Source: an uncultured Desulfovibrio sp. (GTDB lineage Bacteria > Desulfobacterota > Desulfovibrionia > Desulfovibrionales > Desulfovibrionaceae). From it: a DNA stretch of 64,000 nucleotides. Numbering within the stretch: the first letter of the stretch is position 1; each line of letters begins with the position of its first letter. Shown in pieces: positions 1 through 64,000 of the stretch. The notes under the pieces are model-generated. The model did not search any database and was not told where the DNA came from. It was given only the letters and a program-made list of their open reading frames with translations. The translations under genes were made by a program, and so were the position numbers. The DNA lies in contig CAJXRQ010000003.1 of NCBI GenBank assembly GCA_913060505.1, forward strand, positions 62,001 to 126,000, in the 5' to 3' direction.

Positions 1-53
1 GCGGACCGCCCATGTTATCGTTTGCAGCGAGGAACCTTCCCGGAGAAACGCCC

Positions 54-887
54 ATGCTCATACTCAAAATACTGCTGTTGCTGCTCTGCCTCGGCTATGG
101 ACTGCTGGCCGCCACCGTTTATTTTTCCCAACAATCCATGGTGTACAACCCCTCCAGCAACATGGAGGCCACACCGAAGGATATGGGATTTTCCTACACG
201 GACGTGGAACTCATCACTGCGCAAGGCACCCATTTGCATGCATGGTGGCTGCCGCACCCCAACCCCAGAGCCACCTTGCTCTTCTGCCACGGCAACGGCG
301 GAAACATATCCCACAGGGAAGATTCATTTCGCATTTTCCACTCCCTGAACCTGAACATCTTCATCTTCGACTATTCAGGCTATGGCCAGAGCATGGGCAA
401 ACCGGGCGAAAAAGCCGTTCATGCAGACACTCGCGCCGCATGGGACTGGCTCACGCAGGAAATGGATATACCGGCGGAACAGATTATCATCTTTGGCCGT
501 TCTCTGGGCGGTGGCGCCGCAGCCGGGCTGGCCGGCTCCCTGCAGGAACAGGGCATACGACCGCACGGCCTGATCATGGAATCCACGTTCTCTTCGCTGC
601 CGGATGTGGGTACCACCATCTACCCATGGTTGCCGGTCCGACTGCTGGCAAGAAGCCGCTTCGAAAGCTCCCGCGCCCTCAAAAAGTCCGACATCCCGGC
701 CCTGTTCATCCATAGCCGCGAAGACGACATCGTTCCGTATGAAATCGGGCGCAAGCTCTTTGAGAGCTATCCGGGACCAAAGGACTTCCTGCACATCGAG
801 GGAAGACACAATCAGGGCTTTTCCGAAACCGGGCAACCGTACGTTAACGGGCTTGCCCGCTACCTGAACCGGCTGGAAGAGAGCTGA
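54..887 (+). CDS. Membrane-anchored alpha/beta hydrolase (BEM46/YfhR-like)
   Basis: Serine hydrolase of the alpha/beta fold, probably held in the inner membrane and facing the periplasm. The first 20 residues are a hydrophobic signal anchor. An oxyanion-type HGNGGN motif lies near residue 80, the nucleophile elbow is GRSLGGG (Ser of GxSxGG), followed by an acidic EDD segment and a late His in RHNQGF, giving a full Ser-Asp-His triad. An upstream in-frame ATG at 12 exists, but the ATG at 54 has GGAG about 8 bases before it and places the anchor at the N-terminus, so it was chosen. Substrate unknown; family members include esterases and peptidases. The next gene starts four bases after the stop, so the two are probably co-transcribed. 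Confidence 0.85.
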   Translation: MLILKILLLLLCLGYGLLAATVYFSQQSMVYNPSSNMEATPKDMGFSYTDVELITAQGTHLHAWWLPHPNPRATLLFCHGNGGNISHREDSFRIFHSLNLNIFIFDYSGYGQSMGKPGEKAVHADTRAAWDWLTQEMDIPAEQIIIFGRSLGGGAAAGLAGSLQEQGIRPHGLIMESTFSSLPDVGTTIYPWLPVRLLARSRFESSRALKKSDIPALFIHSREDDIVPYEIGRKLFESYPGPKDFLHIEGRHNQGFSETGQPYVNGLARYLNRLEES

Positions 888-891
888 CATC

Positions 892-1278
892 ATGCAGGGT
901 TGGGCGGACGCTCTGCTTGCCGGGCATTTGCTGCTGGCAGCTTTCAACGTCCTGAGCCTGCCGCTCATCTGGATCGGGGCATGGCGTAAATGGAACTTCG
1001 TGCGTAACCCGTGGTTTCGCTGGAGCCATGTCCTGCTTATGGGGATCGTTCTGGGCGAAACATTGCTCGGTCTGACCTGTCCTTTGACACTCTGGGAAGA
1101 TCAACTACGAGGAATCACATCCCCAGAACAACGTGGATTGATCTCCCGAATCATGGAATCCATACTCTTCTGCGACAGTCCGCCATGGATCTTCATGGTT
1201 GTGTATGGTCTCTTTTTTGCGCTGATCCTCATCACCATGCAATTCGTGCCACCCCGACACCGTCGCAGCAAGGACTGA
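892..1278 (+). CDS. DUF2784 family membrane protein
   Basis: Small integral membrane protein of 128 residues with about four hydrophobic helices. The pattern of an N-terminal helix beginning LLAGHLLLAAF, a middle WSHVLLMG helix and a LTCPLTLWEDQLR segment (Cys-Pro-Leu-Thr followed by E-x2-LR) is that of the DUF2784 family. No biochemical role is known for the family. It follows the hydrolase gene with almost no gap, which suggests one transcript. Confidence 0.75.
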   Translation: MQGWADALLAGHLLLAAFNVLSLPLIWIGAWRKWNFVRNPWFRWSHVLLMGIVLGETLLGLTCPLTLWEDQLRGITSPEQRGLISRIMESILFCDSPPWIFMVVYGLFFALILITMQFVPPRHRRSKD

Positions 1279-1391
1279 AAAATATGCCTGTTCATTCACC
1301 CGAATAAACAATATTTTCCTTAAAATAATTACATTTTTCTCTTACGGCATGCATTTCGCTAGCTGAAAACCACGCTGCAAGGAGGTTCAGC

Positions 1392-1652
1392 ATGAATATC
1401 GAAATAGTCGGCGTTGCCTACGCCCCATCACAAGGCACGGCTCAGGAATCCACCAATACCCAAAACAACACCAAATCCGGGTCCAAAGTGGACGAAGCTG
1501 CCGATGTCGTGGCCCAGAATTCACTCAAAGCCCGTGAACAGGCCCGGCAGGAAGCTGACTTTGCAGCCTTTTCCGGAACCGTGGACGCGCACGAGCTGAA
1601 CATGGAACGGGTCATGGACCTGCTCAACGATCCGGCACTGGCAGACCTCTAG
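1392..1652 (+). CDS. Small hypothetical protein
   Basis: An 86-residue, polar, Ala/Gln/Glu-rich protein that I do not recognise. It has no signal peptide or membrane helix; residues 35-60 are likely helical (many Ala, Glu, Arg, Gln). The start is supported by a strong AAGGAGG eight bases upstream. It stands alone between intergenic regions and is followed at once by a strong terminator, so it is probably a monocistronic gene. Confidence 0.7.
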   Translation: MNIEIVGVAYAPSQGTAQESTNTQNNTKSGSKVDEAADVVAQNSLKAREQARQEADFAAFSGTVDAHELNMERVMDLLNDPALADL

Positions 1653-1679
1653 AAGCTTACGCACAGAAAGCGTCTTGGA

Positions 1680-1728
1680 CGCTCCAGGGCAACCCGAGTA
1701 TGAATCGGGTTACCCTGGAGCGTTTTTT
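1680..1728 (+). terminator. Rho-independent terminator of the small orphan gene
   Basis: A 17-base stem beginning CGCTCCAGGG pairs with 1706-1722 (one wobble) around a nine-base loop and is followed by six T. It closes the 1392-1652 gene and separates it from the structured RNA elements downstream. Confidence 0.9.
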
Positions 1729-1785
1729 ATTACCATCAATTTCAGCCTATTCCGGTATAAAAGTCACATTTATGAAACAAAGGGC

Positions 1786-1814
1786 TAGACAGACATTTTC
1801 CACAGGGTTATATT
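1786..1814 (+). promoter_or_regulatory. Candidate sigma-70 promoter of RNA element A
   Basis: TAGACA at 1786-1791 and TATATT at 1809-1814 with exactly 17 bases between. Predicted transcription start near 1821, just before the first hairpin of element A. Confidence 0.45.
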
Positions 1815-1820
1815 GTAACT

Positions 1821-2031
1821 GAAGTCAGAGTTCTTTCCTCAGGGAAAGACAGGCTGGACCGCAACGGAGGGTAATAGGAAATAATCGACCCCGAGTGGTT
1901 TTCACCATACTGGCGAACCGAGTCGCCACCTAGCCCCAAAGAGCGCCGTGCGCCGAGCAAGCACCGCCGTCAGGCTCAGCGGAAGAGCTGAAAGCCGGGG
2001 GAACCCGGGTCATCCGGAAAGGCGCACTTTT
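1821..2031 (+). ncRNA. Structured RNA element A (first of a tandem pair)
   Basis: About 210 bases rich in pairing. It has a hairpin CTTTCC/GGGAAAG near 1835-1847, AACGGAGGG at 1863-1871, a hairpin GGCGA-ACCGAG-TCGCC at 1912-1927 and a long outer stem GTGCGCC (1948-1954) with GGCGCAC (2021-2027) ending in four T. Inside that stem are GGCTCAGC/GCTGAAAGCC and CCGG-CATCCGG pairings. The same landmarks in the same order recur in element B, while the sequence between them differs, as expected for a conserved RNA fold. I could not assign it to a known riboswitch family; TPP, SAM, cobalamin, glycine and c-di-GMP-I cores are not seen. Confidence 0.6.
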
Positions 2032-2069
2032 AACCAAATTTTCCACTAACTTTTCAACAGCATGAACAC

Positions 2070-2101
2070 TTGACGAACAGACAACGGTGATTATCTATAA
2101 T
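2070..2101 (+). promoter_or_regulatory. Candidate promoter of RNA element B
   Basis: A perfect TATAAT at 2096-2101 with TTGACG at 2070-2075; the 20-base spacer is long. The predicted start near 2108 is at the first paired bases of element B, so element B may be transcribed on its own. Confidence 0.4.
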
Positions 2102-2107
2102 GTATAA

Positions 2108-2281
2108 GGGCCCATAACTATAGCCACCTTTAACGGAGGGATGCGAGATACCCGGCCAGAAACCCATATACAGGCGAATTGAGTCGCCACTGAACCACAT
2201 GTAATGTGCGCCATACACCTCCAGGCCAAAACGGCGGGGGAGAAGACCGGATCATCCGGCACGGCGCACTTTCTTTTTTGT
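2108..2281 (+). ncRNA. Structured RNA element B (second of a tandem pair)
   Basis: A shorter relative of element A. It shares AACGGAGGG (2132-2140), the hairpin GGCGA-ATTGAG-TCGCC with trailing AC (2173-2190), the outer stem GTGCGCC (2206-2212) with GGCGCAC (2263-2269), and a near-identical 3' segment TCATCCGG-n-A-n-GGCGCAC. The final stem is followed by a T-rich tract (TTTCTTTTTT), so it could act as a terminator. Spacing between landmarks differs from element A by 3-8 bases only. It lies about 135 bases before the broken beta-barrel gene. Riboswitch, attenuator or small RNA are all possible. Confidence 0.6.
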
Positions 2282-2391
2282 TTTCGTTAATTTCCTCCGT
2301 TTTCCTCCCATATTCCACTCTTTCGCATCCGTAGCGAGAATTCCTCCATATTTCGCGCTGGAGTGGTTATTTTCGCATAAATACGATATAG

Positions 2392-2407
2392 GTCCCTCCT
2401 GAGGGAC
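2392..2407 (+). promoter_or_regulatory. Hairpin covering a ribosome binding site
   Basis: A perfect seven-base-pair hairpin GTCCCTC-ct-GAGGGAC. Its 3' arm contains the GAGGG that would serve as ribosome binding site for the ATG at 2416, so folding could block translation. Confidence 0.4.
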
Positions 2408-2415
2408 AATTGTCA

Positions 2416-3395
2416 ATGGTATTACGGTTCTCGTTCATACTCACAGCCGTTCTCTTGCTTATCGCACCAGCTACCGCACGCTACGAATCCTTTTTTGTAT
2501 GCCTCGCCACAGGCGTCATTTTATCAGCTGCAAGTGCCGGAATATGCCCATGGCCTTTTGCGGAACAGACAACAAGATAGCCAAACGACTGACGTGCGAA
2601 GATGGCGAGACTTCCGGCCTATTGAATGAACTGACTGTTGGCTGGCAAAACGCGGGTTTGCTTTTTTTCGAAGCCCAAGGCTTCTATTCTTCCATGGATT
2701 CCAAGCAAGACGGATTACTCGACTCCACGCTCCCCATCCAGGTCGGATGGTATTCCATTGACGGCACACAAGGCCCTATAGGCCTCAGCAACAGCGACGA
2801 CATGAATACGCATACAACACGAGATGTTAAAAATTACGGAGTGAGGCTTGTCCTTGGTTGGAACATTCCCCTGAATGAACAATGATCGCTCAAACCGTTC
2901 TTGGGTTATTCCGGCATGAAACTGGATCAGGATTTCGATTTCTATAGTCTTGAAGTGCAGCCTCCTCCGGTCAGCATGTCGCTGGAGGAAGAACTCGACG
3001 CCACCTACCATGGACTCGTTTGTGGCAGCAAAATCAGCTATCAAACAGGTGACGTCGTGTCGCATGTTTCGGGAAGTGTAGCCGCATACCATGTTCTCGC
3101 CAGCTATAATGGATATCAGGAATCGAACACAGCCAGTCGTCCATATACGGCACGGGAGTCGGACACGGAAAACGAAATATGCATGGGACTAAAACTGGAA
3201 GGCGGCGTTACCCGGCACATTAAAAACTGGACTTTCGGCCTGAATGCCGGGGCACAATATTTGAGCTACGTTCCCAAAATCATTGCCAGTAACAAGGGCA
3301 CATCAGCGGGCACGACCGACGGCAAGCCCAGCCACATCGGCGATGACAATTCCTTTGGCTGGAAAATTGGCATGAACGTGGGATACGTTTTTTAA
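2416..3395 (+). pseudogene. Broken outer-membrane beta-barrel protein gene
   Basis: The ATG at 2416 opens a clear signal peptide (MVLRFSFILTAVLLLIAPATA), but that frame stops near 2580. Plausible mature sequence continues in a second frame (about 2500-2630, beginning YASPQASFYQLQVPEYAHG) and then a third (from about 2625), where it runs to 3395 except for an in-frame TGA at 2883-2885. The distal part has alternating hydrophobic residues, Gly/Tyr/Asn turns and a final aromatic residue (ending VGYVF), typical of porin-like barrels. At least two frameshifts and one nonsense codon make it a decayed gene. The exact frameshift points are inferred. It is the only gene downstream of the tandem RNA elements. 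Confidence 0.6.
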
Positions 3396-3458
3396 TACTT
3401 ATTCAATTGCCGGACGATCCTCCTTATCCAGCCTTTCACCCCAAAAGACTCAAGCCGC

Positions 3459-3491
3459 AAAAAAAGGCGGGAGACCCGATGCCTCCCGCCT
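3459..3491 (-). terminator. Terminator of the peroxiredoxin gene
   Basis: Stem AGGCGGGAG/CTCCCGCCT with a nine-base loop, followed on the minus strand by six T. It lies 32 bases after the peroxiredoxin stop. Confidence 0.85.
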
Positions 3492-3522
3492 GCGAAACCC
3501 GTTATCGCTTCGCACACAAAAT

Positions 3523-4146
3523 CTAATCGTTCAGGGCTTCCCAAACATGGCCGACCATCTTTTCGTCCGGTGTCAGGGTCTTTTCGCCCGGAGTCCACTT
3601 GGCCGGGCAAACCTCGTTGGGATTGGCCCGCAGGTGAACATTGGCTTCCAGCTTGCGGACAAGCTCATCCGCGTTACGGCCGACGTTGTAAAAGTTGATC
3701 TCCGAGGAGGACAGCACGCCTTCCGGATTGATGACGAACGTGCCGCGCAGGGCAAGACCGGTTTCCTCGTCATAGACGTCGAAGAAACGGGAAACCTCGC
3801 CGGTGGGATCGGCAGCCATGGTGTACTGCACATTTTCCAGCAGTTTCTCCTCGCGGCGCCAAGCCATGTGGGAATATTGAGTATCCGTGGAGACCGAGAT
3901 CACTTCCGCGCCCAGATCCTTGAGAACTTGGTGCTTTTCAGCCAGATCGGCCAGCTCGGTGGGGCAAACAAAGGTGAAGTCCGCCGGATAGAAGAACAGG
4001 ATGACCCACTTGCCATCCTTGCGCAGTTGGCCCAGATCGACTTTACCAAAAAAGCCTTCGGTGGGATCAAACGTTTCCATTGTAAATTCGGGAACAGCCT
4101 GTCCGACCTTGGCAAATTCTTGATTGAATTCTACTTCGCAGCTCAT
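3523..4146 (-). CDS. 2-Cys peroxiredoxin (AhpC/TSA family)
   Basis: Thiol peroxidase that reduces hydrogen peroxide and alkyl hydroperoxides in the cytoplasm. The 207-residue protein has the peroxidatic Cys at about 61 in FTFVCPTEL, the FFYPADF strand before it, the conserved TQYSHMAW segment and a resolving Cys near 180 in EVCPAKWTPG, so it is a typical dimeric 2-Cys enzyme. The reading frame extends 22 codons upstream, but AAGGAG lies six bases before the ATG at 4146 and the protein family starts here. No reductase gene (AhpF or thioredoxin) is adjacent. In an anaerobe this is an oxygen-defence enzyme. Confidence 0.95.
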   Translation of the reverse strand: MSCEVEFNQEFAKVGQAVPEFTMETFDPTEGFFGKVDLGQLRKDGKWVILFFYPADFTFVCPTELADLAEKHQVLKDLGAEVISVSTDTQYSHMAWRREEKLLENVQYTMAADPTGEVSRFFDVYDEETGLALRGTFVINPEGVLSSSEINFYNVGRNADELVRKLEANVHLRANPNEVCPAKWTPGEKTLTPDEKMVGHVWEALND

Positions 4147-4473
4147 GGGATTCTCCTTATGTATAGATTGAAAATAGTAATCGTTCCTGCTTGAGGAGTG
4201 TTCTAACGACACACGTTTTTGAAGTCAACAACTTTTTAGGAATTTTTATCATTTCATCTTTAACACCTCAAAAAAGTAGTACTTCTGTAGCTATTATGTT
4301 TCACATATTCTTATTTTATGAACGGTCTTTGCCTTGAGGAGCCCTATCGTCACAACTATTGAAAATCGAAAAACAGCCACTTTGCAAAAAACAAAGTGGC
4401 CGTGGCAATAGGCATTGTAAATGAAGCCATGGAAAAAAATAACTCCCCGGCAATATTAATAACCCCGTAAAAC
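4147..4473. other. Intergenic region between peroxiredoxin and aldo/keto reductase genes
   Basis: AT-rich, no coding potential seen. It should hold the peroxiredoxin promoter (minus strand) and, at 4361-4400, the likely terminator of the upstream aldo/keto reductase. I see no clear PerR or Fur box. Confidence 0.5.
4361..4400 (-). terminator. Probable terminator of the aldo/keto reductase gene
   Basis: Perfect nine-base stem GCCACTTTG/CAAAGTGGC at 4376-4400 with a seven-base loop; on the minus strand it runs into TGTTTTTCGATTTTC. Confidence 0.65.
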
Positions 4474-5466
4474 TTACACGTTGACGCCTTTCATGCCCTC
4501 CTGGGTGTACCTGTCTCCTTCCACCTGATGCTCGGCAAGGATATCCTCAATGGCCGCCAGATCGTTTCTGGCCAGAGAAACAGCCAATGAGCCTATGTTG
4601 GCGGTGAGATTGCCGACCTTCGTAGTACCGGGAATAGGAATCACGTTTTCCGACTGCGCCATGACCCAGGCAAGGGAGAGCTGCGCGAGCGTACAATTCT
4701 TTGACCGGGCCAACGCGTTCAGTTCCAGCGCGATTCCCCTATTTTTTTCATACGCCTCCCCATGGAAACGGGGCAACTTCTGCCGAAAATCGTTTTCCTT
4801 TTCGCCGGGTTTGAGCAGGCCGAGCAAGCCCCGGCAAATAGGACTGTACGCGACAAAGCTCACACCCAGTTCACGCGTTAGCCCCAGCATTTCCTGCTCC
4901 GGATCGCGGGTGAACATGGAATATTCGGACTGCAACGCTGAAACCGGATGAACGGCATGGGCGCGGCGCAGGGTCGAGGCAGAGCACTCGGACAAACCAA
5001 TGGCCCGTATTTTTCCTTCTTCCACCAAACGAGACATTTCACCGACCGTGTCTTCAATCGGCGTACTTTGATCGATACGATGAATATAGTAGAGATCGAC
5101 ATAGTCCGTTTCCAACCGGCGCAAGCTGTCATGGCAGGATTGGCGAACATACTCGGGCGCGCCGCAAATGGTGCGGGAATATTCTCCTTCTTTGCGCACA
5201 ATCCCGAACTTGGAGGCGATAACAGCCTCTTTCCGCCGCCCTTTGAGCGCATGGGCCAGCAGCCGCTCATTATGCCCTGAACCGTACATGTCCGCCGTAT
5301 CGAAAAAATTCAATCCGCTCTCCAGCGCATGGGTAATAAGATTGTCCGCGGCTTTCTGAGAAACGGGATTCCCGTAGAATTCACTCAACCCCATGCAGCC
5401 TAGGCCAATCCCAGAAACCGGAATATCACTGTTTCCCAAATGCTTAACGGTAATGCTTTTGCTCAT
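4474..5466 (-). CDS. Aldo/keto reductase
   Basis: NAD(P)H-dependent reductase of aldehydes or ketones with a TIM-barrel fold, about 330 residues, cytoplasmic. The catalytic tetrad is visible: Asp and Tyr in FFDTADMYGSG, Lys in VIASKFG, His in YYIHRID. The C-terminal IPIPGTTKVGNL segment binds the cofactor phosphate. GLGCMGLSEFYG near the N-terminus matches the YghZ/AKR13-type subgroup. The ATG at 5466 is preferred over a GTG at 5475 because AGGAG sits eight bases before it. It is transcribed away from the LysR gene at 5579 across a 112-base region with a paired operator, so that regulator probably controls it. Confidence 0.9.
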   Translation of the reverse strand: MSKSITVKHLGNSDIPVSGIGLGCMGLSEFYGNPVSQKAADNLITHALESGLNFFDTADMYGSGHNERLLAHALKGRRKEAVIASKFGIVRKEGEYSRTICGAPEYVRQSCHDSLRRLETDYVDLYYIHRIDQSTPIEDTVGEMSRLVEEGKIRAIGLSECSASTLRRAHAVHPVSALQSEYSMFTRDPEQEMLGLTRELGVSFVAYSPICRGLLGLLKPGEKENDFRQKLPRFHGEAYEKNRGIALELNALARSKNCTLAQLSLAWVMAQSENVIPIPGTTKVGNLTANIGSLAVSLARNDLAAIEDILAEHQVEGDRYTQEGMKGVNV

Positions 5467-5521
5467 TTTCAACACTCCTGTTGCTGTTGTTCCAAAGCAT
5501 GGTCAGAAATGTACGCTCCGC

Positions 5522-5574
5522 TTTGTGATATGGCGAATATATCTTTCCTTTCATTGTGATATACAGTAAATATC
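5522..5574. promoter_or_regulatory. Paired direct-repeat operator between LysR and aldo/keto reductase genes
   Basis: Two related 22-base sites, 5522-5543 and 5553-5574, both of form (T/A)TTGTGATAT-n8-ATATC, spaced 31 bases apart (three helical turns, same face). This is the layout expected for a LysR-type activator binding next to its own and its target promoter. Confidence 0.5.
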
Positions 5575-5578
5575 AACA

Positions 5579-6460
5579 ATGGAGACTCGCCTTCTCAAAT
5601 ATTTTGTGGCAGTGGCTGAGGAGTTGCATTTTGGAAAGGCCGCAAAACGGCTGCATATCTCGCAGCCGCCCTTGAGCCAGCAGATTATGAAGTTCGAAGA
5701 TGAACTGGGAGAATCACTGTTTCTGCGCGACAGACGCTCCGTGCGACTTACCGCAGCCGGAGAATCATTGCTGCAAGATGCCCGCGCCATCCTGAAGGCC
5801 ATGGACAGGGCAAAAGACAATCTGCTTGCGGCGGCTGGGGGGGAACGCGGCCACATTACTCTGGGCTATATCGGTCCGGCCCTGAATACTGCACTGCCCG
5901 AAATCATTCGCAGGTTCAAAACAACCTATCCCAACGTTCGCTTTGACCTCCAGCAGATGGGAACCTCCCAACAGCTTGGAGCCGTGCGCACCGGCCTGAT
6001 AGACGCCGGCGTGGTCCGGTTGTTCCGGCACAATACCGACAACCTTGAAACCCTGCTGTTCCATCAGGAGCAATATGCCGTCATCGTTCCCGCGGAACAC
6101 CCATTGTCCGGGCGAAATTCGGTGGATATGGCGGAGCTTGCCGAAGAACCGTTGATCCTTTTCCCCCGTGCAACCCACCCACCGCTCTATGACGAATGGA
6201 TGCGCAATTTTGCCGAGTGCGGCTTTACGCCGAACATCGTGCAGGAGGTGGGAACAAAAAACGCAGCCCAGGCGCTGACAGCCGCAGGCATGGGCATTTC
6301 CATCGTGCCGGAAAGCCTTGCCTCGGAAGCCAGGAAAGGCGTTACGTTTCTCCCTCTGACCGGGCACTATCCCGCCCTTGAGATATATATGGTCACACGG
6401 CAGGACGATATTTCCCCTGCCACACGCAATCTGCTTGAGATTGTCAAAAAGGCTTCCTGA
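5579..6460 (+). CDS. LysR-family transcriptional regulator
   Basis: DNA-binding regulator of 293 residues. The winged helix-turn-helix occupies residues 1-60 (LHFGKAAKRLHISQPPLSQQI), followed by a linker helix and a periplasmic-binding-protein-like effector domain (about 90-290) that starts GHITLGYIGPA. The N-terminal METRLLKYFVAVAEELHFG and overall length match the BenM/CatM/CbbR side of the family. It is divergent from the aldo/keto reductase gene and probably regulates it; the inducer cannot be told from sequence. Confidence 0.92.
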   Translation: METRLLKYFVAVAEELHFGKAAKRLHISQPPLSQQIMKFEDELGESLFLRDRRSVRLTAAGESLLQDARAILKAMDRAKDNLLAAAGGERGHITLGYIGPALNTALPEIIRRFKTTYPNVRFDLQQMGTSQQLGAVRTGLIDAGVVRLFRHNTDNLETLLFHQEQYAVIVPAEHPLSGRNSVDMAELAEEPLILFPRATHPPLYDEWMRNFAECGFTPNIVQEVGTKNAAQALTAAGMGISIVPESLASEARKGVTFLPLTGHYPALEIYMVTRQDDISPATRNLLEIVKKAS

Positions 6461-6578
6461 GGCTATTTTTCCCGTTCACCATGCGACCGCGTGCCAACGA
6501 AAACAGGCTTTGATTTTCGGCACGGAGCAACTTATGGTCCCATGAAACAACAACCAGCAAGCAAAAAAGAGACATACA

Positions 6579-9491
6579 ATGATGCACGGATTCGAAAAGA
6601 TACGCGAACAGGCCATCCCCGAACTGAACAGCACGGCATTCATCTACCGCCACGTCAAAACCGGCGGACGTGTTCTCTCCATATGCAACGACGACGAAAA
6701 CAAGGTTTTCGGCATCAGCTTCCGCACACCACCGGAAGACAGCACAGGCGTCGCCCACATCCTTGAACACTCCGTGTTGTGCGGATCACGAAAATATCCG
6801 GTCAAGGAGCCGTTCGTCGAACTGCTCAAAGGCTCGCTCCAGACCTTTCTGAACGCCATGACCTTCCCGGACAAGACCTGCTATCCGGTGGCCAGCGCCA
6901 ACACCAGCGACTTCTACAACCTCATGGATGTCTATCTGGACGCCGTGTTCTATCCGAATCTGGATGAAAACACCCTGCGGCAGGAAGGCTGGCACTACGA
7001 ACTGGACGCGCCCGACAGGGATATGACGTACAAGGGCGTGGTCTATAATGAAATGAAAGGGGCATACTCCAGCCCGGACAGCCTGCTCTACGAACACTCA
7101 CAGCAATCCCTGTTTCCGGACACCACGTACGGGTTGGACTCGGGCGGCAACCCTGCTGTTATACCGGACCTGACTTGGGATGCCTTTATCAACTTCCATC
7201 GCACCCATTACCATCCGTCCAACTCCTACGCCTTCTTCTACGGAGACGACGACCCGGAAAAACGGCTGGAAAAACTGGGAGAATATTTCGACCGGTTCGA
7301 ACCGCTTGATCCGTCCTTTTCCCGTGTTCCCCTCCAGCCACGGTTTGAAAATGCCGTACAGGTCGTCAAGGGCTACCCGGCATCCGGTAAGCTGGACAAA
7401 GGCATGTTTACGGTCAATTGGCAGCTGGCCCCGACCGCGGACGCCAACCTGAACCTCGCCCTGCATATACTGGAACACATCCTTGCTGGCATGCCCTCTT
7501 CACCGCTGCGCAAGAACCTGACCGATTCAGGACTGGGCGAGGATATCGCTGGAGTCGGCCTGGAAGCCGACATGCGCCAGATGTTCTTTTCCATAGGTCT
7601 CAAAGGCATGCATCCAGCCAATGCGGTCAAGGTGGAGTCCATCGTCTTCCACACCATCAAGGATCTGGTGGAAAACGGCATTGACCCAAAAGACGTTGAA
7701 GCGGCCATAAACTCCGTGGAATTCGGCCTGCGTGAAAACAACACAGGTTCATACCCCCGCGGTCTGTCCCTTATGTTCCAGGCGTTGTCCACATGGCTGT
7801 ACGACGAAGAAGATGGAACCGAAGGCGACCCGCTGCGCCTGCTGGCCTTTGAGGAACCACTGAACAATATCAAAAGCTGGATTGCCAACGGAGACAAGGT
7901 ATTCGAGGAGCTTCTGGCCCGGTTGTTCCTGCACAACCCGCACCGCTCCACGGTGTTGCTCAAGCCCGAGCATGCCTTGGGCAAGGAAATGGACAAGAAA
8001 GAGCGCGCCCGGCTGGCAAATGCGAAAAAGGCAATGTCCCCGGAACAGATTGACGAAGTCATGGAACAGGCCCAAGAGCTGCACCGCCTGCAGGAAGCTC
8101 CGGACGCACCGGAAGACCTCGCGCGCATTCCGCGGCTCTCTGTCAGCGACCTGCCCAGGGAAAACCAGATCGTGCCTACCCGGGAACATTCTCTGGGCAA
8201 GGCCCGTTGCATCCACCACGACCTGACCACAAACGGCATCGCCTATCTGGACTTCGGGTTCGACCTCACGGTGTTGCCCGACCACCTGCTGCCGCTCGCC
8301 GGGATATTCGGCCGCATGATCACGGAAATGGGCACGCAAGACAGCGACTTCGTATCCCTGTGGCAACGCATCGCCCGCACCACGGGTGGCATCCACTCCC
8401 AGCTTTTCATATCGCCGATCCTGAACTCGGACCGTGCTGCGGCCCGTCTCTTCCTGCGCGCCAAATGCACGATGGAAAAAAGCGAAGAAACAGCGGCCAT
8501 TCTCACAGAGCTGCTTACCCGCACCAAGCTCGACGACAGGGAACGTTTCCGCCAGATCGTGTTTGAAGCCAAATCCCGGGCCGAACAAAAACTCGTACCC
8601 TCCGGGCATATGGTCGTGGCCATGCGGCTCAAGGCCCGCGCTCACCGTGCACACGCTATGGAAGAAAGCGTATCCGGCGTAGCCAATCTGGAATATCTAC
8701 GCACTCTGGCCGAACGGGTGGAAAACGACTTTGACGCAGTAAAAAAAGAGCTGGAACAGGTCCGCGATCTGCTCCTGAACCGGAACGGGCTGGTCATCAA
8801 CGCCACCATGACGGACAAGGATTTCAAGGTCATGGAACCGCTGGTTTCGTCCATCGCAACAGCCCTGCCCGAAAATCCCGCCAAGCCCGAACTGTTTACC
8901 GCGCCCGAACTCCCGGTACGGGAAGGTCTCGTGATCCCCTCGCAAGTCAACTACGTGGGCAAAGGATGCAACATATTCGAGCACGGCATAGAGTTCCGCG
9001 GCCCGTTGCTGGCAGCCTCCAAATTCCTGCGTACCAGCTACCTTTGGGAAAAAGTCCGTGTTCAGGGCGGCGCATATGGCGGATTCTGCACACTGGACCG
9101 TACCAGCGGCAGTTTCAACTTCATATCGTACCGCGACCCCAACGTGGAAAAGACCATTGCGGCTTATGACGGCGTTGCCGCGTTCTTCAACGATCTTGAT
9201 ATTCCCAAGGACGAGTTGGAAAAATCCGTGATCGGCGCGGTGGGAGAGCTGGACGCGTACATGCTCCCCGATGCCAAGGGCTTCTCGGCAACAGCCCGCC
9301 TGCTGGCAGGGGAAACCGACGAGCAACGCCAGATCATGCGCGAACAATTGCTGGCAACCACGCCCGAGGACTTCGCAGCGCTCGGAAAAGCCGCAGCCAT
9401 CGTTGCCAAACATGGTGCAATCTCCGTGCTGGGCAACGGACCGGCCATGGACGTATCCAAACTGGATCTTGAAATGCGGGAAATCTGGTAG
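6579..9491 (+). CDS. PreP-like M16C metalloprotease
   Basis: Zinc metallopeptidase of the presequence-protease branch of family M16, 970 residues as two fused halves forming a closed chamber that degrades small unfolded peptides. The inverted zinc motif HILEH is at residues 60-64, with the third ligand Glu downstream in VVYNEMKGAY. The TFPDKTCYPVAS segment and the C-terminal RVQGGAYGGFC (the Arg-Tyr substrate-binding region of the second half) are conserved in the family. No signal peptide, so cytoplasmic. It stands alone and ends at a strong terminator. Confidence 0.93.
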   Translation: MMHGFEKIREQAIPELNSTAFIYRHVKTGGRVLSICNDDENKVFGISFRTPPEDSTGVAHILEHSVLCGSRKYPVKEPFVELLKGSLQTFLNAMTFPDKTCYPVASANTSDFYNLMDVYLDAVFYPNLDENTLRQEGWHYELDAPDRDMTYKGVVYNEMKGAYSSPDSLLYEHSQQSLFPDTTYGLDSGGNPAVIPDLTWDAFINFHRTHYHPSNSYAFFYGDDDPEKRLEKLGEYFDRFEPLDPSFSRVPLQPRFENAVQVVKGYPASGKLDKGMFTVNWQLAPTADANLNLALHILEHILAGMPSSPLRKNLTDSGLGEDIAGVGLEADMRQMFFSIGLKGMHPANAVKVESIVFHTIKDLVENGIDPKDVEAAINSVEFGLRENNTGSYPRGLSLMFQALSTWLYDEEDGTEGDPLRLLAFEEPLNNIKSWIANGDKVFEELLARLFLHNPHRSTVLLKPEHALGKEMDKKERARLANAKKAMSPEQIDEVMEQAQELHRLQEAPDAPEDLARIPRLSVSDLPRENQIVPTREHSLGKARCIHHDLTTNGIAYLDFGFDLTVLPDHLLPLAGIFGRMITEMGTQDSDFVSLWQRIARTTGGIHSQLFISPILNSDRAAARLFLRAKCTMEKSEETAAILTELLTRTKLDDRERFRQIVFEAKSRAEQKLVPSGHMVVAMRLKARAHRAHAMEESVSGVANLEYLRTLAERVENDFDAVKKELEQVRDLLLNRNGLVINATMTDKDFKVMEPLVSSIATALPENPAKPELFTAPELPVREGLVIPSQVNYVGKGCNIFEHGIEFRGPLLAASKFLRTSYLWEKVRVQGGAYGGFCTLDRTSGSFNFISYRDPNVEKTIAAYDGVAAFFNDLDIPKDELEKSVIGAVGELDAYMLPDAKGFSATARLLAGETDEQRQIMREQLLATTPEDFAALGKAAAIVAKHGAISVLGNGPAMDVSKLDLEMREIW

Positions 9492-9507
9492 AAAAAGAAA
9501 TCAGGAA

Positions 9508-9542
9508 ACGGGCCGTGACTGATGTTGCGGCCCGTTTTTTTT
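9508..9542 (+). terminator. Terminator of the M16 protease gene
   Basis: Stem ACGGGCCG/CGGCCCGT with a 12-base loop and eight T. Confidence 0.9.
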
Positions 9543-9546
9543 GGAT

Positions 9547-10542
9547 TTAGTCCAGCCCCAAGCCGCGTTCCCAGCTCAGCCGGACCTGAAATTCCTTTTG
9601 GGAGATGGGACGCACAAAGCCTCCGCTCTTCCACAGGCCATACGTCCGGGTTCCGCCCTTGGACGTATACCGGCCGACACCGTTCCGCCTGTCCCGGCGA
9701 TACATGCCGACGAACTCGGAGCCGTCCTGATGCACGAACCGTCCCATGCCCTCGCGCCTGTCCTTGTAAAAGGCTCCTTCATAACGCTGGCCGTCCCGAA
9801 AACGGTAAACGCCCTTTCCATGGCGCATGCCCTCAAACTCCTGCCCGTGGTATGTGTCTCCGTTGGGATAATAACGCCAACCGAGCCCGTGGCTTTTACC
9901 GCCCTTGAACGGCCCTTCGTAACGCTGGCCGTTCTCGAAAACAAAGACGCCTTCTCCGTCATGACAATTGCCACGAATACAACCGGCAGGATGCACGGGA
10001 CGCCATGGTTTCTCCGGCAAAGCATGTTCCGCAGCCGCATACGTGCTTCTTGCGGCACGATATTGTTTGCGGGTCAGCTCCCGGACAAAATCCCCGTGGT
10101 CCCATAGTTCGCGACGAACCGCTCCGTTCTGGTCCACAAAAATACCGGGGCCGTCACGAAATCCACGATTGAAATATCCCAGAAAACGGGTGCCGTCCGC
10201 AGTGAGATACAGTCCAAGCCCATGCTCCCAGCCCAGACGGTATTCCCCCTCGTACCGGTTGCCGCGCCAATCGGCATAGGCCCCCTGTCCGGAAGGATAG
10301 CCCCTGGAAAAATGTCCCTTGTATTCGGAACCGATGGCATAGGTCAGCGTGCCGTTTCCATCGAACCGGCCGTCAAGGAAGTTGCCCTGATACAGGCTGT
10401 GGTCGTCGTCCTGCCAAACCCCGAAACCTCCCGTACAGTTGCCGGAAAGGCATTGTCCACCGCACAGGGCTGGCAGGGAGGAGACGCACAGGGCGCAAAT
10501 CCAGATAAAGAGTATGGTGCAGGCTCTGGTCATGGCTGCCAA
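9547..10542 (-). CDS. Secreted MORN-repeat protein
   Basis: A 331-residue exported protein with a signal peptide (residues 1-27, IWICALCVSSLPALCGG) and at least ten MORN repeats of the YxGxFxxGxxxGxGxY type in two blocks (about 50-135 and 190-300), separated by a segment starting VRRELWDHGDF. Two CLSGNCTGGFGVW / CIRGNCHDGEGVF motifs, each with a Cys-x4-Cys, open the blocks, so the protein looks internally duplicated. MORN repeats form extended hairpin sheets in scaffold proteins; here the location is periplasm or surface. It lies 36 bases after the U32 gene on the same strand and may be co-transcribed. Specific role unknown. Confidence 0.85.
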   Translation of the reverse strand: MAAMTRACTILFIWICALCVSSLPALCGGQCLSGNCTGGFGVWQDDDHSLYQGNFLDGRFDGNGTLTYAIGSEYKGHFSRGYPSGQGAYADWRGNRYEGEYRLGWEHGLGLYLTADGTRFLGYFNRGFRDGPGIFVDQNGAVRRELWDHGDFVRELTRKQYRAARSTYAAAEHALPEKPWRPVHPAGCIRGNCHDGEGVFVFENGQRYEGPFKGGKSHGLGWRYYPNGDTYHGQEFEGMRHGKGVYRFRDGQRYEGAFYKDRREGMGRFVHQDGSEFVGMYRRDRRNGVGRYTSKGGTRTYGLWKSGGFVRPISQKEFQVRLSWERGLGLD

Positions 10543-10578
10543 TGTCTACAGGAACATATGCGTGAAATCCAGCCCCGG

Positions 10579-11988
10579 CTAATCGTCCAGCACGTCCAGA
10601 TTCCAGGCCGTACGGATAAACAGGTGCCGGGCCATGTCCGGGTGGTTGCAATACAGCGTGCACTTGAGACCGGGATGCGCCACGTCCAGCCCGTGACCCG
10701 AATCGTTCTCCAACCCGTAATCCTCGGCATGCAGCCGGGGACGGTTCAGGCCGGGAGCGAGAATTTCCACATTGTCCGTGGTGGTCCAACGCGCCTTGAC
10801 CTCGATTCGCCAACGGCCCTCGCCCAAGTCCTCCAGAATACGGGCAAGCACGGGACGCCGCTCTTCTGCATCCGGTGGCAAAGCCAGCGGTGCACGCTGC
10901 ATGGGATCGAAAAAGCCTGTGGTCAGAGGACGTGATGCGGCATTAACCAGCTCGGAAAGATATTTTTCCGCCCGAAACTCGCCGGAGTTCAGGTCGTCCA
11001 GCGCAGAACGGTAGGCGTCCACCACTTGTGCCAGATACGCGGAACTCTTGGTACGCCCTTCCAGCTTGATCGAAGCCACGCCCATGCGTGCAAACCAATC
11101 CAGATAATGAAGCAGGCAAAGGTCTTCGGCGGCAAAGAACTTGGAAAATCCGCCATTCATGCGCGCAAAGTCCAACGCAGGCTCGGCCGGTTGCGTGGAG
11201 CCATCGTCCGCGGGTTCAAAAATGAATTCATCCTCCTGACCTTTGCTTTCCAGATCAGGGCCTTCCATACGGTCCGGTTCCGAAAACTGGTATTGGTGGA
11301 CTTCCCAAAGATCTTCACCCGGACGAGTCTGTTCCTCCACGGCAATGCTCGTAGGGCGGTATTCATAACGGCAGGGATGGGAACACTGGCCAAGATTGCC
11401 GGGCCGGTCGTTGAGGTAGGCGCTCATGTAGCACCGGCCTGAAATGGCCATGCACTGGGCACCGTGGACAAAAACCTCCAGCTCCATGTCCCGCAGTTCA
11501 CGGCGGCACATGGCCAACATCTGCATGAGTTCCGAGGAACGCACTTCACGGGCCACGTTAACACGTTTGGCCCCCAGATCCTGCCAGAAACGCACGGCCC
11601 AGCTGTTGCAGGTATTGGCCTGCGTGCTCACATGCACGGGGATATCGGGCAATCGCTTGCGCAACATGGAAATTATGCCCGGGTCCGAGGCAATGATCGC
11701 ATCAGGCCGGGCCCCGGCCAACACGTCCATGTATTTTTCCACGTCCAGCAGCATGTGCTCCCGCGGATACACGTTCATGGCAAAGTAGACTTTGACCCCG
11801 GCATCATGGGCCAGCTCGATGGCTCCGGGCAGCTCTTCCAGCGTAAATCCGGCCGCACCGGCACGCAGGTTCAATGCCCCGCCGCCCATGTATACGGCGT
11901 CCGCACCATAGCGAATGGCCGTTTCCAATTTTTCCAAATTGCCGGCCGGTGCCAGCAACTCGGGAATCCTTCTCGATTCTGAAGACAT
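10579..11988 (-). CDS. U32 family peptidase-like protein (RlhA/TrhP type)
   Basis: A 469-residue protein of the U32 family. Characterised bacterial members (RlhA, TrhP) are RNA hydroxylation factors rather than true peptidases; others were described as collagenase-like. It opens with PELLAPAGNLEKLETAIRYGADAVYMGG, and the family signature appears as EVFVHGAQCMAISGRCYMS followed by GNLGQCSHPCRYEY, providing the conserved Cys residues thought to hold a metal cluster. The frame is open 73 codons upstream, but AGGTGGGG seven bases before the ATG at 11988 and the start of homology fix the start. I cannot tell rRNA from tRNA target. Confidence 0.88.
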   Translation of the reverse strand: MSSESRRIPELLAPAGNLEKLETAIRYGADAVYMGGGALNLRAGAAGFTLEELPGAIELAHDAGVKVYFAMNVYPREHMLLDVEKYMDVLAGARPDAIIASDPGIISMLRKRLPDIPVHVSTQANTCNSWAVRFWQDLGAKRVNVAREVRSSELMQMLAMCRRELRDMELEVFVHGAQCMAISGRCYMSAYLNDRPGNLGQCSHPCRYEYRPTSIAVEEQTRPGEDLWEVHQYQFSEPDRMEGPDLESKGQEDEFIFEPADDGSTQPAEPALDFARMNGGFSKFFAAEDLCLLHYLDWFARMGVASIKLEGRTKSSAYLAQVVDAYRSALDDLNSGEFRAEKYLSELVNAASRPLTTGFFDPMQRAPLALPPDAEERRPVLARILEDLGEGRWRIEVKARWTTTDNVEILAPGLNRPRLHAEDYGLENDSGHGLDVAHPGLKCTLYCNHPDMARHLFIRTAWNLDVLDD

Positions 11989-12153
11989 GCGATCCCCACC
12001 TCTTGAAATAGTCAACTCCCCAACCACTACAACAAAGCGCAGGCGAAGGCCATATGCTGATAGCCGCCCTGCGGGAATGGAAGCAACAATATAAGGGATA
12101 ATCCGGTCTTCCCATGCTACTTTCCCGACAGAACGCCAACCGAAAAAAAGCAT

Positions 12154-13128
12154 ATGCCCAGAACCGAACACAAGCAGCACAATTACCTGCCCATTCCGCC
12201 GGAACACATTCTTCCCGGAACCCGGGCCGGGTTCGAATTATACCTCAGGCAGGGACAACGATTCGTGCTCTACGCCAAGAGCAACGACCAGTTCACGTCC
12301 GACCACCGCACCCGCCTGTCCGGCATGGGGGCGCGCAACATCTACATTTCCGCAGGAATGGCAAAGGAGCACGCCGCATATGTACAAAGGCACCTTGCCC
12401 GAATCCTGGACGACGATACCATTCCGGTTGACGTGCGCTCGGAAACATGGAGCAACTCGGCCAGCAAACTGGCTGAGGACGTCTATGAAACAAACCTGCC
12501 GCCTTCGGTACTGCGCAAACGCGTGCAACGTATTCAGGAATTGATTGAAACCAGCCGCCGTTTTTTCGACACGCCGGAAGCCCTCAGGGAACTTTCCCGC
12601 TTCATCGGCGCAGGTCAGGCAACCTACCGACACGGTATCGGCACCATGGTCTACGCCTTGTGCGTCATGCAGACATTCAATCCGGATCAGGCCGAAATGA
12701 TCGACGTATGCATCGGCAGCATGCTGCATGACATCGGCAAAACCAGTCTGCCGCAGGAACTATCCGAAAAAAATCCGATGACAATGACCGAAGAGGAACT
12801 CGGCGCATACAGTACTCACCCCGTACTGGGCGTACGCTCGGGATCGGCCATCCCGCTCATGCCGCAAGCCATTCACTGCATCCTCTTCCATCATGAACGC
12901 ATGGACGGCACAGGATTTCCCTCACGGGCCACAGGAGCGGAAATCCCTCTGCCTGCCCGTGTTACCGCAGCCTGCAACACATATGACGGCCTGACCAGAA
13001 GCCGCCCGTGGCGCAAGGCGCTCACTCCGTTCGAGGCGCTCAAACGCATGCGGGACGATGAAGGTGCCCACGACCCGGAAATATTCAAACGGCTTGTTCA
13101 GGTGCTATCGGATTCGGGATTGGCCTGA
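12154..13128 (+). CDS. HD-GYP domain protein, possibly altered active site
   Basis: A 324-residue protein with a roughly 120-residue N-terminal domain not recognised and a C-terminal HD-GYP domain, the c-di-GMP phosphodiesterase fold. Visible metal-site motifs are HDIGK, a later His in THPVLGV, HHERMDGTGFP (GYP replaced by GFP) and the segment ACNTYDGLT. In typical enzymes the last motif is A-D-x-(Y/F)-D-A-L-T; here the first Asp, a metal ligand in solved structures, is Asn. Activity is therefore uncertain. No TM helix or REC domain. Convergent with the histidine kinase gene, 10 bases apart. Confidence 0.82.
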   Translation: MPRTEHKQHNYLPIPPEHILPGTRAGFELYLRQGQRFVLYAKSNDQFTSDHRTRLSGMGARNIYISAGMAKEHAAYVQRHLARILDDDTIPVDVRSETWSNSASKLAEDVYETNLPPSVLRKRVQRIQELIETSRRFFDTPEALRELSRFIGAGQATYRHGIGTMVYALCVMQTFNPDQAEMIDVCIGSMLHDIGKTSLPQELSEKNPMTMTEEELGAYSTHPVLGVRSGSAIPLMPQAIHCILFHHERMDGTGFPSRATGAEIPLPARVTAACNTYDGLTRSRPWRKALTPFEALKRMRDDEGAHDPEIFKRLVQVLSDSGLA

Positions 13129-13138
13129 TTGCAACAGT

Positions 13139-14575
13139 TTATTGCGTTGCGGAAAGAACCCGCCAGGCCATGACGCGAATGATCTCTTCGGCCACCCTGT
13201 CCGCATCCGCAGGCTTGAAAATACATCCGTCCATGCCAACGTCCATGCAACGCCTGTGGTCTCCCTCATTGGCCAACGCCGTAACGGCGATTACCGGGAT
13301 GCTTTTGGCGTCACTTCCAGCCTTGCCGTCACGAATCATGCGCGTGGTCTCCAGCCCGTCCATATCCGGCATGTTCACGTCCATGAGCACACAGTCCACC
13401 GGCTGCTGGCGAAGCAATTCCAACGCCTCTTCCCCGGAGCCGGCTTCCATGACCTCATGCCCCTGCTTTGCCAGCAGGCGTGAAAGGGATATCCGGTTGA
13501 CCCGTTCATCTTCCACCACCAGCACGCGGTATCCGCTAAACAGGGGTTTGTCGCGCAAGGCATCCACCACACCCTTGTCCTGATACGATTCCCTGCCAAG
13601 CAGAAACGGTGCGGAAAAGACGAAAGAGGCGCCTTTTCCGGGTTCGCTGTCCACCTCCACGCTGCCGCCCATGAGGTCCGCAAGACTCTTCACAATGGTC
13701 AGTCCAAGGCCGGGACCGCCGCGTTCCCGTGTCAGGGAACCGTCCTCCTGCGTAAACTTGTCGAAAATTATCTTCTGTCCTGCCCGGGATATCCCGATAC
13801 CGGTGTCGCGCACCTCGAACCGAACCCGGCAGCCACGGGAATCGGCATAAGCACAATCCGCACTCAGGATGACGTCCACACGCCCGTTGTCCGTATATTT
13901 GATGGCGTTATCCACCATATTCAGCAACACCTGGCGCACACGCCCGTCATCGCCCAACAGCATGGGCGGAACCGACTCCTCTACGGAAAGTTCCAGATCC
14001 AGCCCCTTCTCCTCGGCCCGCACGCGGCAGACATCCATCACGGACCGGGCCACGCGCTCAGGATTGAACTCCCGGCGCACCAGCATCAGCCGCCCGGTTT
14101 CCATGCGGGAAAAATCAATAAGATCGTCAATGACGGAAAGCTGCTGTTCGGCGGACTCCATGGCCATGTCACAATATTCGCGCTGGTCTTCGTTCAGGGG
14201 CGTCATGCGCAAAAGGTTGATCATGCCCACCACGCCATTGAGCGGAGTCCGCAATTCATGACTCACGTTGGCCAGGAATTCGTCCTTGAGCCGACTGGCC
14301 TGCTCCGCGGAAGACCGCGCCTGTTCAAGTTCCTGCTCCATGCACTCCAATTGTCGGATGCGCCTTCCCCGCCACAGGATGCAGCAAAGCGCAAAGACGC
14401 AAAGTCCTGAACAAAAGACGAAAAAAAACATGAAGAGATGCGGGGCATACCGGTGCGAGAGAATACCCGGAACAGCATGCCCATAGCCCACGGCTGCGGC
14501 CAGTGCTCCCAAAACAAGGGCGAACACGAAAGTTCGGCACTTCGGTACTCTCTTCAGTCCCACAACAGCTCCCAT
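13139..14575 (-). CDS. Membrane hybrid sensor histidine kinase
   Basis: A 478-residue kinase with two N-terminal membrane helices (about 15-35 and 46-68) and almost no periplasmic loop, a short coiled coil, HisKA with phospho-His near 106 in NVSHELRTPLNG, a HATPase domain with N, DTGIG and a GGPGLGL box (Pro in place of the more usual Thr or Ser), then a C-terminal receiver domain with VVEDE, phospho-Asp in LMDVNMPDMDG and VTALA. Signal is probably sensed in the membrane or cytoplasm. There is no separate response regulator next to it; output could go to a phosphotransfer protein elsewhere. Confidence 0.92.
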   Translation of the reverse strand: MGAVVGLKRVPKCRTFVFALVLGALAAAVGYGHAVPGILSHRYAPHLFMFFFVFCSGLCVFALCCILWRGRRIRQLECMEQELEQARSSAEQASRLKDEFLANVSHELRTPLNGVVGMINLLRMTPLNEDQREYCDMAMESAEQQLSVIDDLIDFSRMETGRLMLVRREFNPERVARSVMDVCRVRAEEKGLDLELSVEESVPPMLLGDDGRVRQVLLNMVDNAIKYTDNGRVDVILSADCAYADSRGCRVRFEVRDTGIGISRAGQKIIFDKFTQEDGSLTRERGGPGLGLTIVKSLADLMGGSVEVDSEPGKGASFVFSAPFLLGRESYQDKGVVDALRDKPLFSGYRVLVVEDERVNRISLSRLLAKQGHEVMEAGSGEEALELLRQQPVDCVLMDVNMPDMDGLETTRMIRDGKAGSDAKSIPVIAVTALANEGDHRRCMDVGMDGCIFKPADADRVAEEIIRVMAWRVLSATQ

Positions 14576-14651
14576 TTATAATGTGAACAGTCTCTCCTGC
14601 CGGGATTGTAGGCCCTCTCCGGCACTGGATGTCATTATTTTCCCCCAATGG

Positions 14652-15482
14652 TTACAGGAAAAGCAGCAGACTCACGGCCATGACCATCATGCCGGTGATA
14701 ACTCCGTAAATGGCTGAATGGGGTTCCCCAAATTCCTGGGCAGCGGGCAGCAATTCGTCCAGCGAGATGAAAACCATGATCCCGGCTACCCCGGCAAAGA
14801 GGATGCCGAAGACCGTGGGTGTGAAAAAGGGCAGCAGGATAAGATAGCCGACCAACGCCCCGACCGGCTCGGCAAGGCCGGAGAGAAAGGAGAGCTTGAA
14901 GGCCTTGGATCGGCTTTCCGTGGCATAGTAGATGGGCACGGAAACAGCGATGCCCTCGGGAATGTTGTGTATGGCGATGGCCACGGCAATGGCCACACCG
15001 AGATTGGGATCGGTCAGCGCGGCAGTGAAAGTCGCCAGCCCTTCGGGAAAGTTGTGGATACCGATAGCCAGCGCAGTGAACAGCCCCATACGCTTGAGCT
15101 TGCCGAAATCATGCGCCTCGTTTTTGGGCAGGTTCTCCAGCCCCTGATCCATCTCTTCAATGCTATGCAGTTCATGCGGGTTTTCATAGCCGGGAACAAA
15201 TTTATCGATAACCGCAATAAGCAGCATCCCCGCAAAAAAGGACACCACCGTCACCCAGGTGCCGCTCACTTCGCCCATGCTCGATACCAAGGCATCCTTG
15301 GCTTTGAAAAAAATTTCCACAAACGAAACGTAAATCATTACGCCTGCGGAAAAACCGAGAGCAAGGGAAAGGAATTTCGTGTTGGTGGTCCGGGCGAAAA
15401 AGGCCAGAGCACTGCCGATACCGGTACTCAGGCCTGCAAACAGCGTCAGGCCAAAGGCAAAGAGAACATTTGAAGTTTCCAT
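14652..15482 (-). CDS. zupT: ZIP-family metal transporter (ZupT-like)
   Basis: Inner-membrane importer of zinc and other divalent metals, 276 residues with about eight helices. The two signature ligand helices are [11 protein letters not shown] and [13 protein letters not shown], each with the H-N-x-P-E-G motif, and a third conserved motif [18 protein letters not shown] lies in helix 2-3. The central loop carries [15 protein letters not shown]. It precedes two membrane/metal genes facing a ZnuA-like gene, so zinc supply is the likely job of the block. ZIP proteins also carry iron, manganese and cobalt. Confidence 0.88.
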
Positions 15483-15536
15483 GCCTTGTACACTAGCACC
15501 ACCACAGGATTATGTCAGCCTCTCGCGTGTGACATT

Positions 15537-16403
15537 CTAATAGGCAAACGGTTCGCTATCGCGGAATTCGAAAACAAAGGGAACGTCGGGACGATCGATG
15601 GAACAGATGTCCCGACAAATGAAAACCCGGTCCCTGTCCAGCACCGTGGCTATGACACCCGGCACCTGAGGATCGCCCGGCAACGAACGCGGCGCATGTT
15701 TCAGGCTTCCGGCCACCCGCACCCATTGGCCTGAAGAAAAAAGGGAAGGATCATCCACGGGCACGGCAAATCCCGGAGCAACGGCATCGGCGAGGCAACA
15801 GACAATCGCCACCCGAAATACGGCCACCATGTTCAGGGCGTCCAGCTCGGGAGTTCGTTCCACCATGCCCTGCCAGACGATATGCGCAGGCAATTTCTCA
15901 GGCCGGTCATCCGCCATCATGCGAATTTCCGCCGCATTCATGCGCACATACTCCACATCTCCAATCGTCACGCGTGACACTTCCTTGGGGACCAACCCAT
16001 CCAGACTCATGCTGCCAGGCGGTGGCGGTCCGGCATCAAAGTCATGCCGGGGGACAGGAGCGGCGGACGCTACTTGCCCCGCAGCAGAGGGGCTTTTTGT
16101 CGAGCCACCTGCTACCCCGGAGAGAACGCGCACACCACGCAGGGAAAATGATGCAAGACACAGGAATAAAACCAAAAAGAAAATACGGGAAACACCCGAT
16201 TTCGTTCCCGATCCAAGACGACGCAGGGCAAAAACGATTCCCAGCAGGATACAGACGCCACCGGCGATCCCGTTGATTTCCGTAAACCGGGGATGCAACA
16301 GTTGCCAGCTGAGCCCGGACAGGGTCAGCCAAAGCATGAAGCCGCCCAAACAGGCCAGCAACCCGCCTTCAAGCAAGGCAGAAAGACGTGCCATCATGCC
16401 CAA
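15537..16403 (-). CDS. TIGR03943/DUF1980 family protein (YcgQ-like)
   Basis: A 288-residue protein with two to three N-terminal membrane helices (about 10-95) and a soluble C-terminal domain with segments WQGMVERTPELDALNMVAVFRVAIVCC broken around residue 185-200 and WVRVAGSL, the pattern of the TIGR03943 proteins that accompany DUF318-type permeases (Bacillus YcgQ/YcgR pair). Its start overlaps the end of the permease gene by 10 bases, so translation is coupled. The pair is often found with zinc-uptake genes, but the transported substrate is not proven. Confidence 0.72.
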   Translation of the reverse strand: MGMMARLSALLEGGLLACLGGFMLWLTLSGLSWQLLHPRFTEINGIAGGVCILLGIVFALRRLGSGTKSGVSRIFFLVLFLCLASFSLRGVRVLSGVAGGSTKSPSAAGQVASAAPVPRHDFDAGPPPPGSMSLDGLVPKEVSRVTIGDVEYVRMNAAEIRMMADDRPEKLPAHIVWQGMVERTPELDALNMVAVFRVAIVCCLADAVAPGFAVPVDDPSLFSSGQWVRVAGSLKHAPRSLPGDPQVPGVIATVLDRDRVFICRDICSIDRPDVPFVFEFRDSEPFAY

Positions 16404-17356
16404 CCTCCCAGCCAGTGGAGCAGCAGGGACATGCCGAAGACGAGCGCCGTGGGGATCGCCACCAGCGCAATACTGATGCGCCCGCGAAAGGTGGCCATGA
16501 ACATACCGATCAACTTGAGATCCACCATGGGACCGATGGCCGTAAACGCCAGCTGCGAGGCCCGGGGCAACATGGAAAAGCCCGCAGCCACAAAGGCGTC
16601 AGCCTCGGAACACACCGAAGAAAGCACGGCAAAAAGCATCATGCAGGCTATGGACAACACAGGACTGTCCGCAAACACACGCAATATCCCGGCAGGAACA
16701 AAAACCTTGAAGGCTGCCGCCAGACAGGCCCCTGCAATGAGAAAGCGGCCCATGGACAGAAATTCCAGCGCCGTGTGCGAGAGGACGGCCATGAGCCGTG
16801 AACGTTGCTGTTCCCCTTCCGCGCACGCCGCACAGGAACAGCCATGCTCATGCGCGTGTTCATGTGCGTGTACAGAAGGCTCGCCGATTCCGTGCATGCG
16901 CAGCTGAATGGGCTCCGGCAGACGCAACACGTCATGGGCCTTGGCATCGCCCAGCCCGAACGCAACGGCACAGGCAGGGATAGCCACAAACAAGACGCGC
17001 AGCCCCACCATGGAAAAGTCACTCTGAAAGGCCACGAAGGTGGAAAGAAGCACCACGGGATTGATGACAGGAGCCGCCAGCATATAGACCATGACCATGC
17101 GCACCGGAACCCGGCGCATGAGCAACCGCCGGGCAATGGGAACCACGCCGCATTCACAGGTTGGCAAAATCATGCCGGCCACCAACCCTGTCAACACCTG
17201 CACCACGGGATTTCGCGGAATGAACCGCTCCAACGCCCTGTCCGAAACAAAAACCTCGAACAGCGCACCAACCAATGATCCCAGCAGCAGAAAAGGCGCG
17301 GCTTCCAGCACGATGGCCGTTGCCATGGAACAAAAGATGAAAAAGGAATCAATCAC
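16394..17356 (-). CDS. DUF318/ArsP-type permease (YcgR-like) with His-Cys-rich loop
   Basis: Inner-membrane permease of 320 residues with about eight helices. The first half has the family motif GMILPTCECGVVPIARRL with adjacent Cys residues, and the second half has the matching ADAFVAAGFS and GPMVDLKL segments. The cytoplasmic loop near residues 160-185 contains HAHEHAHEHGCSCAAC, a probable metal-binding stretch. Together with the overlapping TIGR03943 gene it forms a two-gene transporter. Divergent from the ZnuA-like gene with 137 bases between, so both may respond to the same Fur-family regulator. Zinc is the inferred substrate; arsenic efflux is the alternative for this superfamily. Confidence 0.8.
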   Translation of the reverse strand: MIDSFFIFCSMATAIVLEAAPFLLLGSLVGALFEVFVSDRALERFIPRNPVVQVLTGLVAGMILPTCECGVVPIARRLLMRRVPVRMVMVYMLAAPVINPVVLLSTFVAFQSDFSMVGLRVLFVAIPACAVAFGLGDAKAHDVLRLPEPIQLRMHGIGEPSVHAHEHAHEHGCSCAACAEGEQQRSRLMAVLSHTALEFLSMGRFLIAGACLAAAFKVFVPAGILRVFADSPVLSIACMMLFAVLSSVCSEADAFVAAGFSMLPRASQLAFTAIGPMVDLKLIGMFMATFRGRISIALVAIPTALVFGMSLLLHWLGGWA

Positions 17357-17424
17357 AGCTATTCCCTGTCAGCCAACAGGTCAGTGGGGGTACAAAAGTT
17401 TCACACAAACTGCCAAAAAAGAAA

Positions 17425-17455
17425 TTGACAACCATTATCACGTGGGATCTATACT
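17425..17455 (+). promoter_or_regulatory. znuA promoter with Fur/Zur-like 7-1-7 operator
   Basis: TTGACA at 17425-17430 and TATACT at 17450-17455 (19-base spacer). TGACAACCATTATCA at 17426-17440 is an imperfect 7-1-7 inverted repeat (five of seven positions match) resembling Fur-family boxes and covering the -35 element, the expected position for repression. Confidence 0.45.
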
Positions 17456-17493
17456 GCGAAGCATTCCGGAACGCAAACCCTTGGAGTAATTTC

Positions 17494-18486
17494 ATGAAAA
17501 TACTCTCTTTCACACGCATCATTCCATTACTGTTGTTTCTGGGCCTGACAGCCCAACCGGCGCAAGCTGCGCCCCTGAACGTCACGGTCAGCATCGTGCC
17601 GCAAAAATACGTCGTCGAGAAAATCGGCGGCGATGCGGTGCATTGCACGGTCATGGTCCAGCCCGGGGCCAGTCCGGCAACCTATGAGCCGAAACCCGGC
17701 CAAATGAGCGCCCTGTCAAAATCCTCCATATATTTTGCCATCGGCGTGCCTTTTGAATCCGCATGGTTGTCCCGCATTGCCGCGGCCAACCCGTCCATGA
17801 AAGTCGTGCACATGGAAAAATCCATCAAGAAGGTTCCCATGGCCGCCCACCACCATCACGAGCATGGGGAAGACCATGACCACGGCGAGCATCATGACGA
17901 CCACGGAGCCATGAATGACCATGCCGAACATCATGATCATGGGGAACATCACGAGCATGGGGAACACGCTCACGGCCCCCTTGATCCGCATGTCTGGACG
18001 ACTCCCGGCCTCATGCGCATTCTGGCGGAAAACACATTCAATACCCTGATGAAAGAAGACCCTGTCCACGTCCCGGTCTACATAGCCAACATGGAAAAGT
18101 TCACACACGAAATCGATGCACTGGATGCCGACCTGAAAGCCATCTTCGCTCCCTTGCCGCGTCCGGCCCGTTTCATGGTTTACCATCCCGCATGGGGCTA
18201 CTTTGCCCGCGAATATGGCCTGATTCAGGTTCCGGTGGAGCTGGAAGGCAAGGAACCCGGTCCCCGTGAACTGTCCAACCTGATCCGCATGGCCAAGAAG
18301 GACAATATCCATGTGGTGTTCGTACAGCCGCAATTCTCGCGTCGCAGCGCCGAGGTTATTGCCAAGGCCATCAATGGACGGGTGCAGCCCGCCAATCCGC
18401 TGGCCGAAGACTGGGAACAAAACCTGCGCAACGTGGCAAAGGCTTTCCGGTCCGCAGCCGCCCAGACCAAAGGCGCACGCAAGTAA
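17494..18486 (+). CDS. znuA: Zinc ABC transporter substrate-binding protein (ZnuA-like)
   Basis: Periplasmic zinc-binding protein of cluster A-I, 330 residues. A signal peptide ends at AQPAQA. The mature protein starts with VTVSIVPQKYVVEKIGGD, and has a very long His/Asp-rich loop at about residues 115-165 (repeats of HHxHEHGEDHDH type), then LDPHVWTTPG with the second ligand His, and YHPAWGYFA with the third. The ATG at 17494 has TTGGAG eight bases upstream and starts at the signal peptide; the frame is open further upstream. No ATPase (ZnuC) or permease (ZnuB) gene follows: the next gene is an unrelated sirtuin on the other strand. Confidence 0.92.
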   Translation: MKILSFTRIIPLLLFLGLTAQPAQAAPLNVTVSIVPQKYVVEKIGGDAVHCTVMVQPGASPATYEPKPGQMSALSKSSIYFAIGVPFESAWLSRIAAANPSMKVVHMEKSIKKVPMAAHHHHEHGEDHDHGEHHDDHGAMNDHAEHHDHGEHHEHGEHAHGPLDPHVWTTPGLMRILAENTFNTLMKEDPVHVPVYIANMEKFTHEIDALDADLKAIFAPLPRPARFMVYHPAWGYFAREYGLIQVPVELEGKEPGPRELSNLIRMAKKDNIHVVFVQPQFSRRSAEVIAKAINGRVQPANPLAEDWEQNLRNVAKAFRSAAAQTKGARK

Positions 18487-18489
18487 CGA

Positions 18490-19236
18490 TCACTTATCGA
18501 AAACTTTGTTTGCGAGTTCCGGCAGTATCTTGCCTGCCTTTCCTTCAAGGAAATATGTGCTGGTCTCATAGGTATACGAGGACTCGCGAACATTGATTTC
18601 CACAATTACTGCACCGTGGCGGGCCGCCATGCGCGGGATACGTCCGGCAGGCATTACCTCGCCGGATGTTCCCACCACGATGCAGGCATCACACGCCTTG
18701 GCCTCTGCCATGGAGGCCCGATGCACATCCTCGGGGATTGGCTCGGAAAAAAAGACGATATCCGGCTTGAGCACACCACCGCAGGATGCACACCGGGGCG
18801 GAAGCTCACTCAGGTCCACACTGGCTGCGTTCACGCGCATATGACAGTCCACACAGGACAGTGTGCCGGTGCTGCCATGATACTCCAGCACATTGGCCGA
18901 TCCGGCCCTGGAGTGCAGGCCGTCGATATTCTGGGTGATGACCGTACGCAACCGCCCTTTTGCCTCCAGTGCGGCCAACGCGAGGTGAGCGGCATTGGGC
19001 CGGGCGCGGGCCGCCCCGTCATAAAACAGAGTCCGCAACAGCTCCCAACTTTTTCCCGGGTCACGGCGAAAACGGTTGCGATCAAACAGGTTCGGGTCGT
19101 ACTTGCTCCACAGGCCACCCGGCCCTCTGAACGGGGCAATGCCCGACTCTACGGAAATACCGGCGCCGGTAAAGGCTATGACGTGCTTTGCAGCCCGAAT
19201 GGCCTCGGCCGCATGAAAAAGGGCGTGATTTGACAT
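18490..19236 (-). CDS. cobB: Sir2-family NAD-dependent protein deacylase (CobB-like)
   Basis: Removes acetyl or longer acyl groups from protein lysines using NAD. About 248 residues. The NAD site is GAGISVESGIAPFRGPGGLW, the catalytic His is in EYHGS after TQNIDGLH, the zinc module has two Cys pairs (CVDCH, CASCG), and FFSEPIP and VVGTSGEV complete the family motifs. No Ala-Tyr-x2-Arg class III desuccinylase motif was noted. The ATG at 19236 is preferred to a GTG at 19251. It ends three bases from the znuA stop in convergent orientation. Confidence 0.92.
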   Translation of the reverse strand: MSNHALFHAAEAIRAAKHVIAFTGAGISVESGIAPFRGPGGLWSKYDPNLFDRNRFRRDPGKSWELLRTLFYDGAARARPNAAHLALAALEAKGRLRTVITQNIDGLHSRAGSANVLEYHGSTGTLSCVDCHMRVNAASVDLSELPPRCASCGGVLKPDIVFFSEPIPEDVHRASMAEAKACDACIVVGTSGEVMPAGRIPRMAARHGAVIVEINVRESSYTYETSTYFLEGKAGKILPELANKVFDK

Positions 19237-19332
19237 GCCCTGCCTTACCACGCCTCAAATCGAAAATGCAGTAAAAAAACAGACTGAACACTACCGGGAA
19301 ACGAGCAAATCATCCCGGAAAGCGCCAAAGTT

Positions 19333-19983
19333 CTAGCGTCTGGCCTGATTCACGGCTTCGCGCAATTCCTGTGCGGCCTGACGGGGAAACGGCGAAGCGC
19401 ACAGGGCGGAAACGACAGCCAAGCCATCGGCGCCCGCGCCAATCAGCACTTCGGCGTCATCTGCGCGCACGGAACCAATCGCCACACAGGGTCGGGAACT
19501 CAGGGCACGGCGACGGGTAAAACCGTCAACGCCCAACACGGGCGAATGGTCCGGCTTGGTGTTGGTATCGTGCACCGGTCCCACGCCCAGATAATCCGCA
19601 TCCATGGACTCGGTTTCCACAGTCTGCTCGTCCGTATCCACGGTCAATCCGATAATGGCCTCCGGCCCCATCAGAGAACGGGCGACATGACACGGCATGT
19701 CCGATTGTCCCAGATGAACGCCTGCGGCATGCACGGCCAGGGCAATATCCACGCGATCATTGATAAGCAGGGGAATTTCCAGCGGTTCCAGCAAGGATTG
19801 AAGCGCACGGGCCTTTTCCAGAAATTCTCTCGTCCCCGCATGTTTTTCCCGCAGCTGGACCATGGTCACGCCCCCGGCCACGGCTTCGGAAACCATCCGT
19901 TCCAAGCCGAGTTCAGAGCACATGCCCGAATCGGTGACCAGATACAGTGAACAATCAAAACTTTCGCGCCAATTCTTCGGCAT
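19333..19983 (-). CDS. thiE: Thiamine phosphate synthase
   Basis: Joins the pyrimidine (HMP-PP) and thiazole phosphate halves to give thiamine phosphate. The 216-residue TIM barrel shows YLVTD at strand 1, VTMVQLREKHAG, LLINDRVDIAL, GVHLGQSDMP, the phosphate-binding YLGVGPVHDTNTK (with the usual F-G-P-I/V-x-x-T pattern) and AIGSV near the end. Start at 19983 has GAGG ten bases upstream. It lies 138 bases downstream of thi4 on the same strand, so both halves of the pathway's coupling step and thiazole supply are under the same riboswitch. Confidence 0.93.
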   Translation of the reverse strand: MPKNWRESFDCSLYLVTDSGMCSELGLERMVSEAVAGGVTMVQLREKHAGTREFLEKARALQSLLEPLEIPLLINDRVDIALAVHAAGVHLGQSDMPCHVARSLMGPEAIIGLTVDTDEQTVETESMDADYLGVGPVHDTNTKPDHSPVLGVDGFTRRRALSSRPCVAIGSVRADDAEVLIGAGADGLAVVSALCASPFPRQAAQELREAVNQARR

Positions 19984-20083
19984 GGCGATGTCCTCTTGGC
20001 AAGAGCATTTTCATACCCTTTTCGCGCCCCGGCAATATCCTGTCCCACCAAGTTATTGATGCGGGACGCGAAAAGGGCCAAAG

Positions 20084-20105
20084 GCCATTGCCACATGGCA
20101 ATGGC
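20084..20105 (-). repeat. Perfect hairpin between thi4 and thiE
   Basis: Ten-base perfect inverted repeat GCCATTGCCA/TGGCAATGGC with a two-base spacer. On the minus strand it is not followed by a T run, so it is more likely an mRNA-stabilising or processing hairpin than a terminator. Confidence 0.45.
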
Positions 20106-20121
20106 TCAATCCCACAAATTA

Positions 20122-20910
20122 CTAGCCGAGTTTTTCGTTAATTTCCTTGGCGGCCTTGACGCCGGAAAGCAGCATGCCGCCAAAAATCGGCCCCATGCGA
20201 TATGAACCGTGCGAAGCGTTGGCGGCCATACCGGTGACGTACATTCCCGGGAACACTTCCCCGGTGTTTTCCACGGTTGTGGCTTCGGCCACTTCAGCCC
20301 ACATGGACTGTTCGCCCGGGATGTCGCCGGTCGGCGTGTTCAGGGTGATGTCGTTCTTGCGGCACAGGGTCTTGAGCACTTCGGTGTCATGCCCGGTGGC
20401 CTCGATTACGTATTTGCAGCCGATCACCAGCGGGTCCACATGCAGGCCTGCCATTTCGACGGGCGAGGAATTGATGACCAGCCCGGTCACGCGCTTCTGG
20501 CCGTCCACTTCGCGGATGGCAACGTCCTCGACGGAAATGCAGTTGAACACCTGCGTTCCGGCCAGACATGCCTTGGAAGCCAAGGTGGTCGTTGCCGCCA
20601 CGGCATCACAGGTGAAGTATTCGTCCTTGTAGCGCTTCATTTCCACGCCAAGGTCTTCGAGCACGAACTTGGAACCTTCCTGAACCACGATGGTGTTCCA
20701 GGTCATGCCGCCGCCCCACATGCCGCCGCCCAGCGAAAGCTTGCGTTCGAACAGGGCGACTTTCCGCCCGGCCTTGGAAAGATGGTACGCTGCGGTCAGC
20801 CCGGAAGGGCCGCCACCGACGATGGCTACGTCCACTTCAAGGCAATCACGGAACTTGTGGTAAAACTCGGTGATGATGGCTTCAGTAATGATTTTCTCGT
20901 TCAGAGACAT
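20122..20910 (-). CDS. thi4: Sulfide-dependent thiazole synthase (THI4 family)
   Basis: Builds the thiazole half of thiamine from NAD, glycine and a sulfur source. About 262 residues with an N-terminal FAD/NAD-binding motif [26 protein letters not shown] and a C-terminal [19 protein letters not shown]. Yeast THI4 donates sulfur from a Cys in a C-x-D-P context; here the corresponding segment is MAGLHVDPL with His, as in archaeal enzymes that use free sulfide and turn over many times. That fits a sulfide-producing anaerobe. The ATG at 20910 has GGAGG upstream and follows a TPP riboswitch; the frame is open 49 codons further but this is leader. Confidence 0.93.
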
Positions 20911-21031
20911 GCGTTTCCTCCGCTTTGCTTGGAAGACGCGCGAAACCCGTGCGCCTTCGGAGGCACGAACGTCCGGGTAACAGGGAGAGATTGCGATGAT
21001 GGTAGTGAGCGGGATGCTCACGTCAAGGCAG

Positions 21032-21120
21032 AGTCCGAGTTCCCTACGCCAGTGCAAACTGAGTCAGGTTCGATGGGTTTGATCTCAGTCCCGCACCCTC
21101 GGCGGGACACCCCAATCGGA
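21032..21120 (-). promoter_or_regulatory. TPP riboswitch
   Basis: On the minus strand: GGGGTG, CTGAGA (21083-21088 complement), ACCTGA (21064-21069 complement) and GCGTAGGGAA in the right order, with a closing P1 stem TCCGA/TCGGA. It controls thi4 and probably thiE. Downstream, GCCTCCG (complement of 20958-20964) can pair with the CGGAGG ribosome binding site at 20917-20922, suggesting control by hiding the ribosome site. Confidence 0.95.
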
Positions 21121-21251
21121 ATGAAAAAGCCCTACACGCATTCCCGGCGACCTGCAAGGGGCAGTTTTCAAAAAAAACGGAGAATAATTGTCATGCACCC
21201 CGTTCCATGGGATACAGGCCGTACACAAAACCGTCAGCAGCAGGTATGTAC

Positions 21252-22475
21252 ATGACTTCCGTATACTGCCCGGACAAAACCATATGTTTTATTCTGGATG
21301 CCACAGACGAACTCAACCGCCTCAACGACGTGGACTCCATCCTTGACCGCATTCTGCTTGATGCGCGCACGCTGACCGGGGCGGACGCCGGGTCCATATT
21401 CCTGACCGAAGGAAACACCCTGCGCTTCGCCTATGTGCAAAACGACACGCTTTTCCAGTCGGACAGCACCAATGCCGTGCTCTATCAGGACATGACCCTG
21501 CCCATGGGCGAAGGCTCGATAGTGGGACACGCGGCCCTGACCGGCGAAACCCTGATGATCGACGATGCATACGAACTGGACCCGACGCTGCCCTACGAAT
21601 TCGACAAATCCTTTGACGAAAAATCCGGGTACAAGACCACATCCATGCTGACCATGCCCATCCGTTCGCAGGAAAATCGGATGGTAGGAGTCATCCAGCT
21701 CATCAATGCCCGCAACGAGCGCAGAAAGATCATACCGTTCAGACCGGAATCCGAAACGTTTCTCAAACTATTGGCCAATCAGGCGGGAGTGGCCATTCAG
21801 CGGGGGTTGCTCAACCGGGAGCTGGTCCTGCGCATGATGCAGATGGCGGAGATGCGCGACCCCACGGAAACCGGAGCGCATGTGCAGCGAGTGGGCGCCT
21901 ATTGCGCGGAGATATACCAGCGCATGGCCCAAAAACGGGGCACGGATCCCCGAGAAGTTCGCAGTTACCGTGACCGCATCCGGCTGGCGGCCATGCTTCA
22001 CGACGTTGGCAAGGTCAGCATTTCGGATACCATCCTCAAAAAGCCCGGAAAACTAACGGACGAAGAATTCACCTGCGTAAAAATGCACACCATCAGCGGA
22101 GCGCGTCTGTTCCGCAACCAGACGTCAAATCTGGACCGCATGAGCATGGACATCGCGCTTCGGCACCATGAAAAATGGTCGGGAAGCGGCTATCCCGGCA
22201 TCGTACCGGACCTCTGGTCTCCCAATGCCCGCCCCGGCATTCCGATGCAGGGCAGGGATATCCCCTTGAGCGCCAGAATCTGTGCCGTCGCGGACGTATT
22301 CGATGCCCTGACCACCCCGCGCTCATACAAGGACGCATGGCCTGTCGAAAAAGCCTATTCCGTGCTTGAGGAAGAATCCGGAAGCCATTTCGACCCGGAA
22401 GTGATCGAAGCCTTCATGGACATCCTGCCCATCATCACGGCTATTCGTGAACGATTTCAGGATAATGGACTATAG
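21252..22475 (+). CDS. GAF-HD-GYP protein, probable c-di-GMP phosphodiesterase
   Basis: Cytoplasmic two-domain signalling protein of about 407 residues. The GAF domain (about 20-180) begins LNRLNDVDSILDRILLDARTL and includes GEGSIVGHAALTGE and MLTMPIRSQENRMVGVIQLIN. The HD-GYP domain (about 205-400) has HVQRVGAYC, HDVGKVS, KMHTISGA, HHEKWSGSGYPG and CAVADVFDALTTPRSYK: all metal ligands and the GYP motif are present, so it should hydrolyse c-di-GMP when its GAF ligand allows. Start is uncertain: ATGs at 21207, 21246 and 21252 are in frame; 21252 has AGG at a suitable distance. Followed by the EAL-HDOD gene. Confidence 0.87.
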   Translation: MTSVYCPDKTICFILDATDELNRLNDVDSILDRILLDARTLTGADAGSIFLTEGNTLRFAYVQNDTLFQSDSTNAVLYQDMTLPMGEGSIVGHAALTGETLMIDDAYELDPTLPYEFDKSFDEKSGYKTTSMLTMPIRSQENRMVGVIQLINARNERRKIIPFRPESETFLKLLANQAGVAIQRGLLNRELVLRMMQMAEMRDPTETGAHVQRVGAYCAEIYQRMAQKRGTDPREVRSYRDRIRLAAMLHDVGKVSISDTILKKPGKLTDEEFTCVKMHTISGARLFRNQTSNLDRMSMDIALRHHEKWSGSGYPGIVPDLWSPNARPGIPMQGRDIPLSARICAVADVFDALTTPRSYKDAWPVEKAYSVLEEESGSHFDPEVIEAFMDILPIITAIRERFQDNGL

Positions 22476-22537
22476 CCTACCAAGATGAATACGTATTTAT
22501 CCTTGACGCTCGGCCAAACAAAACCCATTCTTGTCAT

Positions 22538-23797
22538 ATGACAGAAATCAATGAGCCGGATACCACGCAGGAAAATGTCTTCGTGGCCAGGCAGCCAATT
22601 TTCGACCGCTCGGAAAAACCGTGGGGCTATGAACTGCTGCACAGGGAGTCCGCCACGGCCATGACCGCCAACGTCACGGACGACGAAGCGGCCACCCGTG
22701 CCGTCATTGCTGATGGAGTGAGCCTTGCCATGGAGGGCTTGCCGTCGGAACGCCGCCGCGTGCTCATCAACTTTCCGGAAGAATTACTCCTGACAGGCGC
22801 AGCATTCGCCCTGCCCAAGGACGGTTGCGTGGTGGAAATTCTGGAAACGGTGTCCCCCACCCCGGAAGTTCTGGACGCCCTGAAAGAATTGAAAAAAGCT
22901 GGCTATATGCTGGCCATGGACGATTATTGCGGAGAGACCGATCTGAAGCCGTTTCTGGATATCGTGGACATCGTCAAGGTGGACATTCTGGGACTCGACA
23001 ATGATCCAGAAAAAATCAAAGAAGTCTACGCGCCGCTCGCGGTCAAGAACGTAATAACTCTTGCGGAAAAGGTGGAAGACAACGAAATTTACACCATGTT
23101 GCGGGACATGGGATTTGACCTGTTTCAGGGCTTCTTTTTCAGCAAGCCCCACATCGTGCCCGGCAAAAAACTTTCCTCCAACCAGATGAGCAAGCTGCAA
23201 CTGCTCAGGGAGCTGGGCAGGGAAGATTTCGAACTCAAGGAAATCGCCAATATTCTCAAGGCCGATCCGTCACTTTCCTTCCGGCTGTTCCGGCATATCA
23301 ATTCAGTGGGCTTCGGGCTGGTCAACAAGGTGGACACCCTTGACCGTGCCGTGGTGATCATGGGCCAACGTGCCATAGCCCAATGGCTGCGCACCGCTAT
23401 CATGTCCGACCTCAACCCCGCTCCCAAGGCCGGAGAACTCGTCTTCCTCTCGGTTCAGCGCGCAAAATTCCTGGAAATGCTGGCGGTGCACACGGGCATA
23501 TCCACCCAGACCAATCCGGATTCGTTTTTCGTCATCGGCCTGTTTTCCCTGCTGGATTCCATGCTCGGCATCCGCATGAAGGAACTGCTGGAAAATCTGC
23601 CTCTCAACGACACCATTTCCTGTACTTTGGAAGGCTCCTGCCCGGAACACACGCTCCTCAAGCTGGCTCACAGCTTTGAACACGGTTATTGGGCGGACAC
23701 GGACAAACGCATCAAGGATCTGAACATCGACAGGCGCACCGTGGACTCCCTGTACGTGGAAGCACGCACATGGGCGCAACGGGCACTGGCAGGATAA
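22538..23797 (+). CDS. EAL-HDOD signalling protein, EAL degenerate
   Basis: A 419-residue protein of the YuxH/CdgJ class: N-terminal EAL-like fold (residues 12-205, VFVARQPIFDRSEKPWGYELLHR) and C-terminal HDOD domain (about 210-390, LLRELGREDFELKEIANILKADPSLSFRL). The catalytic EAL triplet is replaced by YELL and the later DDYCGETDLKPF keeps only part of the metal site, so it is likely a non-enzymatic c-di-GMP or protein-binding module. Family members affect motility and biofilm formation. It follows the GAF-HD-GYP gene by 62 bases and is probably in the same transcript. Confidence 0.88.
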   Translation: MTEINEPDTTQENVFVARQPIFDRSEKPWGYELLHRESATAMTANVTDDEAATRAVIADGVSLAMEGLPSERRRVLINFPEELLLTGAAFALPKDGCVVEILETVSPTPEVLDALKELKKAGYMLAMDDYCGETDLKPFLDIVDIVKVDILGLDNDPEKIKEVYAPLAVKNVITLAEKVEDNEIYTMLRDMGFDLFQGFFFSKPHIVPGKKLSSNQMSKLQLLRELGREDFELKEIANILKADPSLSFRLFRHINSVGFGLVNKVDTLDRAVVIMGQRAIAQWLRTAIMSDLNPAPKAGELVFLSVQRAKFLEMLAVHTGISTQTNPDSFFVIGLFSLLDSMLGIRMKELLENLPLNDTISCTLEGSCPEHTLLKLAHSFEHGYWADTDKRIKDLNIDRRTVDSLYVEARTWAQRALAG

Positions 23798-23801
23798 GGA
23801 A

Positions 23802-24443
23802 TCAGCGCACCCGTTCGATGCGCGCCCCCCTGTCCCTGTCCGCGCGGAGGGCCAGAATACGCTCCGTACTTTCGGCAAACAGGTCCACAGGGTGATGGCT
23901 GATGACCAGCACCTGCAACTCCAATCGCTCTGCAATTTCGGCAATAAGCTTCATGAAGACGGGAACCAGTGCGGGACGCAACCAGCAGTCCTGCTCGTCC
24001 AGCACCAAAAAGGGACGATGCCGTTCCTCCGGCAATTGGGAAAGCGCAATAAGTCGCAATCCCACGGAAAAGATATTGCAGACCGAACCGCCCTGCCCGT
24101 GCAGGATATCTTCAACCTGCCCTTCATCGCCCTGATTGCGGATATGAAAGCGGACCTGCAAACGGTTGTTCCTGACCTCGCGGGTCGTGGCAACCACCCG
24201 GTCCTGCCCGAGGACTTCGCGGATTGCATGGGTCAGGTTGGCCTCTATTTCGTCCAGCAGTGAACCGAACATGAGCGTGCTCAACTCTTCCAGCCGCGTG
24301 CGCACCTTTGGGGCAAGATCCAGAAACGACTGGGCTTGATCCAGTAATTCCCGCTCGCGCAGGAATTCATCCGCCCGGCTTTCCCCGAACGCTCCCAAGC
24401 GATCAAGACGGCTTTCAAGATCACGCAAATCGGGCATGTTCAT
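23802..24443 (-). CDS. C-terminal ATPase lobe of a split Rad50/SbcC-type protein
   Basis: A 213-residue protein with the second half of an ABC-type DNA-repair ATPase: a helical start (residues 1-80), a signature-like GQGGSV at 116-121 followed by NIFSVGLRLIAL, Walker B FLVLDE at 145-150 with D-loop QDCWLRP, and the H-loop ISHHPVDLF at 181-189. There is no Walker A. That motif is in the gene at 25759-26991, three genes upstream, so the two proteins should assemble into one ATPase head. Start ATG overlaps the preceding coiled-coil gene by four bases. It is the last gene of the operon. Confidence 0.8.
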   Translation of the reverse strand: MNMPDLRDLESRLDRLGAFGESRADEFLRERELLDQAQSFLDLAPKVRTRLEELSTLMFGSLLDEIEANLTHAIREVLGQDRVVATTREVRNNRLQVRFHIRNQGDEGQVEDILHGQGGSVCNIFSVGLRLIALSQLPEERHRPFLVLDEQDCWLRPALVPVFMKLIAEIAERLELQVLVISHHPVDLFAESTERILALRADRDRGARIERVR

Positions 24444-24772
24444 GAACGCCTCGCAGCTTCCTCAAAGGACCGCTCCACCTCGGCAAGACCTTGCTGAAGA
24501 TCATTGATGTGTTGGCGATATTCTTGCACAACATGCTCATTTTCCTGTTGTTTTTTCTGTAACAACGATTGCAGTTCTCCGGGCTCGTCCGTGCCGTATT
24601 CCTGACGAGCCTGTTCCTGCAAGGCGTTGAGCTGTGCCGTCAGGTTCTTGATGTCCTGCTCCACGCGCACCTTGTGGTCACGGAGCCGCTCAAACTTGGT
24701 GCGCAGGGATTGCAATTCCTGCTCCACGGCCCTGTCCGGCGCTTGGCCCGGACCACCATTATTCTGATTCAT
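24440..24772 (-). CDS. Short coiled-coil protein in the split Rad50 operon
   Basis: A 110-residue, charged, almost entirely helical protein with heptad-like repeats (residues 18-60 and 65-105), no Cys and no catalytic motif. A short break YGTDEPGE near 59-66 divides the two helices, so it may fold back as a hairpin. It lies between the SbcD-type nuclease and the C-lobe, overlapping them by 14 and 4 bases. By position it may replace part of the descending coiled-coil arm of a normal Rad50. That role is inference. Confidence 0.7.
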   Translation of the reverse strand: MNQNNGGPGQAPDRAVEQELQSLRTKFERLRDHKVRVEQDIKNLTAQLNALQEQARQEYGTDEPGELQSLLQKKQQENEHVVQEYRQHINDLQQGLAEVERSFEEAARRS

Positions 24773-25766
24773 CGTGAATTACCTCCTCATACAACTCCCA
24801 GACCAAAGAGTCCTCGGATGTCGCGCGGTCAAGATTTTCATCCAGAAATTCCCGCAGGCCAATGCCTTCGTTGGTTCTGCGCCATGCCAACCGTTCCAGT
24901 CCCCGAATAAACTGGGAACCGTTCTGTTCCGCGGCCCCGTCCTGCTCAGGCGGCAGTTCCTGATCCGGGAACACCTCGGAAAAAGGAAAATGAGGCAGAT
25001 CCAACGGTTCAAGTTCCGCACAATCGGGTGTCCAGACATGGGCGCGGGGAACGCGCTCCAGTGAATGGCGGGAAAACGTCAGCCGGGAAATATTGCCCGG
25101 ATTGGCCCATGTTGTGCAACCCTTGCGCACGGTCTGCTGGGGTCTGTGAATATGGCCGTTAATAACCCAGTCGATGCCGGGCAACTCCTTGATGCCGTAA
25201 GCCTTGTCCAGAAATTCCGGGAACCGGATATTGTGGTGCGTCAGCCATAGTACGCTCTTCGGATCGTCCAAAGCCGGATTGTCGCCGGGACGTTCGAACG
25301 ACTTGGGAATGGGCGTTCCGTCCGGGCTGGCGCAAACAAGGGTCTTGACCGGACCGGACGCGGCATCCGTGCGCAACACGAATTGCGGTCCCGGTTCCTT
25401 CATGAGCCGGATCACGCCCGATGTTTCCAGCACGGCAAGGCTGACGTCTTCGGTAAAGCGGGATTGATGCTTATCATGGTTACCCACGACAGCCCACGGC
25501 ATGCGCTCTCCCGCATGGGAGCCGAACAGGCGCATCAGTTCCACAAGCATCCTGTTGGAGTTGTCACGGGGCCAGTGGAACATATCGCCCAGAAAAACCG
25601 GGACCATTTGCCGTTCCCGAGCCATATTCAAACCGGCCTCCACCTTGGCCAGAATCTGTTCGAAATATCCTTCCAGCCGTTGCCCCGGCGAAGTGTCCGC
25701 AAAATGCGGGTCCGCCATGAACAAAAGCCCGGCGCCGGCAATCTCCGGGAGAGTCCTCTTACTCAT
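24759..25766 (-). CDS. SbcD/Mre11-like metallophosphoesterase
   Basis: Predicted DNA nuclease of the calcineurin-like fold, about 335 residues. All five metal motifs are visible: D-x-H in MADPHFAD, GD in FLGDMFHW, GNHD in VVGNHDKHQ, a later His in LTHHNIRFP and GHIH in VINGHIHRP. The C-terminal part (after about 240) would be the capping and Rad50-binding region. It is encoded between the two halves of the Rad50-like ATPase, overlapping the upstream half by 8 bases. Start at 25766 is chosen because the sequence before it belongs to the upstream gene's end; AGGAGGGCGACGG precedes it. Confidence 0.85.
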   Translation of the reverse strand: MSKRTLPEIAGAGLLFMADPHFADTSPGQRLEGYFEQILAKVEAGLNMARERQMVPVFLGDMFHWPRDNSNRMLVELMRLFGSHAGERMPWAVVGNHDKHQSRFTEDVSLAVLETSGVIRLMKEPGPQFVLRTDAASGPVKTLVCASPDGTPIPKSFERPGDNPALDDPKSVLWLTHHNIRFPEFLDKAYGIKELPGIDWVINGHIHRPQQTVRKGCTTWANPGNISRLTFSRHSLERVPRAHVWTPDCAELEPLDLPHFPFSEVFPDQELPPEQDGAAEQNGSQFIRGLERLAWRRTNEGIGLREFLDENLDRATSEDSLVWELYEEVIHDESE

Positions 25767-26991
25767 GTCCGTCGCCCTCCTGCAAAAAATGCCCGGCATC
25801 CATGGGCTGTCCGCAGGTAGGGCACGCCCCTAGTCCCGCCAGCCGCCGGTCCAACTGCTGCCGGAACGTGTGCATGTCATGCTCCACCCGTTTCAGTTCG
25901 TCTTGCGCCTGCTGCCTGCGTTGCAACAAAACGCCCATTTCACGGATTACATTCTGCAACGGCGCAGGCGAATCCACGGCAGGAGGCTCGCAAAGACCTT
26001 CCAGCGCAGCATGCCGTTGCACGGCACGGTCCAGATTATCCGCAACCATCCGCAACCGATCCGCAAGTGCCCGAAGCGGGCCAGTTTCCTGCGTTTGCGG
26101 CGGCGCATCCAAAGAAGCCAAAGTCCCTGCCTGCGCTGTGGCGACCCGCAAGCGGCCCTGCAAAAATTCCTGCTGCTCCAGCACTCGGGAAAGAGGCGCA
26201 ACAGGAGCCAGTTCCGGCGGAGGCATCAGGCGAGCCAACGCCCGTGCGCTCTGTTCGGCCTGTTTCCGTCGGGATTCCAGCAGGTCTCGCTGTTGCAGCA
26301 GGGAAGAAAGAGACGGAATCGCTGCATCCAAAACCTGTTTACGTGTTTTCAACTCCCGGCAGGTTGTTGCCAGCAAAGTCAGATCCGGCAATGGAGAAAG
26401 CGTATCCAGCTCGTTTTTTATGTGTCCGAGCCGGGCCATACGCCCTGCTACTTCTCGCTTGGCCTCGGTAGTACGCCGCTTGAGTGCGTCCTGCATGGAA
26501 AGCAAATGAGCCCCTTCGGTGGACGAGGCCAGAAAATCCGCCACAAGGCTGTCCGACTTGTTCAGCAAAAAGACAGGCTCCCGCTGATTGCCGATATGCA
26601 CGTCCACGGCGTCGTTTTTGAACCGGTCCAGTTCCACCGGGTCCAGCCGCAACAGGTCGCGAACCTCGTCCGGCACCTTGCCCCGGCCCAGTTTCCAAAA
26701 GGCCTGCGGCTCGTCCTGACCGGGGCGGTGAATCTCATATCCGGGGCTGGCTTTTTTGCGAATCCAGACCACACGTACACCGTCATCCAGCTCCACCGTC
26801 ACACGCGCCTCTTTCGCGCCGTGACGAATGTAGTTGTAGGGCGAGGGATTGGTGACCACGCAACGCAAGCCCTCCACAACAGCGGACTTGCCCGTGTTGT
26901 TGGGACCGGTCAGGGCCGTGAGTCCGGGGCCGAGTTCCACCTCGGTATGCTCATGGGCCATGAAATTCTCAAGTATGATTTTCCTGATCAT
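25759..26991 (-). CDS. N-terminal ATPase lobe, coil and zinc hook of a split Rad50/SbcC-type protein
   Basis: A 410-residue protein that begins like SbcC/Rad50: MIRKIILENFMAHEHTEVEL and Walker A GPNNTGKS at 29-36, with an N-lobe to about residue 165. A long coiled coil follows (about 170-385), and the chain ends with CPTCGQP at 390-396, a CxxC zinc hook of the type that normally sits at the tip of the coil in the middle of Rad50. Walker B and the signature motif are absent here and found in the 23802-24443 gene. Hook-mediated dimerisation would therefore occur at this protein's C-terminus. The ATG overlaps the upstream gene's stop by four bases. Confidence 0.83.
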   Translation of the reverse strand: MIRKIILENFMAHEHTEVELGPGLTALTGPNNTGKSAVVEGLRCVVTNPSPYNYIRHGAKEARVTVELDDGVRVVWIRKKASPGYEIHRPGQDEPQAFWKLGRGKVPDEVRDLLRLDPVELDRFKNDAVDVHIGNQREPVFLLNKSDSLVADFLASSTEGAHLLSMQDALKRRTTEAKREVAGRMARLGHIKNELDTLSPLPDLTLLATTCRELKTRKQVLDAAIPSLSSLLQQRDLLESRRKQAEQSARALARLMPPPELAPVAPLSRVLEQQEFLQGRLRVATAQAGTLASLDAPPQTQETGPLRALADRLRMVADNLDRAVQRHAALEGLCEPPAVDSPAPLQNVIREMGVLLQRRQQAQDELKRVEHDMHTFRQQLDRRLAGLGACPTCGQPMDAGHFLQEGDGHE

Positions 26992-27992
26992 TCTTTCCGG
27001 CCGCGCTTGCTTGCGGCAGTGTTGTTGGGGTTCTGGGGATATCGCGGTCTGCCTGCGCTTTCGCGTTCATACGCCTCCAGTCCGTTGTCGCGCATGGCCT
27101 CATTGTTCGCTTGCCAACGCCCGGCCAATCCTTCAGGCATGCCATGATGATCGCAGGGGAATTCCCCACATTGGAAACAGAAATCCACGTCATGCTCCCG
27201 GGCGCAGGTGCCGACCGTGCAGGCAGTAAACAGGCATCCGCTCCCCCGGCAGCCCGTACATTGCCCGGAGGCGAAATGGTCCAGCAACTCGCGGAAGGCA
27301 GCATAGTGCCCCAATGCGGGATTTACAGCGGAAAACCGCTCTGCCCAAGGGCCGAAATGCGATCCCAGCCGCTCTCCCAGCTCCCGGCTCAAGCGGGCGA
27401 TGTCTCCATGGGCAAACGCCATGCACTTGTCGCATCGCAGGCCGCACGGAGCAATGGCACCGGCTATCTGTGCGCGCCCGGAAACCGGGTGCAGTTCATG
27501 CCCTTCCCGCCGCAGCAGATCGACGGCAGTATCCGTGGCAAAATGAACAACATCCCGACATTGCTTGCCTTTTTCCTCGTCTACAAACTGCTTGCGACCC
27601 GCCGGGGAGGAAAAATCACATCCGGTGAGCCCCCGGCATGTGAGCGATGGCCAACGGCTATTGAACAGCTCCAGAAATTCCTGCACCAGCGCATAGGGAT
27701 ATTCCATGTCCGAATCCGGTGCCGCGCTGCAACTTGCAGCCTTTCTGCCAACGTACAGCCCCAGCCCCATAATGGCGCCAGTCACGGCCCCGCAAAGATC
27801 ATTGGAACGGCTTACACCACTACACAACCCCGAAGCCAGAGCTTGCACGCGCAGCGGGTCCATGCCATGCACGGAACGATCCCCGGCTTCCGCCAGAGCA
27901 CGGACAACACTTTCCGCACAGTACCATCCGCCGTTAAACAGGTCACGGGCCCGCTTGCCCGCCGAATTTTCATTCCCGATTCCGCTCATCAA
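26988..27992 (-). CDS. C_GCAxxG_C_C-type and DUF3795 fusion, Cys-rich protein
   Basis: A 334-residue protein with two Cys-rich halves. The first (1-165) has YCAESVV, LCSGVSRSNDLCGAVTGAIMGLG and later single Cys residues, as in the C_GCAxxG_C_C family of probable redox proteins. The second (about 175-310) has CGLRCDKCMAF, CTGCRGSGC, and CFQCGEFPC, the DUF3795 pattern. Both families are common in anaerobes but have no defined reaction; Fe-S or zinc binding is likely. It sits between a tRNA-type methyltransferase and the split Rad50 genes with four-base overlaps on both sides. A stand-alone DUF3795 gene lies at 55792. Confidence 0.68.
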   Translation of the reverse strand: MMSGIGNENSAGKRARDLFNGGWYCAESVVRALAEAGDRSVHGMDPLRVQALASGLCSGVSRSNDLCGAVTGAIMGLGLYVGRKAASCSAAPDSDMEYPYALVQEFLELFNSRWPSLTCRGLTGCDFSSPAGRKQFVDEEKGKQCRDVVHFATDTAVDLLRREGHELHPVSGRAQIAGAIAPCGLRCDKCMAFAHGDIARLSRELGERLGSHFGPWAERFSAVNPALGHYAAFRELLDHFASGQCTGCRGSGCLFTACTVGTCAREHDVDFCFQCGEFPCDHHGMPEGLAGRWQANNEAMRDNGLEAYERESAGRPRYPQNPNNTAASKRGRKE

Positions 27993-28753
27993 TTTCCCCC
28001 GGCATTACACTGCAAAAACGGACAGAACTCCAAGACAGCCCCGGTCATGGCTGTTTCCGGCCCATGCCCCTCATACACCACGAGCGGAGCCTCGGCCACA
28101 AAGCCCGGACGGGCATTGTGCACTCCTTCCAACAATACCATACGGGCCGGTTCATCCACCCGGCTGTGCACCAACCGCATGCGCTTTGGTTCCAGTCTTG
28201 CGGTCCGCATATCCTGCAAAATATCCGGCAACCGTTCGGCAAGATGCACCACGAAAAAACGTCCCTTGCTGCGTAGCAAGCGCGCTGCACAAACACAAAA
28301 ATCCGAAAACGAGGCCCGTTGTTCAAAGCGGGCGTCACCCCGATGCTCCCCCTTGCTGACGCGCCCTGATGCAGGGTCGCGATACGGCGGATTGGCGACA
28401 ACGAAATCCAATGCTTGCGCCAATTTACTGTTTTGCTGGCCAAAACGGCTCACGTCTTCCTCATGCACGGTGAACCGGTTCTCAAAGCCCAAAAGTCTGG
28501 CGTTCTCTCGTGCGCACCGGGCCGCGTCCGGATTCAACTCCACCCCGTCCACCTGCCAATCGGCAGTATCGTGTTCTCCGCGCAAAAGCAGACCCAGCCC
28601 AACAACACCGCAACCAGTGCCCAAATCCGCGCCCACAGCCCGTTTCGGGATACGACAAAAACAGGACAGCAACAGGGAATCCATGGAAAAACGATAGCCG
28701 CCTTCGGGCTGTTCCAGTCCACGCGGGAAAAGTTGGCGGGCAGAATCGCTCAT
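27989..28753 (-). CDS. TrmN6-like N6-adenine methyltransferase
   Basis: SAM-dependent methyltransferase of 254 residues, similar in layout to the enzyme that methylates A37 of tRNA-Val. The SAM site is ADLGTGCGVVGLGLLLR, the acidic VDGVELNPDAA follows, and the catalytic NPPY motif is VVANPPYRDP followed by KGEHRG. ATG overlaps murJ's end by four bases. The RNA target is inferred from family resemblance; other small-domain methyltransferases act on rRNA or proteins. Confidence 0.8.
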   Translation of the reverse strand: MSDSARQLFPRGLEQPEGGYRFSMDSLLLSCFCRIPKRAVGADLGTGCGVVGLGLLLRGEHDTADWQVDGVELNPDAARCARENARLLGFENRFTVHEEDVSRFGQQNSKLAQALDFVVANPPYRDPASGRVSKGEHRGDARFEQRASFSDFCVCAARLLRSKGRFFVVHLAERLPDILQDMRTARLEPKRMRLVHSRVDEPARMVLLEGVHNARPGFVAEAPLVVYEGHGPETAMTGAVLEFCPFLQCNAGGN

Positions 28754-30291
28754 GCACGGCCTCTTTTACGGGCGAGGCGAGAACGAACCATGTCCAGTAG
28801 CATGCGAGCCTCGGTCATGTTCAAGAACACGGCACCGGCAAAATATACCACGACCCAAACCGGAATCAGGGCCAGCCACCACCAGCTCCATGGTGCGGAA
28901 AACCATGCCCCCGCACCGATCAGGCAGGAAAGGAACAGGCTACGCGCAACCCCGCCGCCTTCCAGAGGGCAATGTCCAAGGCGTCCCCACAGTTTCCAGA
29001 ACAGCAAGATGAAATTCACCAGCGAAGACACGCTTACGGCCACGGCAAGCCCCACATGGGCCAAAAAGGTCATCAGCCATGCACCCAGACCGATGTTCAC
29101 CACCAGACAGGCCACGGCGATACGCACCGGAGTTTTGGTATCCTCAAGGGCATAAAATCCGGCCACCAAGGGACGGGAAAGAGCGATAAAGGGCAGGCCC
29201 ACGCTGTACGCAGCCAAGGCCTGTGCTGTGGCTGTCACAGCCTGAGAAGAAAACGCGCCCCGTTCAAACAGAAGGCTGATCAGCGGTACGGACAGGGCGA
29301 GCAGCCCGGCCGCAGCAGGCAATGCAATGAACAGGGTCAGTCCCATGGCCGAACGCAAGGCCCCGCCAAAACCTTCCATGTCCTTTTTGGCGGCAAGAGA
29401 GGAAAGGCTGGGCAGGGCCGCGGTGCTCACGGCAATGCCGAACACCCCCAAGGGGAACTGCACCAGACGGTCCGCATAGTAAAGATAGGAAACACTGCCC
29501 ACGGGGAGATAGGATGCCAGCAAAGTGCCGAGCAGAATATTGAGCTGGTACACGGCGGCCCCGAACACAGTGGGCAGCATCAACAGCCCCATCCGGCGAA
29601 CGCCCGGATCGCTCCATGACCATTTGCCGCGCCATGAAAATCCCGTACGCCGCAAAAACGGCAATTGCAGGGCAAACTGGAACGCTCCGCCCACAAGAAC
29701 GCCAAAGGCCATGGCATACGCCACGTTCCATCCGGCCCAGTATCCGGTCAGGGCGGCGGCGATCAAAGCCACATTCAACACGGAAGGCGCCAGTGCAGGC
29801 GCAAGGAAATGCCCCTGCGCATTGAGCATGCCCATGCACAAGGCCACCGAGCAGATGAAAATCACATAGGGAAAACAGATGCGCACCAGGTCGACGGTCA
29901 CTGCGAACTGTTCGGGATTACTGGTGAACCCCGGCGCAATGGCTGTGGTCAATGGTCCGGCAGCAAGTTCGGCCAACAGGGTGATGCCCGTCAGGATGAC
30001 CGCCAGCCAGATCATGGCCGAACGGGCCATGGCCTGAGCCGCGGCTTCGCCCTGTTCCTCGCGAACCCGTGCGTACACGGGGATAAAGGCCATGGTCAGG
30101 GAACCTTCCCCGAACAGGCGGCGCAGCAGGTTGGGAATCCGAAAGGCCACAAAAAAAGCGTCCGCCAGCAACCCGGCGCCCAAGGCGAAGGCCACGATGA
30201 GATCTCTAACAAACCCCAACACGCGCGAAACCAGTGTTGCTCCGGCGACCACGCCTGCGTTACGCGCTATTTTCCGCCCATGTCCGCTCAT
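28750..30291 (-). CDS. murJ: Lipid II flippase MurJ (MviN family)
   Basis: Inner-membrane protein that flips lipid II for peptidoglycan synthesis, about 513 residues with 14 predicted helices. The N-terminal GATLVSRVLGFVRDLIVAFALGAG and the RIPNLLRRLFGEGSL motif are diagnostic, and ALEDTKTPVRIA is the conserved loop after helix 11. In-frame starts exist at 30333, 30315 and 30291; the last has AGGA at six bases and begins closest to the family start. First gene of a seven-gene operon whose members overlap. Confidence 0.93.
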   Translation of the reverse strand: MSGHGRKIARNAGVVAGATLVSRVLGFVRDLIVAFALGAGLLADAFFVAFRIPNLLRRLFGEGSLTMAFIPVYARVREEQGEAAAQAMARSAMIWLAVILTGITLLAELAAGPLTTAIAPGFTSNPEQFAVTVDLVRICFPYVIFICSVALCMGMLNAQGHFLAPALAPSVLNVALIAAALTGYWAGWNVAYAMAFGVLVGGAFQFALQLPFLRRTGFSWRGKWSWSDPGVRRMGLLMLPTVFGAAVYQLNILLGTLLASYLPVGSVSYLYYADRLVQFPLGVFGIAVSTAALPSLSSLAAKKDMEGFGGALRSAMGLTLFIALPAAAGLLALSVPLISLLFERGAFSSQAVTATAQALAAYSVGLPFIALSRPLVAGFYALEDTKTPVRIAVACLVVNIGLGAWLMTFLAHVGLAVAVSVSSLVNFILLFWKLWGRLGHCPLEGGGVARSLFLSCLIGAGAWFSAPWSWWWLALIPVWVVVYFAGAVFLNMTEARMLLDMVRSRLARKRGRA

Positions 30292-30699
30292 TGCTTTTCC
30301 TGTTTTTCCCGACATGCGTCCACTTGTTACCAACCGGTCGTTTTCTTGCCAGCCTTATTTTTCTATAAAAAACCTAGCAATTCTCTAGAAATCAATATTT
30401 TATTATATAAACCAAAGTATTTTGAAAACACTCTTCTTTCAATAAACCGTGCGCTTTTTTGCAAAAAGCACTCGTTGAAGGGTCCACTCCCGAAAAAAAT
30501 TTCCTCTGTTATTTCAATGATGAAAAATTTCAGACACAAGGTTGTCCTGAGCTGTTTTTCCACTATGCAGGCTGGCCCCTGCTCACACGTTCCTGCCCGG
30601 CCAAACCTGACAAAACACCTCGCAAGCCCACGCGCCAAAGGTTGAACCACAAGCATCCTGTTGGAGTCGCTGTAGTTTCAGGCTCGACTTTCCGAAGGC
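30292..30699. other. Intergenic region upstream of murJ operon
   Basis: About 400 bases, strikingly AT-rich at 30350-30480, with no credible gene. On the minus strand TATAAT (complement of 30402-30407) could be the -10 of the murJ operon promoter; no good -35 is seen. The end of mutM has no clear terminator. Confidence 0.35.
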
Positions 30700-31560
30700 C
30701 TAATGCTGGCAACACGGGCAGAACGTAGAGGTACGCCCGGCCACGGTTTTGGCGATCAATTCACGATTGCACCGCGGGCAAAGCTGCCCTTTTTTACCAT
30801 ATACGTTGAAACTGTTCTGGAACGCTCCGGCATCACCGTCCGCATTCACATAATCCCGTATGGAACTGCCGTTCTCCGCAATGGCTTGCAGCAATACCTC
30901 CTGCAAATGCCGGAACAGGGCTTCCAGCTTTTCCAAAGGAATATCGCAAGCCTTGGTGTCGGGTCGTATTCCGGCTCGAAAAAGGGATTCATCCGCATAG
31001 ATATTGCCTACACCGGCCACGACGGTCTGGTCCAGCAGCAACGCCTTGATGCGTGCGGCCCGCCCGACAACGGATTCGGCCAACAGCCGGGCATCGGTGT
31101 CCAGCGGTTCCGGGCCGAGCGAACTCCAGAACTTCCAATGCTCAAGTTCACCGGGTAAAAACAGACGCACGTAGCCAAACTTGCGGACATCGGCAAAGGT
31201 CAGCACCGAGCCGTCCTGCATGAGAAAACGCACCCGGTCGTGCGTCAGAACATCCCGAGTCGCCTCATGCACGACACGCCCTGTCATTTTGAGGTGAAAG
31301 GCCAACGTCAGGCAGGAATTGTCCCGATCCGGTGCAACCAAATCCAGAAGCAGCAACTTGGCCCTCCGGTGCGCGCAAGCCACGGAGCACCCCGGCACAA
31401 GGCGTTGCAGGCGTTCAGCCTGTCCCTTGACTTCGCATCCCGAAGCATCGGCGTCACGAACGCTGCCCGGCCACAACACGCGCACGCCTTTAATGGTGCG
31501 GCCATGAAGCGATCCATGCAGGCCTCGGGCTATGGTCTCCACTTCCGGCAATTCCGGCAT
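30700..31560 (-). CDS. mutM: Formamidopyrimidine-DNA glycosylase
   Basis: Base-excision repair enzyme removing 8-oxoguanine and formamidopyrimidines, with AP-lyase activity. 286 residues. After Met removal the chain begins PELPEVE with the catalytic Pro and Glu. The H2TH region includes GVGNIYADESLFRAGI and the C-terminal zinc finger is LCPRCN...FCPCCQH with four Cys. The ATG at 31560 has AAGGAG seven bases upstream; the frame is open 11 codons further but that would block the catalytic Pro. Monocistronic by layout. Confidence 0.97.
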   Translation of the reverse strand: MPELPEVETIARGLHGSLHGRTIKGVRVLWPGSVRDADASGCEVKGQAERLQRLVPGCSVACAHRRAKLLLLDLVAPDRDNSCLTLAFHLKMTGRVVHEATRDVLTHDRVRFLMQDGSVLTFADVRKFGYVRLFLPGELEHWKFWSSLGPEPLDTDARLLAESVVGRAARIKALLLDQTVVAGVGNIYADESLFRAGIRPDTKACDIPLEKLEALFRHLQEVLLQAIAENGSSIRDYVNADGDAGAFQNSFNVYGKKGQLCPRCNRELIAKTVAGRTSTFCPCCQH

Positions 31561-31651
31561 CAGGTCTCCTTGCAGTTTCCGCAATAACCGCAACCATCTT
31601 CAACAAACGCGGTTTTGCGTATACTTCCCTTCAAATAGGAGGTTTTCGGAT

Positions 31652-31685
31652 AAAAGAAAAGCGGGCCGAGTCTTTCCCGGCCCGC
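31652..31685 (-). terminator. Terminator of the aminotransferase gene
   Basis: Stem GCGGGCCG/CGGCCCGC (31661-31685) followed on the minus strand by TTTTCTTTT. Confidence 0.88.
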
Positions 31686-31707
31686 CCTGTTGTCATGAAA
31701 GGTTCGG

Positions 31708-32880
31708 CTATTTGCCGGTAAGAACGCGACCGACGCGGGTCAGGGCGTCCCTGAGCGTTTCATCGTCCAACGCATAGGAGAAACGGATGCAGCGGTCATC
31801 GCCGAACGCCGAGCCCGGCACCAGCGCAACACCAGCCTCTTCGAGAATCCTGGTGCACATGGCGGCCGAATTCGGCGCATCCTCGGTGTAAAAGGAATCC
31901 AACACCGGGAACAGGTAGAACGCCCCATCCGGCTTGGGACAGACAGCGCCCCATCCGGTGATGATTTCATACGCCATGTCACGGCGGCGCACGAAAGATT
32001 CCTTCATGGTTTCCACCACGTCCCACGGCCCATTCAGAGCCACGGTGGCAGCCTTTTGGGAAAATGCGGAAATATTGGATGTGGATTGGCCCTGCACCTT
32101 GGTCATGGCCTTGACGAGATCCACATGGCCCACGGCCCAGCCAACGCGCCAGCCCGTCATGCAGAACGACTTGGACAAAGCGCCTACCAAAGCGCAGTGT
32201 TCCGGGTGGGCGGCACGGAACCCAGCCATCGATGCCGGGGTTGCCGGGGCATACACCAACCGGTCGTACACTTCGTCAGAAATGATGAATACATCGTTTT
32301 TCAGGGCCCAGTCCGCGATCCCGTTCAACTGGTCCTGCGTATAGCAGCAGCCTGTGGGGTTGGACGGCGAATTGAGTATAAGCACCCGGGTACGGCTGGT
32401 ACGCTTTGCCTCCAGATCTGCCACGGAGAGCAGAAAGCCGTTGTCCGCAGTAGTGGGCACGATCACGGAAACGCCTTCGGCAAGTTGCACCATGGCCGGA
32501 TAGCTGACCCAGTACGGACCCGGGATCAACACTTCGTCACCCGGATTCAGCAATGCCATGAGCAGGTTGTAGAGTACCTGTTTGCCGCCGTTGCAGACAA
32601 TCGCCTCTTCCGCTCTGGCAGGAGCATCGTAAAAACGGCCGTAATATCCGGCAACGGCCTCACGCAATTCAGGTATGCCCGGCACTGCTGTGTATCGGGT
32701 AAAACCCTCGTCCAAAGCGGCTTTGGCAGCCTCCACCACGTGTGCAGGCGTGTCGAAGTCGGGTTGTCCCACAGCAAGGCTTATGATTTCGCGGCCCTGC
32801 GCACGCAGTTCCTGTGCCTTGGTGTTCACGGCCAACGTGGCCGACGGCTTGATCCGTTCCAGTCTATCGGAAATTCGCAT
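31708..32880 (-). CDS. Class I pyridoxal-phosphate aminotransferase (aspartate type)
   Basis: Transfers amino groups between amino acids and 2-oxo acids; 390 residues, fold type I. Key sites: NGGKQVLYN, the PLP-contacting NSPSNPTG, SDEVYDRLVY with the cofactor Asp and Tyr, the Schiff-base Lys in GALSKSFCMTGWRVGWAVG, and the substrate Arg in RFSYAL near the C-terminus. The sequence IKPSATLAVNTKAQELRAQG at the start is that of aspartate aminotransferase subgroup Ib. Exact amino-acid preference (aspartate, aromatic or alanine) cannot be fixed. Confidence 0.93.
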   Translation of the reverse strand: MRISDRLERIKPSATLAVNTKAQELRAQGREIISLAVGQPDFDTPAHVVEAAKAALDEGFTRYTAVPGIPELREAVAGYYGRFYDAPARAEEAIVCNGGKQVLYNLLMALLNPGDEVLIPGPYWVSYPAMVQLAEGVSVIVPTTADNGFLLSVADLEAKRTSRTRVLILNSPSNPTGCCYTQDQLNGIADWALKNDVFIISDEVYDRLVYAPATPASMAGFRAAHPEHCALVGALSKSFCMTGWRVGWAVGHVDLVKAMTKVQGQSTSNISAFSQKAATVALNGPWDVVETMKESFVRRRDMAYEIITGWGAVCPKPDGAFYLFPVLDSFYTEDAPNSAAMCTRILEEAGVALVPGSAFGDDRCIRFSYALDDETLRDALTRVGRVLTGK

Positions 32881-33061
32881 GGTTGTGGTTCCTTTGTGGA
32901 GTTGACGATCCGGTCCTTTCCCAAGGCCTATAGAGGAATTTTATTTCAAGGTAAATCCGTGAATACCATGCCCCGGCTTTTTTCCTTGACCCGTCTACAG
33001 CTTCACAGTGCATATCCCTCTCTTTCATGTCCCATAAAACAACAAACAAGGAGAAAGAATC

Positions 33062-33523
33062 ATGGAACGTTTTGAAGCCAAACGGCGCACGCTGCGGGCT
33101 GATATGACAGTCAATGCGAAACCGGAACACATCTTCCCGCTCTTGTGCCCGGTGCGCGAGTATGAATGGATCGGGGATTGGGAATGTACGATGGTTTGGT
33201 CCGAGTCCGGATTCGCTGAAGACAACTGCATTTTTCAAACGGACTTTCCGGAACAAGGAGGACGGGAAACGTGGGTTATCTGCCGCCATGATCCGAATAG
33301 CTGTATCGAATTTGTGCGCAGCAATGAAAATCGTGTGATTCGATACAGCATTTCCCTGCGGCCGCAGGGAGCTTGCACGGTTTTGACGTGGCAACAGACA
33401 CATACCGGGCTGACGCCGCTCGGAAACGGTCTTGTTGAGGATCTGAATGAACACGAGTATGCAGAAAGAATGGCGGCCAACGAGGCCCTGCTCGACAGTT
33501 TTCTGCAAAAGACGAAACCGTAA
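33062..33523 (+). CDS. SRPBCC-fold protein
   Basis: A 153-residue cytoplasmic protein with the START/SRPBCC hydrophobic-pocket pattern: an opening beta strand, a helix HIFPLLCPVREYEWIG, a segment CIFQTDFPEQGGRETWVIC and a long C-terminal helix. Such proteins bind small hydrophobic ligands. The preceding AAGGAG (33050-33056) supports the ATG. It is followed 12 bases later by a MerR regulator, so the pair may form a small ligand-responsive operon. Confidence 0.72.
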   Translation: MERFEAKRRTLRADMTVNAKPEHIFPLLCPVREYEWIGDWECTMVWSESGFAEDNCIFQTDFPEQGGRETWVICRHDPNSCIEFVRSNENRVIRYSISLRPQGACTVLTWQQTHTGLTPLGNGLVEDLNEHEYAERMAANEALLDSFLQKTKP

Positions 33524-33535
33524 GCGAGACACCCC

Positions 33536-34057
33536 ATGTTGACCATAGGACGGTTGGCCAGACAGTTCGGCCTATCCCGCAGTACCCTGCTCTATTACGA
33601 TTCCATCGGCCTGCTCTCCCCATCAGGACGCAGCAAGGGCGATTATCGCCTCTATGGAGAAGAGGACGTCAAACGTCTGGCTCGTATCTGTGCCTATCGG
33701 GAAGCTGGGATTTCGCTCAAGGACATCATCCGGCTGCTGGACGCTCCGCGTGAATCGGAGCTTGCAGAAGTGCTGGAACAACGGCTGGAAGAACTGGCCG
33801 GGGCCATGGATACGCTGCGGAACCAGCAGCGCATCGTGGCAGGGTTGTTGGGTCGGGCAGAATTGCCCGGCCCTGAAAGCCCCATGGACAAAAAAATATG
33901 GACCGACCTGCTTGCGGCCGCAGGATTTTCTGAACAGGACATGCGTTCATGGCACATCGATTTTGAACGTACCAATCCCCAAAAGCACAAACAATTTCTC
34001 GATTTTTTGAATATCCCCGAAAAGGAGCAAAAAATCATTCGGACATGGGGAAATTGA
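33536..34057 (+). CDS. MerR-family transcriptional regulator
   Basis: A 173-residue regulator with the MerR winged helix at 1-70 (MLTIGRLARQFGLSRSTLLYYDSIGLLSPSGR split around residue 20, then YRLYGEEDVKRLARI) and a coiled dimer helix (about 80-115). The C-terminal part after 120 has no Cys pair, so it is not a metal sensor of the MerR/CueR kind; it may bind an organic effector. Co-transcribed with the SRPBCC gene. Confidence 0.9.
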   Translation: MLTIGRLARQFGLSRSTLLYYDSIGLLSPSGRSKGDYRLYGEEDVKRLARICAYREAGISLKDIIRLLDAPRESELAEVLEQRLEELAGAMDTLRNQQRIVAGLLGRAELPGPESPMDKKIWTDLLAAAGFSEQDMRSWHIDFERTNPQKHKQFLDFLNIPEKEQKIIRTWGN

Positions 34058-34275
34058 ATATCAAAACAGACAAATCCGACTCTTCATGCCATCATAACGC
34101 CCCAAAATCCTCTCAAAATCAAAAATCGCCTTCGCGATATTTGTAAACGAAAAGTAAAACGTACTGGATTCTTTGCCGCTCCTGCTGTAGTCTAGAATTT
34201 CTCTAGCACCTTTCGTGGCGCGCGAGAAAGCCCGTTATCATCATTAATAATTACAAATAGATAAAGAGGTTAGTC

Positions 34276-36516
34276 ATGGCAGGCACTCCCATGCCCAAAA
34301 AGCTCCCCGAGCCGATCATCAACGAAAACGCAAAGATAGTACTCCAACGCCGATACCTGCGCAAAGACTTGCAAGGCACCCCCTATGAAACCTGCAAGGA
34401 ACTGTTCTGGCGAGTCGCATCGAGCATTGCTACAGAAGAAAAAAAATATGCGGATTCCACCTACAAGGTTTCACAACTGGCTCGGGATTTCTACGACCTG
34501 ATGACCTCATACCGTTTCCTGCCCAACTCCCCCACGCTCATGAACGCCGGCACAGACCTGGGCCAACTGGCGGCCTGCTTCGTTCTGCCCGTGGAGGACT
34601 CCATTGAAGGCATCTTTGACGCAGTCAAACATGCAGCCATGATCCATAAATCCGGCGGCGGAACCGGGTTTTCCTTTTCGCGACTGCGGCCCAAGGACTC
34701 TGTGGTGGGCTCCACCGGCGGCGTGGCCTCCGGCCCCCTTTCGTTCCTGCGCATTTTCAACTGCGCTACCGAGCAGATCAAACAGGGCGGAACCCGGCGC
34801 GGAGCCAACATGGGCATTCTGCGCATCGACCACCCGGACATCATGGAATTCATCAAGGCCAAGGAACGTGACGGCGAGCTGAACAACTTCAACCTTTCCG
34901 TGGGGCTGACCGAACCTTTCATGCAGGCCGTGGAAAAAGGCGAAGATTACGAGCTGGTAAACCCCAAGGACGACTCGGCGGCAGGAACGCTTAACGCACG
35001 CGAAGTGTTCGGCATACTGGTACAAAAGGCATGGGAATCCGGCGATCCGGGCATGGTTTTCCTGGACCGCATCAACCGTGACAACCCCACGCCTACACAG
35101 GGTGAAATGGAATCCACCAACCCCTGTGGCGAGCAACCTCTGCTGCCCTACGAAGCGTGCAACCTCGGATCCATCAACCTCGGCAAAATTTACGCAGCCG
35201 GGAAAAACGGCCATGACAGCGAAATCGACTGGGATGAACTCAAACGCATCGTGCACCTTGCCGTTCGTTTCCTCGACAACGTCATCGACGCTTCCAACTA
35301 CCCCCTGCCCCAAATAACCGAGACCGTGGGCCGCAACCGCAAAATCGGATTGGGTGTCATGGGCTGGGCCGATCTGCTTTTCCAGATGGAAATCCCCTAC
35401 AACTCCCAAAAGGCCGTAGATTTGGCCGAACGGGTCATGAAATTCATTCAGGACGAAGCCCGGTCCGCTTCGAAACAGTTGGCCAAGGAGCGCGGTCCGT
35501 TCCCTGGGTATGAAGAATCCATATTCGGCAAGGCCAACCTCGGCCCCTACCGCAACGCCACTACGACCACCATCGCCCCCACCGGAACCCTGTCCATCAT
35601 CGGCGGTTGTTCCTCCGGCGTGGAACCGCTCTTTGCTCTGAGCTTCGTGCGTCACGTCATGGACGGCGACAAGCTGGTGGAAACCAATCCCCATTTCGAG
35701 GCAGCCCTGAAACAGGCAGATGCTTACAGTGCCAAGCTCATGGAAGAAGTGGCCAAAAAAGGTTCCATCTCCTCCATGGATTTCCTGCCCATGAACGTGC
35801 GTAATATTTTTGTTACGGCCATGGACATCGAACCCATGTGGCACCTCAAAATGCAGGCGGCGTTCCAGAAATATACGGACAACGCGGTTTCCAAGACCGT
35901 GAACCTGCCCAACGAAGCCACGCAGGAAGACATATGGGAAATCTATTGGAAGGCCTATGAGTACGGATGCAAGGGCGTTACGGTCTACCGTGACGGATGC
36001 AAGGCTTCGCAAGTGCTGTGCACCGGAGACTCGGAAGACAAAATCGCCAAAAAGGACGACAGCATCGTCAAAGGACGCCCCGAAGTCATCTACGGCTTCA
36101 CACACAAGGTAGAAACCGGACTGGGCGTACTTTATCTCACTGTCAATGAAATGGACGGCAAACCCTTCGAGGTGTTCGCCACCATCGGCAAGTCCGGCCG
36201 TTCCATCACGGCCAAGGCCGAAGCCATCGGACGGCTGGTGTCCCTTGCCCTGCGTTCGGGCGTATCCGTGCGGGACATAGTGGCCCAGCTCAAAGGTATC
36301 GGCGGAGACAATCCCAAATTCATGAAAAAGCATCTGGTGCAATCCATTCCGGACGCAATCGCCTATGTGTTCGAATCCCGATACATGCAGGGAGAACAGG
36401 TCAGCGAGGGCGTCACGTCCCTGCAGCGGGAAAGCTGCCCGGACTGCGGCAGCGACCTCGTATTTGAAGAGGGTTGCCACATTTGCAAATCCTGCGGCTT
36501 CTCCAAGTGCGGCTAG
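34276..36516 (+). CDS. nrdJ: B12-dependent (class II) ribonucleotide reductase
   Basis: Reduces ribonucleotides to deoxyribonucleotides with adenosylcobalamin as radical source, needing no oxygen. 746 residues in one chain. Recognisable blocks are FLPNSPTLMNAGT, the substrate Cys region LAACFVLPVEDS, STNPCGEQPLLPYEACNLGSINL (active-site Asn-Cys-Glu), GCKGVTVYRDGC, and a C-terminal zinc ribbon CPDCGSDL...CKSCGFSKCG with redox Cys at the tail. AAAGAGG precedes the ATG. The 218-base upstream region was examined for a cobalamin riboswitch and none was seen. Confidence 0.97.
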   Translation: MAGTPMPKKLPEPIINENAKIVLQRRYLRKDLQGTPYETCKELFWRVASSIATEEKKYADSTYKVSQLARDFYDLMTSYRFLPNSPTLMNAGTDLGQLAACFVLPVEDSIEGIFDAVKHAAMIHKSGGGTGFSFSRLRPKDSVVGSTGGVASGPLSFLRIFNCATEQIKQGGTRRGANMGILRIDHPDIMEFIKAKERDGELNNFNLSVGLTEPFMQAVEKGEDYELVNPKDDSAAGTLNAREVFGILVQKAWESGDPGMVFLDRINRDNPTPTQGEMESTNPCGEQPLLPYEACNLGSINLGKIYAAGKNGHDSEIDWDELKRIVHLAVRFLDNVIDASNYPLPQITETVGRNRKIGLGVMGWADLLFQMEIPYNSQKAVDLAERVMKFIQDEARSASKQLAKERGPFPGYEESIFGKANLGPYRNATTTTIAPTGTLSIIGGCSSGVEPLFALSFVRHVMDGDKLVETNPHFEAALKQADAYSAKLMEEVAKKGSISSMDFLPMNVRNIFVTAMDIEPMWHLKMQAAFQKYTDNAVSKTVNLPNEATQEDIWEIYWKAYEYGCKGVTVYRDGCKASQVLCTGDSEDKIAKKDDSIVKGRPEVIYGFTHKVETGLGVLYLTVNEMDGKPFEVFATIGKSGRSITAKAEAIGRLVSLALRSGVSVRDIVAQLKGIGGDNPKFMKKHLVQSIPDAIAYVFESRYMQGEQVSEGVTSLQRESCPDCGSDLVFEEGCHICKSCGFSKCG

Positions 36517-36546
36517 GCTGACATCCCATTCATTCGCAAAAGCACA

Positions 36547-36583
36547 ACGGGACTGCGGTTTTCACAGCGGTCCCGTTTTTTTT
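36547..36583 (+). terminator. Terminator of nrdJ
   Basis: Stem ACGGGAC/GTCCCGT followed by eight T. Confidence 0.88.
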
Positions 36584-36639
36584 ATGCATCAAGCCAAAAA
36601 AAATTTCAAAGCGAAGTAACCGTTTTCCATTCCAGGACG

Positions 36640-36782
36640 ACTAATGGCGTATGGACAACAGGCCGTCTGCCTGTTGGTCCTCCGTATAGTTCAACGCCCT
36701 TTTCGGCAGCTCCCTTGAGATATACCTCATCCTGTGTGGGAGCATGGTCGAAGCCGCACCTTTCGGGGTGCGGCATTTTTTT
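36640..36782 (+). ncRNA. Candidate small RNA with its own terminator
   Basis: Between nrdJ's terminator and the chemoreceptor's terminator lies a 140-base stretch with three ordered hairpins: GGAC-AACAGGC/GCCTGTT-G-GTCC (36652-36681), AGCTCCC/GGGAGC (about 36708-36743) and a terminator GCCGCACC-tttc-g-GGTGCGGC plus seven T (36753-36782) on the plus strand. No gene on this strand needs that terminator because nrdJ already ends at 36583. No open reading frame is convincing. Family not recognised. Confidence 0.4.
36753..36782 (+). terminator. Orphan plus-strand terminator
   Basis: Eight-base GC-rich stem with a short TTTCGG-type loop and T7 tail; ends the candidate small RNA. Confidence 0.85.
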
Positions 36783-36791
36783 ATGCGCCAC

Positions 36792-36822
36792 AAAAAAAAG
36801 ACGCCGACAAGGTTGCGGCGTC
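36792..36822 (-). terminator. Terminator of the first tandem chemoreceptor gene
   Basis: Stem GACGCCG/CGGCGTC followed on the minus strand by eight T. Confidence 0.88.
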
Positions 36823-36848
36823 CTTTCTTTTTTCTTTTGAGTGGACAA

Positions 36849-38936
36849 TCAGGCCTGGAACGATTTCACCATACCGGAAAGCTCTTCCGCCTGCGATGCA
36901 AGACGTTCAAGAGCCTGCTCCGTTTCCAGTGCAGCCCGTTCCGTTTCCACGGCAATATTATTGATCTTGTCGATGGACTGATTGATTTCCTCACTGGCCG
37001 AGGACTGTTGTTCGGCTGCTGTGGCGATGCCCTGAATACGCTCGGCGGACAATTCCGTAACGGCCACGATCTCCTGAAGCATGGAACCGGAGGTATTGGA
37101 CAAATCCGTGGCTGTGGATAAATCGAGAACTGTCCGTTCCATGGCTTTCACGTTACGGTCTGCAGCCGCCTGAATGGCCTCAATGGAATCGCCCACTTCC
37201 TTGGTGGCGGTCATGGTTTTTTCCGCCAACTTGCGCACTTCGTCCGCAACCACGGCAAAACCGCGGCCGGCGTCACCTGCCCGCGCCGCCTCAATGGCCG
37301 CATTCAAAGCCAGCAGGTTTGTCTGGTCCGCGATATCGGTAATCACACCCATGATGTTACCGATGCCGCGAGCCTGCGTTTCAAGCTCGTCCATGTTTGT
37401 CCGCAAATGGTCAGCCTGCCCCTGAATGGAATTGATGGCAGCCACCGACTGATTAACGACATCCGCGCCGTCCATGGCCTTGGTCTTGGCGTCCTGCCCC
37501 TGTTCAGCGGCCTCCCCGGCATTTCTGGCCACTTCCAGCACAGTGGCGTTCATCTCTTCCATGGCTGTTGCCGTGCCCTGAATACGCTCGCGCTGGACAT
37601 TGGTTCCTTCACTGATTTCATGAGCCTTGGCGTTGATGGCCTCGGTGATACCATTGATTTCGCGAACCACGGTTTCAAGCTGCCGCCCGGCTTCCACCAT
37701 GCCTTCAGCCCGCGCACGTTCGGCACGATTCCGGGCCTCGTCCGCTTCCAGCATGGCCTGTTCGGCAGCGTGGGCCTTGTCTTCCGCCTCTTCGGTCTTG
37801 ACCGTAATCTCGCGCATGTTGTTTTCCAGTGTGCCTGACATGTCGTTGAGCGCCTCGAAGATGTGTCCGATCTCGTCCTGACGGGTATTTTCCATACGGG
37901 TATCATAATGGCCGTCGCGAATAAGGCCCAACAATTCCACCACCCGGCGAAGCGGTCGAACCGCCAGCTTGTCCATGAAGAACCAGATAAATGCGCAAAT
38001 GACGATGAGACTGAGTACGAATACGATGCCCAGACTGGTCATGGTTTTGTACACCGGCGCCATGATTTCGGCTTTTTCGATAACTCCCACGAGTTTCCAG
38101 CCGAGAACAGGAGAGGTAAACACCACACCCACACGTTCCTTGCCGTCCAACATGGTGTTCACCACCCCGGCCTCTTGGGCAAAAAACTGCTTGTAGGCCG
38201 GCGCATTCAGTTCGGAAACATTCTTGAACGCGGTTTCAACGTCCGCAGGGTTGGCAATGATCACGCCATCATTCTGGATCAGCATCACATAACCGGCTTC
38301 GCCAAGCCGTATCCGTCCGATACGATCGGTAATTTCGCCCAAAGAAATGTCCATGGCCGCAACACCGTATACGGAACCGTTGTGAATTATGGCCCTGGCC
38401 GTACTGACCATGGTATCCCCCGTGGCGGACACGTAAGCGGTGGAAAGGGTCGTTTTGTCAGGGGCCGCCAGGCCGTCCTTGTACCATGACCGCTGGCGAG
38501 GATCATATCCTGCGGGCAAAAGTTCCGGCCGGGCCGCAATGAACGCTCCCTGCCGGGTTCCAATGTAGCAATCAACATATGCTTTGTGGCTGGCAAGTAT
38601 CAGCCTGTAAAATTCCTGCAAGTCCTTGCCCACGAGATCGCCGGGAACAGCATCCTTCGTGGGAACGACTGTGTCGACAAGAAAATTGGTGGTTATCTGG
38701 TCCGCATTTATCGTACGGCCGTCCATTGCAGCCATGACTGTATTTTTCTTTGCTTCATCTATGAACAGCGTTATTGCCGAGTCCACCTGCCGCAATTCCT
38801 TGGAAATTGCATGTATGGACATTTTTCGCGAAAAATCGTGTACGTCGTGCGCCGTTCTCATGAATATAATGCCGAAAACCAAAACAATCGGCACCAAAAG
38901 ACCGGACATGATTTTGAGTTTGATGGATATGTTCAT
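36849..38936 (-). CDS. Methyl-accepting chemotaxis protein with dCache sensor (copy 1)
   Basis: Membrane chemoreceptor of 695 residues. TM1 at about 8-28; periplasmic dCache_1 domain (30-285) with [29 protein letters not shown] and [14 protein letters not shown]2 at about 293-315; HAMP; a long Ala/Glu/Arg coiled coil (380-430); and the signalling hairpin (about 440-690) with the tip [44 protein letters not shown]. No C-terminal CheR-binding pentapeptide is seen. It is a tandem paralogue of the next gene, nearly identical over the signalling part. Confidence 0.95.
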
Positions 38937-39255
38937 TTATGTACTCCAGCGTTTTTATTTGGGGAAAAAAATCCCCATCCCCTTTTCTGCTTTGCCCTCC
39001 AGCACATAACGTCAGCTTTCCCCGAAAGGGCAAAACCCTCCTTCCTCGCTGCAAACAGCCAACAATGCCGACCACAACGGAATAAACAAACAAGTTTTAA
39101 AAATACACATCACGTATATGCAAAGCCGTACATGAATCCCCAGAACAAGGCCAATAATTTTTTTGCACTTTGCGAACGGAAGTCTCAATACTGAACAAAA
39201 AAGGGGTGCCACCCATTGGTGGCTCCCCTGATTCATCGTTTTATTGCAAGCAGAA
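38937..39255. other. Region between the tandem chemoreceptor genes
   Basis: No gene seen. It holds the terminator of the upstream receptor gene (39197-39228) and must hold the promoter of the downstream one on the minus strand; I found no convincing sigma-28 or sigma-70 box. Confidence 0.4.
39197..39228 (-). terminator. Terminator of the second tandem chemoreceptor gene
   Basis: Stem GGGGTGCCACC/GGTGGC-t-CCCC followed on the minus strand by six T. Confidence 0.85.
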
Positions 39256-41346
39256 TCAGCCGTTTCGGAACGACTTCACCATGTCGGAAAGCCTTTCGGC
39301 CTGCGCGGCAAGACGCTCAAGCGCCTGCTCCGTTTCCAGCGCAGCCTGCTCGGTTTCCACGGCAATGCCGTTGATCTCGTCAATGGACTGGTTGATTTCC
39401 TCACTGGCCGAGGACTGCTGCTCGGCAGCCGTGGCAATGCCCTGAATCCGCTCTGCGGACATTTCCGTCCCCATCACGATCTCCTGCAGCACGCCACCGG
39501 AGGTATTGGACAAATCCGTGGCCGTGGACAAATCCGCAACAGCGGCTTCCATGGCCTTTACGTTGTGGTCTGCGGCGGTCTGGATGGCCTCAATCGAATC
39601 GCCCACTTCCTTGGTTGCAGTCATCGTTTTTTCGGCCAGCTTGCGCACCTCATCCGCAACCACGGCAAAACCCCGCCCGGCTTCACCGGCACGCGCAGCC
39701 TCAATGGCCGCATTCAAAGCCAGCAGGTTTGTCTGGTCCGCGATATCAGTAATCACGCCCATGATGTTGCCGATGCCGCGAGCCTGCGTTTCAAGCTCGT
39801 CCATGTTTGTCCGCAGATGGTCAGCCTGCCCCTGAATGGAATTGATGGCAGCCACCGACTGGTTGACAACATCCGCGCCGTCCATGGCCTTGGTCTTGGC
39901 TTCCTGCCCCTGTTCAGCGGCCTCCCCGGCATTTCTGGCCACTTCCAGCACAGTGGCGTTCATCTCTTCCATGGCCGTTGCCGTACCCTGGATACGCTCG
40001 CGCTGGACGTTGGTTCCTCCGCTAATTTCATGGGCCTTGGCGTTGATTTCCTCGGTAATGCCATTGATCTCATGTACCACGGCTTCAAGCTGCTGACCGG
40101 CTTCCATCATGCCTTCCGACCGGGCTCGCTCCGCACGTTCCCGAGCCTCACCTGCTTCCTGCATGGCCTTTTCGGCGGCGTTGGCCTTGTTCTCGGCCTC
40201 TTCCGTCTTGGCCGTTATTTCGTGCATGTTGCTTTCCAGCTTGCCGGACATCTCATTGAGCGCTTCGAAAATGTGACCGATTTCATCGTTCCTGTTGTTA
40301 TCGACATGCGTGTCGTATTGTCCGTCACGAATGAAACCGAGCAATTCCACAACACGCCTGAGCGGACGTACCACAACATTCTCGACAAATATCCAGACAA
40401 AGGCACAGATAACGATAAGGCTGATGACGAACACAAGAGCCAGATTGGTCATGGTTTCATATACAGGAGCCATGATTTCGGCCTTTTCGATAATGCCCAC
40501 AAACTTCCAGCCCAACCCAGGGGAAGTATGCACAACACCGACGCGGTCCGAACCGCTCAACACGGCATCCACAGCCCCTTTGTCCTGTTCGAAAAACCGC
40601 CTGTACGCTGGTTTGTTGATATCGTTTACGTTTTTAAACAGGGTAGCCTTGTCTCCCGGATTGGCGATGACAACACCGTCATCCTGAATAACCATGACAT
40701 GACCGCGTTCGCCCAGGCGGATTTCATCCAACTGCTTGGTGATTTGGCCCAAAGAAATGTCCATGGCCGTGACCCCATACAAGGTGCCGTCATGCACAAC
40801 AGCCTTGCTGGTGCTGATCATGGCTTCGCCGATGGTTCCCATGTAGGCCTTGGAGATGACCGTCCTGTCCGGTGATGCCAAAGCATCCTTGTACCACGGG
40901 CGCTGGCGGGGGTCATACCCGGCGGGCATGGTATCGTCGCCGCTGATCACAAAGGCCCCTTGCCGCGTGCCGATATAGCAATCGACATACGCCTTGTGAT
41001 TTCGCAAAATCAGCCGATAAAACGTCCGCAACTGTTTTCCCAACGCATCTCCCGGGAAAACCTCATTGGATGCGCGTTTGGTCGGAGAAAGAAAATTGGT
41101 CTGGATTTCATCCGCACGTTCCGTACGCCTGTCTTCCGCAAGCATGGCTGTATTCATGCGGGCTTCATCCATAAACAAAGTCAAGGTATCATCAATATGT
41201 GACAATTCCTTTTCAATGGCATGGACCGACATATCCCGGGAATGGCGATAAACGTCATATGCCGTAATAGTGAAAATCACGGCAAAAGCGAAAGAAATAG
41301 GAACGATAAAACCTGCGAGGATTTTCAATTTAATGGAAATCTTCAT
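39256..41346 (-). CDS. Methyl-accepting chemotaxis protein with dCache sensor (copy 2)
   Basis: A 696-residue chemoreceptor with the same plan as the 36849-38936 gene: TM1, dCache_1 sensor ([41 protein letters not shown]), TM2, HAMP, long coiled coil and signalling tip. The sensor halves differ noticeably (for example DDTMPAG against PELLPAG before the Arg-Trp-Tyr ligand region), while the signalling halves are almost the same even in DNA. The pair probably arose by duplication and then diverged in ligand choice, perhaps with gene conversion keeping the 3' halves alike. Confidence 0.95.
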
Positions 41347-41573
41347 TTATACCCCTTTTTTTTTTCCGCTGTGCTGTTTCCAGACAAGCACAGCCCCCAG
41401 CATAAAAGGCCTCCCCACAGAGGCCGGGACGCGGTCCCCCACAAAAAATTTGCGCCTGCGTTCACACGCTGTCAAGGTCATAATCTTTTCCTCAAAAAAC
41501 CCTGCCGTTTGCCAAAAACATCCGAACCGAAATTCCCGGTTTATGCTGACTGCAAACCTGCAAGGAGGCAGTC

Positions 41574-41831
41574 ATGAACAAACAGAGCAGGCAGAGGCAA
41601 TGGATCAGATACGAAGACGGCTCCTACGAACCGGTTCGCATGAGTGGCGACATCCTTAACAAAAAAAGGGGATCAGGCATACCCCTTTGGTGGATCATGG
41701 ACATGCCAAAGAACTGGATGCCCCAGCACAATGGCTACATTTACACCAGCAATCACCCCAGCGGGGCCTTGAGTCGCCGTTTTGACGAAAACACAGCAGA
41801 CCTGTTTACCAAAAAGGCTTCTTTGCCATGA
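41574..41831 (+). CDS. Small hypothetical protein
   Basis: An 85-residue soluble protein rich in aromatic and basic residues (IRYEDGSYEPVRM, IPLWWIMDMPKNWMP). Not recognised. AAGGAGG lies seven bases before the ATG. It ends about 80 bases before the sugar-isomerase-like gene, possibly co-transcribed. Confidence 0.65.
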   Translation: MNKQSRQRQWIRYEDGSYEPVRMSGDILNKKRGSGIPLWWIMDMPKNWMPQHNGYIYTSNHPSGALSRRFDENTADLFTKKASLP

Positions 41832-41913
41832 ACGCATCACCATTCACCGAAACTGGGCGACCTCCCCCCGAAATTCTCATTGCACAGGCCGCCATTTGCC
41901 GCATGATGGCAAC

Positions 41914-42711
41914 ATGAACGCACCGGACACCAGCCCGACCCTGTTGCTCTCCACAGGGAGCCTGTTCCATTTGCCGCTTCCCCTTGTGGCGCATTTGGCT
42001 ACAGGCTCCGGTTTTGGCGGTCTCGAACTCATCGTCAACGATCCGGGGCTACAGCCGGGACCGGCCATGGAGGCGGTGGACACCGTTTGCCCCGTACGCA
42101 GCCTGCACGCCCCATTCCGGCAATGGTCCCGATGGGGCGGACACCTGAATTCGTGGAAAGCGACCACAACGCTCGCCAACGCCCTGCCCCAATGCGATCA
42201 CATAACCCTGCATCCGCCCACAGACAGGCTCTCAACCATGATTCAGAACCGTTGGTTCACCCGCGCCCACGATCTTTCCCTGTTGCTGGATGCCAAAGGA
42301 CGGCTCAGATATTCGTTGGAAAATCTGCCGTGGGCACAGGCCCCGCCGTTCGGCCGGGACGAATTGGACAAGCTTGTGGCCCAATGCCGCAAAAAAAACG
42401 TGGGCATGACCTTTGATGTCTGTCACATGGGAGTAAGCGGATACAACGTGCTTACTGCACTGGACAGGATTCCTGTCGAAATGATTTACAACGTGCATTT
42501 TTCCGATGCACGGGCCTATCGCGAACACATGGCTCCGGGAACCGGAGATCTTCCTCTTGACGACTTTCTTGTCCGGCTGGGCAGCCGGGGCTATGCGGGG
42601 CATCTGACGCTGGAGCTGGAACCAGCGGCTTTTCCCGAACAGGAAACGGACATTGAAACCATGCTCAAGGCCATTCGCGTTCACATGGAAACCGTCGTGT
42701 GCCAGCACTGA
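41914..42711 (+). CDS. Sugar phosphate isomerase/epimerase-like TIM-barrel protein
   Basis: A 265-residue protein of the xylose-isomerase-like TIM-barrel superfamily (AP_endonuc_2). Features include LATGSGFGGLELIV, the strand-end Glu in SLENLPWAQ, His in TFDVCHMGVSGYN, VHFSDARAYREHMAPGTGDLP and LTLELEP: together the usual His/Glu/Asp metal ligands. Substrate unknown. The frame is open from 41782, but homology and length suggest the ATG at 41914. It ends before a shared hairpin terminator. Confidence 0.75.
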   Translation: MNAPDTSPTLLLSTGSLFHLPLPLVAHLATGSGFGGLELIVNDPGLQPGPAMEAVDTVCPVRSLHAPFRQWSRWGGHLNSWKATTTLANALPQCDHITLHPPTDRLSTMIQNRWFTRAHDLSLLLDAKGRLRYSLENLPWAQAPPFGRDELDKLVAQCRKKNVGMTFDVCHMGVSGYNVLTALDRIPVEMIYNVHFSDARAYREHMAPGTGDLPLDDFLVRLGSRGYAGHLTLELEPAAFPEQETDIETMLKAIRVHMETVVCQH

Positions 42712-42740
42712 CGACTCCCACTTCCCCGGCACAGCAAAAC

Positions 42741-42772
42741 AAAAAAGCCCACAACCGTAAGGCTGCAGGCTT
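42741..42772. terminator. Shared terminator between convergent genes
   Basis: Imperfect stem AAGCCcaCAaCC/GGctGcaGGCTT with A-run on one side (T6 for the minus-strand ChaN-PDZ gene) and TTCTTC on the other. Better for the minus strand. Confidence 0.6.
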
Positions 42773-42794
42773 CTTCAGAATTTCAACGCGAAGC

Positions 42795-44087
42795 TTACGG
42801 CGCGGCAGATTCGTCCGGCGATGCGGAGCCTTCAGGGTCTGTTTTTGAAGAAGCAGGGGGTGTGGCTTGCGGCTTCATACCTTTGACAAGCGGCTTGGTA
42901 CGTTCAGTACGCAACATGCCCACATTCACGGCGATACTATCATCGCCCCGGCGCACAACAAAAACCAACGGTTTCTTGTTGTCATGAGCGCGTACTCCCG
43001 CCAGATGAATATCCCGCAGGGAATCCAGAGCAACACCGTTGGCCTCCTTCAAAATATCTCCGGGGCGTAAACCGGCCTTATCCGCACGGGAACTGCGTGA
43101 GACCGATTTGACCACAACGCCGCGTTCAAGCACCATGAGCAGCATTCCCATGCGCGAACGGTACTGATCCGGACTGTAGAAAAAAGCGTCTGCCCGTTGC
43201 GCATCAAAGGGCTCGCCCCGCCACGGCATAATAGAAAAAATCCTGGCGTTCGGGTCCAACAGCCGTATCCGTCGCTCAATGCCCCAGCCGTTTTCCACAT
43301 GGCCGCTCCCGGCAATAACCAGAACAGGCCAGTTAAAACGGGTTCGCAGGGCCACAGCCTCCTCGGCCATCTTGCTGTCCCATACGGACTGCACGGTCAC
43401 GAACCGTTCCCACTGGGTAGCGTTGTCCGCATCAAGCTCCTGATGCATGCCCATGACCTCGCGCAGGGAATCCAGCTGTTTTTCCAAAGGACGGATGATA
43501 CGCCCCGGCATCAGATCGCGCTGGTCCTCGTTCAAGGCTTCCAATCCATTGCGGCCGATGGTTCGCGCCACATCCGGCGACACGTTCAGGGCTGCCACAG
43601 GGAGGCTGTCCTTTTGCGCCAGTTCGAAAAGGCCACGAAACAGGGCAAAGGGGAATCCCCAGCGATTTTTCCAGTCCAGTTCCTGAGGCAGTTCATCCAC
43701 GGGAACAAGGCCCTCGGCAAAATCGTCCAGCACAGGATTCTTGTCTACCGCAACCATCTCCAACCCGACCGCAAGGGGATTGTCTCCAGCGCACAGCGCC
43801 TCGGCAAGCTGTTGCTGGATCTTGTGATCCAGCGGATTCCTGTGTCCTTCGCCCACAAGAATATAATTGGCGCCCCGCGCTGCATCCGCAACTTGTTCCA
43901 AGGTCATGGCGTCACCCGAACAACCCAGAAAATCGCCAGGGTCCGGCAAAAACGTCACGGCCATGGGTTCAGGATCCACCGTCACCGCTGCCGTGCGCGG
44001 CGTGCAGGCGCATGCGCAGGCAAGAGCGAACAGAAGAAGCAGAAAGGGGAATATACATTTGAAGCGATGTAACGATTTCCTCTGCAT
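42795..44087 (-). CDS. ChaN/Tiki-fold (DUF399) protein fused to a PDZ domain, probable lipoprotein
   Basis: Exported 430-residue protein. A hydrophobic signal (about 8-27) ends in an alternating Ala-Cys stretch (ACACAC) that probably contains the lipidated Cys. Residues 70-300 form a ChaN/Tiki-type domain: NYILVGEGHRNPLDHKIQ, GLEMVAVD, LDWKNRWGF, and VIAGSGHVENGWGI, giving the two His/Glu pairs of the EreA/TraB/ChaN superfamily. Residues 320-410 are a PDZ domain (MVLERGVVVKSVSRSSRADKAGLRPGD split near 335, then ILKEANG). ChaN binds haem in Campylobacter; substrate here is unknown. Tail is Pro/Ser/Thr-rich. Confidence 0.82.
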   Translation of the reverse strand: MQRKSLHRFKCIFPFLLLLFALACACACTPRTAAVTVDPEPMAVTFLPDPGDFLGCSGDAMTLEQVADAARGANYILVGEGHRNPLDHKIQQQLAEALCAGDNPLAVGLEMVAVDKNPVLDDFAEGLVPVDELPQELDWKNRWGFPFALFRGLFELAQKDSLPVAALNVSPDVARTIGRNGLEALNEDQRDLMPGRIIRPLEKQLDSLREVMGMHQELDADNATQWERFVTVQSVWDSKMAEEAVALRTRFNWPVLVIAGSGHVENGWGIERRIRLLDPNARIFSIMPWRGEPFDAQRADAFFYSPDQYRSRMGMLLMVLERGVVVKSVSRSSRADKAGLRPGDILKEANGVALDSLRDIHLAGVRAHDNKKPLVFVVRRGDDSIAVNVGMLRTERTKPLVKGMKPQATPPASSKTDPEGSASPDESAAP

Positions 44088-44093
44088 GAGGCT

Positions 44094-44831
44094 TCATCCT
44101 TTGTTCAGCTTGAAGTTCGATGATTCCGGAGCATGATACCATATGGCCATGGGCAGGCCGCAGCCATCCAGAGGCGGCGATTCCGGCAAGCTCTGCAAAC
44201 GCCCTTTGCTGGCGCAAATCCCCAACACCAGAGCGTCCAGCACGTCGTCCTCGGACAATGTACCGCGCGGATATGCGGCCATGGAGGTTCGCAGCAACTC
44301 TTCCGACCGCGCAAAATGGGCCTGAAGAACATGCAGCCGGTCCAACCCGCCAAGCAGCGTTTTCTTGTAATGGTCCATGGGCGCACCATGCAAGGCCGCA
44401 AAGCATAATTCAGGATGGGCCTCGCGCACAATTTTCGCACGGTTAATGTCACGGCGCAGAACTTCATCCACCTGCCTGATCTTGCTCACGATATTCCACG
44501 CCTGCCGCGATATGCCGCGACCACACAATTGTCGGCTGGTCTCGTTGGCCTGTGAATGATCAGGGCAATCAAGCAACTCGCGTAACGGAGGTGCAAACAC
44601 GCTGGACTTGCGAGGCCCAAGCATTGAGCGGGCGTGCATGTCCGCAGCCCGAACAGGCATGGTCGCGTCCGGCAGGCCGATAGGCATATCCACCAGCATG
44701 GAACGGGCTTCTTCATGGGCTTGCCACAGTTCGGAGAAGGTGTCGAACACTTGCACCACCGTTGCACTGCCTTTACGGAATACCACGGCGACCCAACCGC
44801 CGGCACAGCCGTCAACGCCGATGTATTTCAT
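44094..44831 (-). CDS. DUF429 family protein
   Basis: A 245-residue protein of the DUF429 family, whose fold resembles RNase H and is suspected to be a nuclease. It starts MKYIGVDGCAGGWVAVV with the conserved Asp, then LVDMPIGLPD, RAADMHARSMLG, ISRQAWNI, REAHPELCFAAL (conserved His-Pro-Glu) and SEDDVLDALVL with the second acidic cluster. The ATG at 44831 has GGAG eight bases upstream and starts at the first strand. It ends six bases before the ChaN-PDZ gene start, so both are likely in one transcript. Confidence 0.82.
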   Translation of the reverse strand: MKYIGVDGCAGGWVAVVFRKGSATVVQVFDTFSELWQAHEEARSMLVDMPIGLPDATMPVRAADMHARSMLGPRKSSVFAPPLRELLDCPDHSQANETSRQLCGRGISRQAWNIVSKIRQVDEVLRRDINRAKIVREAHPELCFAALHGAPMDHYKKTLLGGLDRLHVLQAHFARSEELLRTSMAAYPRGTLSEDDVLDALVLGICASKGRLQSLPESPPLDGCGLPMAIWYHAPESSNFKLNKG

Positions 44832-44908
44832 GAACATCTCCGTTGCATTTGGCACTCATGGGCAAAACGTACCCGCCCTCTCGACAAAATCCAAGAAAGA
44901 AACCGTAT

Positions 44909-44941
44909 GAAAAGGCCGGGAACGTTTCCGCCCCCGGCCTT
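44909..44941 (-). terminator. Terminator of the PaaK-like ligase gene
   Basis: Stem AAGGCCGGG/CCCGGCCTT with a 12-base loop; minus strand continues TTTTC. Confidence 0.8.
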
Positions 44942-44963
44942 GATATCTGCAAGATATTGGAAC

Positions 44964-46229
44964 CTAGTCCCAGGTACGCTTGTCCTCGATAGGACGGATC
45001 TGGGGAGGCAGGGTTCCGGGTGCCAGCACCTTGAGCATCGGGCGCAGCTTGATCTTCTCGCGGAACAGATGCAGCAGCTCCTCTTCCTGTTCGAACTGGC
45101 CGGCTTCCACGGAAAGCACCATTTCGTCGATGCCGCCGGGGTTGGTGACTTCGATCTGCCAACGCTTGACGTCCTCGAAGCGAGCCATGACCTGCTCAAC
45201 CTGATGCGGGTATACGAACATGCCCTTGATGCGGGCCGTGGTATCCACGCGGCCGACAATGCCGCCGAGGCGCGGGCTGGTACGTCCGCACGCACACGGG
45301 GAGTTGTCGATGTAGCCAAGGTCGCCCGTGGCCAGACGGATGAGCGGATAGGTCTTGTTGAAAGCCGTGACTACGATCTCGCCCACTTCGCCGTCCTTGA
45401 GCGGAATACCCGTATCCGGGTGGCAGATTTCCACAAAGGCACGGTTGGAGAGGTGCAGGCCGGTCTTGTGGAAGCATTCGTAGCCGATGCAGCCCACGTC
45501 CGCGGTGCCGTAGCCCTGACGCATAATGCAGTCGAACTTTTTCTCCAGCGTGGAACGCATTTTCTCGGAGAATTTCTCGCCGGTCACAAAAGCGGTTTCA
45601 AGGAACAGGTCCTTGCGCAGGGAAAGGCCCATTTCCTCAGCCTTTTGTGCCAGGTGCATCAGGTAGCTGGGCGTACCCACATAACCGGTCACACGCAGCT
45701 TCTGCATGATCTCGATCTGGCTGTTGGTGTTGCCGGGACCAGCAGGAACAACGGCGCAGGAAAGGTTGCGCAACGGTTCTTCAAACATGAGACCGGCCGG
45801 GGCCAGGTGGTAGTTGAAGGTAATCTGGGTGATGTCGCCGGAACGGAATCCTGCGGCATAAAAGCCTTCGGTCCAGCCCCAGTAGTCCTCGGAACGGTCT
45901 TCAGGGTCGAAAATCGGTCCCGGGGAAAGGAACACGCGATTCAGCTCGCCCAGATCTTTGGTCAGCAACCCACCAAGACGCGGTCCCATGGACTGCAAAA
46001 AGATCAATTCTTTTTTCTTGATGATGGGAATGTGTTTGAGATCGTTCATGACCTTGAACTTGTCCACATTGAACTGGGCACGGTCAAAACGCTTTTTCAC
46101 GTCCTCGGAATAGCGGTAGGCGTACGACAGCAATTCCTTGAGTTGCAGCACGCAATATTGCTTGCGTTCGGACTCGTCCAACACTTCCCGGCGGGAATAA
46201 ATGCCTTCGGTTCTATCTTTTCTCGTCAT
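44964..46229 (-). CDS. Phenylacetate-CoA ligase-like acyl-adenylating enzyme
   Basis: A 421-residue member of the ANL superfamily close to PaaK: activates a carboxylic acid with ATP and CoA. IPIIKKKELIFLQ opens the family domain; the adenylate site is MRQGYGTADVGCIGYEC, then VEICHPDTG, GEVGEIVVTAFNKTYPLIRLATGDLG broken near 285, and the C-terminal GRVDTTARIKGMFVYPHQVEQVM. The classic P-loop (T/S-S-G-T-T-G) expected near residue 100 is replaced by LSPGPIFDPE, so ATP handling may differ. Paralogues of this kind are frequent in sulfate reducers and the acid used is unknown. CACSCG-type Cys pair NSPCACGRTS is present as in PaaK. Confidence 0.85.
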   Translation of the reverse strand: MTRKDRTEGIYSRREVLDESERKQYCVLQLKELLSYAYRYSEDVKKRFDRAQFNVDKFKVMNDLKHIPIIKKKELIFLQSMGPRLGGLLTKDLGELNRVFLSPGPIFDPEDRSEDYWGWTEGFYAAGFRSGDITQITFNYHLAPAGLMFEEPLRNLSCAVVPAGPGNTNSQIEIMQKLRVTGYVGTPSYLMHLAQKAEEMGLSLRKDLFLETAFVTGEKFSEKMRSTLEKKFDCIMRQGYGTADVGCIGYECFHKTGLHLSNRAFVEICHPDTGIPLKDGEVGEIVVTAFNKTYPLIRLATGDLGYIDNSPCACGRTSPRLGGIVGRVDTTARIKGMFVYPHQVEQVMARFEDVKRWQIEVTNPGGIDEMVLSVEAGQFEQEEELLHLFREKIKLRPMLKVLAPGTLPPQIRPIEDKRTWD

Positions 46230-46375
46230 ATGTATGCTCCTGATTCACGAAATTTCCTTTCAAGGACGGACAAACTAGCATCCTGAAATATTTTTTTCAA
46301 GAAAAAATTCAAATTCACTGTATTCTCAACAGCTTACATGCAAACTATCTAATATTGGCTCTTTTTGTTTTTTGC

Positions 46376-46404
46376 TTGACAGCGAACACGCACAAGTATA
46401 TCTA
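46376..46404 (+). promoter_or_regulatory. Promoter of the tRNA-Lys/tRNA-Glu unit
   Basis: TTGACA at 46376-46381 and TATCTA at 46399-46404 with 17 bases between; predicted start near 46411, 12 bases before tRNA-Lys. Confidence 0.6.
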
Positions 46405-46422
46405 GACATTCCTTCACGGCGT

Positions 46423-46498
46423 GGGTCGTTAACTCAGTTGGTAGAGTATCTGCCTTTTAAGCAGAGAGTCACTGGTTCGAGCCCAGTACGACCCACCA
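46423..46498 (+). tRNA. tRNA-Lys (anticodon TTT)
   Basis: Full cloverleaf: acceptor GGGTCGT/ACGACCC, D-loop with AGTTGGTAGAG, anticodon arm TCTGC-CTTTTAA-GCAGA, T-arm with GGTTCGAGCC, and encoded CCA at 46496-46498. Confidence 0.98.
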
Positions 46499-46544
46499 CT
46501 TCCGCAAAAGAAGGCAGCCGGAGGGCTGCTTTTCTTATTACAGG

Positions 46545-46622
46545 GTCCCCATCGTCTAGCTTGGCCCAGGACGACGGCCTCTCACGCCGTTAACAGGGGT
46601 TCAAATCCCCTTGGGGACGCCA
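46545..46622 (+). tRNA. tRNA-Glu (anticodon CTC)
   Basis: Acceptor GTCCCCA/TGGGGAC, anticodon arm ACGGC-CTCTCAC-GCCGT, T-arm AGGGGTTCAAATCCCCT and encoded CCA at 46620-46622. Transcribed after tRNA-Lys and followed at once by a terminator. It borders the accessory island. Confidence 0.97.
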
Positions 46623-46639
46623 TATATATTTCAAAAAAA

Positions 46640-46669
46640 GGACTTGGATAAATTCCAAGTCCTTTTTTT
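46640..46669 (+). terminator. Terminator of the tRNA pair; left copy of the island repeat
   Basis: GGACTTGGA-taaa-TTCCAAGTCC plus seven T. The sequence from 46641 to 46672 recurs at 49384-49414 with one base missing, so it also marks the left island edge. Confidence 0.9.
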
Positions 46670-46672
46670 GCG

Positions 46673-47143
46673 CTGGACACAAAGGCGAGGCACAAAACAT
46701 TTTTTGTTTAACGAATCCAGCTTATTAGAAAGGTAATTTTTAGCCCCTACTATCAGTCTCTCACGTCGGCATCAGGGGGCCCCCCCCCTTGGGAGCGCCA
46801 TGTAAAATCAACGGGTTACGTCGAAAGATGTAACCCGTTTTTTATTTGCGTGTCGGCTTACGTGTCGATAGACGCTAAAAAACCTTGAAATTCAATGTTT
46901 CCGGGGCGTTCATTTCCCATCGCATCCAATGTTTCAGGTAAAATCAAACCTGTCTTCAAAACTTGTCAAGCGGTATCTTCGGGAATTGCCTTGCATTTCA
47001 CTGACCACACCATGCATTCGACCGACATTCGACTGCATTCCACCAACACCGCTGAGTTTAGGCCGTTTTGCCCGAAAAACCCGTGATACGCTCCTTGCCA
47101 ATAACGACAGGGTCGTCCGCTTAGTGGCCCGAAGGAGATAAAT
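46673..47143 (+). other. Island left flank: tRNA-like remnant and terminator
   Basis: No coding gene seen. At 46755-46800 the sequence keeps CTCTCACG, a run of G/C where the T-arm would be, and CCCCTTGGGA-GCGCCA, matching the 3' half of the neighbouring tRNA-Glu (CTCTCACG...CCCCTTGGGGACGCCA). It is followed by a second terminator at 46811-46843 just as the real tRNA is. The rest, up to the Rhs start, is without features that I can name. Confidence 0.45.
46811..46843 (+). terminator. Terminator after the tRNA-like remnant
   Basis: Stem ACGGGTTAC/GTAACCCGT with a ten-base loop and six T. Confidence 0.85.
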
Positions 47144-48451
47144 ATGAACGTATTTGAAATGAGGCTGAAGCATGACCGGGACGGTCGAATTGTGGAGAAA
47201 ACGGAAATCGTGGCAGGTCGGCCCGTTGTTTGGAAATATGCCTACGACAAGGCCGGGAGGCTATTCGAGGCGCACCTGAACAACCGACTTATCTGCCAGT
47301 GCTACTATGACAGGGAGGGCCGCCGCCAGCGTGATTACTTTCCGGCCACCGTGGGGCCGAATTATCGCAATTTCCAATACACCCAGGACAACCGGCTGAT
47401 GAGCGCGGGCAACAACGGGTTCACGCACGACAAAAACGGATTCCGTTCCATCTGGTCGAACGGGGGCACATACCATCTGTACGAGTATGCGCCGGATTAC
47501 CGACTGCTCAAGATGGAAGTTGAGAACCAAAACCGCGTCTACACCTTTCGCCACGACGAAGAGGGGCGTCGGGCCGCCAAGTATTTCAACGGACAGCTTG
47601 TGGAGACCTACCAGTGGCTCGATTTCATCCGGCTCAGCGCGTTCCACGACGGGCGCATGGGTTACGAGTTCGGGTATGGGGACAATAAACGGACGCCCTC
47701 GACCATGCGACGCGAGGACGGGGCCGTGTTCACCCTGCACTACGACCAGGTCGGTTCCCTGCGCGTGGTTGCCGACACGAATGGCGACGTGATACAGGAA
47801 ATCCTGTATGACCCCTTCGGCGGGGTAATAGAGGACACTGCTCCGGGCCTGCGCGTACCCATCGGCTTTGCGGGCGGCCTGCATGACCGCGAACTGGGAT
47901 TTGTCCGGTTCGGCTGGCGGGACTACGACACCTTCACCGGCCGGTGGACCGCACCCGACCCCATCGGGGACAAGGGCGGTGATTCTGACTGGTATGGGTA
48001 TTGTTTGGATGATCCGGTCAACGGAGTGGACCCGTTGGGGCTGGAGGGCGGCTTCTGGGGTGGAATGGAAAAGATAGGGGCCGGCCTTGGTCAACTTTGG
48101 GACAAGGCTCCTGCCGGAATTGGCGAAGCCGTGACCAAGGGCGCGAAAGGAGCCGGAGAGGCGTTGAGCAAGACCGCTGATGCCTTTGCGACTAACAAGG
48201 ACTTGCAAAAATATACCGCGATCTCCTTGGGGGCTGGAGCACTCCCCATTGCCGCAGCAGTCGGCACAACAGCAGCGCCTGTCGTTGCAGGAACTGCCAT
48301 GCAGCACCCTGACAAGTTGGCAGCGGCGTCGAAAGCTACTGCGGACTTTGCATCGGGCTGGTTTGATCCGGGTCCACCCCCGCCCTCCGTGTCAGGATAT
48401 GCCGGAAGTGGTACAAAATGGATGTACAATAAGTATAAAAATCGAAAGTAA
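47144..48451 (+). CDS. Short Rhs-family protein with hydrophobic C-terminal tip
   Basis: A 435-residue Rhs protein, far shorter than full-length ones (over 1,000). It contains YD-type repeats (residues 20-220) and the Rhs core end: RFGWRDYDTFTGRWTAPDPIG, then YGYCLDDPVNGVDPLGL at about 285-302, after which variable toxin tips begin. The tip (303-435) is Ala/Gly-rich with a strongly hydrophobic stretch ISLGAGALPIAAAVGTTAAP and no known nuclease motif. No signal peptide or PAAR/VgrG part, so it is an N-terminally cut orphan core or a transplanted module. GAAGGAG precedes the ATG. Part of the tip coding sequence is repeated at 48705-48943. Confidence 0.83.
   Translation: MNVFEMRLKHDRDGRIVEKTEIVAGRPVVWKYAYDKAGRLFEAHLNNRLICQCYYDREGRRQRDYFPATVGPNYRNFQYTQDNRLMSAGNNGFTHDKNGFRSIWSNGGTYHLYEYAPDYRLLKMEVENQNRVYTFRHDEEGRRAAKYFNGQLVETYQWLDFIRLSAFHDGRMGYEFGYGDNKRTPSTMRREDGAVFTLHYDQVGSLRVVADTNGDVIQEILYDPFGGVIEDTAPGLRVPIGFAGGLHDRELGFVRFGWRDYDTFTGRWTAPDPIGDKGGDSDWYGYCLDDPVNGVDPLGLEGGFWGGMEKIGAGLGQLWDKAPAGIGEAVTKGAKGAGEALSKTADAFATNKDLQKYTAISLGAGALPIAAAVGTTAAPVVAGTAMQHPDKLAAASKATADFASGWFDPGPPPPSVSGYAGSGTKWMYNKYKNRK
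48146..48384 (+). repeat. Rhs tip repeat, copy 1
   Basis: About 240 bases inside the Rhs tip that recur at 48705-48943 with roughly nine in ten bases equal by eye, from AGCCGGAGA-GGCGTTGAGC to the proline-rich codons near the end. Confidence 0.85.
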
Positions 48452-48460
48452 GGTCATCAC

Positions 48461-48727
48461 ATGAAAGTCAAGCCCGCTGAAATCGCCATGGGAATCATCT
48501 TTATAGGAATAGGGATGATGGGAATGGGAGAAAAAGAACTGTTTCATTATGACGTTCCTATCCTCTACCCAAAAGTCTTCAGCGCACTTTGTATAGCTGT
48601 AGGCATCGTATGGCTTGTGGTCCCTTGCTTTCTTCGATCACGTAACAAAAAACAGCAGGGTAAAGCCCCCGACGGCACCCACTGTCGGGGGCTTTACCCC
48701 ATACGAAAAGAGCCGGAGAAGCGTTGA
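48461..48727 (+). CDS. Small two-TM protein, putative Rhs immunity
   Basis: An 88-residue membrane protein (helices at about 8-24 and 37-57) starting ten bases after the Rhs stop, the usual place for the cognate immunity gene. Membrane-embedded immunity would fit a membrane-acting toxin tip. Its last 25 codons run through a perfect inverted repeat (48658-48699) and into the second tip copy, so the natural C-terminus may have been shorter. Not matched to a named family. Confidence 0.6.
   Translation: MKVKPAEIAMGIIFIGIGMMGMGEKELFHYDVPILYPKVFSALCIAVGIVWLVVPCFLRSRNKKQQGKAPDGTHCRGLYPIRKEPEKR
48658..48699. repeat. 16-base perfect inverted repeat between Rhs modules
   Basis: GGGTAAAGCCCCCGAC pairs exactly with 48684-48699 around a ten-base loop. 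It is not followed by T, so it is not a normal terminator. It sits immediately before the displaced second tip copy. Confidence 0.8.
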
Positions 48728-49008
48728 GCAAGACGGCCGAGGCATTTGCGACTAACAAGGACTTGCAAAAATATACCGTGATCTCCTTGGGGGCTGGGGC
48801 ACTCCCCATTGCCGCAGCAGTCGGCACGACAGCAGCGCCAGCCATAGTCGGGACTGCCATGCAGCACCCTGACAAGTTGGCAGCAGCGTCGAAAGCTACT
48901 GCGGACTTTGCATCAGGTTTTTTTGACCAAAGCCCTCCCCCGATGTCAGGTCCTGGCATCGAAGGATATGTCGCAAGAACTGCTTATGATTATATGCATG
49001 ACAAATAA
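48705..49008 (+). pseudogene. Displaced second Rhs tip (orphan toxin module)
   Basis: Headless copy of the Rhs C-terminal tip. In the Rhs frame it reads AGEALSKTAEAFATNKDLQK and goes on to 49008 with the same hydrophobic stretch, then a different end (SPPPMSGPGIEGYVARTAYD). There is no core part and only a TTG at 48724 could start it, so it is a silent module of the kind swapped onto Rhs cores by recombination. The 48385-end part differs from copy 1, as expected if specificity lies at the extreme C-terminus. Confidence 0.75.
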
Positions 49009-49019
49009 AAGAGGAAATA

Positions 49020-49277
49020 ATGAGGATGAAAGTGTGGGAATGGGTGATTAGCATACTTTTCATGTTCAATGGCTCCTACATGATACTGAATGATGACTAT
49101 CAAGTCAGGGGGCATGCCATATACCCTTGGGTAGCATACGTCGTATTCTGTATTGGGCTTGCAATCCCCATTCTCGCTTGGTTTCTCCGTTCTCCCTCCC
49201 GCAAACCGACGAAGCAACAGATAGAAAGCCCGCTGTCGAAAACTGCCGTCGGGGGGGGCCCAAATATTCCCCCATGA
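49020..49277 (+). CDS. Small two-TM protein, putative immunity for the second tip
   Basis: An 85-residue membrane protein with helices at about 6-22 and 37-58, starting 11 bases after the displaced tip; GAGGAAATA lies upstream of ATG. Layout and topology mirror the 48461-48727 protein (short N-tail, NDDY/HYD-type loop, second helix followed by a basic RSPSRKP tail), though sequence similarity is low. Likely the matching immunity protein of module 2. Confidence 0.6.
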   Translation: MRMKVWEWVISILFMFNGSYMILNDDYQVRGHAIYPWVAYVVFCIGLAIPILAWFLRSPSRKPTKQQIESPLSKTAVGGGPNIPP

Positions 49278-49666
49278 AGGGATAGCCTCTCAACTAAAAT
49301 GGAATTTAGACACAAATCCTGGGGCATTTGTGGCACCTACTGAACACTGTAACAACCTAACTTACTTAAACTATTGACTAAAAGACTTGGATAAATTCCA
49401 AGCCTTTTTTTGCGTTTACACACGCTTTCTGTACATATCTTGCAAAAAAAACCAAAGGCGAATGGACAAAGGATGGCAAGGCGTAATAACGTCCCCCCCT
49501 GTCAGACGGCATATTGAAGAGGATCCTCAAAAATTGAGCAGGCCCGCAACACCGTCAACAGGCAGCTTCCACTCTTTCGATCCATAAATTTAAGCGGTAC
49601 AGGCCTAAAGCGACCACTTGGAGCCCATATCATTCACAGCGCTGACCCCATTGGACTGCTGAAAAA
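49278..49666. other. Island right flank
   Basis: No gene seen. Contains the right copy of the tRNA-Glu terminator sequence (49384-49414) and the leader of the carbamoyltransferase gene. No integrase or transposase is present. Confidence 0.5.
49384..49414 (+). repeat. Right copy of the tRNA-Glu terminator repeat
   Basis: GACTTGGATAAATTCCAAG-CCTTTTTTTGCG, equal to 46641-46672 except for one missing T. The two copies bracket the Rhs modules and look like the direct repeats left by insertion next to a tRNA gene. Confidence 0.75.
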
Positions 49667-51805
49667 ATGAAAACAGAAAAAACACGCATCCTCGGAATCT
49701 CAGCTTTTTACCACGACAGTGCAGCCTGCATCCTGATTGACGGGGAGCTTATGGCCGCAGTTCAGGAGGAGCGCTTTACCAGGGTCAAAAACGATGCGTC
49801 GTTCCCGAGCAACGCCATTCAATATTGTCTGGACACGATCAACGGTAAAATCGAAGAGATCGACTTCATAGTCTTTTACGACAAACCCATCCCCACTTTT
49901 GACAGATTGCTGTTGAGCTACCTGTCGACTGCTCCAGCCGGGCTATCCTCCTGGTTAAAGTCAATGCCGTTGTGGCTGAAGCACAAGCTTCATCTTCCAC
50001 AAATCATCAGAAAGGAATTGGGCTACGAAGGAGAGATACTCTTCTCGGAGCATCATGAGGCCCATGCAGCCGCTGCATTTTATCCCTCCCCGTTTCAGGA
50101 AGCCGCCATCCTGACCATTGACGGGGTTGGAGAATGGGCGACGACCAGCTACGGGGTTGGCAAGGCAGGAACAATCGACCTTCTCAGGGAATTGCATTTC
50201 CCGGACTCCCTCGGCCTGCTGTATTCGGCGTTTACCTATTTTACAGGATTCCGCGTAAATTCGGGAGAATACAAACTCATGGGGCTCGCCCCGTACGGCA
50301 AGCCGATATACAAGGACGTCATCCTCGACAACCTAGTGGATGTAAAGCCTGACGGTTCATTGCGCCTCAACATGGAATATTTCGATTTTCTGGGTGGCCT
50401 GCGGATGACATCCCAAAAATTCGAAAGCCTTTTTGACGGTCCGCGCAGGAAACCCGAAACAAGACTCTCCCGAAGAGAAATGGACATTGCTGCAAGCATT
50501 CAGTCTGTCACTGAAAGTGTGATGCTCAAAATGGGCTTTCATATTTTCAATGAAACGGGAATGGAAAGACTCTGCCTGGCAGGAGGGGTGGCCTTAAACT
50601 GCTCGGCGGTGGGTCGACTTTTGCGAGAAGGCCCGTTCAAGGAAATTTGGGTCCAGCCCGCAGCTGGAGACGCGGGCAGCGCCATGGGCGCGGCTCTGCT
50701 CGTTTGGCACAGACTCCTTCAAAAGGAGCGCAGCGCTCCGGATGAAGACCGCCCCTTCTCGCCATATCTTGGGCCGTCTTATGCGCAGGACGAAATCAGG
50801 ACGTTCCTTGAAAAAAGAAATGTGCCATACCATCTCATGGATGCCGGAAACAGATCGAAAATCGTTGCGGAGCAGCTCGCTGAGGGCAAAATAGTAGGCT
50901 ATATGGCCGGACGGATGGAATACGGTCCACGAGCATTGGGCGCCAGAAGCATCATAGCCGATTCCAGAGGTAAACACACGAAAGACCGGATCAACCTGAA
51001 AATAAAATTCAGGGAATCTTTTAGGCCGTTTGCCCCTGCGGTAATGCAGGAAAAAGCTCATGAAATTTTTGAATTGGAACGCCCCAGTCCATATATGACA
51101 CTTATCACGCACGTTCGCGAGTCACAAAATCTTTATCCTGCGGTCACGCATGTGGATAATTCTTCCAGAATCCAGACGGTCAGCTCTGGAAACAAAAAAG
51201 ACTTTCACGATGTGATCAAGGCGTTCAATGCAATGACAGGCTGCCCAATCGTCGTTAACACCAGCTTCAACGTCAGAGGGGAGCCGATTGTATGTACGCC
51301 GGAAGACGCATATAATTGTTTCATGCGGACGGGAATAGACGTCCTAGTTATGGAAGACATCATTCTCTTCAAAGAAGAACAACCGCCTCATGAGGAAAGG
51401 GCTTCCATGGCTTGCGTGACAAAGATTGAAAGCCGATCCATGAGGAAAGCCAGCATAACCTTTGCCGCGTCATGCATGGTGCCGGTAATAATTGGATTGT
51501 TTTCCCATCGAATGCTTTTAAGTCTGATATTTGGTCTGTTGGCGTGCGCCGGGCTAGCTGTTGCAATTTTCCCAATATTTTTAAAGCCTGTTTACCGGGC
51601 CGCTCAATTTGCGGCAAACAAAATAAGGCACGCGTTGTCTGTTTTTGTCTTGACGGTAGTATTTTTCACTGTCATTTCCCCGGCAGGCCTGTTTTTAAAA
51701 CTATTCGGTAAAACCCCCATTCCCTTACGCCCGGATGCGCTGAAAAAAAGTTATTGGCTCGATCATCAGTCAGCGGACAAAGAGAATCTCTATAAAAGAT
51801 TTTAA
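49667..51805 (+). CDS. Carbamoyltransferase (NodU/CmcH family) fused to an SxtJ-like membrane domain
   Basis: Transfers a carbamoyl group from carbamoyl phosphate, via carbamoyl-AMP, to a hydroxyl of a sugar or metabolite. The 712-residue chain has the N-terminal domain (1-345: ILGISAFYHDSAACIL, EHHEAHAAAAFYPS with metal His residues, TIDGVGEWAT, RVNSGEYKLMGLAPYG) and the C-terminal domain (about 375-565: GRMEYGPRALGARSI, FRPFAPAV, NTSFNVRGEPIV). From about 600 on there are three hydrophobic helices ending LFGKTPIPLRPDALKKSYWL, a pattern that in other genomes is a separate SxtJ-family gene next to the carbamoyltransferase. The fusion should hold the enzyme at the inner membrane. Confidence 0.88.
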   Translation: MKTEKTRILGISAFYHDSAACILIDGELMAAVQEERFTRVKNDASFPSNAIQYCLDTINGKIEEIDFIVFYDKPIPTFDRLLLSYLSTAPAGLSSWLKSMPLWLKHKLHLPQIIRKELGYEGEILFSEHHEAHAAAAFYPSPFQEAAILTIDGVGEWATTSYGVGKAGTIDLLRELHFPDSLGLLYSAFTYFTGFRVNSGEYKLMGLAPYGKPIYKDVILDNLVDVKPDGSLRLNMEYFDFLGGLRMTSQKFESLFDGPRRKPETRLSRREMDIAASIQSVTESVMLKMGFHIFNETGMERLCLAGGVALNCSAVGRLLREGPFKEIWVQPAAGDAGSAMGAALLVWHRLLQKERSAPDEDRPFSPYLGPSYAQDEIRTFLEKRNVPYHLMDAGNRSKIVAEQLAEGKIVGYMAGRMEYGPRALGARSIIADSRGKHTKDRINLKIKFRESFRPFAPAVMQEKAHEIFELERPSPYMTLITHVRESQNLYPAVTHVDNSSRIQTVSSGNKKDFHDVIKAFNAMTGCPIVVNTSFNVRGEPIVCTPEDAYNCFMRTGIDVLVMEDIILFKEEQPPHEERASMACVTKIESRSMRKASITFAASCMVPVIIGLFSHRMLLSLIFGLLACAGLAVAIFPIFLKPVYRAAQFAANKIRHALSVFVLTVVFFTVISPAGLFLKLFGKTPIPLRPDALKKSYWLDHQSADKENLYKRF

Positions 51806-51822
51806 ACATGTGCAGGCACAAA

Positions 51823-51981
51823 ATGAAACGTACATCATTGTTGCAGGAATTTCGGGAATACCTCAAAACCCATAAACGTTACTGGCTTTTCCCACTTATT
51901 CTAACCATGGTGCTTATCGGACTAGTCGTTTTTGTTGGGCAAAATACAGTGGTAGGAACATTCATCTACGCCTTGTTTTGA
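51823..51981 (+). CDS. DUF5989 family small membrane protein
   Basis: A 52-residue protein (MKRTSLLQEFREYLKTHKRY, then one hydrophobic helix and a short tail ending IYALF). It has the E-x-L-x-x-x-K-K/R-x-W-W/L-x-P start and single helix of the DUF5989 family, whose genes accompany carbamoyltransferase/SxtJ pairs. It begins 17 bases after the carbamoyltransferase stop. Role unknown; perhaps an assembly or anchoring subunit. Confidence 0.72.
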   Translation: MKRTSLLQEFREYLKTHKRYWLFPLILTMVLIGLVVFVGQNTVVGTFIYALF

Positions 51982-52013
51982 CATCGGCATAAGAATCTCA
52001 CCAATAATACGAA

Positions 52014-52973
52014 ATGAAAAAAAAACTTCTCAATATGATCATGGTAATTGTTGCAGTTTGCATTGCCGCCCTTCTCGGAGAAGGTTTGCTTGTTCTGAAA
52101 AATAAGGACATGAAAAATTACGACATTGAAATGTGGCGTTATGCCAAGCTCCTGAAAAAAAGAAGCGCTGACCCAAAACTCGGGCACGAGCACGCCCTTA
52201 ACCGTCAGGCGACCTTGCAGTCGGTTCAAATCAGAACAAACAATTGGGGATTGCGGGGACCGAACATACAGCTCAAGAGTCCCAAAAAAAGAAGGATCCT
52301 ATTTTTAGGCTCCTCGGTAACGCTGGGATGGGGGGTACCTGAAGACCAGACCCTGCCTGCAATGATCGGAGCAGAGCTAGGGAAGGATGCGGAGGTATTG
52401 AACGCCGGCATTGGAAATTACAACATGGTCAAGTACATAGAGTTGTTTTTTTCCAAGCTCACGCCACTGAAGCCGACGGATATTGTTCTGAATTTTTTCA
52501 TTGCCGATCCAGGCGTTCGTAAATCCGAACAAAGCAATTGGCTACTGGCTCACAGCCAGCTTGCCGTTGTTGTCTGGCATATCTATAACGGGCTTGTAAG
52601 CAAAGACAACAGCGAGGACATGCTATCGTATTACAAATCTCTTTACGATCCAAATTCCTCCGGATATCAGGGCATGGTCAATGCTCTTGACCGCATCAAA
52701 TCTTACGCGGATGCAAACGGGATCCATCTTTATATGATCATTACGCCTGAAATATATTATCTGGGCAATTATCTCTACGGATTCGCGCATGATGCCATAT
52801 CAAAAGAAGCGCAAAGCAGAGGTATTAAGCTTATTGATCCACTGCCCGCATTCGAAGAAATACAAGATCCGAAAACTCTGTGGGTCATGCCTACCGACCA
52901 TCACCCCAACGCTAAAGCTAACCGGATAATAACCGATTACTGCATTAATAATAACTTTTTCAAAAGACAGTAA
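52014..52973 (+). CDS. Membrane-anchored SGNH/GDSL hydrolase-like protein
   Basis: A 319-residue protein with an N-terminal signal anchor (about 5-27) and a periplasmic SGNH domain. Block I is ILFLGSSVTLGWGV (Ser nucleophile), block II Gly/Asn region LNAGIGNYNM, and block V DHHPNAKAN with the catalytic Asp and His. Such proteins act with MBOAT acyltransferases, either moving an acyl group to a glycan or removing it. The next gene, three bases later, is an MBOAT. Confidence 0.82.
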   Translation: MKKKLLNMIMVIVAVCIAALLGEGLLVLKNKDMKNYDIEMWRYAKLLKKRSADPKLGHEHALNRQATLQSVQIRTNNWGLRGPNIQLKSPKKRRILFLGSSVTLGWGVPEDQTLPAMIGAELGKDAEVLNAGIGNYNMVKYIELFFSKLTPLKPTDIVLNFFIADPGVRKSEQSNWLLAHSQLAVVVWHIYNGLVSKDNSEDMLSYYKSLYDPNSSGYQGMVNALDRIKSYADANGIHLYMIITPEIYYLGNYLYGFAHDAISKEAQSRGIKLIDPLPAFEEIQDPKTLWVMPTDHHPNAKANRIITDYCINNNFFKRQ

Positions 52974-52976
52974 GCC

Positions 52977-54338
52977 ATGCTGTTCTGTTCCTCTGTATTT
53001 TTTGTTTTCTTTATCGTCTTTCTCCTTCTTTGGTACGCCACTCCCAAAAAATGGCACCACTGGCTCATCATCATTGCCAGCCTATACTTCTATGGATACT
53101 GGAATTGGAGCTATACCCTTCTACCATTGGGGCTGACTCTGGGCGGCTTCTTTTCCATAAAATGGATTGACAATGCAACAGGCCCCCAAAACAAGAAATT
53201 TCGGCTTGCCTTGTGCATAGCCGTTATGCTCATTCCCCTTTTTATTTTCAAATATCTCAACTTCTTCCTCCGAAGGGAGATCATCACTGTTGGTCTGCCC
53301 TTGGGCATCTCATATATCACCTTTACGCTGATCGCATACCTGATTGACGTGGCAAAAAAGGACTATCCTGCGGAAAGTCATTTTTCATGGCTTCTTGCCT
53401 ATGTGACTTATTTTCCTCAACTGATCGCAGGGCCGATCCTCAGGCCGAGGGAGCTGTTGCCCCAGCTCAAGCAAAATCTGCAGCCCACCAATCTTGTCCG
53501 CTGGCAGGCCGTAACTATTTTCACTGCCGGGCTGGTCAAAAAACTCATCTTTGCAGACCAGATCAAGCCTTTTGTCGATAGTATCTATTCAGTGAAGGGA
53601 ACACCCGACGCGCTTCAGAGCGTGATCGGTTTCTACCTGTTTCCGGCCCAAATATATTGTGATTTCAGTGGCTATACCGATATGGCCATCGGGCTGGCCC
53701 TTTTTTTCGGAATTCAGCTCCCCATGAACTTTAACCGGCCATTCCTTTCCTGTTCCACAACGGAAGTGTGGCGCAGATGGCAAATAACCCTTTCCTTCTG
53801 GCTGCGGGACTATTTGTACATCCCGATTGTAAAAAAATATAATTACAAATACATAAAACCTATTGCCAAATTCATAACCCTGACTCTGTGTGGCCTTTGG
53901 CATGGTGCAAACTGGACCTATGTTGTGTGGGGCTCGTTCAATGGAATCCTGCTTATTGTGGAATCTCTATTCAAAAACACTCAATGGTCACGGCGACTCC
54001 CCAAACCGATAAAAATCCTGACTACATTCCACTTGTTTGCCTTTGGGGTAGTTTTTGTCAGGTCAAGGACCATAGATCAAGCGTGGGACATCCTCAGATC
54101 TTTGTTTTTCTGGCAATCCTTTACTCTCGGAGACGTTTCCCCTTACGCCTACCCATTGATGCTCTGTTCTCTTACATATTTTTCCCATCATTGGGACTGC
54201 ATGGATTGCCTGAAAGAAGTTGTCGAGCGGTCAAACAGATTTCTACTGACCGCATCCCTGTCCGTGCTCTGGTTCCTGGCCGTCATTCTCAACGTGCTTG
54301 GCGGCGGCAGCAGTAAGTTCATTTATTTTGACTTTTAA
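52977..54338 (+). CDS. MBOAT family O-acyltransferase (AlgI/DltB-like)
   Basis: Integral membrane protein of 453 residues, about 10-12 helices, that passes acyl groups across the membrane for transfer to exported polymers. Typical motifs: GISYITFTLIAYLIDV, FPQLIAGPILRPRELLPQL split near 160, CDFSGYTDMAIGLALFFG, MNFNRPF, EVWRRWQITLSFWLRDYLYIP split near 270, and the catalytic His in LCGLWHGANWTYVVWG. Partner SGNH proteins flank it on both sides. With the carbamoyltransferase it suggests decoration of a surface glycan by both acyl and carbamoyl groups. Confidence 0.92.
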   Translation: MLFCSSVFFVFFIVFLLLWYATPKKWHHWLIIIASLYFYGYWNWSYTLLPLGLTLGGFFSIKWIDNATGPQNKKFRLALCIAVMLIPLFIFKYLNFFLRREIITVGLPLGISYITFTLIAYLIDVAKKDYPAESHFSWLLAYVTYFPQLIAGPILRPRELLPQLKQNLQPTNLVRWQAVTIFTAGLVKKLIFADQIKPFVDSIYSVKGTPDALQSVIGFYLFPAQIYCDFSGYTDMAIGLALFFGIQLPMNFNRPFLSCSTTEVWRRWQITLSFWLRDYLYIPIVKKYNYKYIKPIAKFITLTLCGLWHGANWTYVVWGSFNGILLIVESLFKNTQWSRRLPKPIKILTTFHLFAFGVVFVRSRTIDQAWDILRSLFFWQSFTLGDVSPYAYPLMLCSLTYFSHHWDCMDCLKEVVERSNRFLLTASLSVLWFLAVILNVLGGGSSKFIYFDF

Positions 54339-55383
54339 GCATGGGAAGGAGGTTGGCCCTGACAATCCCCGCATAAACATCTCTGGCCATCATGGCATTC
54401 CCTTTCGCTGTAGGGTGCAAATCGTTGTCAAGAAATGTTCCCTTTTGATGCTTATGATTCAAGCTCAAACGGTGATCGATGACAGGTACCCCGTATTTTT
54501 CAGCGACCACCCGCACAGACCGGACATAGGTCGAAATGGTTTCAACCAGATAATCCTTGGTGTACCGAATCTGGAACCTGTCCAATCCCTGTTTGGGTAA
54601 ATGAGTCGAATCAAGAGGCGGCTCCACAAAAGCCAGCCCAACTCCGTGAGATCTGCATACATTAATCATCGCCTTAATGTTGCTTTTGAATTTGTCCAAC
54701 GCCTTTGCATTGAAAACGTTTGTTTGGGTGCTTTTTTTGGGAAAACCCATAAGGCATGCATACCCCAGCCGCGAATACTTCATGGCCATTGTTATCCACC
54801 GAGGCGGTTTCTGGTAGATAAGAATATCCGGATGCCAATTTGCGATGGTCGAATACCAGATGTCGTTGCCCAAAATGCAAATCAAAACCAAATCCGGTCT
54901 GATTCTGTTTTGCGACAATATCTCCTGAAGGGTCACCAGCACCTGGCTTGAGGAATAGGAAGGAACCCCACCATTTATCACAAAGACATCACCATACTTT
55001 TCCGAAAAGCACTTTTCCAAATGAAAGGGATACGTTTCATTGTCCCGTACACGCCAGCCAAACGTTGTCGACTCCCCAAGAGCGAGAATGACGTGTTTGC
55101 GATTCAGATCCTTGGGGAAATCCTGCCCGCGAAATCCTTCGGAATTTACGGTATAGCACCCATTGGCGAATTTCGATTTCAAAGCAAAGCCGCGGGTTCG
55201 GCTCGCCTCCACGAACGGCCGCTTTCGTATATGCCAGTTCCGATCACTAAACGCAGGCACGATTTCGGAAGCCGGAATCATCAGCCTGAAAATACCTTCA
55301 ACAAAAAGAAGCATGCCGATTAGAACAGCACAGTTGATGACCAAAATGCTGATATATTTTTTAGCCCGGATCATTCTATTCAA
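54319..55383 (-). CDS. Second SGNH/GDSL hydrolase-like protein
   Basis: A 354-residue protein on the opposite strand, overlapping the MBOAT end by 20 bases. N-terminal anchor (about 10-30), then VILALGESTTFGWRV (block I), VINGGVPSYSSSQVL (block II), LICILGNDIWY (block III with Gly-Asn-Asp) and NDLHPTAKGNAMMA (Asp-His pair). All catalytic blocks are clearer than in the 52014 gene, so this is probably the active acyl-hydrolase or transferase. Convergent placement means it needs its own promoter, in the 55384-55791 region. ATGs at 55383 and 55374 are both possible. Confidence 0.83.
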   Translation of the reverse strand: MNRMIRAKKYISILVINCAVLIGMLLFVEGIFRLMIPASEIVPAFSDRNWHIRKRPFVEASRTRGFALKSKFANGCYTVNSEGFRGQDFPKDLNRKHVILALGESTTFGWRVRDNETYPFHLEKCFSEKYGDVFVINGGVPSYSSSQVLVTLQEILSQNRIRPDLVLICILGNDIWYSTIANWHPDILIYQKPPRWITMAMKYSRLGYACLMGFPKKSTQTNVFNAKALDKFKSNIKAMINVCRSHGVGLAFVEPPLDSTHLPKQGLDRFQIRYTKDYLVETISTYVRSVRVVAEKYGVPVIDHRLSLNHKHQKGTFLDNDLHPTAKGNAMMARDVYAGIVRANLLPMLKSQNK

Positions 55384-55791
55384 TCGCCTTGCGTTGGATT
55401 GTTATCAAATTCAAAGGCAAGAACTACACCATGCGTTGTTTTTGCAACAGGCCAAGCCCTTCAGGGTTCGCAGCTTATATATCTCTCGAGAGGTTGGCAA
55501 ACCGGATATTCGACCATCAGTCTAGGTGGTACAAGCGCGGCATGCGGGCATCCCGTCCACCACAACCTTGTGCCGCAGATCTTCTCACATCTGTTTACAA
55601 GCGATATGCAAAACAGTCTTCAAGTCCGCCCCCCTGATTCAAGCCAACGTTATAGCCCCAGAGCCTCCCGCCTCAAATCTCTGCTTCATTGACACCCCTC
55701 CCCCTGCAAAAGTAGTCATCCATTCACAGCGTGCAAAATCAACAACATGATTTTGCCATTCTATTCCACTTGCATTCCAAGGAGCATCATC
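55384..55791. other. Intergenic region between SGNH and DUF3795 genes
   Basis: About 400 bases with no gene I believe. It must hold divergent promoters; none is clear. Composition is mixed and codon use in the short open frames here is unlike real genes nearby. Confidence 0.4.
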
Positions 55792-56238
55792 ATGGATGTA
55801 AAGCAACTCACCGCGCCGTGTGGATTACCCTGTTTCGCCTGCGCCGTTTATAAGGAAAATATCACCGAGGAAATGACCCAATTTGTTGCAAAGGCACACG
55901 GAATCACACCTGAGGAAGTGCCTTGCAGCGGCTGCAGAAGCGCCCAAGGGTGTCCTTTTGAAAAGCTTCTTACGGATACCGGATGCCCGACAAAAAAATG
56001 TGTCGAAGCGAAAAGACTTCACAACTGCTCGGAATGTAGCGAGTTTCCCTGCGAGAACCTGATGCCGACGGCAGATCTCGCCAAAGAACTTCCGCACAAC
56101 ACCAAAATGTATAATCTGGCCCGCATCAAGTTGATCGGCCTTGAAGCATGGGCAAAAGAAGCCCCATTAATCCAAAAGAAATACTTCATGGGCAAATTCG
56201 TGTATGGCGCAGGTGCCGAGCTTGATGGAGATAAATAA
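55792..56238 (+). CDS. DUF3795 family Cys-rich protein
   Basis: A 148-residue cytoplasmic protein with the DUF3795 Cys pattern: APCGLPCFACAVY, CSGCRSAQGCPF, CPTKKCVEAKRLHNCSECSEFPCENL. The many paired Cys suggest zinc or Fe-S binding. No function is known for the family. AAGGAG lies eight bases before the ATG at 55792. A related domain is fused to a C_GCAxxG-type domain at 26988-27992. Confidence 0.82.
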   Translation: MDVKQLTAPCGLPCFACAVYKENITEEMTQFVAKAHGITPEEVPCSGCRSAQGCPFEKLLTDTGCPTKKCVEAKRLHNCSECSEFPCENLMPTADLAKELPHNTKMYNLARIKLIGLEAWAKEAPLIQKKYFMGKFVYGAGAELDGDK

Positions 56239-56369
56239 ATTTCGCTCTGTTCAGCGTTACCCATTTTAGAAGGGGGCTTGGAACAAAAACATGCTCTCTT
56301 CTCTTTTCAAGCGATTTCGCTGCCATACACAATTCGTCATCTTCCCCTTGACAATGGTTCGACGACGAC

Positions 56370-56525
56370 ATGGCCATCAAGCGAGACATCATTGAAAATA
56401 ACGAGCTGGTCCGCTCCATATACGGCACGGCCGAGAATCCGGGATTCACCGTATTCAGCATCGATCACGGCGAAGCCTTTATGTTCGATTTCAGCGGCAA
56501 CCCACCTCAATCACATACGTTCTAG
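56370..56525 (+). CDS. Possible small protein
   Basis: A 51-residue frame (MAIKRDIIENNELVRSIYG, then GFTVFSIDHGEAFMFDF) with protein-like composition but no clear ribosome binding site. Could be a real small gene or the leftover of a larger one. Not recognised. The remaining intergenic bases (56239-56700) hold only a perfect ten-base hairpin at 56584-56610 without a T tail. Confidence 0.3.
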   Translation: MAIKRDIIENNELVRSIYGTAENPGFTVFSIDHGEAFMFDFSGNPPQSHTF

Positions 56526-56583
56526 TCTTTCCCCTGCCGCAGTAAGGCGGCAAACAATCTGTTTCAGACAATACCATCGGCAA

Positions 56584-56610
56584 GCCCGGCCAGACGCCCA
56601 CTGGCCGGGC
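56584..56610 (+). terminator. GC-rich hairpin upstream of the ABC exporter gene
   Basis: GCCCGGCCAG/CTGGCCGGGC, perfect ten-base stem, seven-base loop, no T run. Possible factor-dependent terminator or processing site. Confidence 0.35.
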
Positions 56611-56700
56611 TGTCGTCATTGCAAACGGTCTGCCCCTTTGTGCTGTTTCATACACGTAACTTGACTTTTCCCGAGAAAGGACAAAGGAATTCCAGTCGCT

Positions 56701-58431
56701 ATGAAGAAAAAAACAATGACCGCCGTCAAAAAATCCCTCCAGGACACATGGAGACTGGCCCGGCCCTACTGGTTCTCCGAAGACCGGTGGTACGGACGGG
56801 GCCTGCTTGCCGTTATCGTCTCCATGAGTCTGGGGATCGTATACATCAACGTTCTGCTCAACAAATGGAACAAAACCTTTTACGACACCCTGCAGAATCA
56901 CGATTGGAACGGCTTTAAGCATCAGCTGGGCATCTTCTGCATACTGGCGTTCATCTACATCGCGGTCGCCGTCTACCAACTCTACCTCCAGCAAATGCTC
57001 ATAATTCGATGGCGTAAATGGCTTACGGACAAATTTCAGGAACGATGGCTGAAGGATCGGGCCTACTATGCCCTGCAAATGCGCGGCAGCGAAACCGACA
57101 ACCCGGACCAGCGCATTGCCGACGACATCGACTCCTTTGTGGCCGAAACCCTTTCGCTGTCACTGGGCTTACTGAAAGCCACCGTCACGCTGGTTTCCTT
57201 TGTAGGCATTTTATGGGGACTTTCCGGCGCACTCTCCTTCACGCTCGGAGGACTGGGCATAACCATTCCCGGCTACATGGTCTGGGCGGCGCTGATTTAC
57301 GCTCTTGTGGGCAGTTACCTCACTCACCGCGTGGGGCGCCCACTCATCCGCCTGAATTTCGACCAACAGCGATACGAAGCGGACTTCCGTTTCAGCCTGG
57401 TGCGGTTCCGGGAAAATGCCGAAGGCGTGGCCCTATATCGCGGGGAAAAAGACGAAACAAAAATCTTCAAAAAACGTTTCCAAAAAGTCGTCGACAACTG
57501 GTGGGCGATCATGAAACGCCAAAAGCGTTTGTCCTGGCTCACCAACGGTTACGCCCAAATCGCCATTATCTTCCCCATTCTGGCTGCGGCACCGCGCTAT
57601 TTTTCCGGGGCCATGCAGCTGGGTGGCCTCATGCAGACCGCCTCGGCGTTCAAACAGGTACAAGATTCCCTCAGCTGGTTCGTGGAGGCATACACGTCCC
57701 TGGCCGCATGGCGCGCCACGGTCGAGCGACTCACCAGCTTTGCTCACGCCATGGACGAAGCCCATAGGATTAACGGACGTGCGGACATAAAACATGAGGC
57801 AAACGGAACCAATTCCTTGCAGGTCGAAAAACTGCGGCTGAACCTGCCGGACCACGGCCCATTACTGAAGGAACTGAATCTGGAGGTTCAGCCGGGGCAA
57901 AGCCTGCTGATCAACGGCCCTTCCGGGGTAGGGAAAAGCACTCTGCTCCGGGCCATTGCCGGACTTTGGCCCTATGGATCAGGTGAAATCCGGCTGCCGG
58001 GCAACAGCAAAAGCATGTTTCTGCCGCAAAAGCCGTACCTGCCCATGGGCAACCTGCGCGCCGTGCTGAGCTACCCCACCCCGGCCGGAGGCTTTGACGA
58101 CAACACACTGCGCAAGGCGCTGGTCGACTGCGGCCTGAAACACCTTTCCGGGCACCTTGAAGACGAAAGCTATTGGGCGCAACAACTCTCCCCCGGAGAA
58201 CAGCAAAGGCTGGCCTTTGCACGCATGTTGCTGCAAAAACCCGACTGGCTGTTTTTGGACGAGGCCACCTCGGCCATGGATGAAGCCAGCGAAACCCGTT
58301 TATACGCACTGCTCAGGGAACGCCTGCCCAATGCCGCCGTGGTCAGCGTGGGCCACCGTTCCTCGCTTTTGCCGTTCCATGAAAGACATCTGACCTTGAA
58401 CACGGCCAGACTGGAGCAGGCTCCCGCGTAA
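56701..58431 (+). CDS. YddA/SbmA-like ABC transporter (fused membrane and ATPase domains)
   Basis: A 576-residue half-transporter working as a dimer in the inner membrane. The membrane part (1-330) belongs to the ABC_membrane_2 family (YddA, BacA/SbmA, ABCD): RPYWFSEDRWYGRGLLAVIV split near 35, YINVLLNKWNKTFYDTLQ, and NPDQRIADDIDSF, the family's EAA-like motif. The ATPase part (about 360-570) has Walker A GPSGVGKST, Q-loop LPQKPYL, signature LSPGEQQRL, Walker B WLFLDEAT and H-loop VGHRSS. YddA-type proteins are thought to move lipids, peptides or acyl-CoA; the cargo here is unknown. Confidence 0.9.
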   Translation: MKKKTMTAVKKSLQDTWRLARPYWFSEDRWYGRGLLAVIVSMSLGIVYINVLLNKWNKTFYDTLQNHDWNGFKHQLGIFCILAFIYIAVAVYQLYLQQMLIIRWRKWLTDKFQERWLKDRAYYALQMRGSETDNPDQRIADDIDSFVAETLSLSLGLLKATVTLVSFVGILWGLSGALSFTLGGLGITIPGYMVWAALIYALVGSYLTHRVGRPLIRLNFDQQRYEADFRFSLVRFRENAEGVALYRGEKDETKIFKKRFQKVVDNWWAIMKRQKRLSWLTNGYAQIAIIFPILAAAPRYFSGAMQLGGLMQTASAFKQVQDSLSWFVEAYTSLAAWRATVERLTSFAHAMDEAHRINGRADIKHEANGTNSLQVEKLRLNLPDHGPLLKELNLEVQPGQSLLINGPSGVGKSTLLRAIAGLWPYGSGEIRLPGNSKSMFLPQKPYLPMGNLRAVLSYPTPAGGFDDNTLRKALVDCGLKHLSGHLEDESYWAQQLSPGEQQRLAFARMLLQKPDWLFLDEATSAMDEASETRLYALLRERLPNAAVVSVGHRSSLLPFHERHLTLNTARLEQAPA

Positions 58432-58441
58432 ATACGGGATT

Positions 58442-59122
58442 TCACCGGGGGCTGTCTGCGTAAAGGGAACGGACAATCTCGCGGAACTCGCGCAACGGCG
58501 AAGAATATCCTGCGCCGGAGGGATAGGAAAAGCACAGGGGCACGTACAATGGCTCCGGCCAAAGCTCGGCCTTGCCCGCGTCCTTGAGCAGCCGGGCCTC
58601 ACTCTCCCGAAGGATGACCGCTCCCAACCCCTCGGCGGCAAGCTCACGCATGATGTTTTCATCATCGGCCTGCTCGGCCAAATTCGGCTCAGTACCGTAA
58701 GTGAAAAGCCGCTCCCGAAGGACCGCGTGGAACGGACAGCCCACAAAGGAATAAATCCACGGGAGCTTGCCAAGCGTTTCCCAGTTGCCAAACGCCACTC
58801 CCTCCATAAAATTGTTGGGAATGGCGATGTTCAGGGTCACGGTGGCGAGCATTTCGTCATGGACACCTTCCTCGCCCCACATGCCGTAGCGAAATCCCGC
58901 ATGAATCTCCCCCCTGCGCAGCATCTCTGCCGTATTGCGGCTTTGGGACACAACAAAAGACAAGCGGGCCTTGGGCATCACTGAACGCATCCGGTTGGCC
59001 AGCGCCGCCATCTTGAAAAAGGCGGGATCAGTTTTCAACCCTATGGTCAATCCGGGATGGGCTTTGCTTTTCAACATGGCTGCGCGTGAGCGGACTTCTT
59101 CCATGGCCTGCCATACGAGCAT
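58442..59122 (-). pseudogene. LysR regulator missing its DNA-binding domain
   Basis: A 226-residue frame that begins within the linker helix (QAMEEVRSRAAMLKSKAHPG) and continues with a complete LysR effector domain (LTIGLKTDPAFF to about 220, including GLGAVILRESEARLL). The roughly 80-residue winged helix-turn-helix that every LysR protein has at the N-terminus is missing, and the plus strand beyond 59122 codes for something else. It cannot bind DNA as written, so it is a truncated gene. Confidence 0.75.
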
Positions 59123-59402
59123 TCATGTCGTCCTCATCGGGCTGTCATGCCTTGAACTGCTCGACGTAGCGGGAATCCTTGCCGTTGCGGACGGCTTTTT
59201 CATGACCAACGCGCTGATAGGCACGTTGGCAGCAGTTAAACTCTTTCGCAAGCCTCTCCCCAAACTGATCGCAGCGCTTTTGAGCCTCGGAATATGCACA
59301 GTGCTCGTCCAAACGCATTGGCCGGTCATTCTGGCCATTGGTATCATTGCCGCAATCACCCTGTTGCCGCACTCCAAACTCGCAGGACAAAGACCATCTT
59401 AG
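59103..59402 (+). pseudogene. C-terminal part of a membrane protein, probably truncated
   Basis: A 99-residue frame with three hydrophobic helices (about 10-35, 48-65, 72-90) separated by short basic loops (KLFRKPLPK). No start site with a ribosome binding sequence; its first codons overlap the truncated LysR gene. It looks like the tail of a larger transporter whose head was lost in the same deletion. Not assigned to a family. Confidence 0.5.
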
Positions 59403-59578
59403 CCTCTTTCCCTTTTTTATCGATAATATTCTGAATACTTTAAATCTTTTTCTTGTTTTTACAAAAAATGTTCCTTCATTCTGAACCTCTTCAATGAATC
59501 TAATAGGAAAAAGATTTACATACGTGGTACTTTCACTTGTGTATCAATAATTTGCCAACGGCCGAAGAGGGGGAGCAA

Positions 59579-61603
59579 ATGAGTATCAAGTGGAAACTTC
59601 TGTTGATGGTGGGCTTACCCATCGCAGCCATAATTATCATTTTCGCGGAAGGGCTTTCCAGCTTCTACGTCGTCGACACAAACATCGTCGACGTCAACAA
59701 GCTGCATATGAACCGGGCCACTATGATCGATGCGGACAGGGACGCCTATCAGGCGCAAGTCGCGGTCATGAAGGCCCTTGAAGTTGAATCCGCAGAGGAA
59801 CTCAGCTCGGTAAAACAATCAAGCGACGAAAATCTCAAGCAGGCCTGGGACAGAATCATCGAGCCTTCAAAGAACTTCACCAAGGAAATGGGCTCGCCGC
59901 TCAATGCGTTCAAAAACAACTACAACGCATGGGAAACCAACAACAAGGTCATTTTCGACCTCTCCAGCCAGACCATTGACGCCAACGTCGCTCGCGACAA
60001 GGCCGAAAAGGCTGCCGAGGCGTCCTTTGACGATATGCGGGACATCATCGACAAACTTGGAGAGATGGTAAACGAAAGGCTCAAGAGCCCTCTCCTGTCC
60101 CCGGAGCGCCGTCTGCAAATGGAACAGGCGCTCTCAAAAATCCTCAATGCGGACAGGGACGCCTATCAGGCATATGTCGCACAACTGCTCATTATAGCAG
60201 CGAAGGACATACAAACGGCAAACAAGCTTGCCGAGTCATTCGACGAAAACGTGGGCCAAACAAAAGATAGGGTTACAGCTGGTGCAAACCTGCTGGGAAG
60301 CGCGGGTGCGGAATTGAAGGCTGATTTTATCGAAAAATTTACCTTCTGGGAAAAGCAGGGCCGCAAGGCTGTGGAGCTGACACGCTCCAACATTGGCAAA
60401 AACCTCAAAAAGATCCGGTTACTGCATGAAAGCGACAAAAACTTTGCTGCCATGCGAGGCAATATAGACACGCTCGGTGAAATGGAAATGGCCCGGGTCG
60501 AGGCCGACCTTGAGCACCTTGACAACGTCATCGGCAACACCATCATTTTGTACATACTCGTATCCTTGGCCTTTATCGCAATCTCCGTGGTCATAACGCT
60601 CATCGTCGCATCCCGCATTTCCAAGGCATTGAAGGACAGCGCCAACATCGCCACCGCACTTTCGGAAGGCAACTTCAACGTGAAACTCGACCTGCAAAGA
60701 AAGGATGAAATAGGGCAACTCTCAAGCGCTCTTTCTACCATGGTCGGCAAACTGAGCGGCATTGTCCACGCGGTTCAGGACGCAGCTTCCACCGTTGCTT
60801 CCAGTGGTGAAGAGCTGGCGAGTTCTTCCGAAACCCTGAGTCAGGGTGCAACGGAACAGTCTTCCTCCGTCGAAGAAGTGTCCTCGGCCATGGAGCAAAT
60901 GACCGCCAGCATCGGCCAGAACGCGGAAAGCGCCAACATGACACAGGGTATCGCCCGCAAGACTGCGGATGAAAGCAGGCAAGGCGGGGAAGCGGTCAAA
61001 CAGACCGTCGACTCCATGACCCGCATTGCGGAAAAGATATCCATTGTCGAGGAAATAGCCCGCCAAACCAACCTTCTCGCCCTTAACGCGGCAATCGAGG
61101 CCGCCAGAGCAGGAGAACATGGCAAGGGCTTTGCGGTCGTTGCCGCCGAAGTCCGCAAACTGGCTGAAAAATCCGGTCAGGCGGCAAGCGAAATCAGCGA
61201 GCTTTCCACCTCTTCGGTTGAAGTGGCGACTCGTGCCGGGGAAATGCTGGATTCGGTCGTTCCCAACATTGAAAAGACAGCCGAACTGATACAGGAGATC
61301 GCTGCAGCCAGTGCCGAGCAAAACACTGGAGCCGTGGAAATCAACACGGCCCTCCAGGAAATGGATAGCGTTGTCCAGGCAAACGCGGGATCTGCCGAGG
61401 AAATAGCCTCCACAGCCGAGCAATTATCCTCGCAGGCCATGCAGCTTGAACATTCCATGAGTTTCTTCAAGCTGGGAGAAACATCGAACGAACGGACAAA
61501 GCAGGCTGCGCCAATAACGCCGCCCAAGGCCATCGGCATGGGGGAATCAGCAGGAAACATCGCACTTGACGGGGAGGCTGACAGCGATTTTGAACGATTC
61601 TAA
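59579..61603 (+). CDS. Methyl-accepting chemotaxis protein with helical (HBM/4HB-like) sensor
   Basis: A 674-residue chemoreceptor. TM1 at about 5-27; a purely helical periplasmic sensor (30-320) containing two copies of a motif, [14 protein letters not shown] near 50 and [15 protein letters not shown] near 195, which suggests a duplicated four-helix bundle (helical bimodular type); TM2 about 325-347; HAMP; signalling hairpin with [40 protein letters not shown] split around residue 515. The coiled-coil insert of the other three receptors here is absent. GAGGGGGAG precedes ATG 59579. C-terminal tail is flexible, no pentapeptide. Confidence 0.93.
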
Positions 61604-61913
61604 AAAAAACTGATTTCAAACGGGGGGGGAGACTTTTCTCCTCCCTCCCGTTTCAGTCTCCTTGTTGCTCCACATTTGTACCAGCACGCCCTTCAGCCTC
61701 CACAAACAACTCATCCTCACCCAAAAACAACCCGCCATGGTACGGGTATCCCCCCAAAAGCCTTTATCAACCCTTTATAAAAACAATATACCCCGATTTA
61801 CAAACCGTTTTTTCCCTGCTAGGCAAGCCTCCTCAACAATTTCCCCCTGCGAACGTCCATTTTTTTTGGGCAGGGAATGCCGTTGTAAAAAGATGCTCAT
61901 TAAAGGGAGAAAA
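61604..61913. other. Region between two chemoreceptor genes
   Basis: No gene seen. It holds a G/C-rich hairpin at 61618-61654 that probably ends the first receptor transcript, then leader sequence with AAAGGGAG before the second. Confidence 0.45.
61618..61654 (+). terminator. Probable terminator of the 59579 chemoreceptor gene
   Basis: AAACGGGGGGGGAG pairs with CTCCTCCCTCCCGTTT; the following T content is low, so termination may be weak. Confidence 0.5.
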
Positions 61914-63719
61914 ATGATGCTCAACCGCCTCTCCATTCGAAACAAAATACTTTCGTTGCTTTTATTGATGCTGCTTTGCCTTGCCGTCACCATCGGCATG
62001 CTCCTCAGCACCATGAAAACGATCGAAAACTTTTCCACGATGACCACTGAAAAGACCATGCTGAAAATGGAAAAGGCCAAGTTAAAGACGGCTTCACACT
62101 CCATGGCCATGGCTATTGGCGATCTTATCGGCGACATGCCGGAAGAAAGCCGTGTTGATCTCATCCGTAAAGTAGTAGAAAGAATCCGTTTCGAAACCGA
62201 CAAATCCGGATACTTTTTCGTCTATACCGGCACCACCGTGGTCGCATTGCCCACCAAAAAAGAGCTTGAAGGCAAAGACCTCGGGCAAGCCAAGGATAAG
62301 GACGGACTCTTTTACGTTCGGGAGATGGCTCAAAAAGCTGCCGCAGGAGGCGGATTCGTTCAATATGTCTTTCACAAACCCGGCATGGGCGACCAGCCCA
62401 AGCTGAGTTACGCCGAAGCTATTTCAGGGACAAAATACTGGATTGGAACCGGCATTTACATCGACAACATCAATGCAAACAAGACGGCGGTATCAGAATC
62501 CATCCACTCCATCGCCAAAAACGAAATCGCAGTCCAACTGGGTATCATCGGCGCCATTCTCGTCCTGATTGTTCTGCCGTTAGGCTTAATCATCACCCAG
62601 GCCATCACCAAGCCTCTACGCGAAACCATGGAAGCAACGGAAGCCATTGCCAACGGAGATTTGGACGTTCGCCTGCACCCGAACGGAACCGATGAAATCT
62701 GTCAGATGCAAACATCCATCAACGCCATGGTGGGCACGCTGGAAGAAAACATCGACAGCATCAAGGTCAAGGAAGCCGAAGCCAACAGTCAGGCCGAAGC
62801 CGCGGAAGCCGCAGCCCAAAAGGCCGAAGAAGCCATGGAAAAAGCCGAGGTTGCAACACGCGAAGGCAAGATGGCAGCTGCGCAAAGCCTGACCGGCATG
62901 GTCAACAGCCTGCGCGAGGCCAGTGACGACATTGAAAGCCGCAGCCACAAGATAAGCGAAGGCACGCATGAGCAGGTTTCCCGCATCGCTGAAGCCGCCA
63001 CAGCCATGGAACAGATGAACGCAACGGTTCTTGAAGTGGCCAGAAACGCCAGCGAAGCTGCAGAACATGCGGACAAATCCCGCAGCATAGCTGAAGAAGG
63101 TTCGGAGCTGGTTTCCCAAACAGTGGAAGCCATGGGGCACTTGCAAAAGCTGACCATAACCCTGCGCAACAACATGCATAAGCTGGATGAGGAATCCGAA
63201 GCCATTGGCGAAGTAATGCATGTGATCAACGACATTGCGGACCAGACCAATCTGCTGGCTTTGAATGCGGCCATTGAAGCGGCACGGGCAGGCGAAGCCG
63301 GACGAGGTTTTGCCGTGGTTGCGGATGAAGTTCGCAAGCTGGCGGAAAAAACCATGGGAGCCACAGGCGAAGTCGGCACCAACATCCAGGGAATTCAACA
63401 GCTCACCCACCTGAACGTGGAAGGCATCGACAACGCGGTCAGCGCCATAGAGACTACGACCGGCGTCACCGACGAATCCGGCAAAAAACTGCAGGAAATC
63501 GTACACATGGCTCAGGAAACGGCTGCACAGGTTCAGTCCATTGCCGCTGCGGCCGAGGAACAGTCCGCGGCATCCGAGCAGATTACCCGCAGCGTGGACG
63601 AAATCAACAACATTGCCCGCGAAAACACCGAACAGATCTCCCAGTCGGTCCAGAACATCAACGAGCTTGCAGAACTGACCCACGAAATAACCGAAGTGGT
63701 GGACGATCTGAAATCCTAG
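61914..63719 (+). CDS. Methyl-accepting chemotaxis protein with single Cache sensor
   Basis: A 601-residue chemoreceptor. TM1 about 12-34; periplasmic sCache_2 domain (about 35-195) with the strong family motif [45 protein letters not shown] and [13 protein letters not shown]2 about 203-227; HAMP; Ala/Glu coiled coil ([20 protein letters not shown] region); signalling hairpin with [40 protein letters not shown] split near 455. sCache_2 domains often bind small organic acids. ATG 61914 (next to ATG 61917) follows AAAGGGAG; the longer open frame upstream is not coding. Confidence 0.94.
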
Positions 63720-63742
63720 CAGGCGTGTACCAATGAAAATCT

Positions 63743-63772
63743 AAAGGCTCCCTCCTCCCGGGGAGCCTTTTT
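63743..63772 (+). terminator. Terminator of the single-Cache chemoreceptor gene
   Basis: AAAGGCTCCC/GGGAGCCTTT with ten-base loop and T5 tail. Confidence 0.9.
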
Positions 63773-63878
63773 CATGTAAACCGGACAGCCCGGGCACACT
63801 TGCAACCCGGCCGGAAGCGTTGTAGAGATTGCGCGGTCCGGCGGACCTCCGCCCATTACATATTTCAGGAGAATCTCC

Positions 63879-64000
63879 ATGTCACTGAGCATCGGCATCG
63901 TGGGACTGCCCAACGTGGGCAAATCCACCCTGTTCAACGCCCTGACCAAGGCCCAGAATGCGGAAAGCGCCAATTACGCTTTCTGCACCATCGAACCCAA
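63879..64000 (+). CDS. ychF: YchF family ATPase/GTPase, 5' end only
   Basis: The first 40 codons of a gene that runs off the window. [20 protein letters not shown] has the G1 loop of the Obg/YchF family (NVGKST), and [15 protein letters not shown] is the YchF switch region (NYPFCTIEPN in most members). YchF binds ATP and ribosomes. CAGGAG lies eight bases before the ATG. Confidence 0.93.

Follow-up and report, generated by a model that had tools for sequence, protein, structure and literature searches.

A candidate four-subunit Mre11-Rad50-type nuclease with its ATPase split at the zinc hook

Rad50/SbcC is normally a single chain with its hook mid-chain, and the current picture of both Rad50 and SMC proteins is of one polypeptide that runs from a half-head along an arm to a hook or hinge, and along a second arm to the other half-head. 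In the window analysed here, a stretch of 64,000 nucleotides of contig CAJXRQ010000003.1 from an uncultured Desulfovibrio sp., the halves of such an ATPase lie in separate genes, with the genes of an SbcD-type phosphoesterase and of a small protein between them. This raises the question of whether the four genes encode one machine, and of how a Rad50 broken at its hook would then be built.

The four genes and the machine proposed

The four open reading frames of an earlier, sequence-only reading, all on the minus strand, were confirmed. They are listed here with their main motifs.

25759..26991, minus strand: NH, 410 aa, with an N-lobe of Rad50 type, an arm of helical repeats and a hook at the C-terminus
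26884..26907, minus strand: Walker A GPNNTGKS, NH residues 29-36; G29, N31, N32, G34, K35 and S36 invariant in 26 homologues
25831..26520, minus strand: arm of NH (residues 158-387), predicted to hold five long helices
25813..25824, minus strand: CPTC zinc hook motif, NH residues 390-393; C390, P391 and C393 invariant in 26 homologues
24759..25766, minus strand: PE, phosphoesterase of SbcD/Mre11 type, 335 aa when counted from its likely start
24440..24772, minus strand: CC, 110 aa, two likely helices (judged from sequence) around a conserved YGTSDP-type turn
23802..24443, minus strand: CH, 213 aa, C-lobe of Rad50 type preceded by a helix at the N-terminus
24084..24098, minus strand: signature-type motif GQGGS, CH residues 116-120; invariant in 25 homologues
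23994..24011, minus strand: Walker B FLVLDE, CH residues 145-150
23895..23897, minus strand: H-loop histidine 183 of CH, in SHH 182-184; S182, H183 and H184 invariant in 25 homologues

The genes overlap by 8, 14 and 4 bases, as first reported, provided that PE starts at its twelfth codon (25766), the likely start, which has a GGAGG-like site upstream. The longest PE frame (346 aa) starts at 25799, and the starts of homologues are mixed, many being near the shorter form and others permitting the longer one as well. CH carries GQGGS, FLVLDE and SHH and lacks a Walker A, as had been claimed. For NH, the Walker A and the CPTC hook, 17 residues from the C-terminal end, stood up, but the "coil" did not, a series of helices being found instead. 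All five PE metal motifs are present (D30xH32, G71D72, GNHD 106-109, HH 188-189 and GHxH 215-218, in the 346-aa numbering) and are invariant in 26 homologues. Since CPxC, the key ATPase-motif residues and the metal motifs are invariant in 25-26 homologues, the four-gene pattern is more than chance.

Profile and structure comparisons, the latter limited to entries ranked by Foldseek, place these proteins near known ones. The best profile matches of PE are SbcD/Mre11 chains, and its scores are far under model cut-offs, at 12 bits against PRK10966 (cut-off 450) and 25 bits against PdeM (cut-off 150). For weak SbcD matches, here labelled "YhaO-like", NCBIfam gives SbcD/Mre11 below cut-off only. 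The hook region of NH matches the Rad50 hook chains 6zff and 1l8d in a profile search. The predicted CH fold has chain B of 1F2U as its top match, and by sequence the closest match of CH, a weak one, is an SMC chain (E 0.0025). The NH head fold matches 1f2u_A, with RecF and SMC chains ranking higher, and its best profile match by sequence is SMC6 (E 5e-8); these matches of a predicted fold leave Rad50, SMC and RecF unseparated for NH. The NH prediction has a pTM of 0.36 with unsure inter-helix geometry, and pLDDT falls below 50 at residues 23-32 (including part of Walker A), 119-165, 294-301 and 406-410.

We consider it probable, with good confidence, that the four proteins form an Mre11-Rad50-type (SbcCD-type) ATP-dependent DNA-end nuclease of four kinds of subunit, which stands in for SbcCD. 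The computed basis is made of the motifs, the half-head folds, co-occurrence, gene order, repeat structure and the near-exclusion of SbcCD; the assembly of the complex, its stoichiometry, hook dimerisation, the placing of CC, nuclease activity and a repair role are what we infer. NH would bring the Walker A and the arm, and CH the signature motif, Walker B and H-loop, and the two would associate into one ABC head as do the two Rad50 head chains in 1F2U. ATP would close two NH/CH heads over DNA together with a PE dimer, and PE would cut. The tips of two NH chains would be joined by a Zn(Cys)4 site, to which the free C-terminus of each chain contributes its CPxC motif. NH alone would carry the arm, a rod of ~39-residue Pro-Pro helical repeats, with CC and the N-terminal helix of CH packed near the arm root and not reaching the hook. 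The bacterial role would be the SbcCD job, namely to process and tether DNA ends that are blocked or form hairpins.

A stepped arm, probably with no full return strand

Each of the last three NH arm helices follows a Pro-Pro linker of 11-12 residues, with a Pro-Pro spacing of ~39 residues. The same 39-residue repeats make up the bacterial NH arm in general, and its length shifts in such steps with CC and CH constant. Over 58 loci, the distance from Walker A to CxxC was 351-365, 395-403, 433-441, 472-480 or 558 residues, and CxxC starts 18-35 residues before the NH end in the bacterial rows; the rows used for arm length, hook position and period include near relatives, and the arm-length set holds one genome twice (L039, L091). 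CC had no net insertion or deletion in 40 of the 58 loci and its length did not follow that of the NH arm (r = 0.03), while the CH root spacing was 73 or 76 in the 55 loci measured.

These lengths bear on another arrangement of the same complex, in which only the gene is split, and CC together with the CH helix supplies the whole strand that runs back from the hook in a canonical antiparallel Rad50 coiled coil. The N-terminus of CH is a single long predicted helix, CC looks helical, and a helix-turn-helix-like pattern of CC is kept in bacteria and phages, all of which suits a coil. The stepping of the NH arm without matching change in CC or CH argues against it, as do Bacillus-type phages, where CC holds at 77-79 aa with arms of 422-473. 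In its plain form, where CC is the missing return strand, the arrangement is rejected, as CC and CH do not vary when the NH arm changes by ~39 residues; CC is thus unlikely to be a full return strand, and we regard the canonical coil as an unlikely description of the complex. With both phage types pooled, arm and CC lengths gave r = -0.74 (n = 44). No 39-residue period was found in viruses, where the highest lags were 47 and 44, among other coil-like lags.

Distribution in bacteria and phages, and other readings

The gene order NH-PE-CC was found in 39 of 40 fetched relatives, with CH also present in that stretch in 36. All 25 genomes sampled from the genus of the window have NH and CH, and in many of these the cluster adjoins murJ and a methyltransferase gene. 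Among the 66 genomes of the order that hold CH, all had NH (64 strong matches, and two NH tails at a contig end), so that nothing points to CH working with some other Walker A protein. In several genomes CH or NH is encoded apart from the other genes, which leaves unsupported the earlier suggestion that the four proteins are made in equal amounts. No intact NH-CH fusion was found in the bacterial and viral loci examined, the sole joined frame being a 259-aa deleted fragment (G503).

No complete sbcC was found in the window's own genome (81% complete), and the idea of a Rad50 that is split at its hook and accompanied by an SbcD/Mre11-type partner is borne out as a conserved four-gene set. Other SbcD-type proteins occurred in 5 of the 66 CH-holding genomes, against 117 of 133 others, and real SbcCD in one of the 66 (G115), which carries both systems. 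This near-exclusion is partly shared ancestry. The SbcC model TIGR00618 was absent among the listed matches of NH or CH, and control genomes also rarely pass it (1/14).

Beyond this group of sulfate-reducing bacteria, many phages divide their Rad50 in this way too, and their NH likewise carries the hook at its C-terminal end; 1-17 residues follow CxxC in 62 of the 63 viral groups with NH. NH, PE and CH are separate genes in 55 of 70 viral groups, and the phage set sits among recombination and replication genes. Of the 15 incomplete groups, NH and PE without CH were seen in six, PE and CH without NH in two, NH alone in two, CH alone in one and PE alone in four (L228, L251, L252 and L253). L252, which we take to be a T4-like relative, has an intact Rad50-like chain of 566 aa with CxxC at residue 289, mid-chain. 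Neither a split nor an intact Rad50 partner was seen in the fetched stretch of L228, L251 (via its near twin L250) or L253.

The sequence-only reading had left open a role in defence, and an SMC-like anti-phage or anti-plasmid system would agree with the matches of NH to PADLOC models of SMC-like or OLD-like defence ATPases. The best of these matches is to LmuB (E 5e-11), of which one model runs along residues 2-399. Most other listed PADLOC matches to NH span the P-loop region only, however, and no PADLOC model matches PE. The genus-wide, largely syntenic conservation of the bacterial genes and the company of the phage set also disfavour defence, which we hold to be improbable. Even less credible is that NH and CH each pair with another ABC protein (RecN or SMC, for example) while PE acts alone, given that NH accompanies CH in every CH-holding genome, that NH, PE and CH occur together in most viral groups, and that NH and CH match two chains of one structure. 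Finally, a sequencing frameshift or a decaying sbcC, to which the few-base overlaps in the window might point, is refuted, since PE and CC sit between the halves, NH-PE-CC recurs in nearly all relatives, the N-half ends at the same place across families and phages with CxxC shortly before the stop, G302 and G270 have the two halves on separate contigs, and none of the loci examined showed an intact fusion.

The phage branch and comparison with known systems

A direct viral search with the window NH gave no match, and tblastn with the window CH found no phage; the phage link was reached via PHROG 16465, tblastn of NH and profile searches. PHROG 16465 (exonuclease) matches NH of the window and of LR745208, PHROG 15167 (ATPase) matches the CH proteins of both phages (LR745208 and vB_BboS-125) as well as that of the window, and PHROG 18563 (unknown) matches CC of vB_BboS-125. 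On its own, the bacterial profile gave no significant match to the CH of vB_BboS-125 (E 1.6). No phage CC was among the listed matches of the bacterial CC profile, and the kinship of phage and bacterial CC is drawn from place, size and central turn only; of 58 viral groups, 43 were accepted by the CC finder, and a few of those proteins are evidently something other than CC.

In the careful tree, made of 55 of the 103 rows of the quick, unfinished tree, the bacterial clade fell among viral ones. This placement is not firm, 13% of the 200 bootstrap trees having a branch that sets the viral rows apart from the rest. The long-branch rows L228, L238, L245, L248, L250, L252 and L253 were left out and others thinned, so this tree does not place the T4-type PE. 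We tentatively suggest, with somewhat more doubt than belief, a distinct ancient Mre11-Rad50 branch, common to phages and Desulfobacterota, whose Rad50 always consists of three chains. In place of a hairpin coiled coil, its arm would be a single-chain rod of 39-residue repeats, tuned in length by the repeat and carrying a one-sided tip hook. A phage system may be the ancestor of the bacterial one.

A naturally split Rad50, across bacterial families and many phages, would reveal which links of the chain are dispensable. In such a system the two lobes, the arm and the hook could be exchanged or omitted separately, and arm length varies in countable steps with the head untouched. With separable parts and a stepped arm, the signalling of ATP binding from head to hook along the arm becomes directly testable.

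The genes share with SbcCD and Mre11-Rad50 the ABC half-head motifs, a CPxC hook, the five phosphoesterase motifs and the joint encoding of nuclease and ATPase. They differ in that Rad50 is here two or three chains with the hook at a free C-terminus, where the canonical protein has it in the middle of the chain, flanked by an ascending and a descending coil of equal length; in the split loci examined here, the two lobes have separate reading frames. The arm is made of 39-residue Pro-Pro repeats, there is an extra CC protein, PE scores far under the SbcD model cut-offs, and NH and CH have no SbcC model match. As in 1F2T/1F2U, the catalytic domain of P. furiosus Rad50 solved as two chains, the N-half and C-half are separate polypeptides of one head; that structure is of a laboratory construct without full arm or hook, whereas the split here is natural and conserved. 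T4 gp46/gp47-type complexes are likewise phage-encoded Rad50/Mre11 pairs, but the T4-like L252 keeps its one 566-aa chain with a mid-chain hook. We found no description of a naturally split Rad50 in the literature searched, and the three PHROG families are separate there, not joined as one split Rad50. SbcC/SbcD is described as near-universal in jumbo phages (PMC7824862), and the split enzymes described in the available text of that paper are others than Rad50. Mre11/Rad50 fusion proteins, Mimivirus R555 among them, are also an unusual chain topology of the same complex with a viral connection (PMC3175470), and their joining of nuclease and ATPase is the opposite change to the split ATPase found here.

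Gene order in the window and in other bacteria

All four genes of the set lie on the minus strand and overlap one another:

25759-26991, minus strand: NH, the Rad50-type N-half with Walker A and a helical arm, whose C-terminus is CPTC plus 17 residues
24759-25766 if the likely start is used (25799 with the longest ORF), minus strand: PE, an SbcD/Mre11-type phosphoesterase with all five phosphoesterase motifs
24440-24772, minus strand: CC, a short coil protein of 110 aa
23802-24443, minus strand: CH, the Rad50-type C-half with GQGGS, FLVLDE and SHH

Key motif residues of NH, PE and CH were invariant in alignments of 25-26 homologues. Upstream, a gene at 26988-27992 overlaps NH by 4 bases and encodes a C_GCAxxG_C_C redox-type domain joined to DUF3795; a whole or partial homologue of it precedes NH in many relatives.

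The sequence-only reading had proposed looking for the same four-gene order in other genomes, and it recurs. NH-PE-CC was found in 39 of 40 loci fetched from relatives, the only locus yielding nothing (L072) being at a contig end. Of these 39 loci, 36 also had CH within the fetched stretch: in 33 it overlapped CC or was at most 220 bases from it, and in three it was 0.9-2.3 kb off; for the three remaining loci it was elsewhere in the same genome. A sample of 395 genomes from the phylum contained 20 with CH, and 16 of these belong to families other than the window's. Fifteen loci read outside that family comprised 13 with NH-PE-CC-CH and two with PE-CC-CH and NH on a separate contig (genomes G302 and G270, loci L287 and L288), CxxC still being near the NH end. 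A sixteenth (L151, contig C40 of genome G503) held only a 259-aa ORF fusing NH and CH pieces, with large deletions that include Walker A, and is a relic or an assembly artefact. Named hosts in the PE scan (32 loci) include Pseudodesulfovibrio, Salidesulfovibrio, Solidesulfovibrio, Fundidesulfovibrio and Desulfacinum. An accidental split of a Rad50 gene is countered by this recurrence across relatives and families.

Co-occurrence of the halves and near-exclusion of SbcCD

Two findings had been named beforehand as fatal to the four-protein proposal: a different Walker A partner for CH, and a complete sbcC elsewhere together with halves not predicted to pair. CH was present in 66 of 199 genomes of the order, and NH in all 66, as a strong match to a single-sequence query in 64 and as an NH tail at a contig end in two (G102, G124). 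Among the NH matches listed, those in other genomes were weak only (E 4.5e-5 to 8e-4). In genome G086 an additional short match to CH, interrupted by two TGA stops (contig C3:305730-305975), is perhaps a decaying extra copy. As to sbcC, the window's own genome (51 contigs, 81% complete) gave none, just P-loop scraps of ~15 bits.

Matches to the SbcD model, counted at E <= 1e-5, were obtained in 122 of the 199 genomes: 5 of 66 with CH versus 117 of 133 others or, by genus, 3 of 12 versus 29 of 31 (p = 6e-30 and 2e-5, values inflated by shared ancestry). The five correspond to a true SbcD with SbcC (G115), a remnant with a stop (G125) and three weak matches (26-29 bits). Above the curated SbcD cut-off were 29 of 199 genomes, one being an array genome, and the array was found in 1 of 30 genomes holding a real SbcC (picked by a best E of ~1e-38 or lower). 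In G115 (L285), the sole array genome with true SbcCD, SbcC is in two open frames of ~900 and 214 residues.

The NH arm and its terminal hook

Pro-Pro spacing in the NHs compared was 38-40 residues in 158 of 192 cases, and about two or three times that in 23 more; autocorrelation of 76 bacterial arms gave a sharp peak at 39 (z 76). The window's NH has three such ~39-residue repeats, with helices predicted at 265-291, 304-331 and 343-387, each after an 11-12-residue linker. Over 58 loci, window included and one genome counted twice, the spacing between Walker A and CxxC was stepped: 351-365 residues in 14, 395-403 in 26, 433-441 in 7, 472-480 in 10 and 558 in 1. CC showed no net indel in 40 of the 58, and arm length did not follow CC length (r 0.03, some CC lengths being inflated by uncertain start codons); CH root spacing was 73 or 76 in the 55 measurable loci. 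In canonical Rad50 both strands must lengthen together. Since CC and CH stay constant, CC is hardly the full return strand of a canonical coil, and the distal arm in these bacteria is, from these comparisons, most likely NH alone.

Zinc hook chemistry at a free chain end is plausible, because a 14-residue Rad50 hook peptide keeps most of the stability (logK12 19.19 vs 20.74 for 45 residues; PMC5093744). The literature searched, which covers few subscription journals, yielded no account of Rad50 being split in nature.

Split Rad50 in phages and possible origin of the bacterial system

In Bacillus phage vB_BboS-125, NH is gp32, whose CPLC is followed by the last nine residues; an HNH/AP2 gene, a coil of 78 aa (gp34), CH (gp35) and a PE missing from the annotation are also encoded there. 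This SbcD-like ORF (L082:9250-10230; NC_048735.1 22423-23403) has no annotated feature and occupies the gap between gp36 and gp37. LR745208, a 485-kb uncultured phage, has the order NH (ending in CPVC plus 13 residues), PE, RecB/Cas4-like exonuclease, CC, sliding-clamp gene, CH. With profiles built from the bacterial family only, the NHs of vB_BboS-125 and LR745208 scored 1e-29 and 3e-28 and their PEs 3e-15 and 1e-17; the CH profile gave 3e-8 for LR745208, 2e-7 for Microbacterium phage Magritte and 1.6 for vB_BboS-125. Magritte (L083, L157) has an NH-like gp155 without CxxC and a CH-like gp2, separated by ~93 kb in its linear record; judged by sequence, this is a hook-less split Rad50.

The viral sample comprised 105 loci from viral-contig scans and four phage-record loci, in 70 groups. 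Because the scans were seeded with PE or CH, finding the remaining parts alongside is informative, but the sample is not unbiased. NH, PE and CH were separate ORFs in 55 of 70 groups (NH-PE-CH in 29, NH-CH-PE in 26), and no group had two of the three in one ORF; 15 groups were incomplete in the stretch read. In aquatic phages, RecB/Cas4-like exonuclease and sliding-clamp genes are interleaved with the split genes, as judged from family tests at L156:10810-13893 and from the size, order and appearance of the ORFs in L178, L185, L188, L191, L201 and L202.

In a tree of 55 PEs, the split-type proteins (30 viral, 18 bacterial) were set apart from SbcD and YhaO-like proteins (100/99). The bacterial ones formed one group (96/100), placed among viral PEs at 86/100 with long inner branches, which suggests that the bacterial system may have come from phages. 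Of the repair or defence nuclease first proposed, a replication-linked repair role is favoured and defence disfavoured, because of the genus-wide conservation, often with the same neighbours, and of the phage operons with clamp and exonuclease.

In the split set CxxC lies near the NH end, followed by 1-17 residues in 62 of 63 viral groups with NH, whereas a T4-like relative is one chain with CxxC in its middle.
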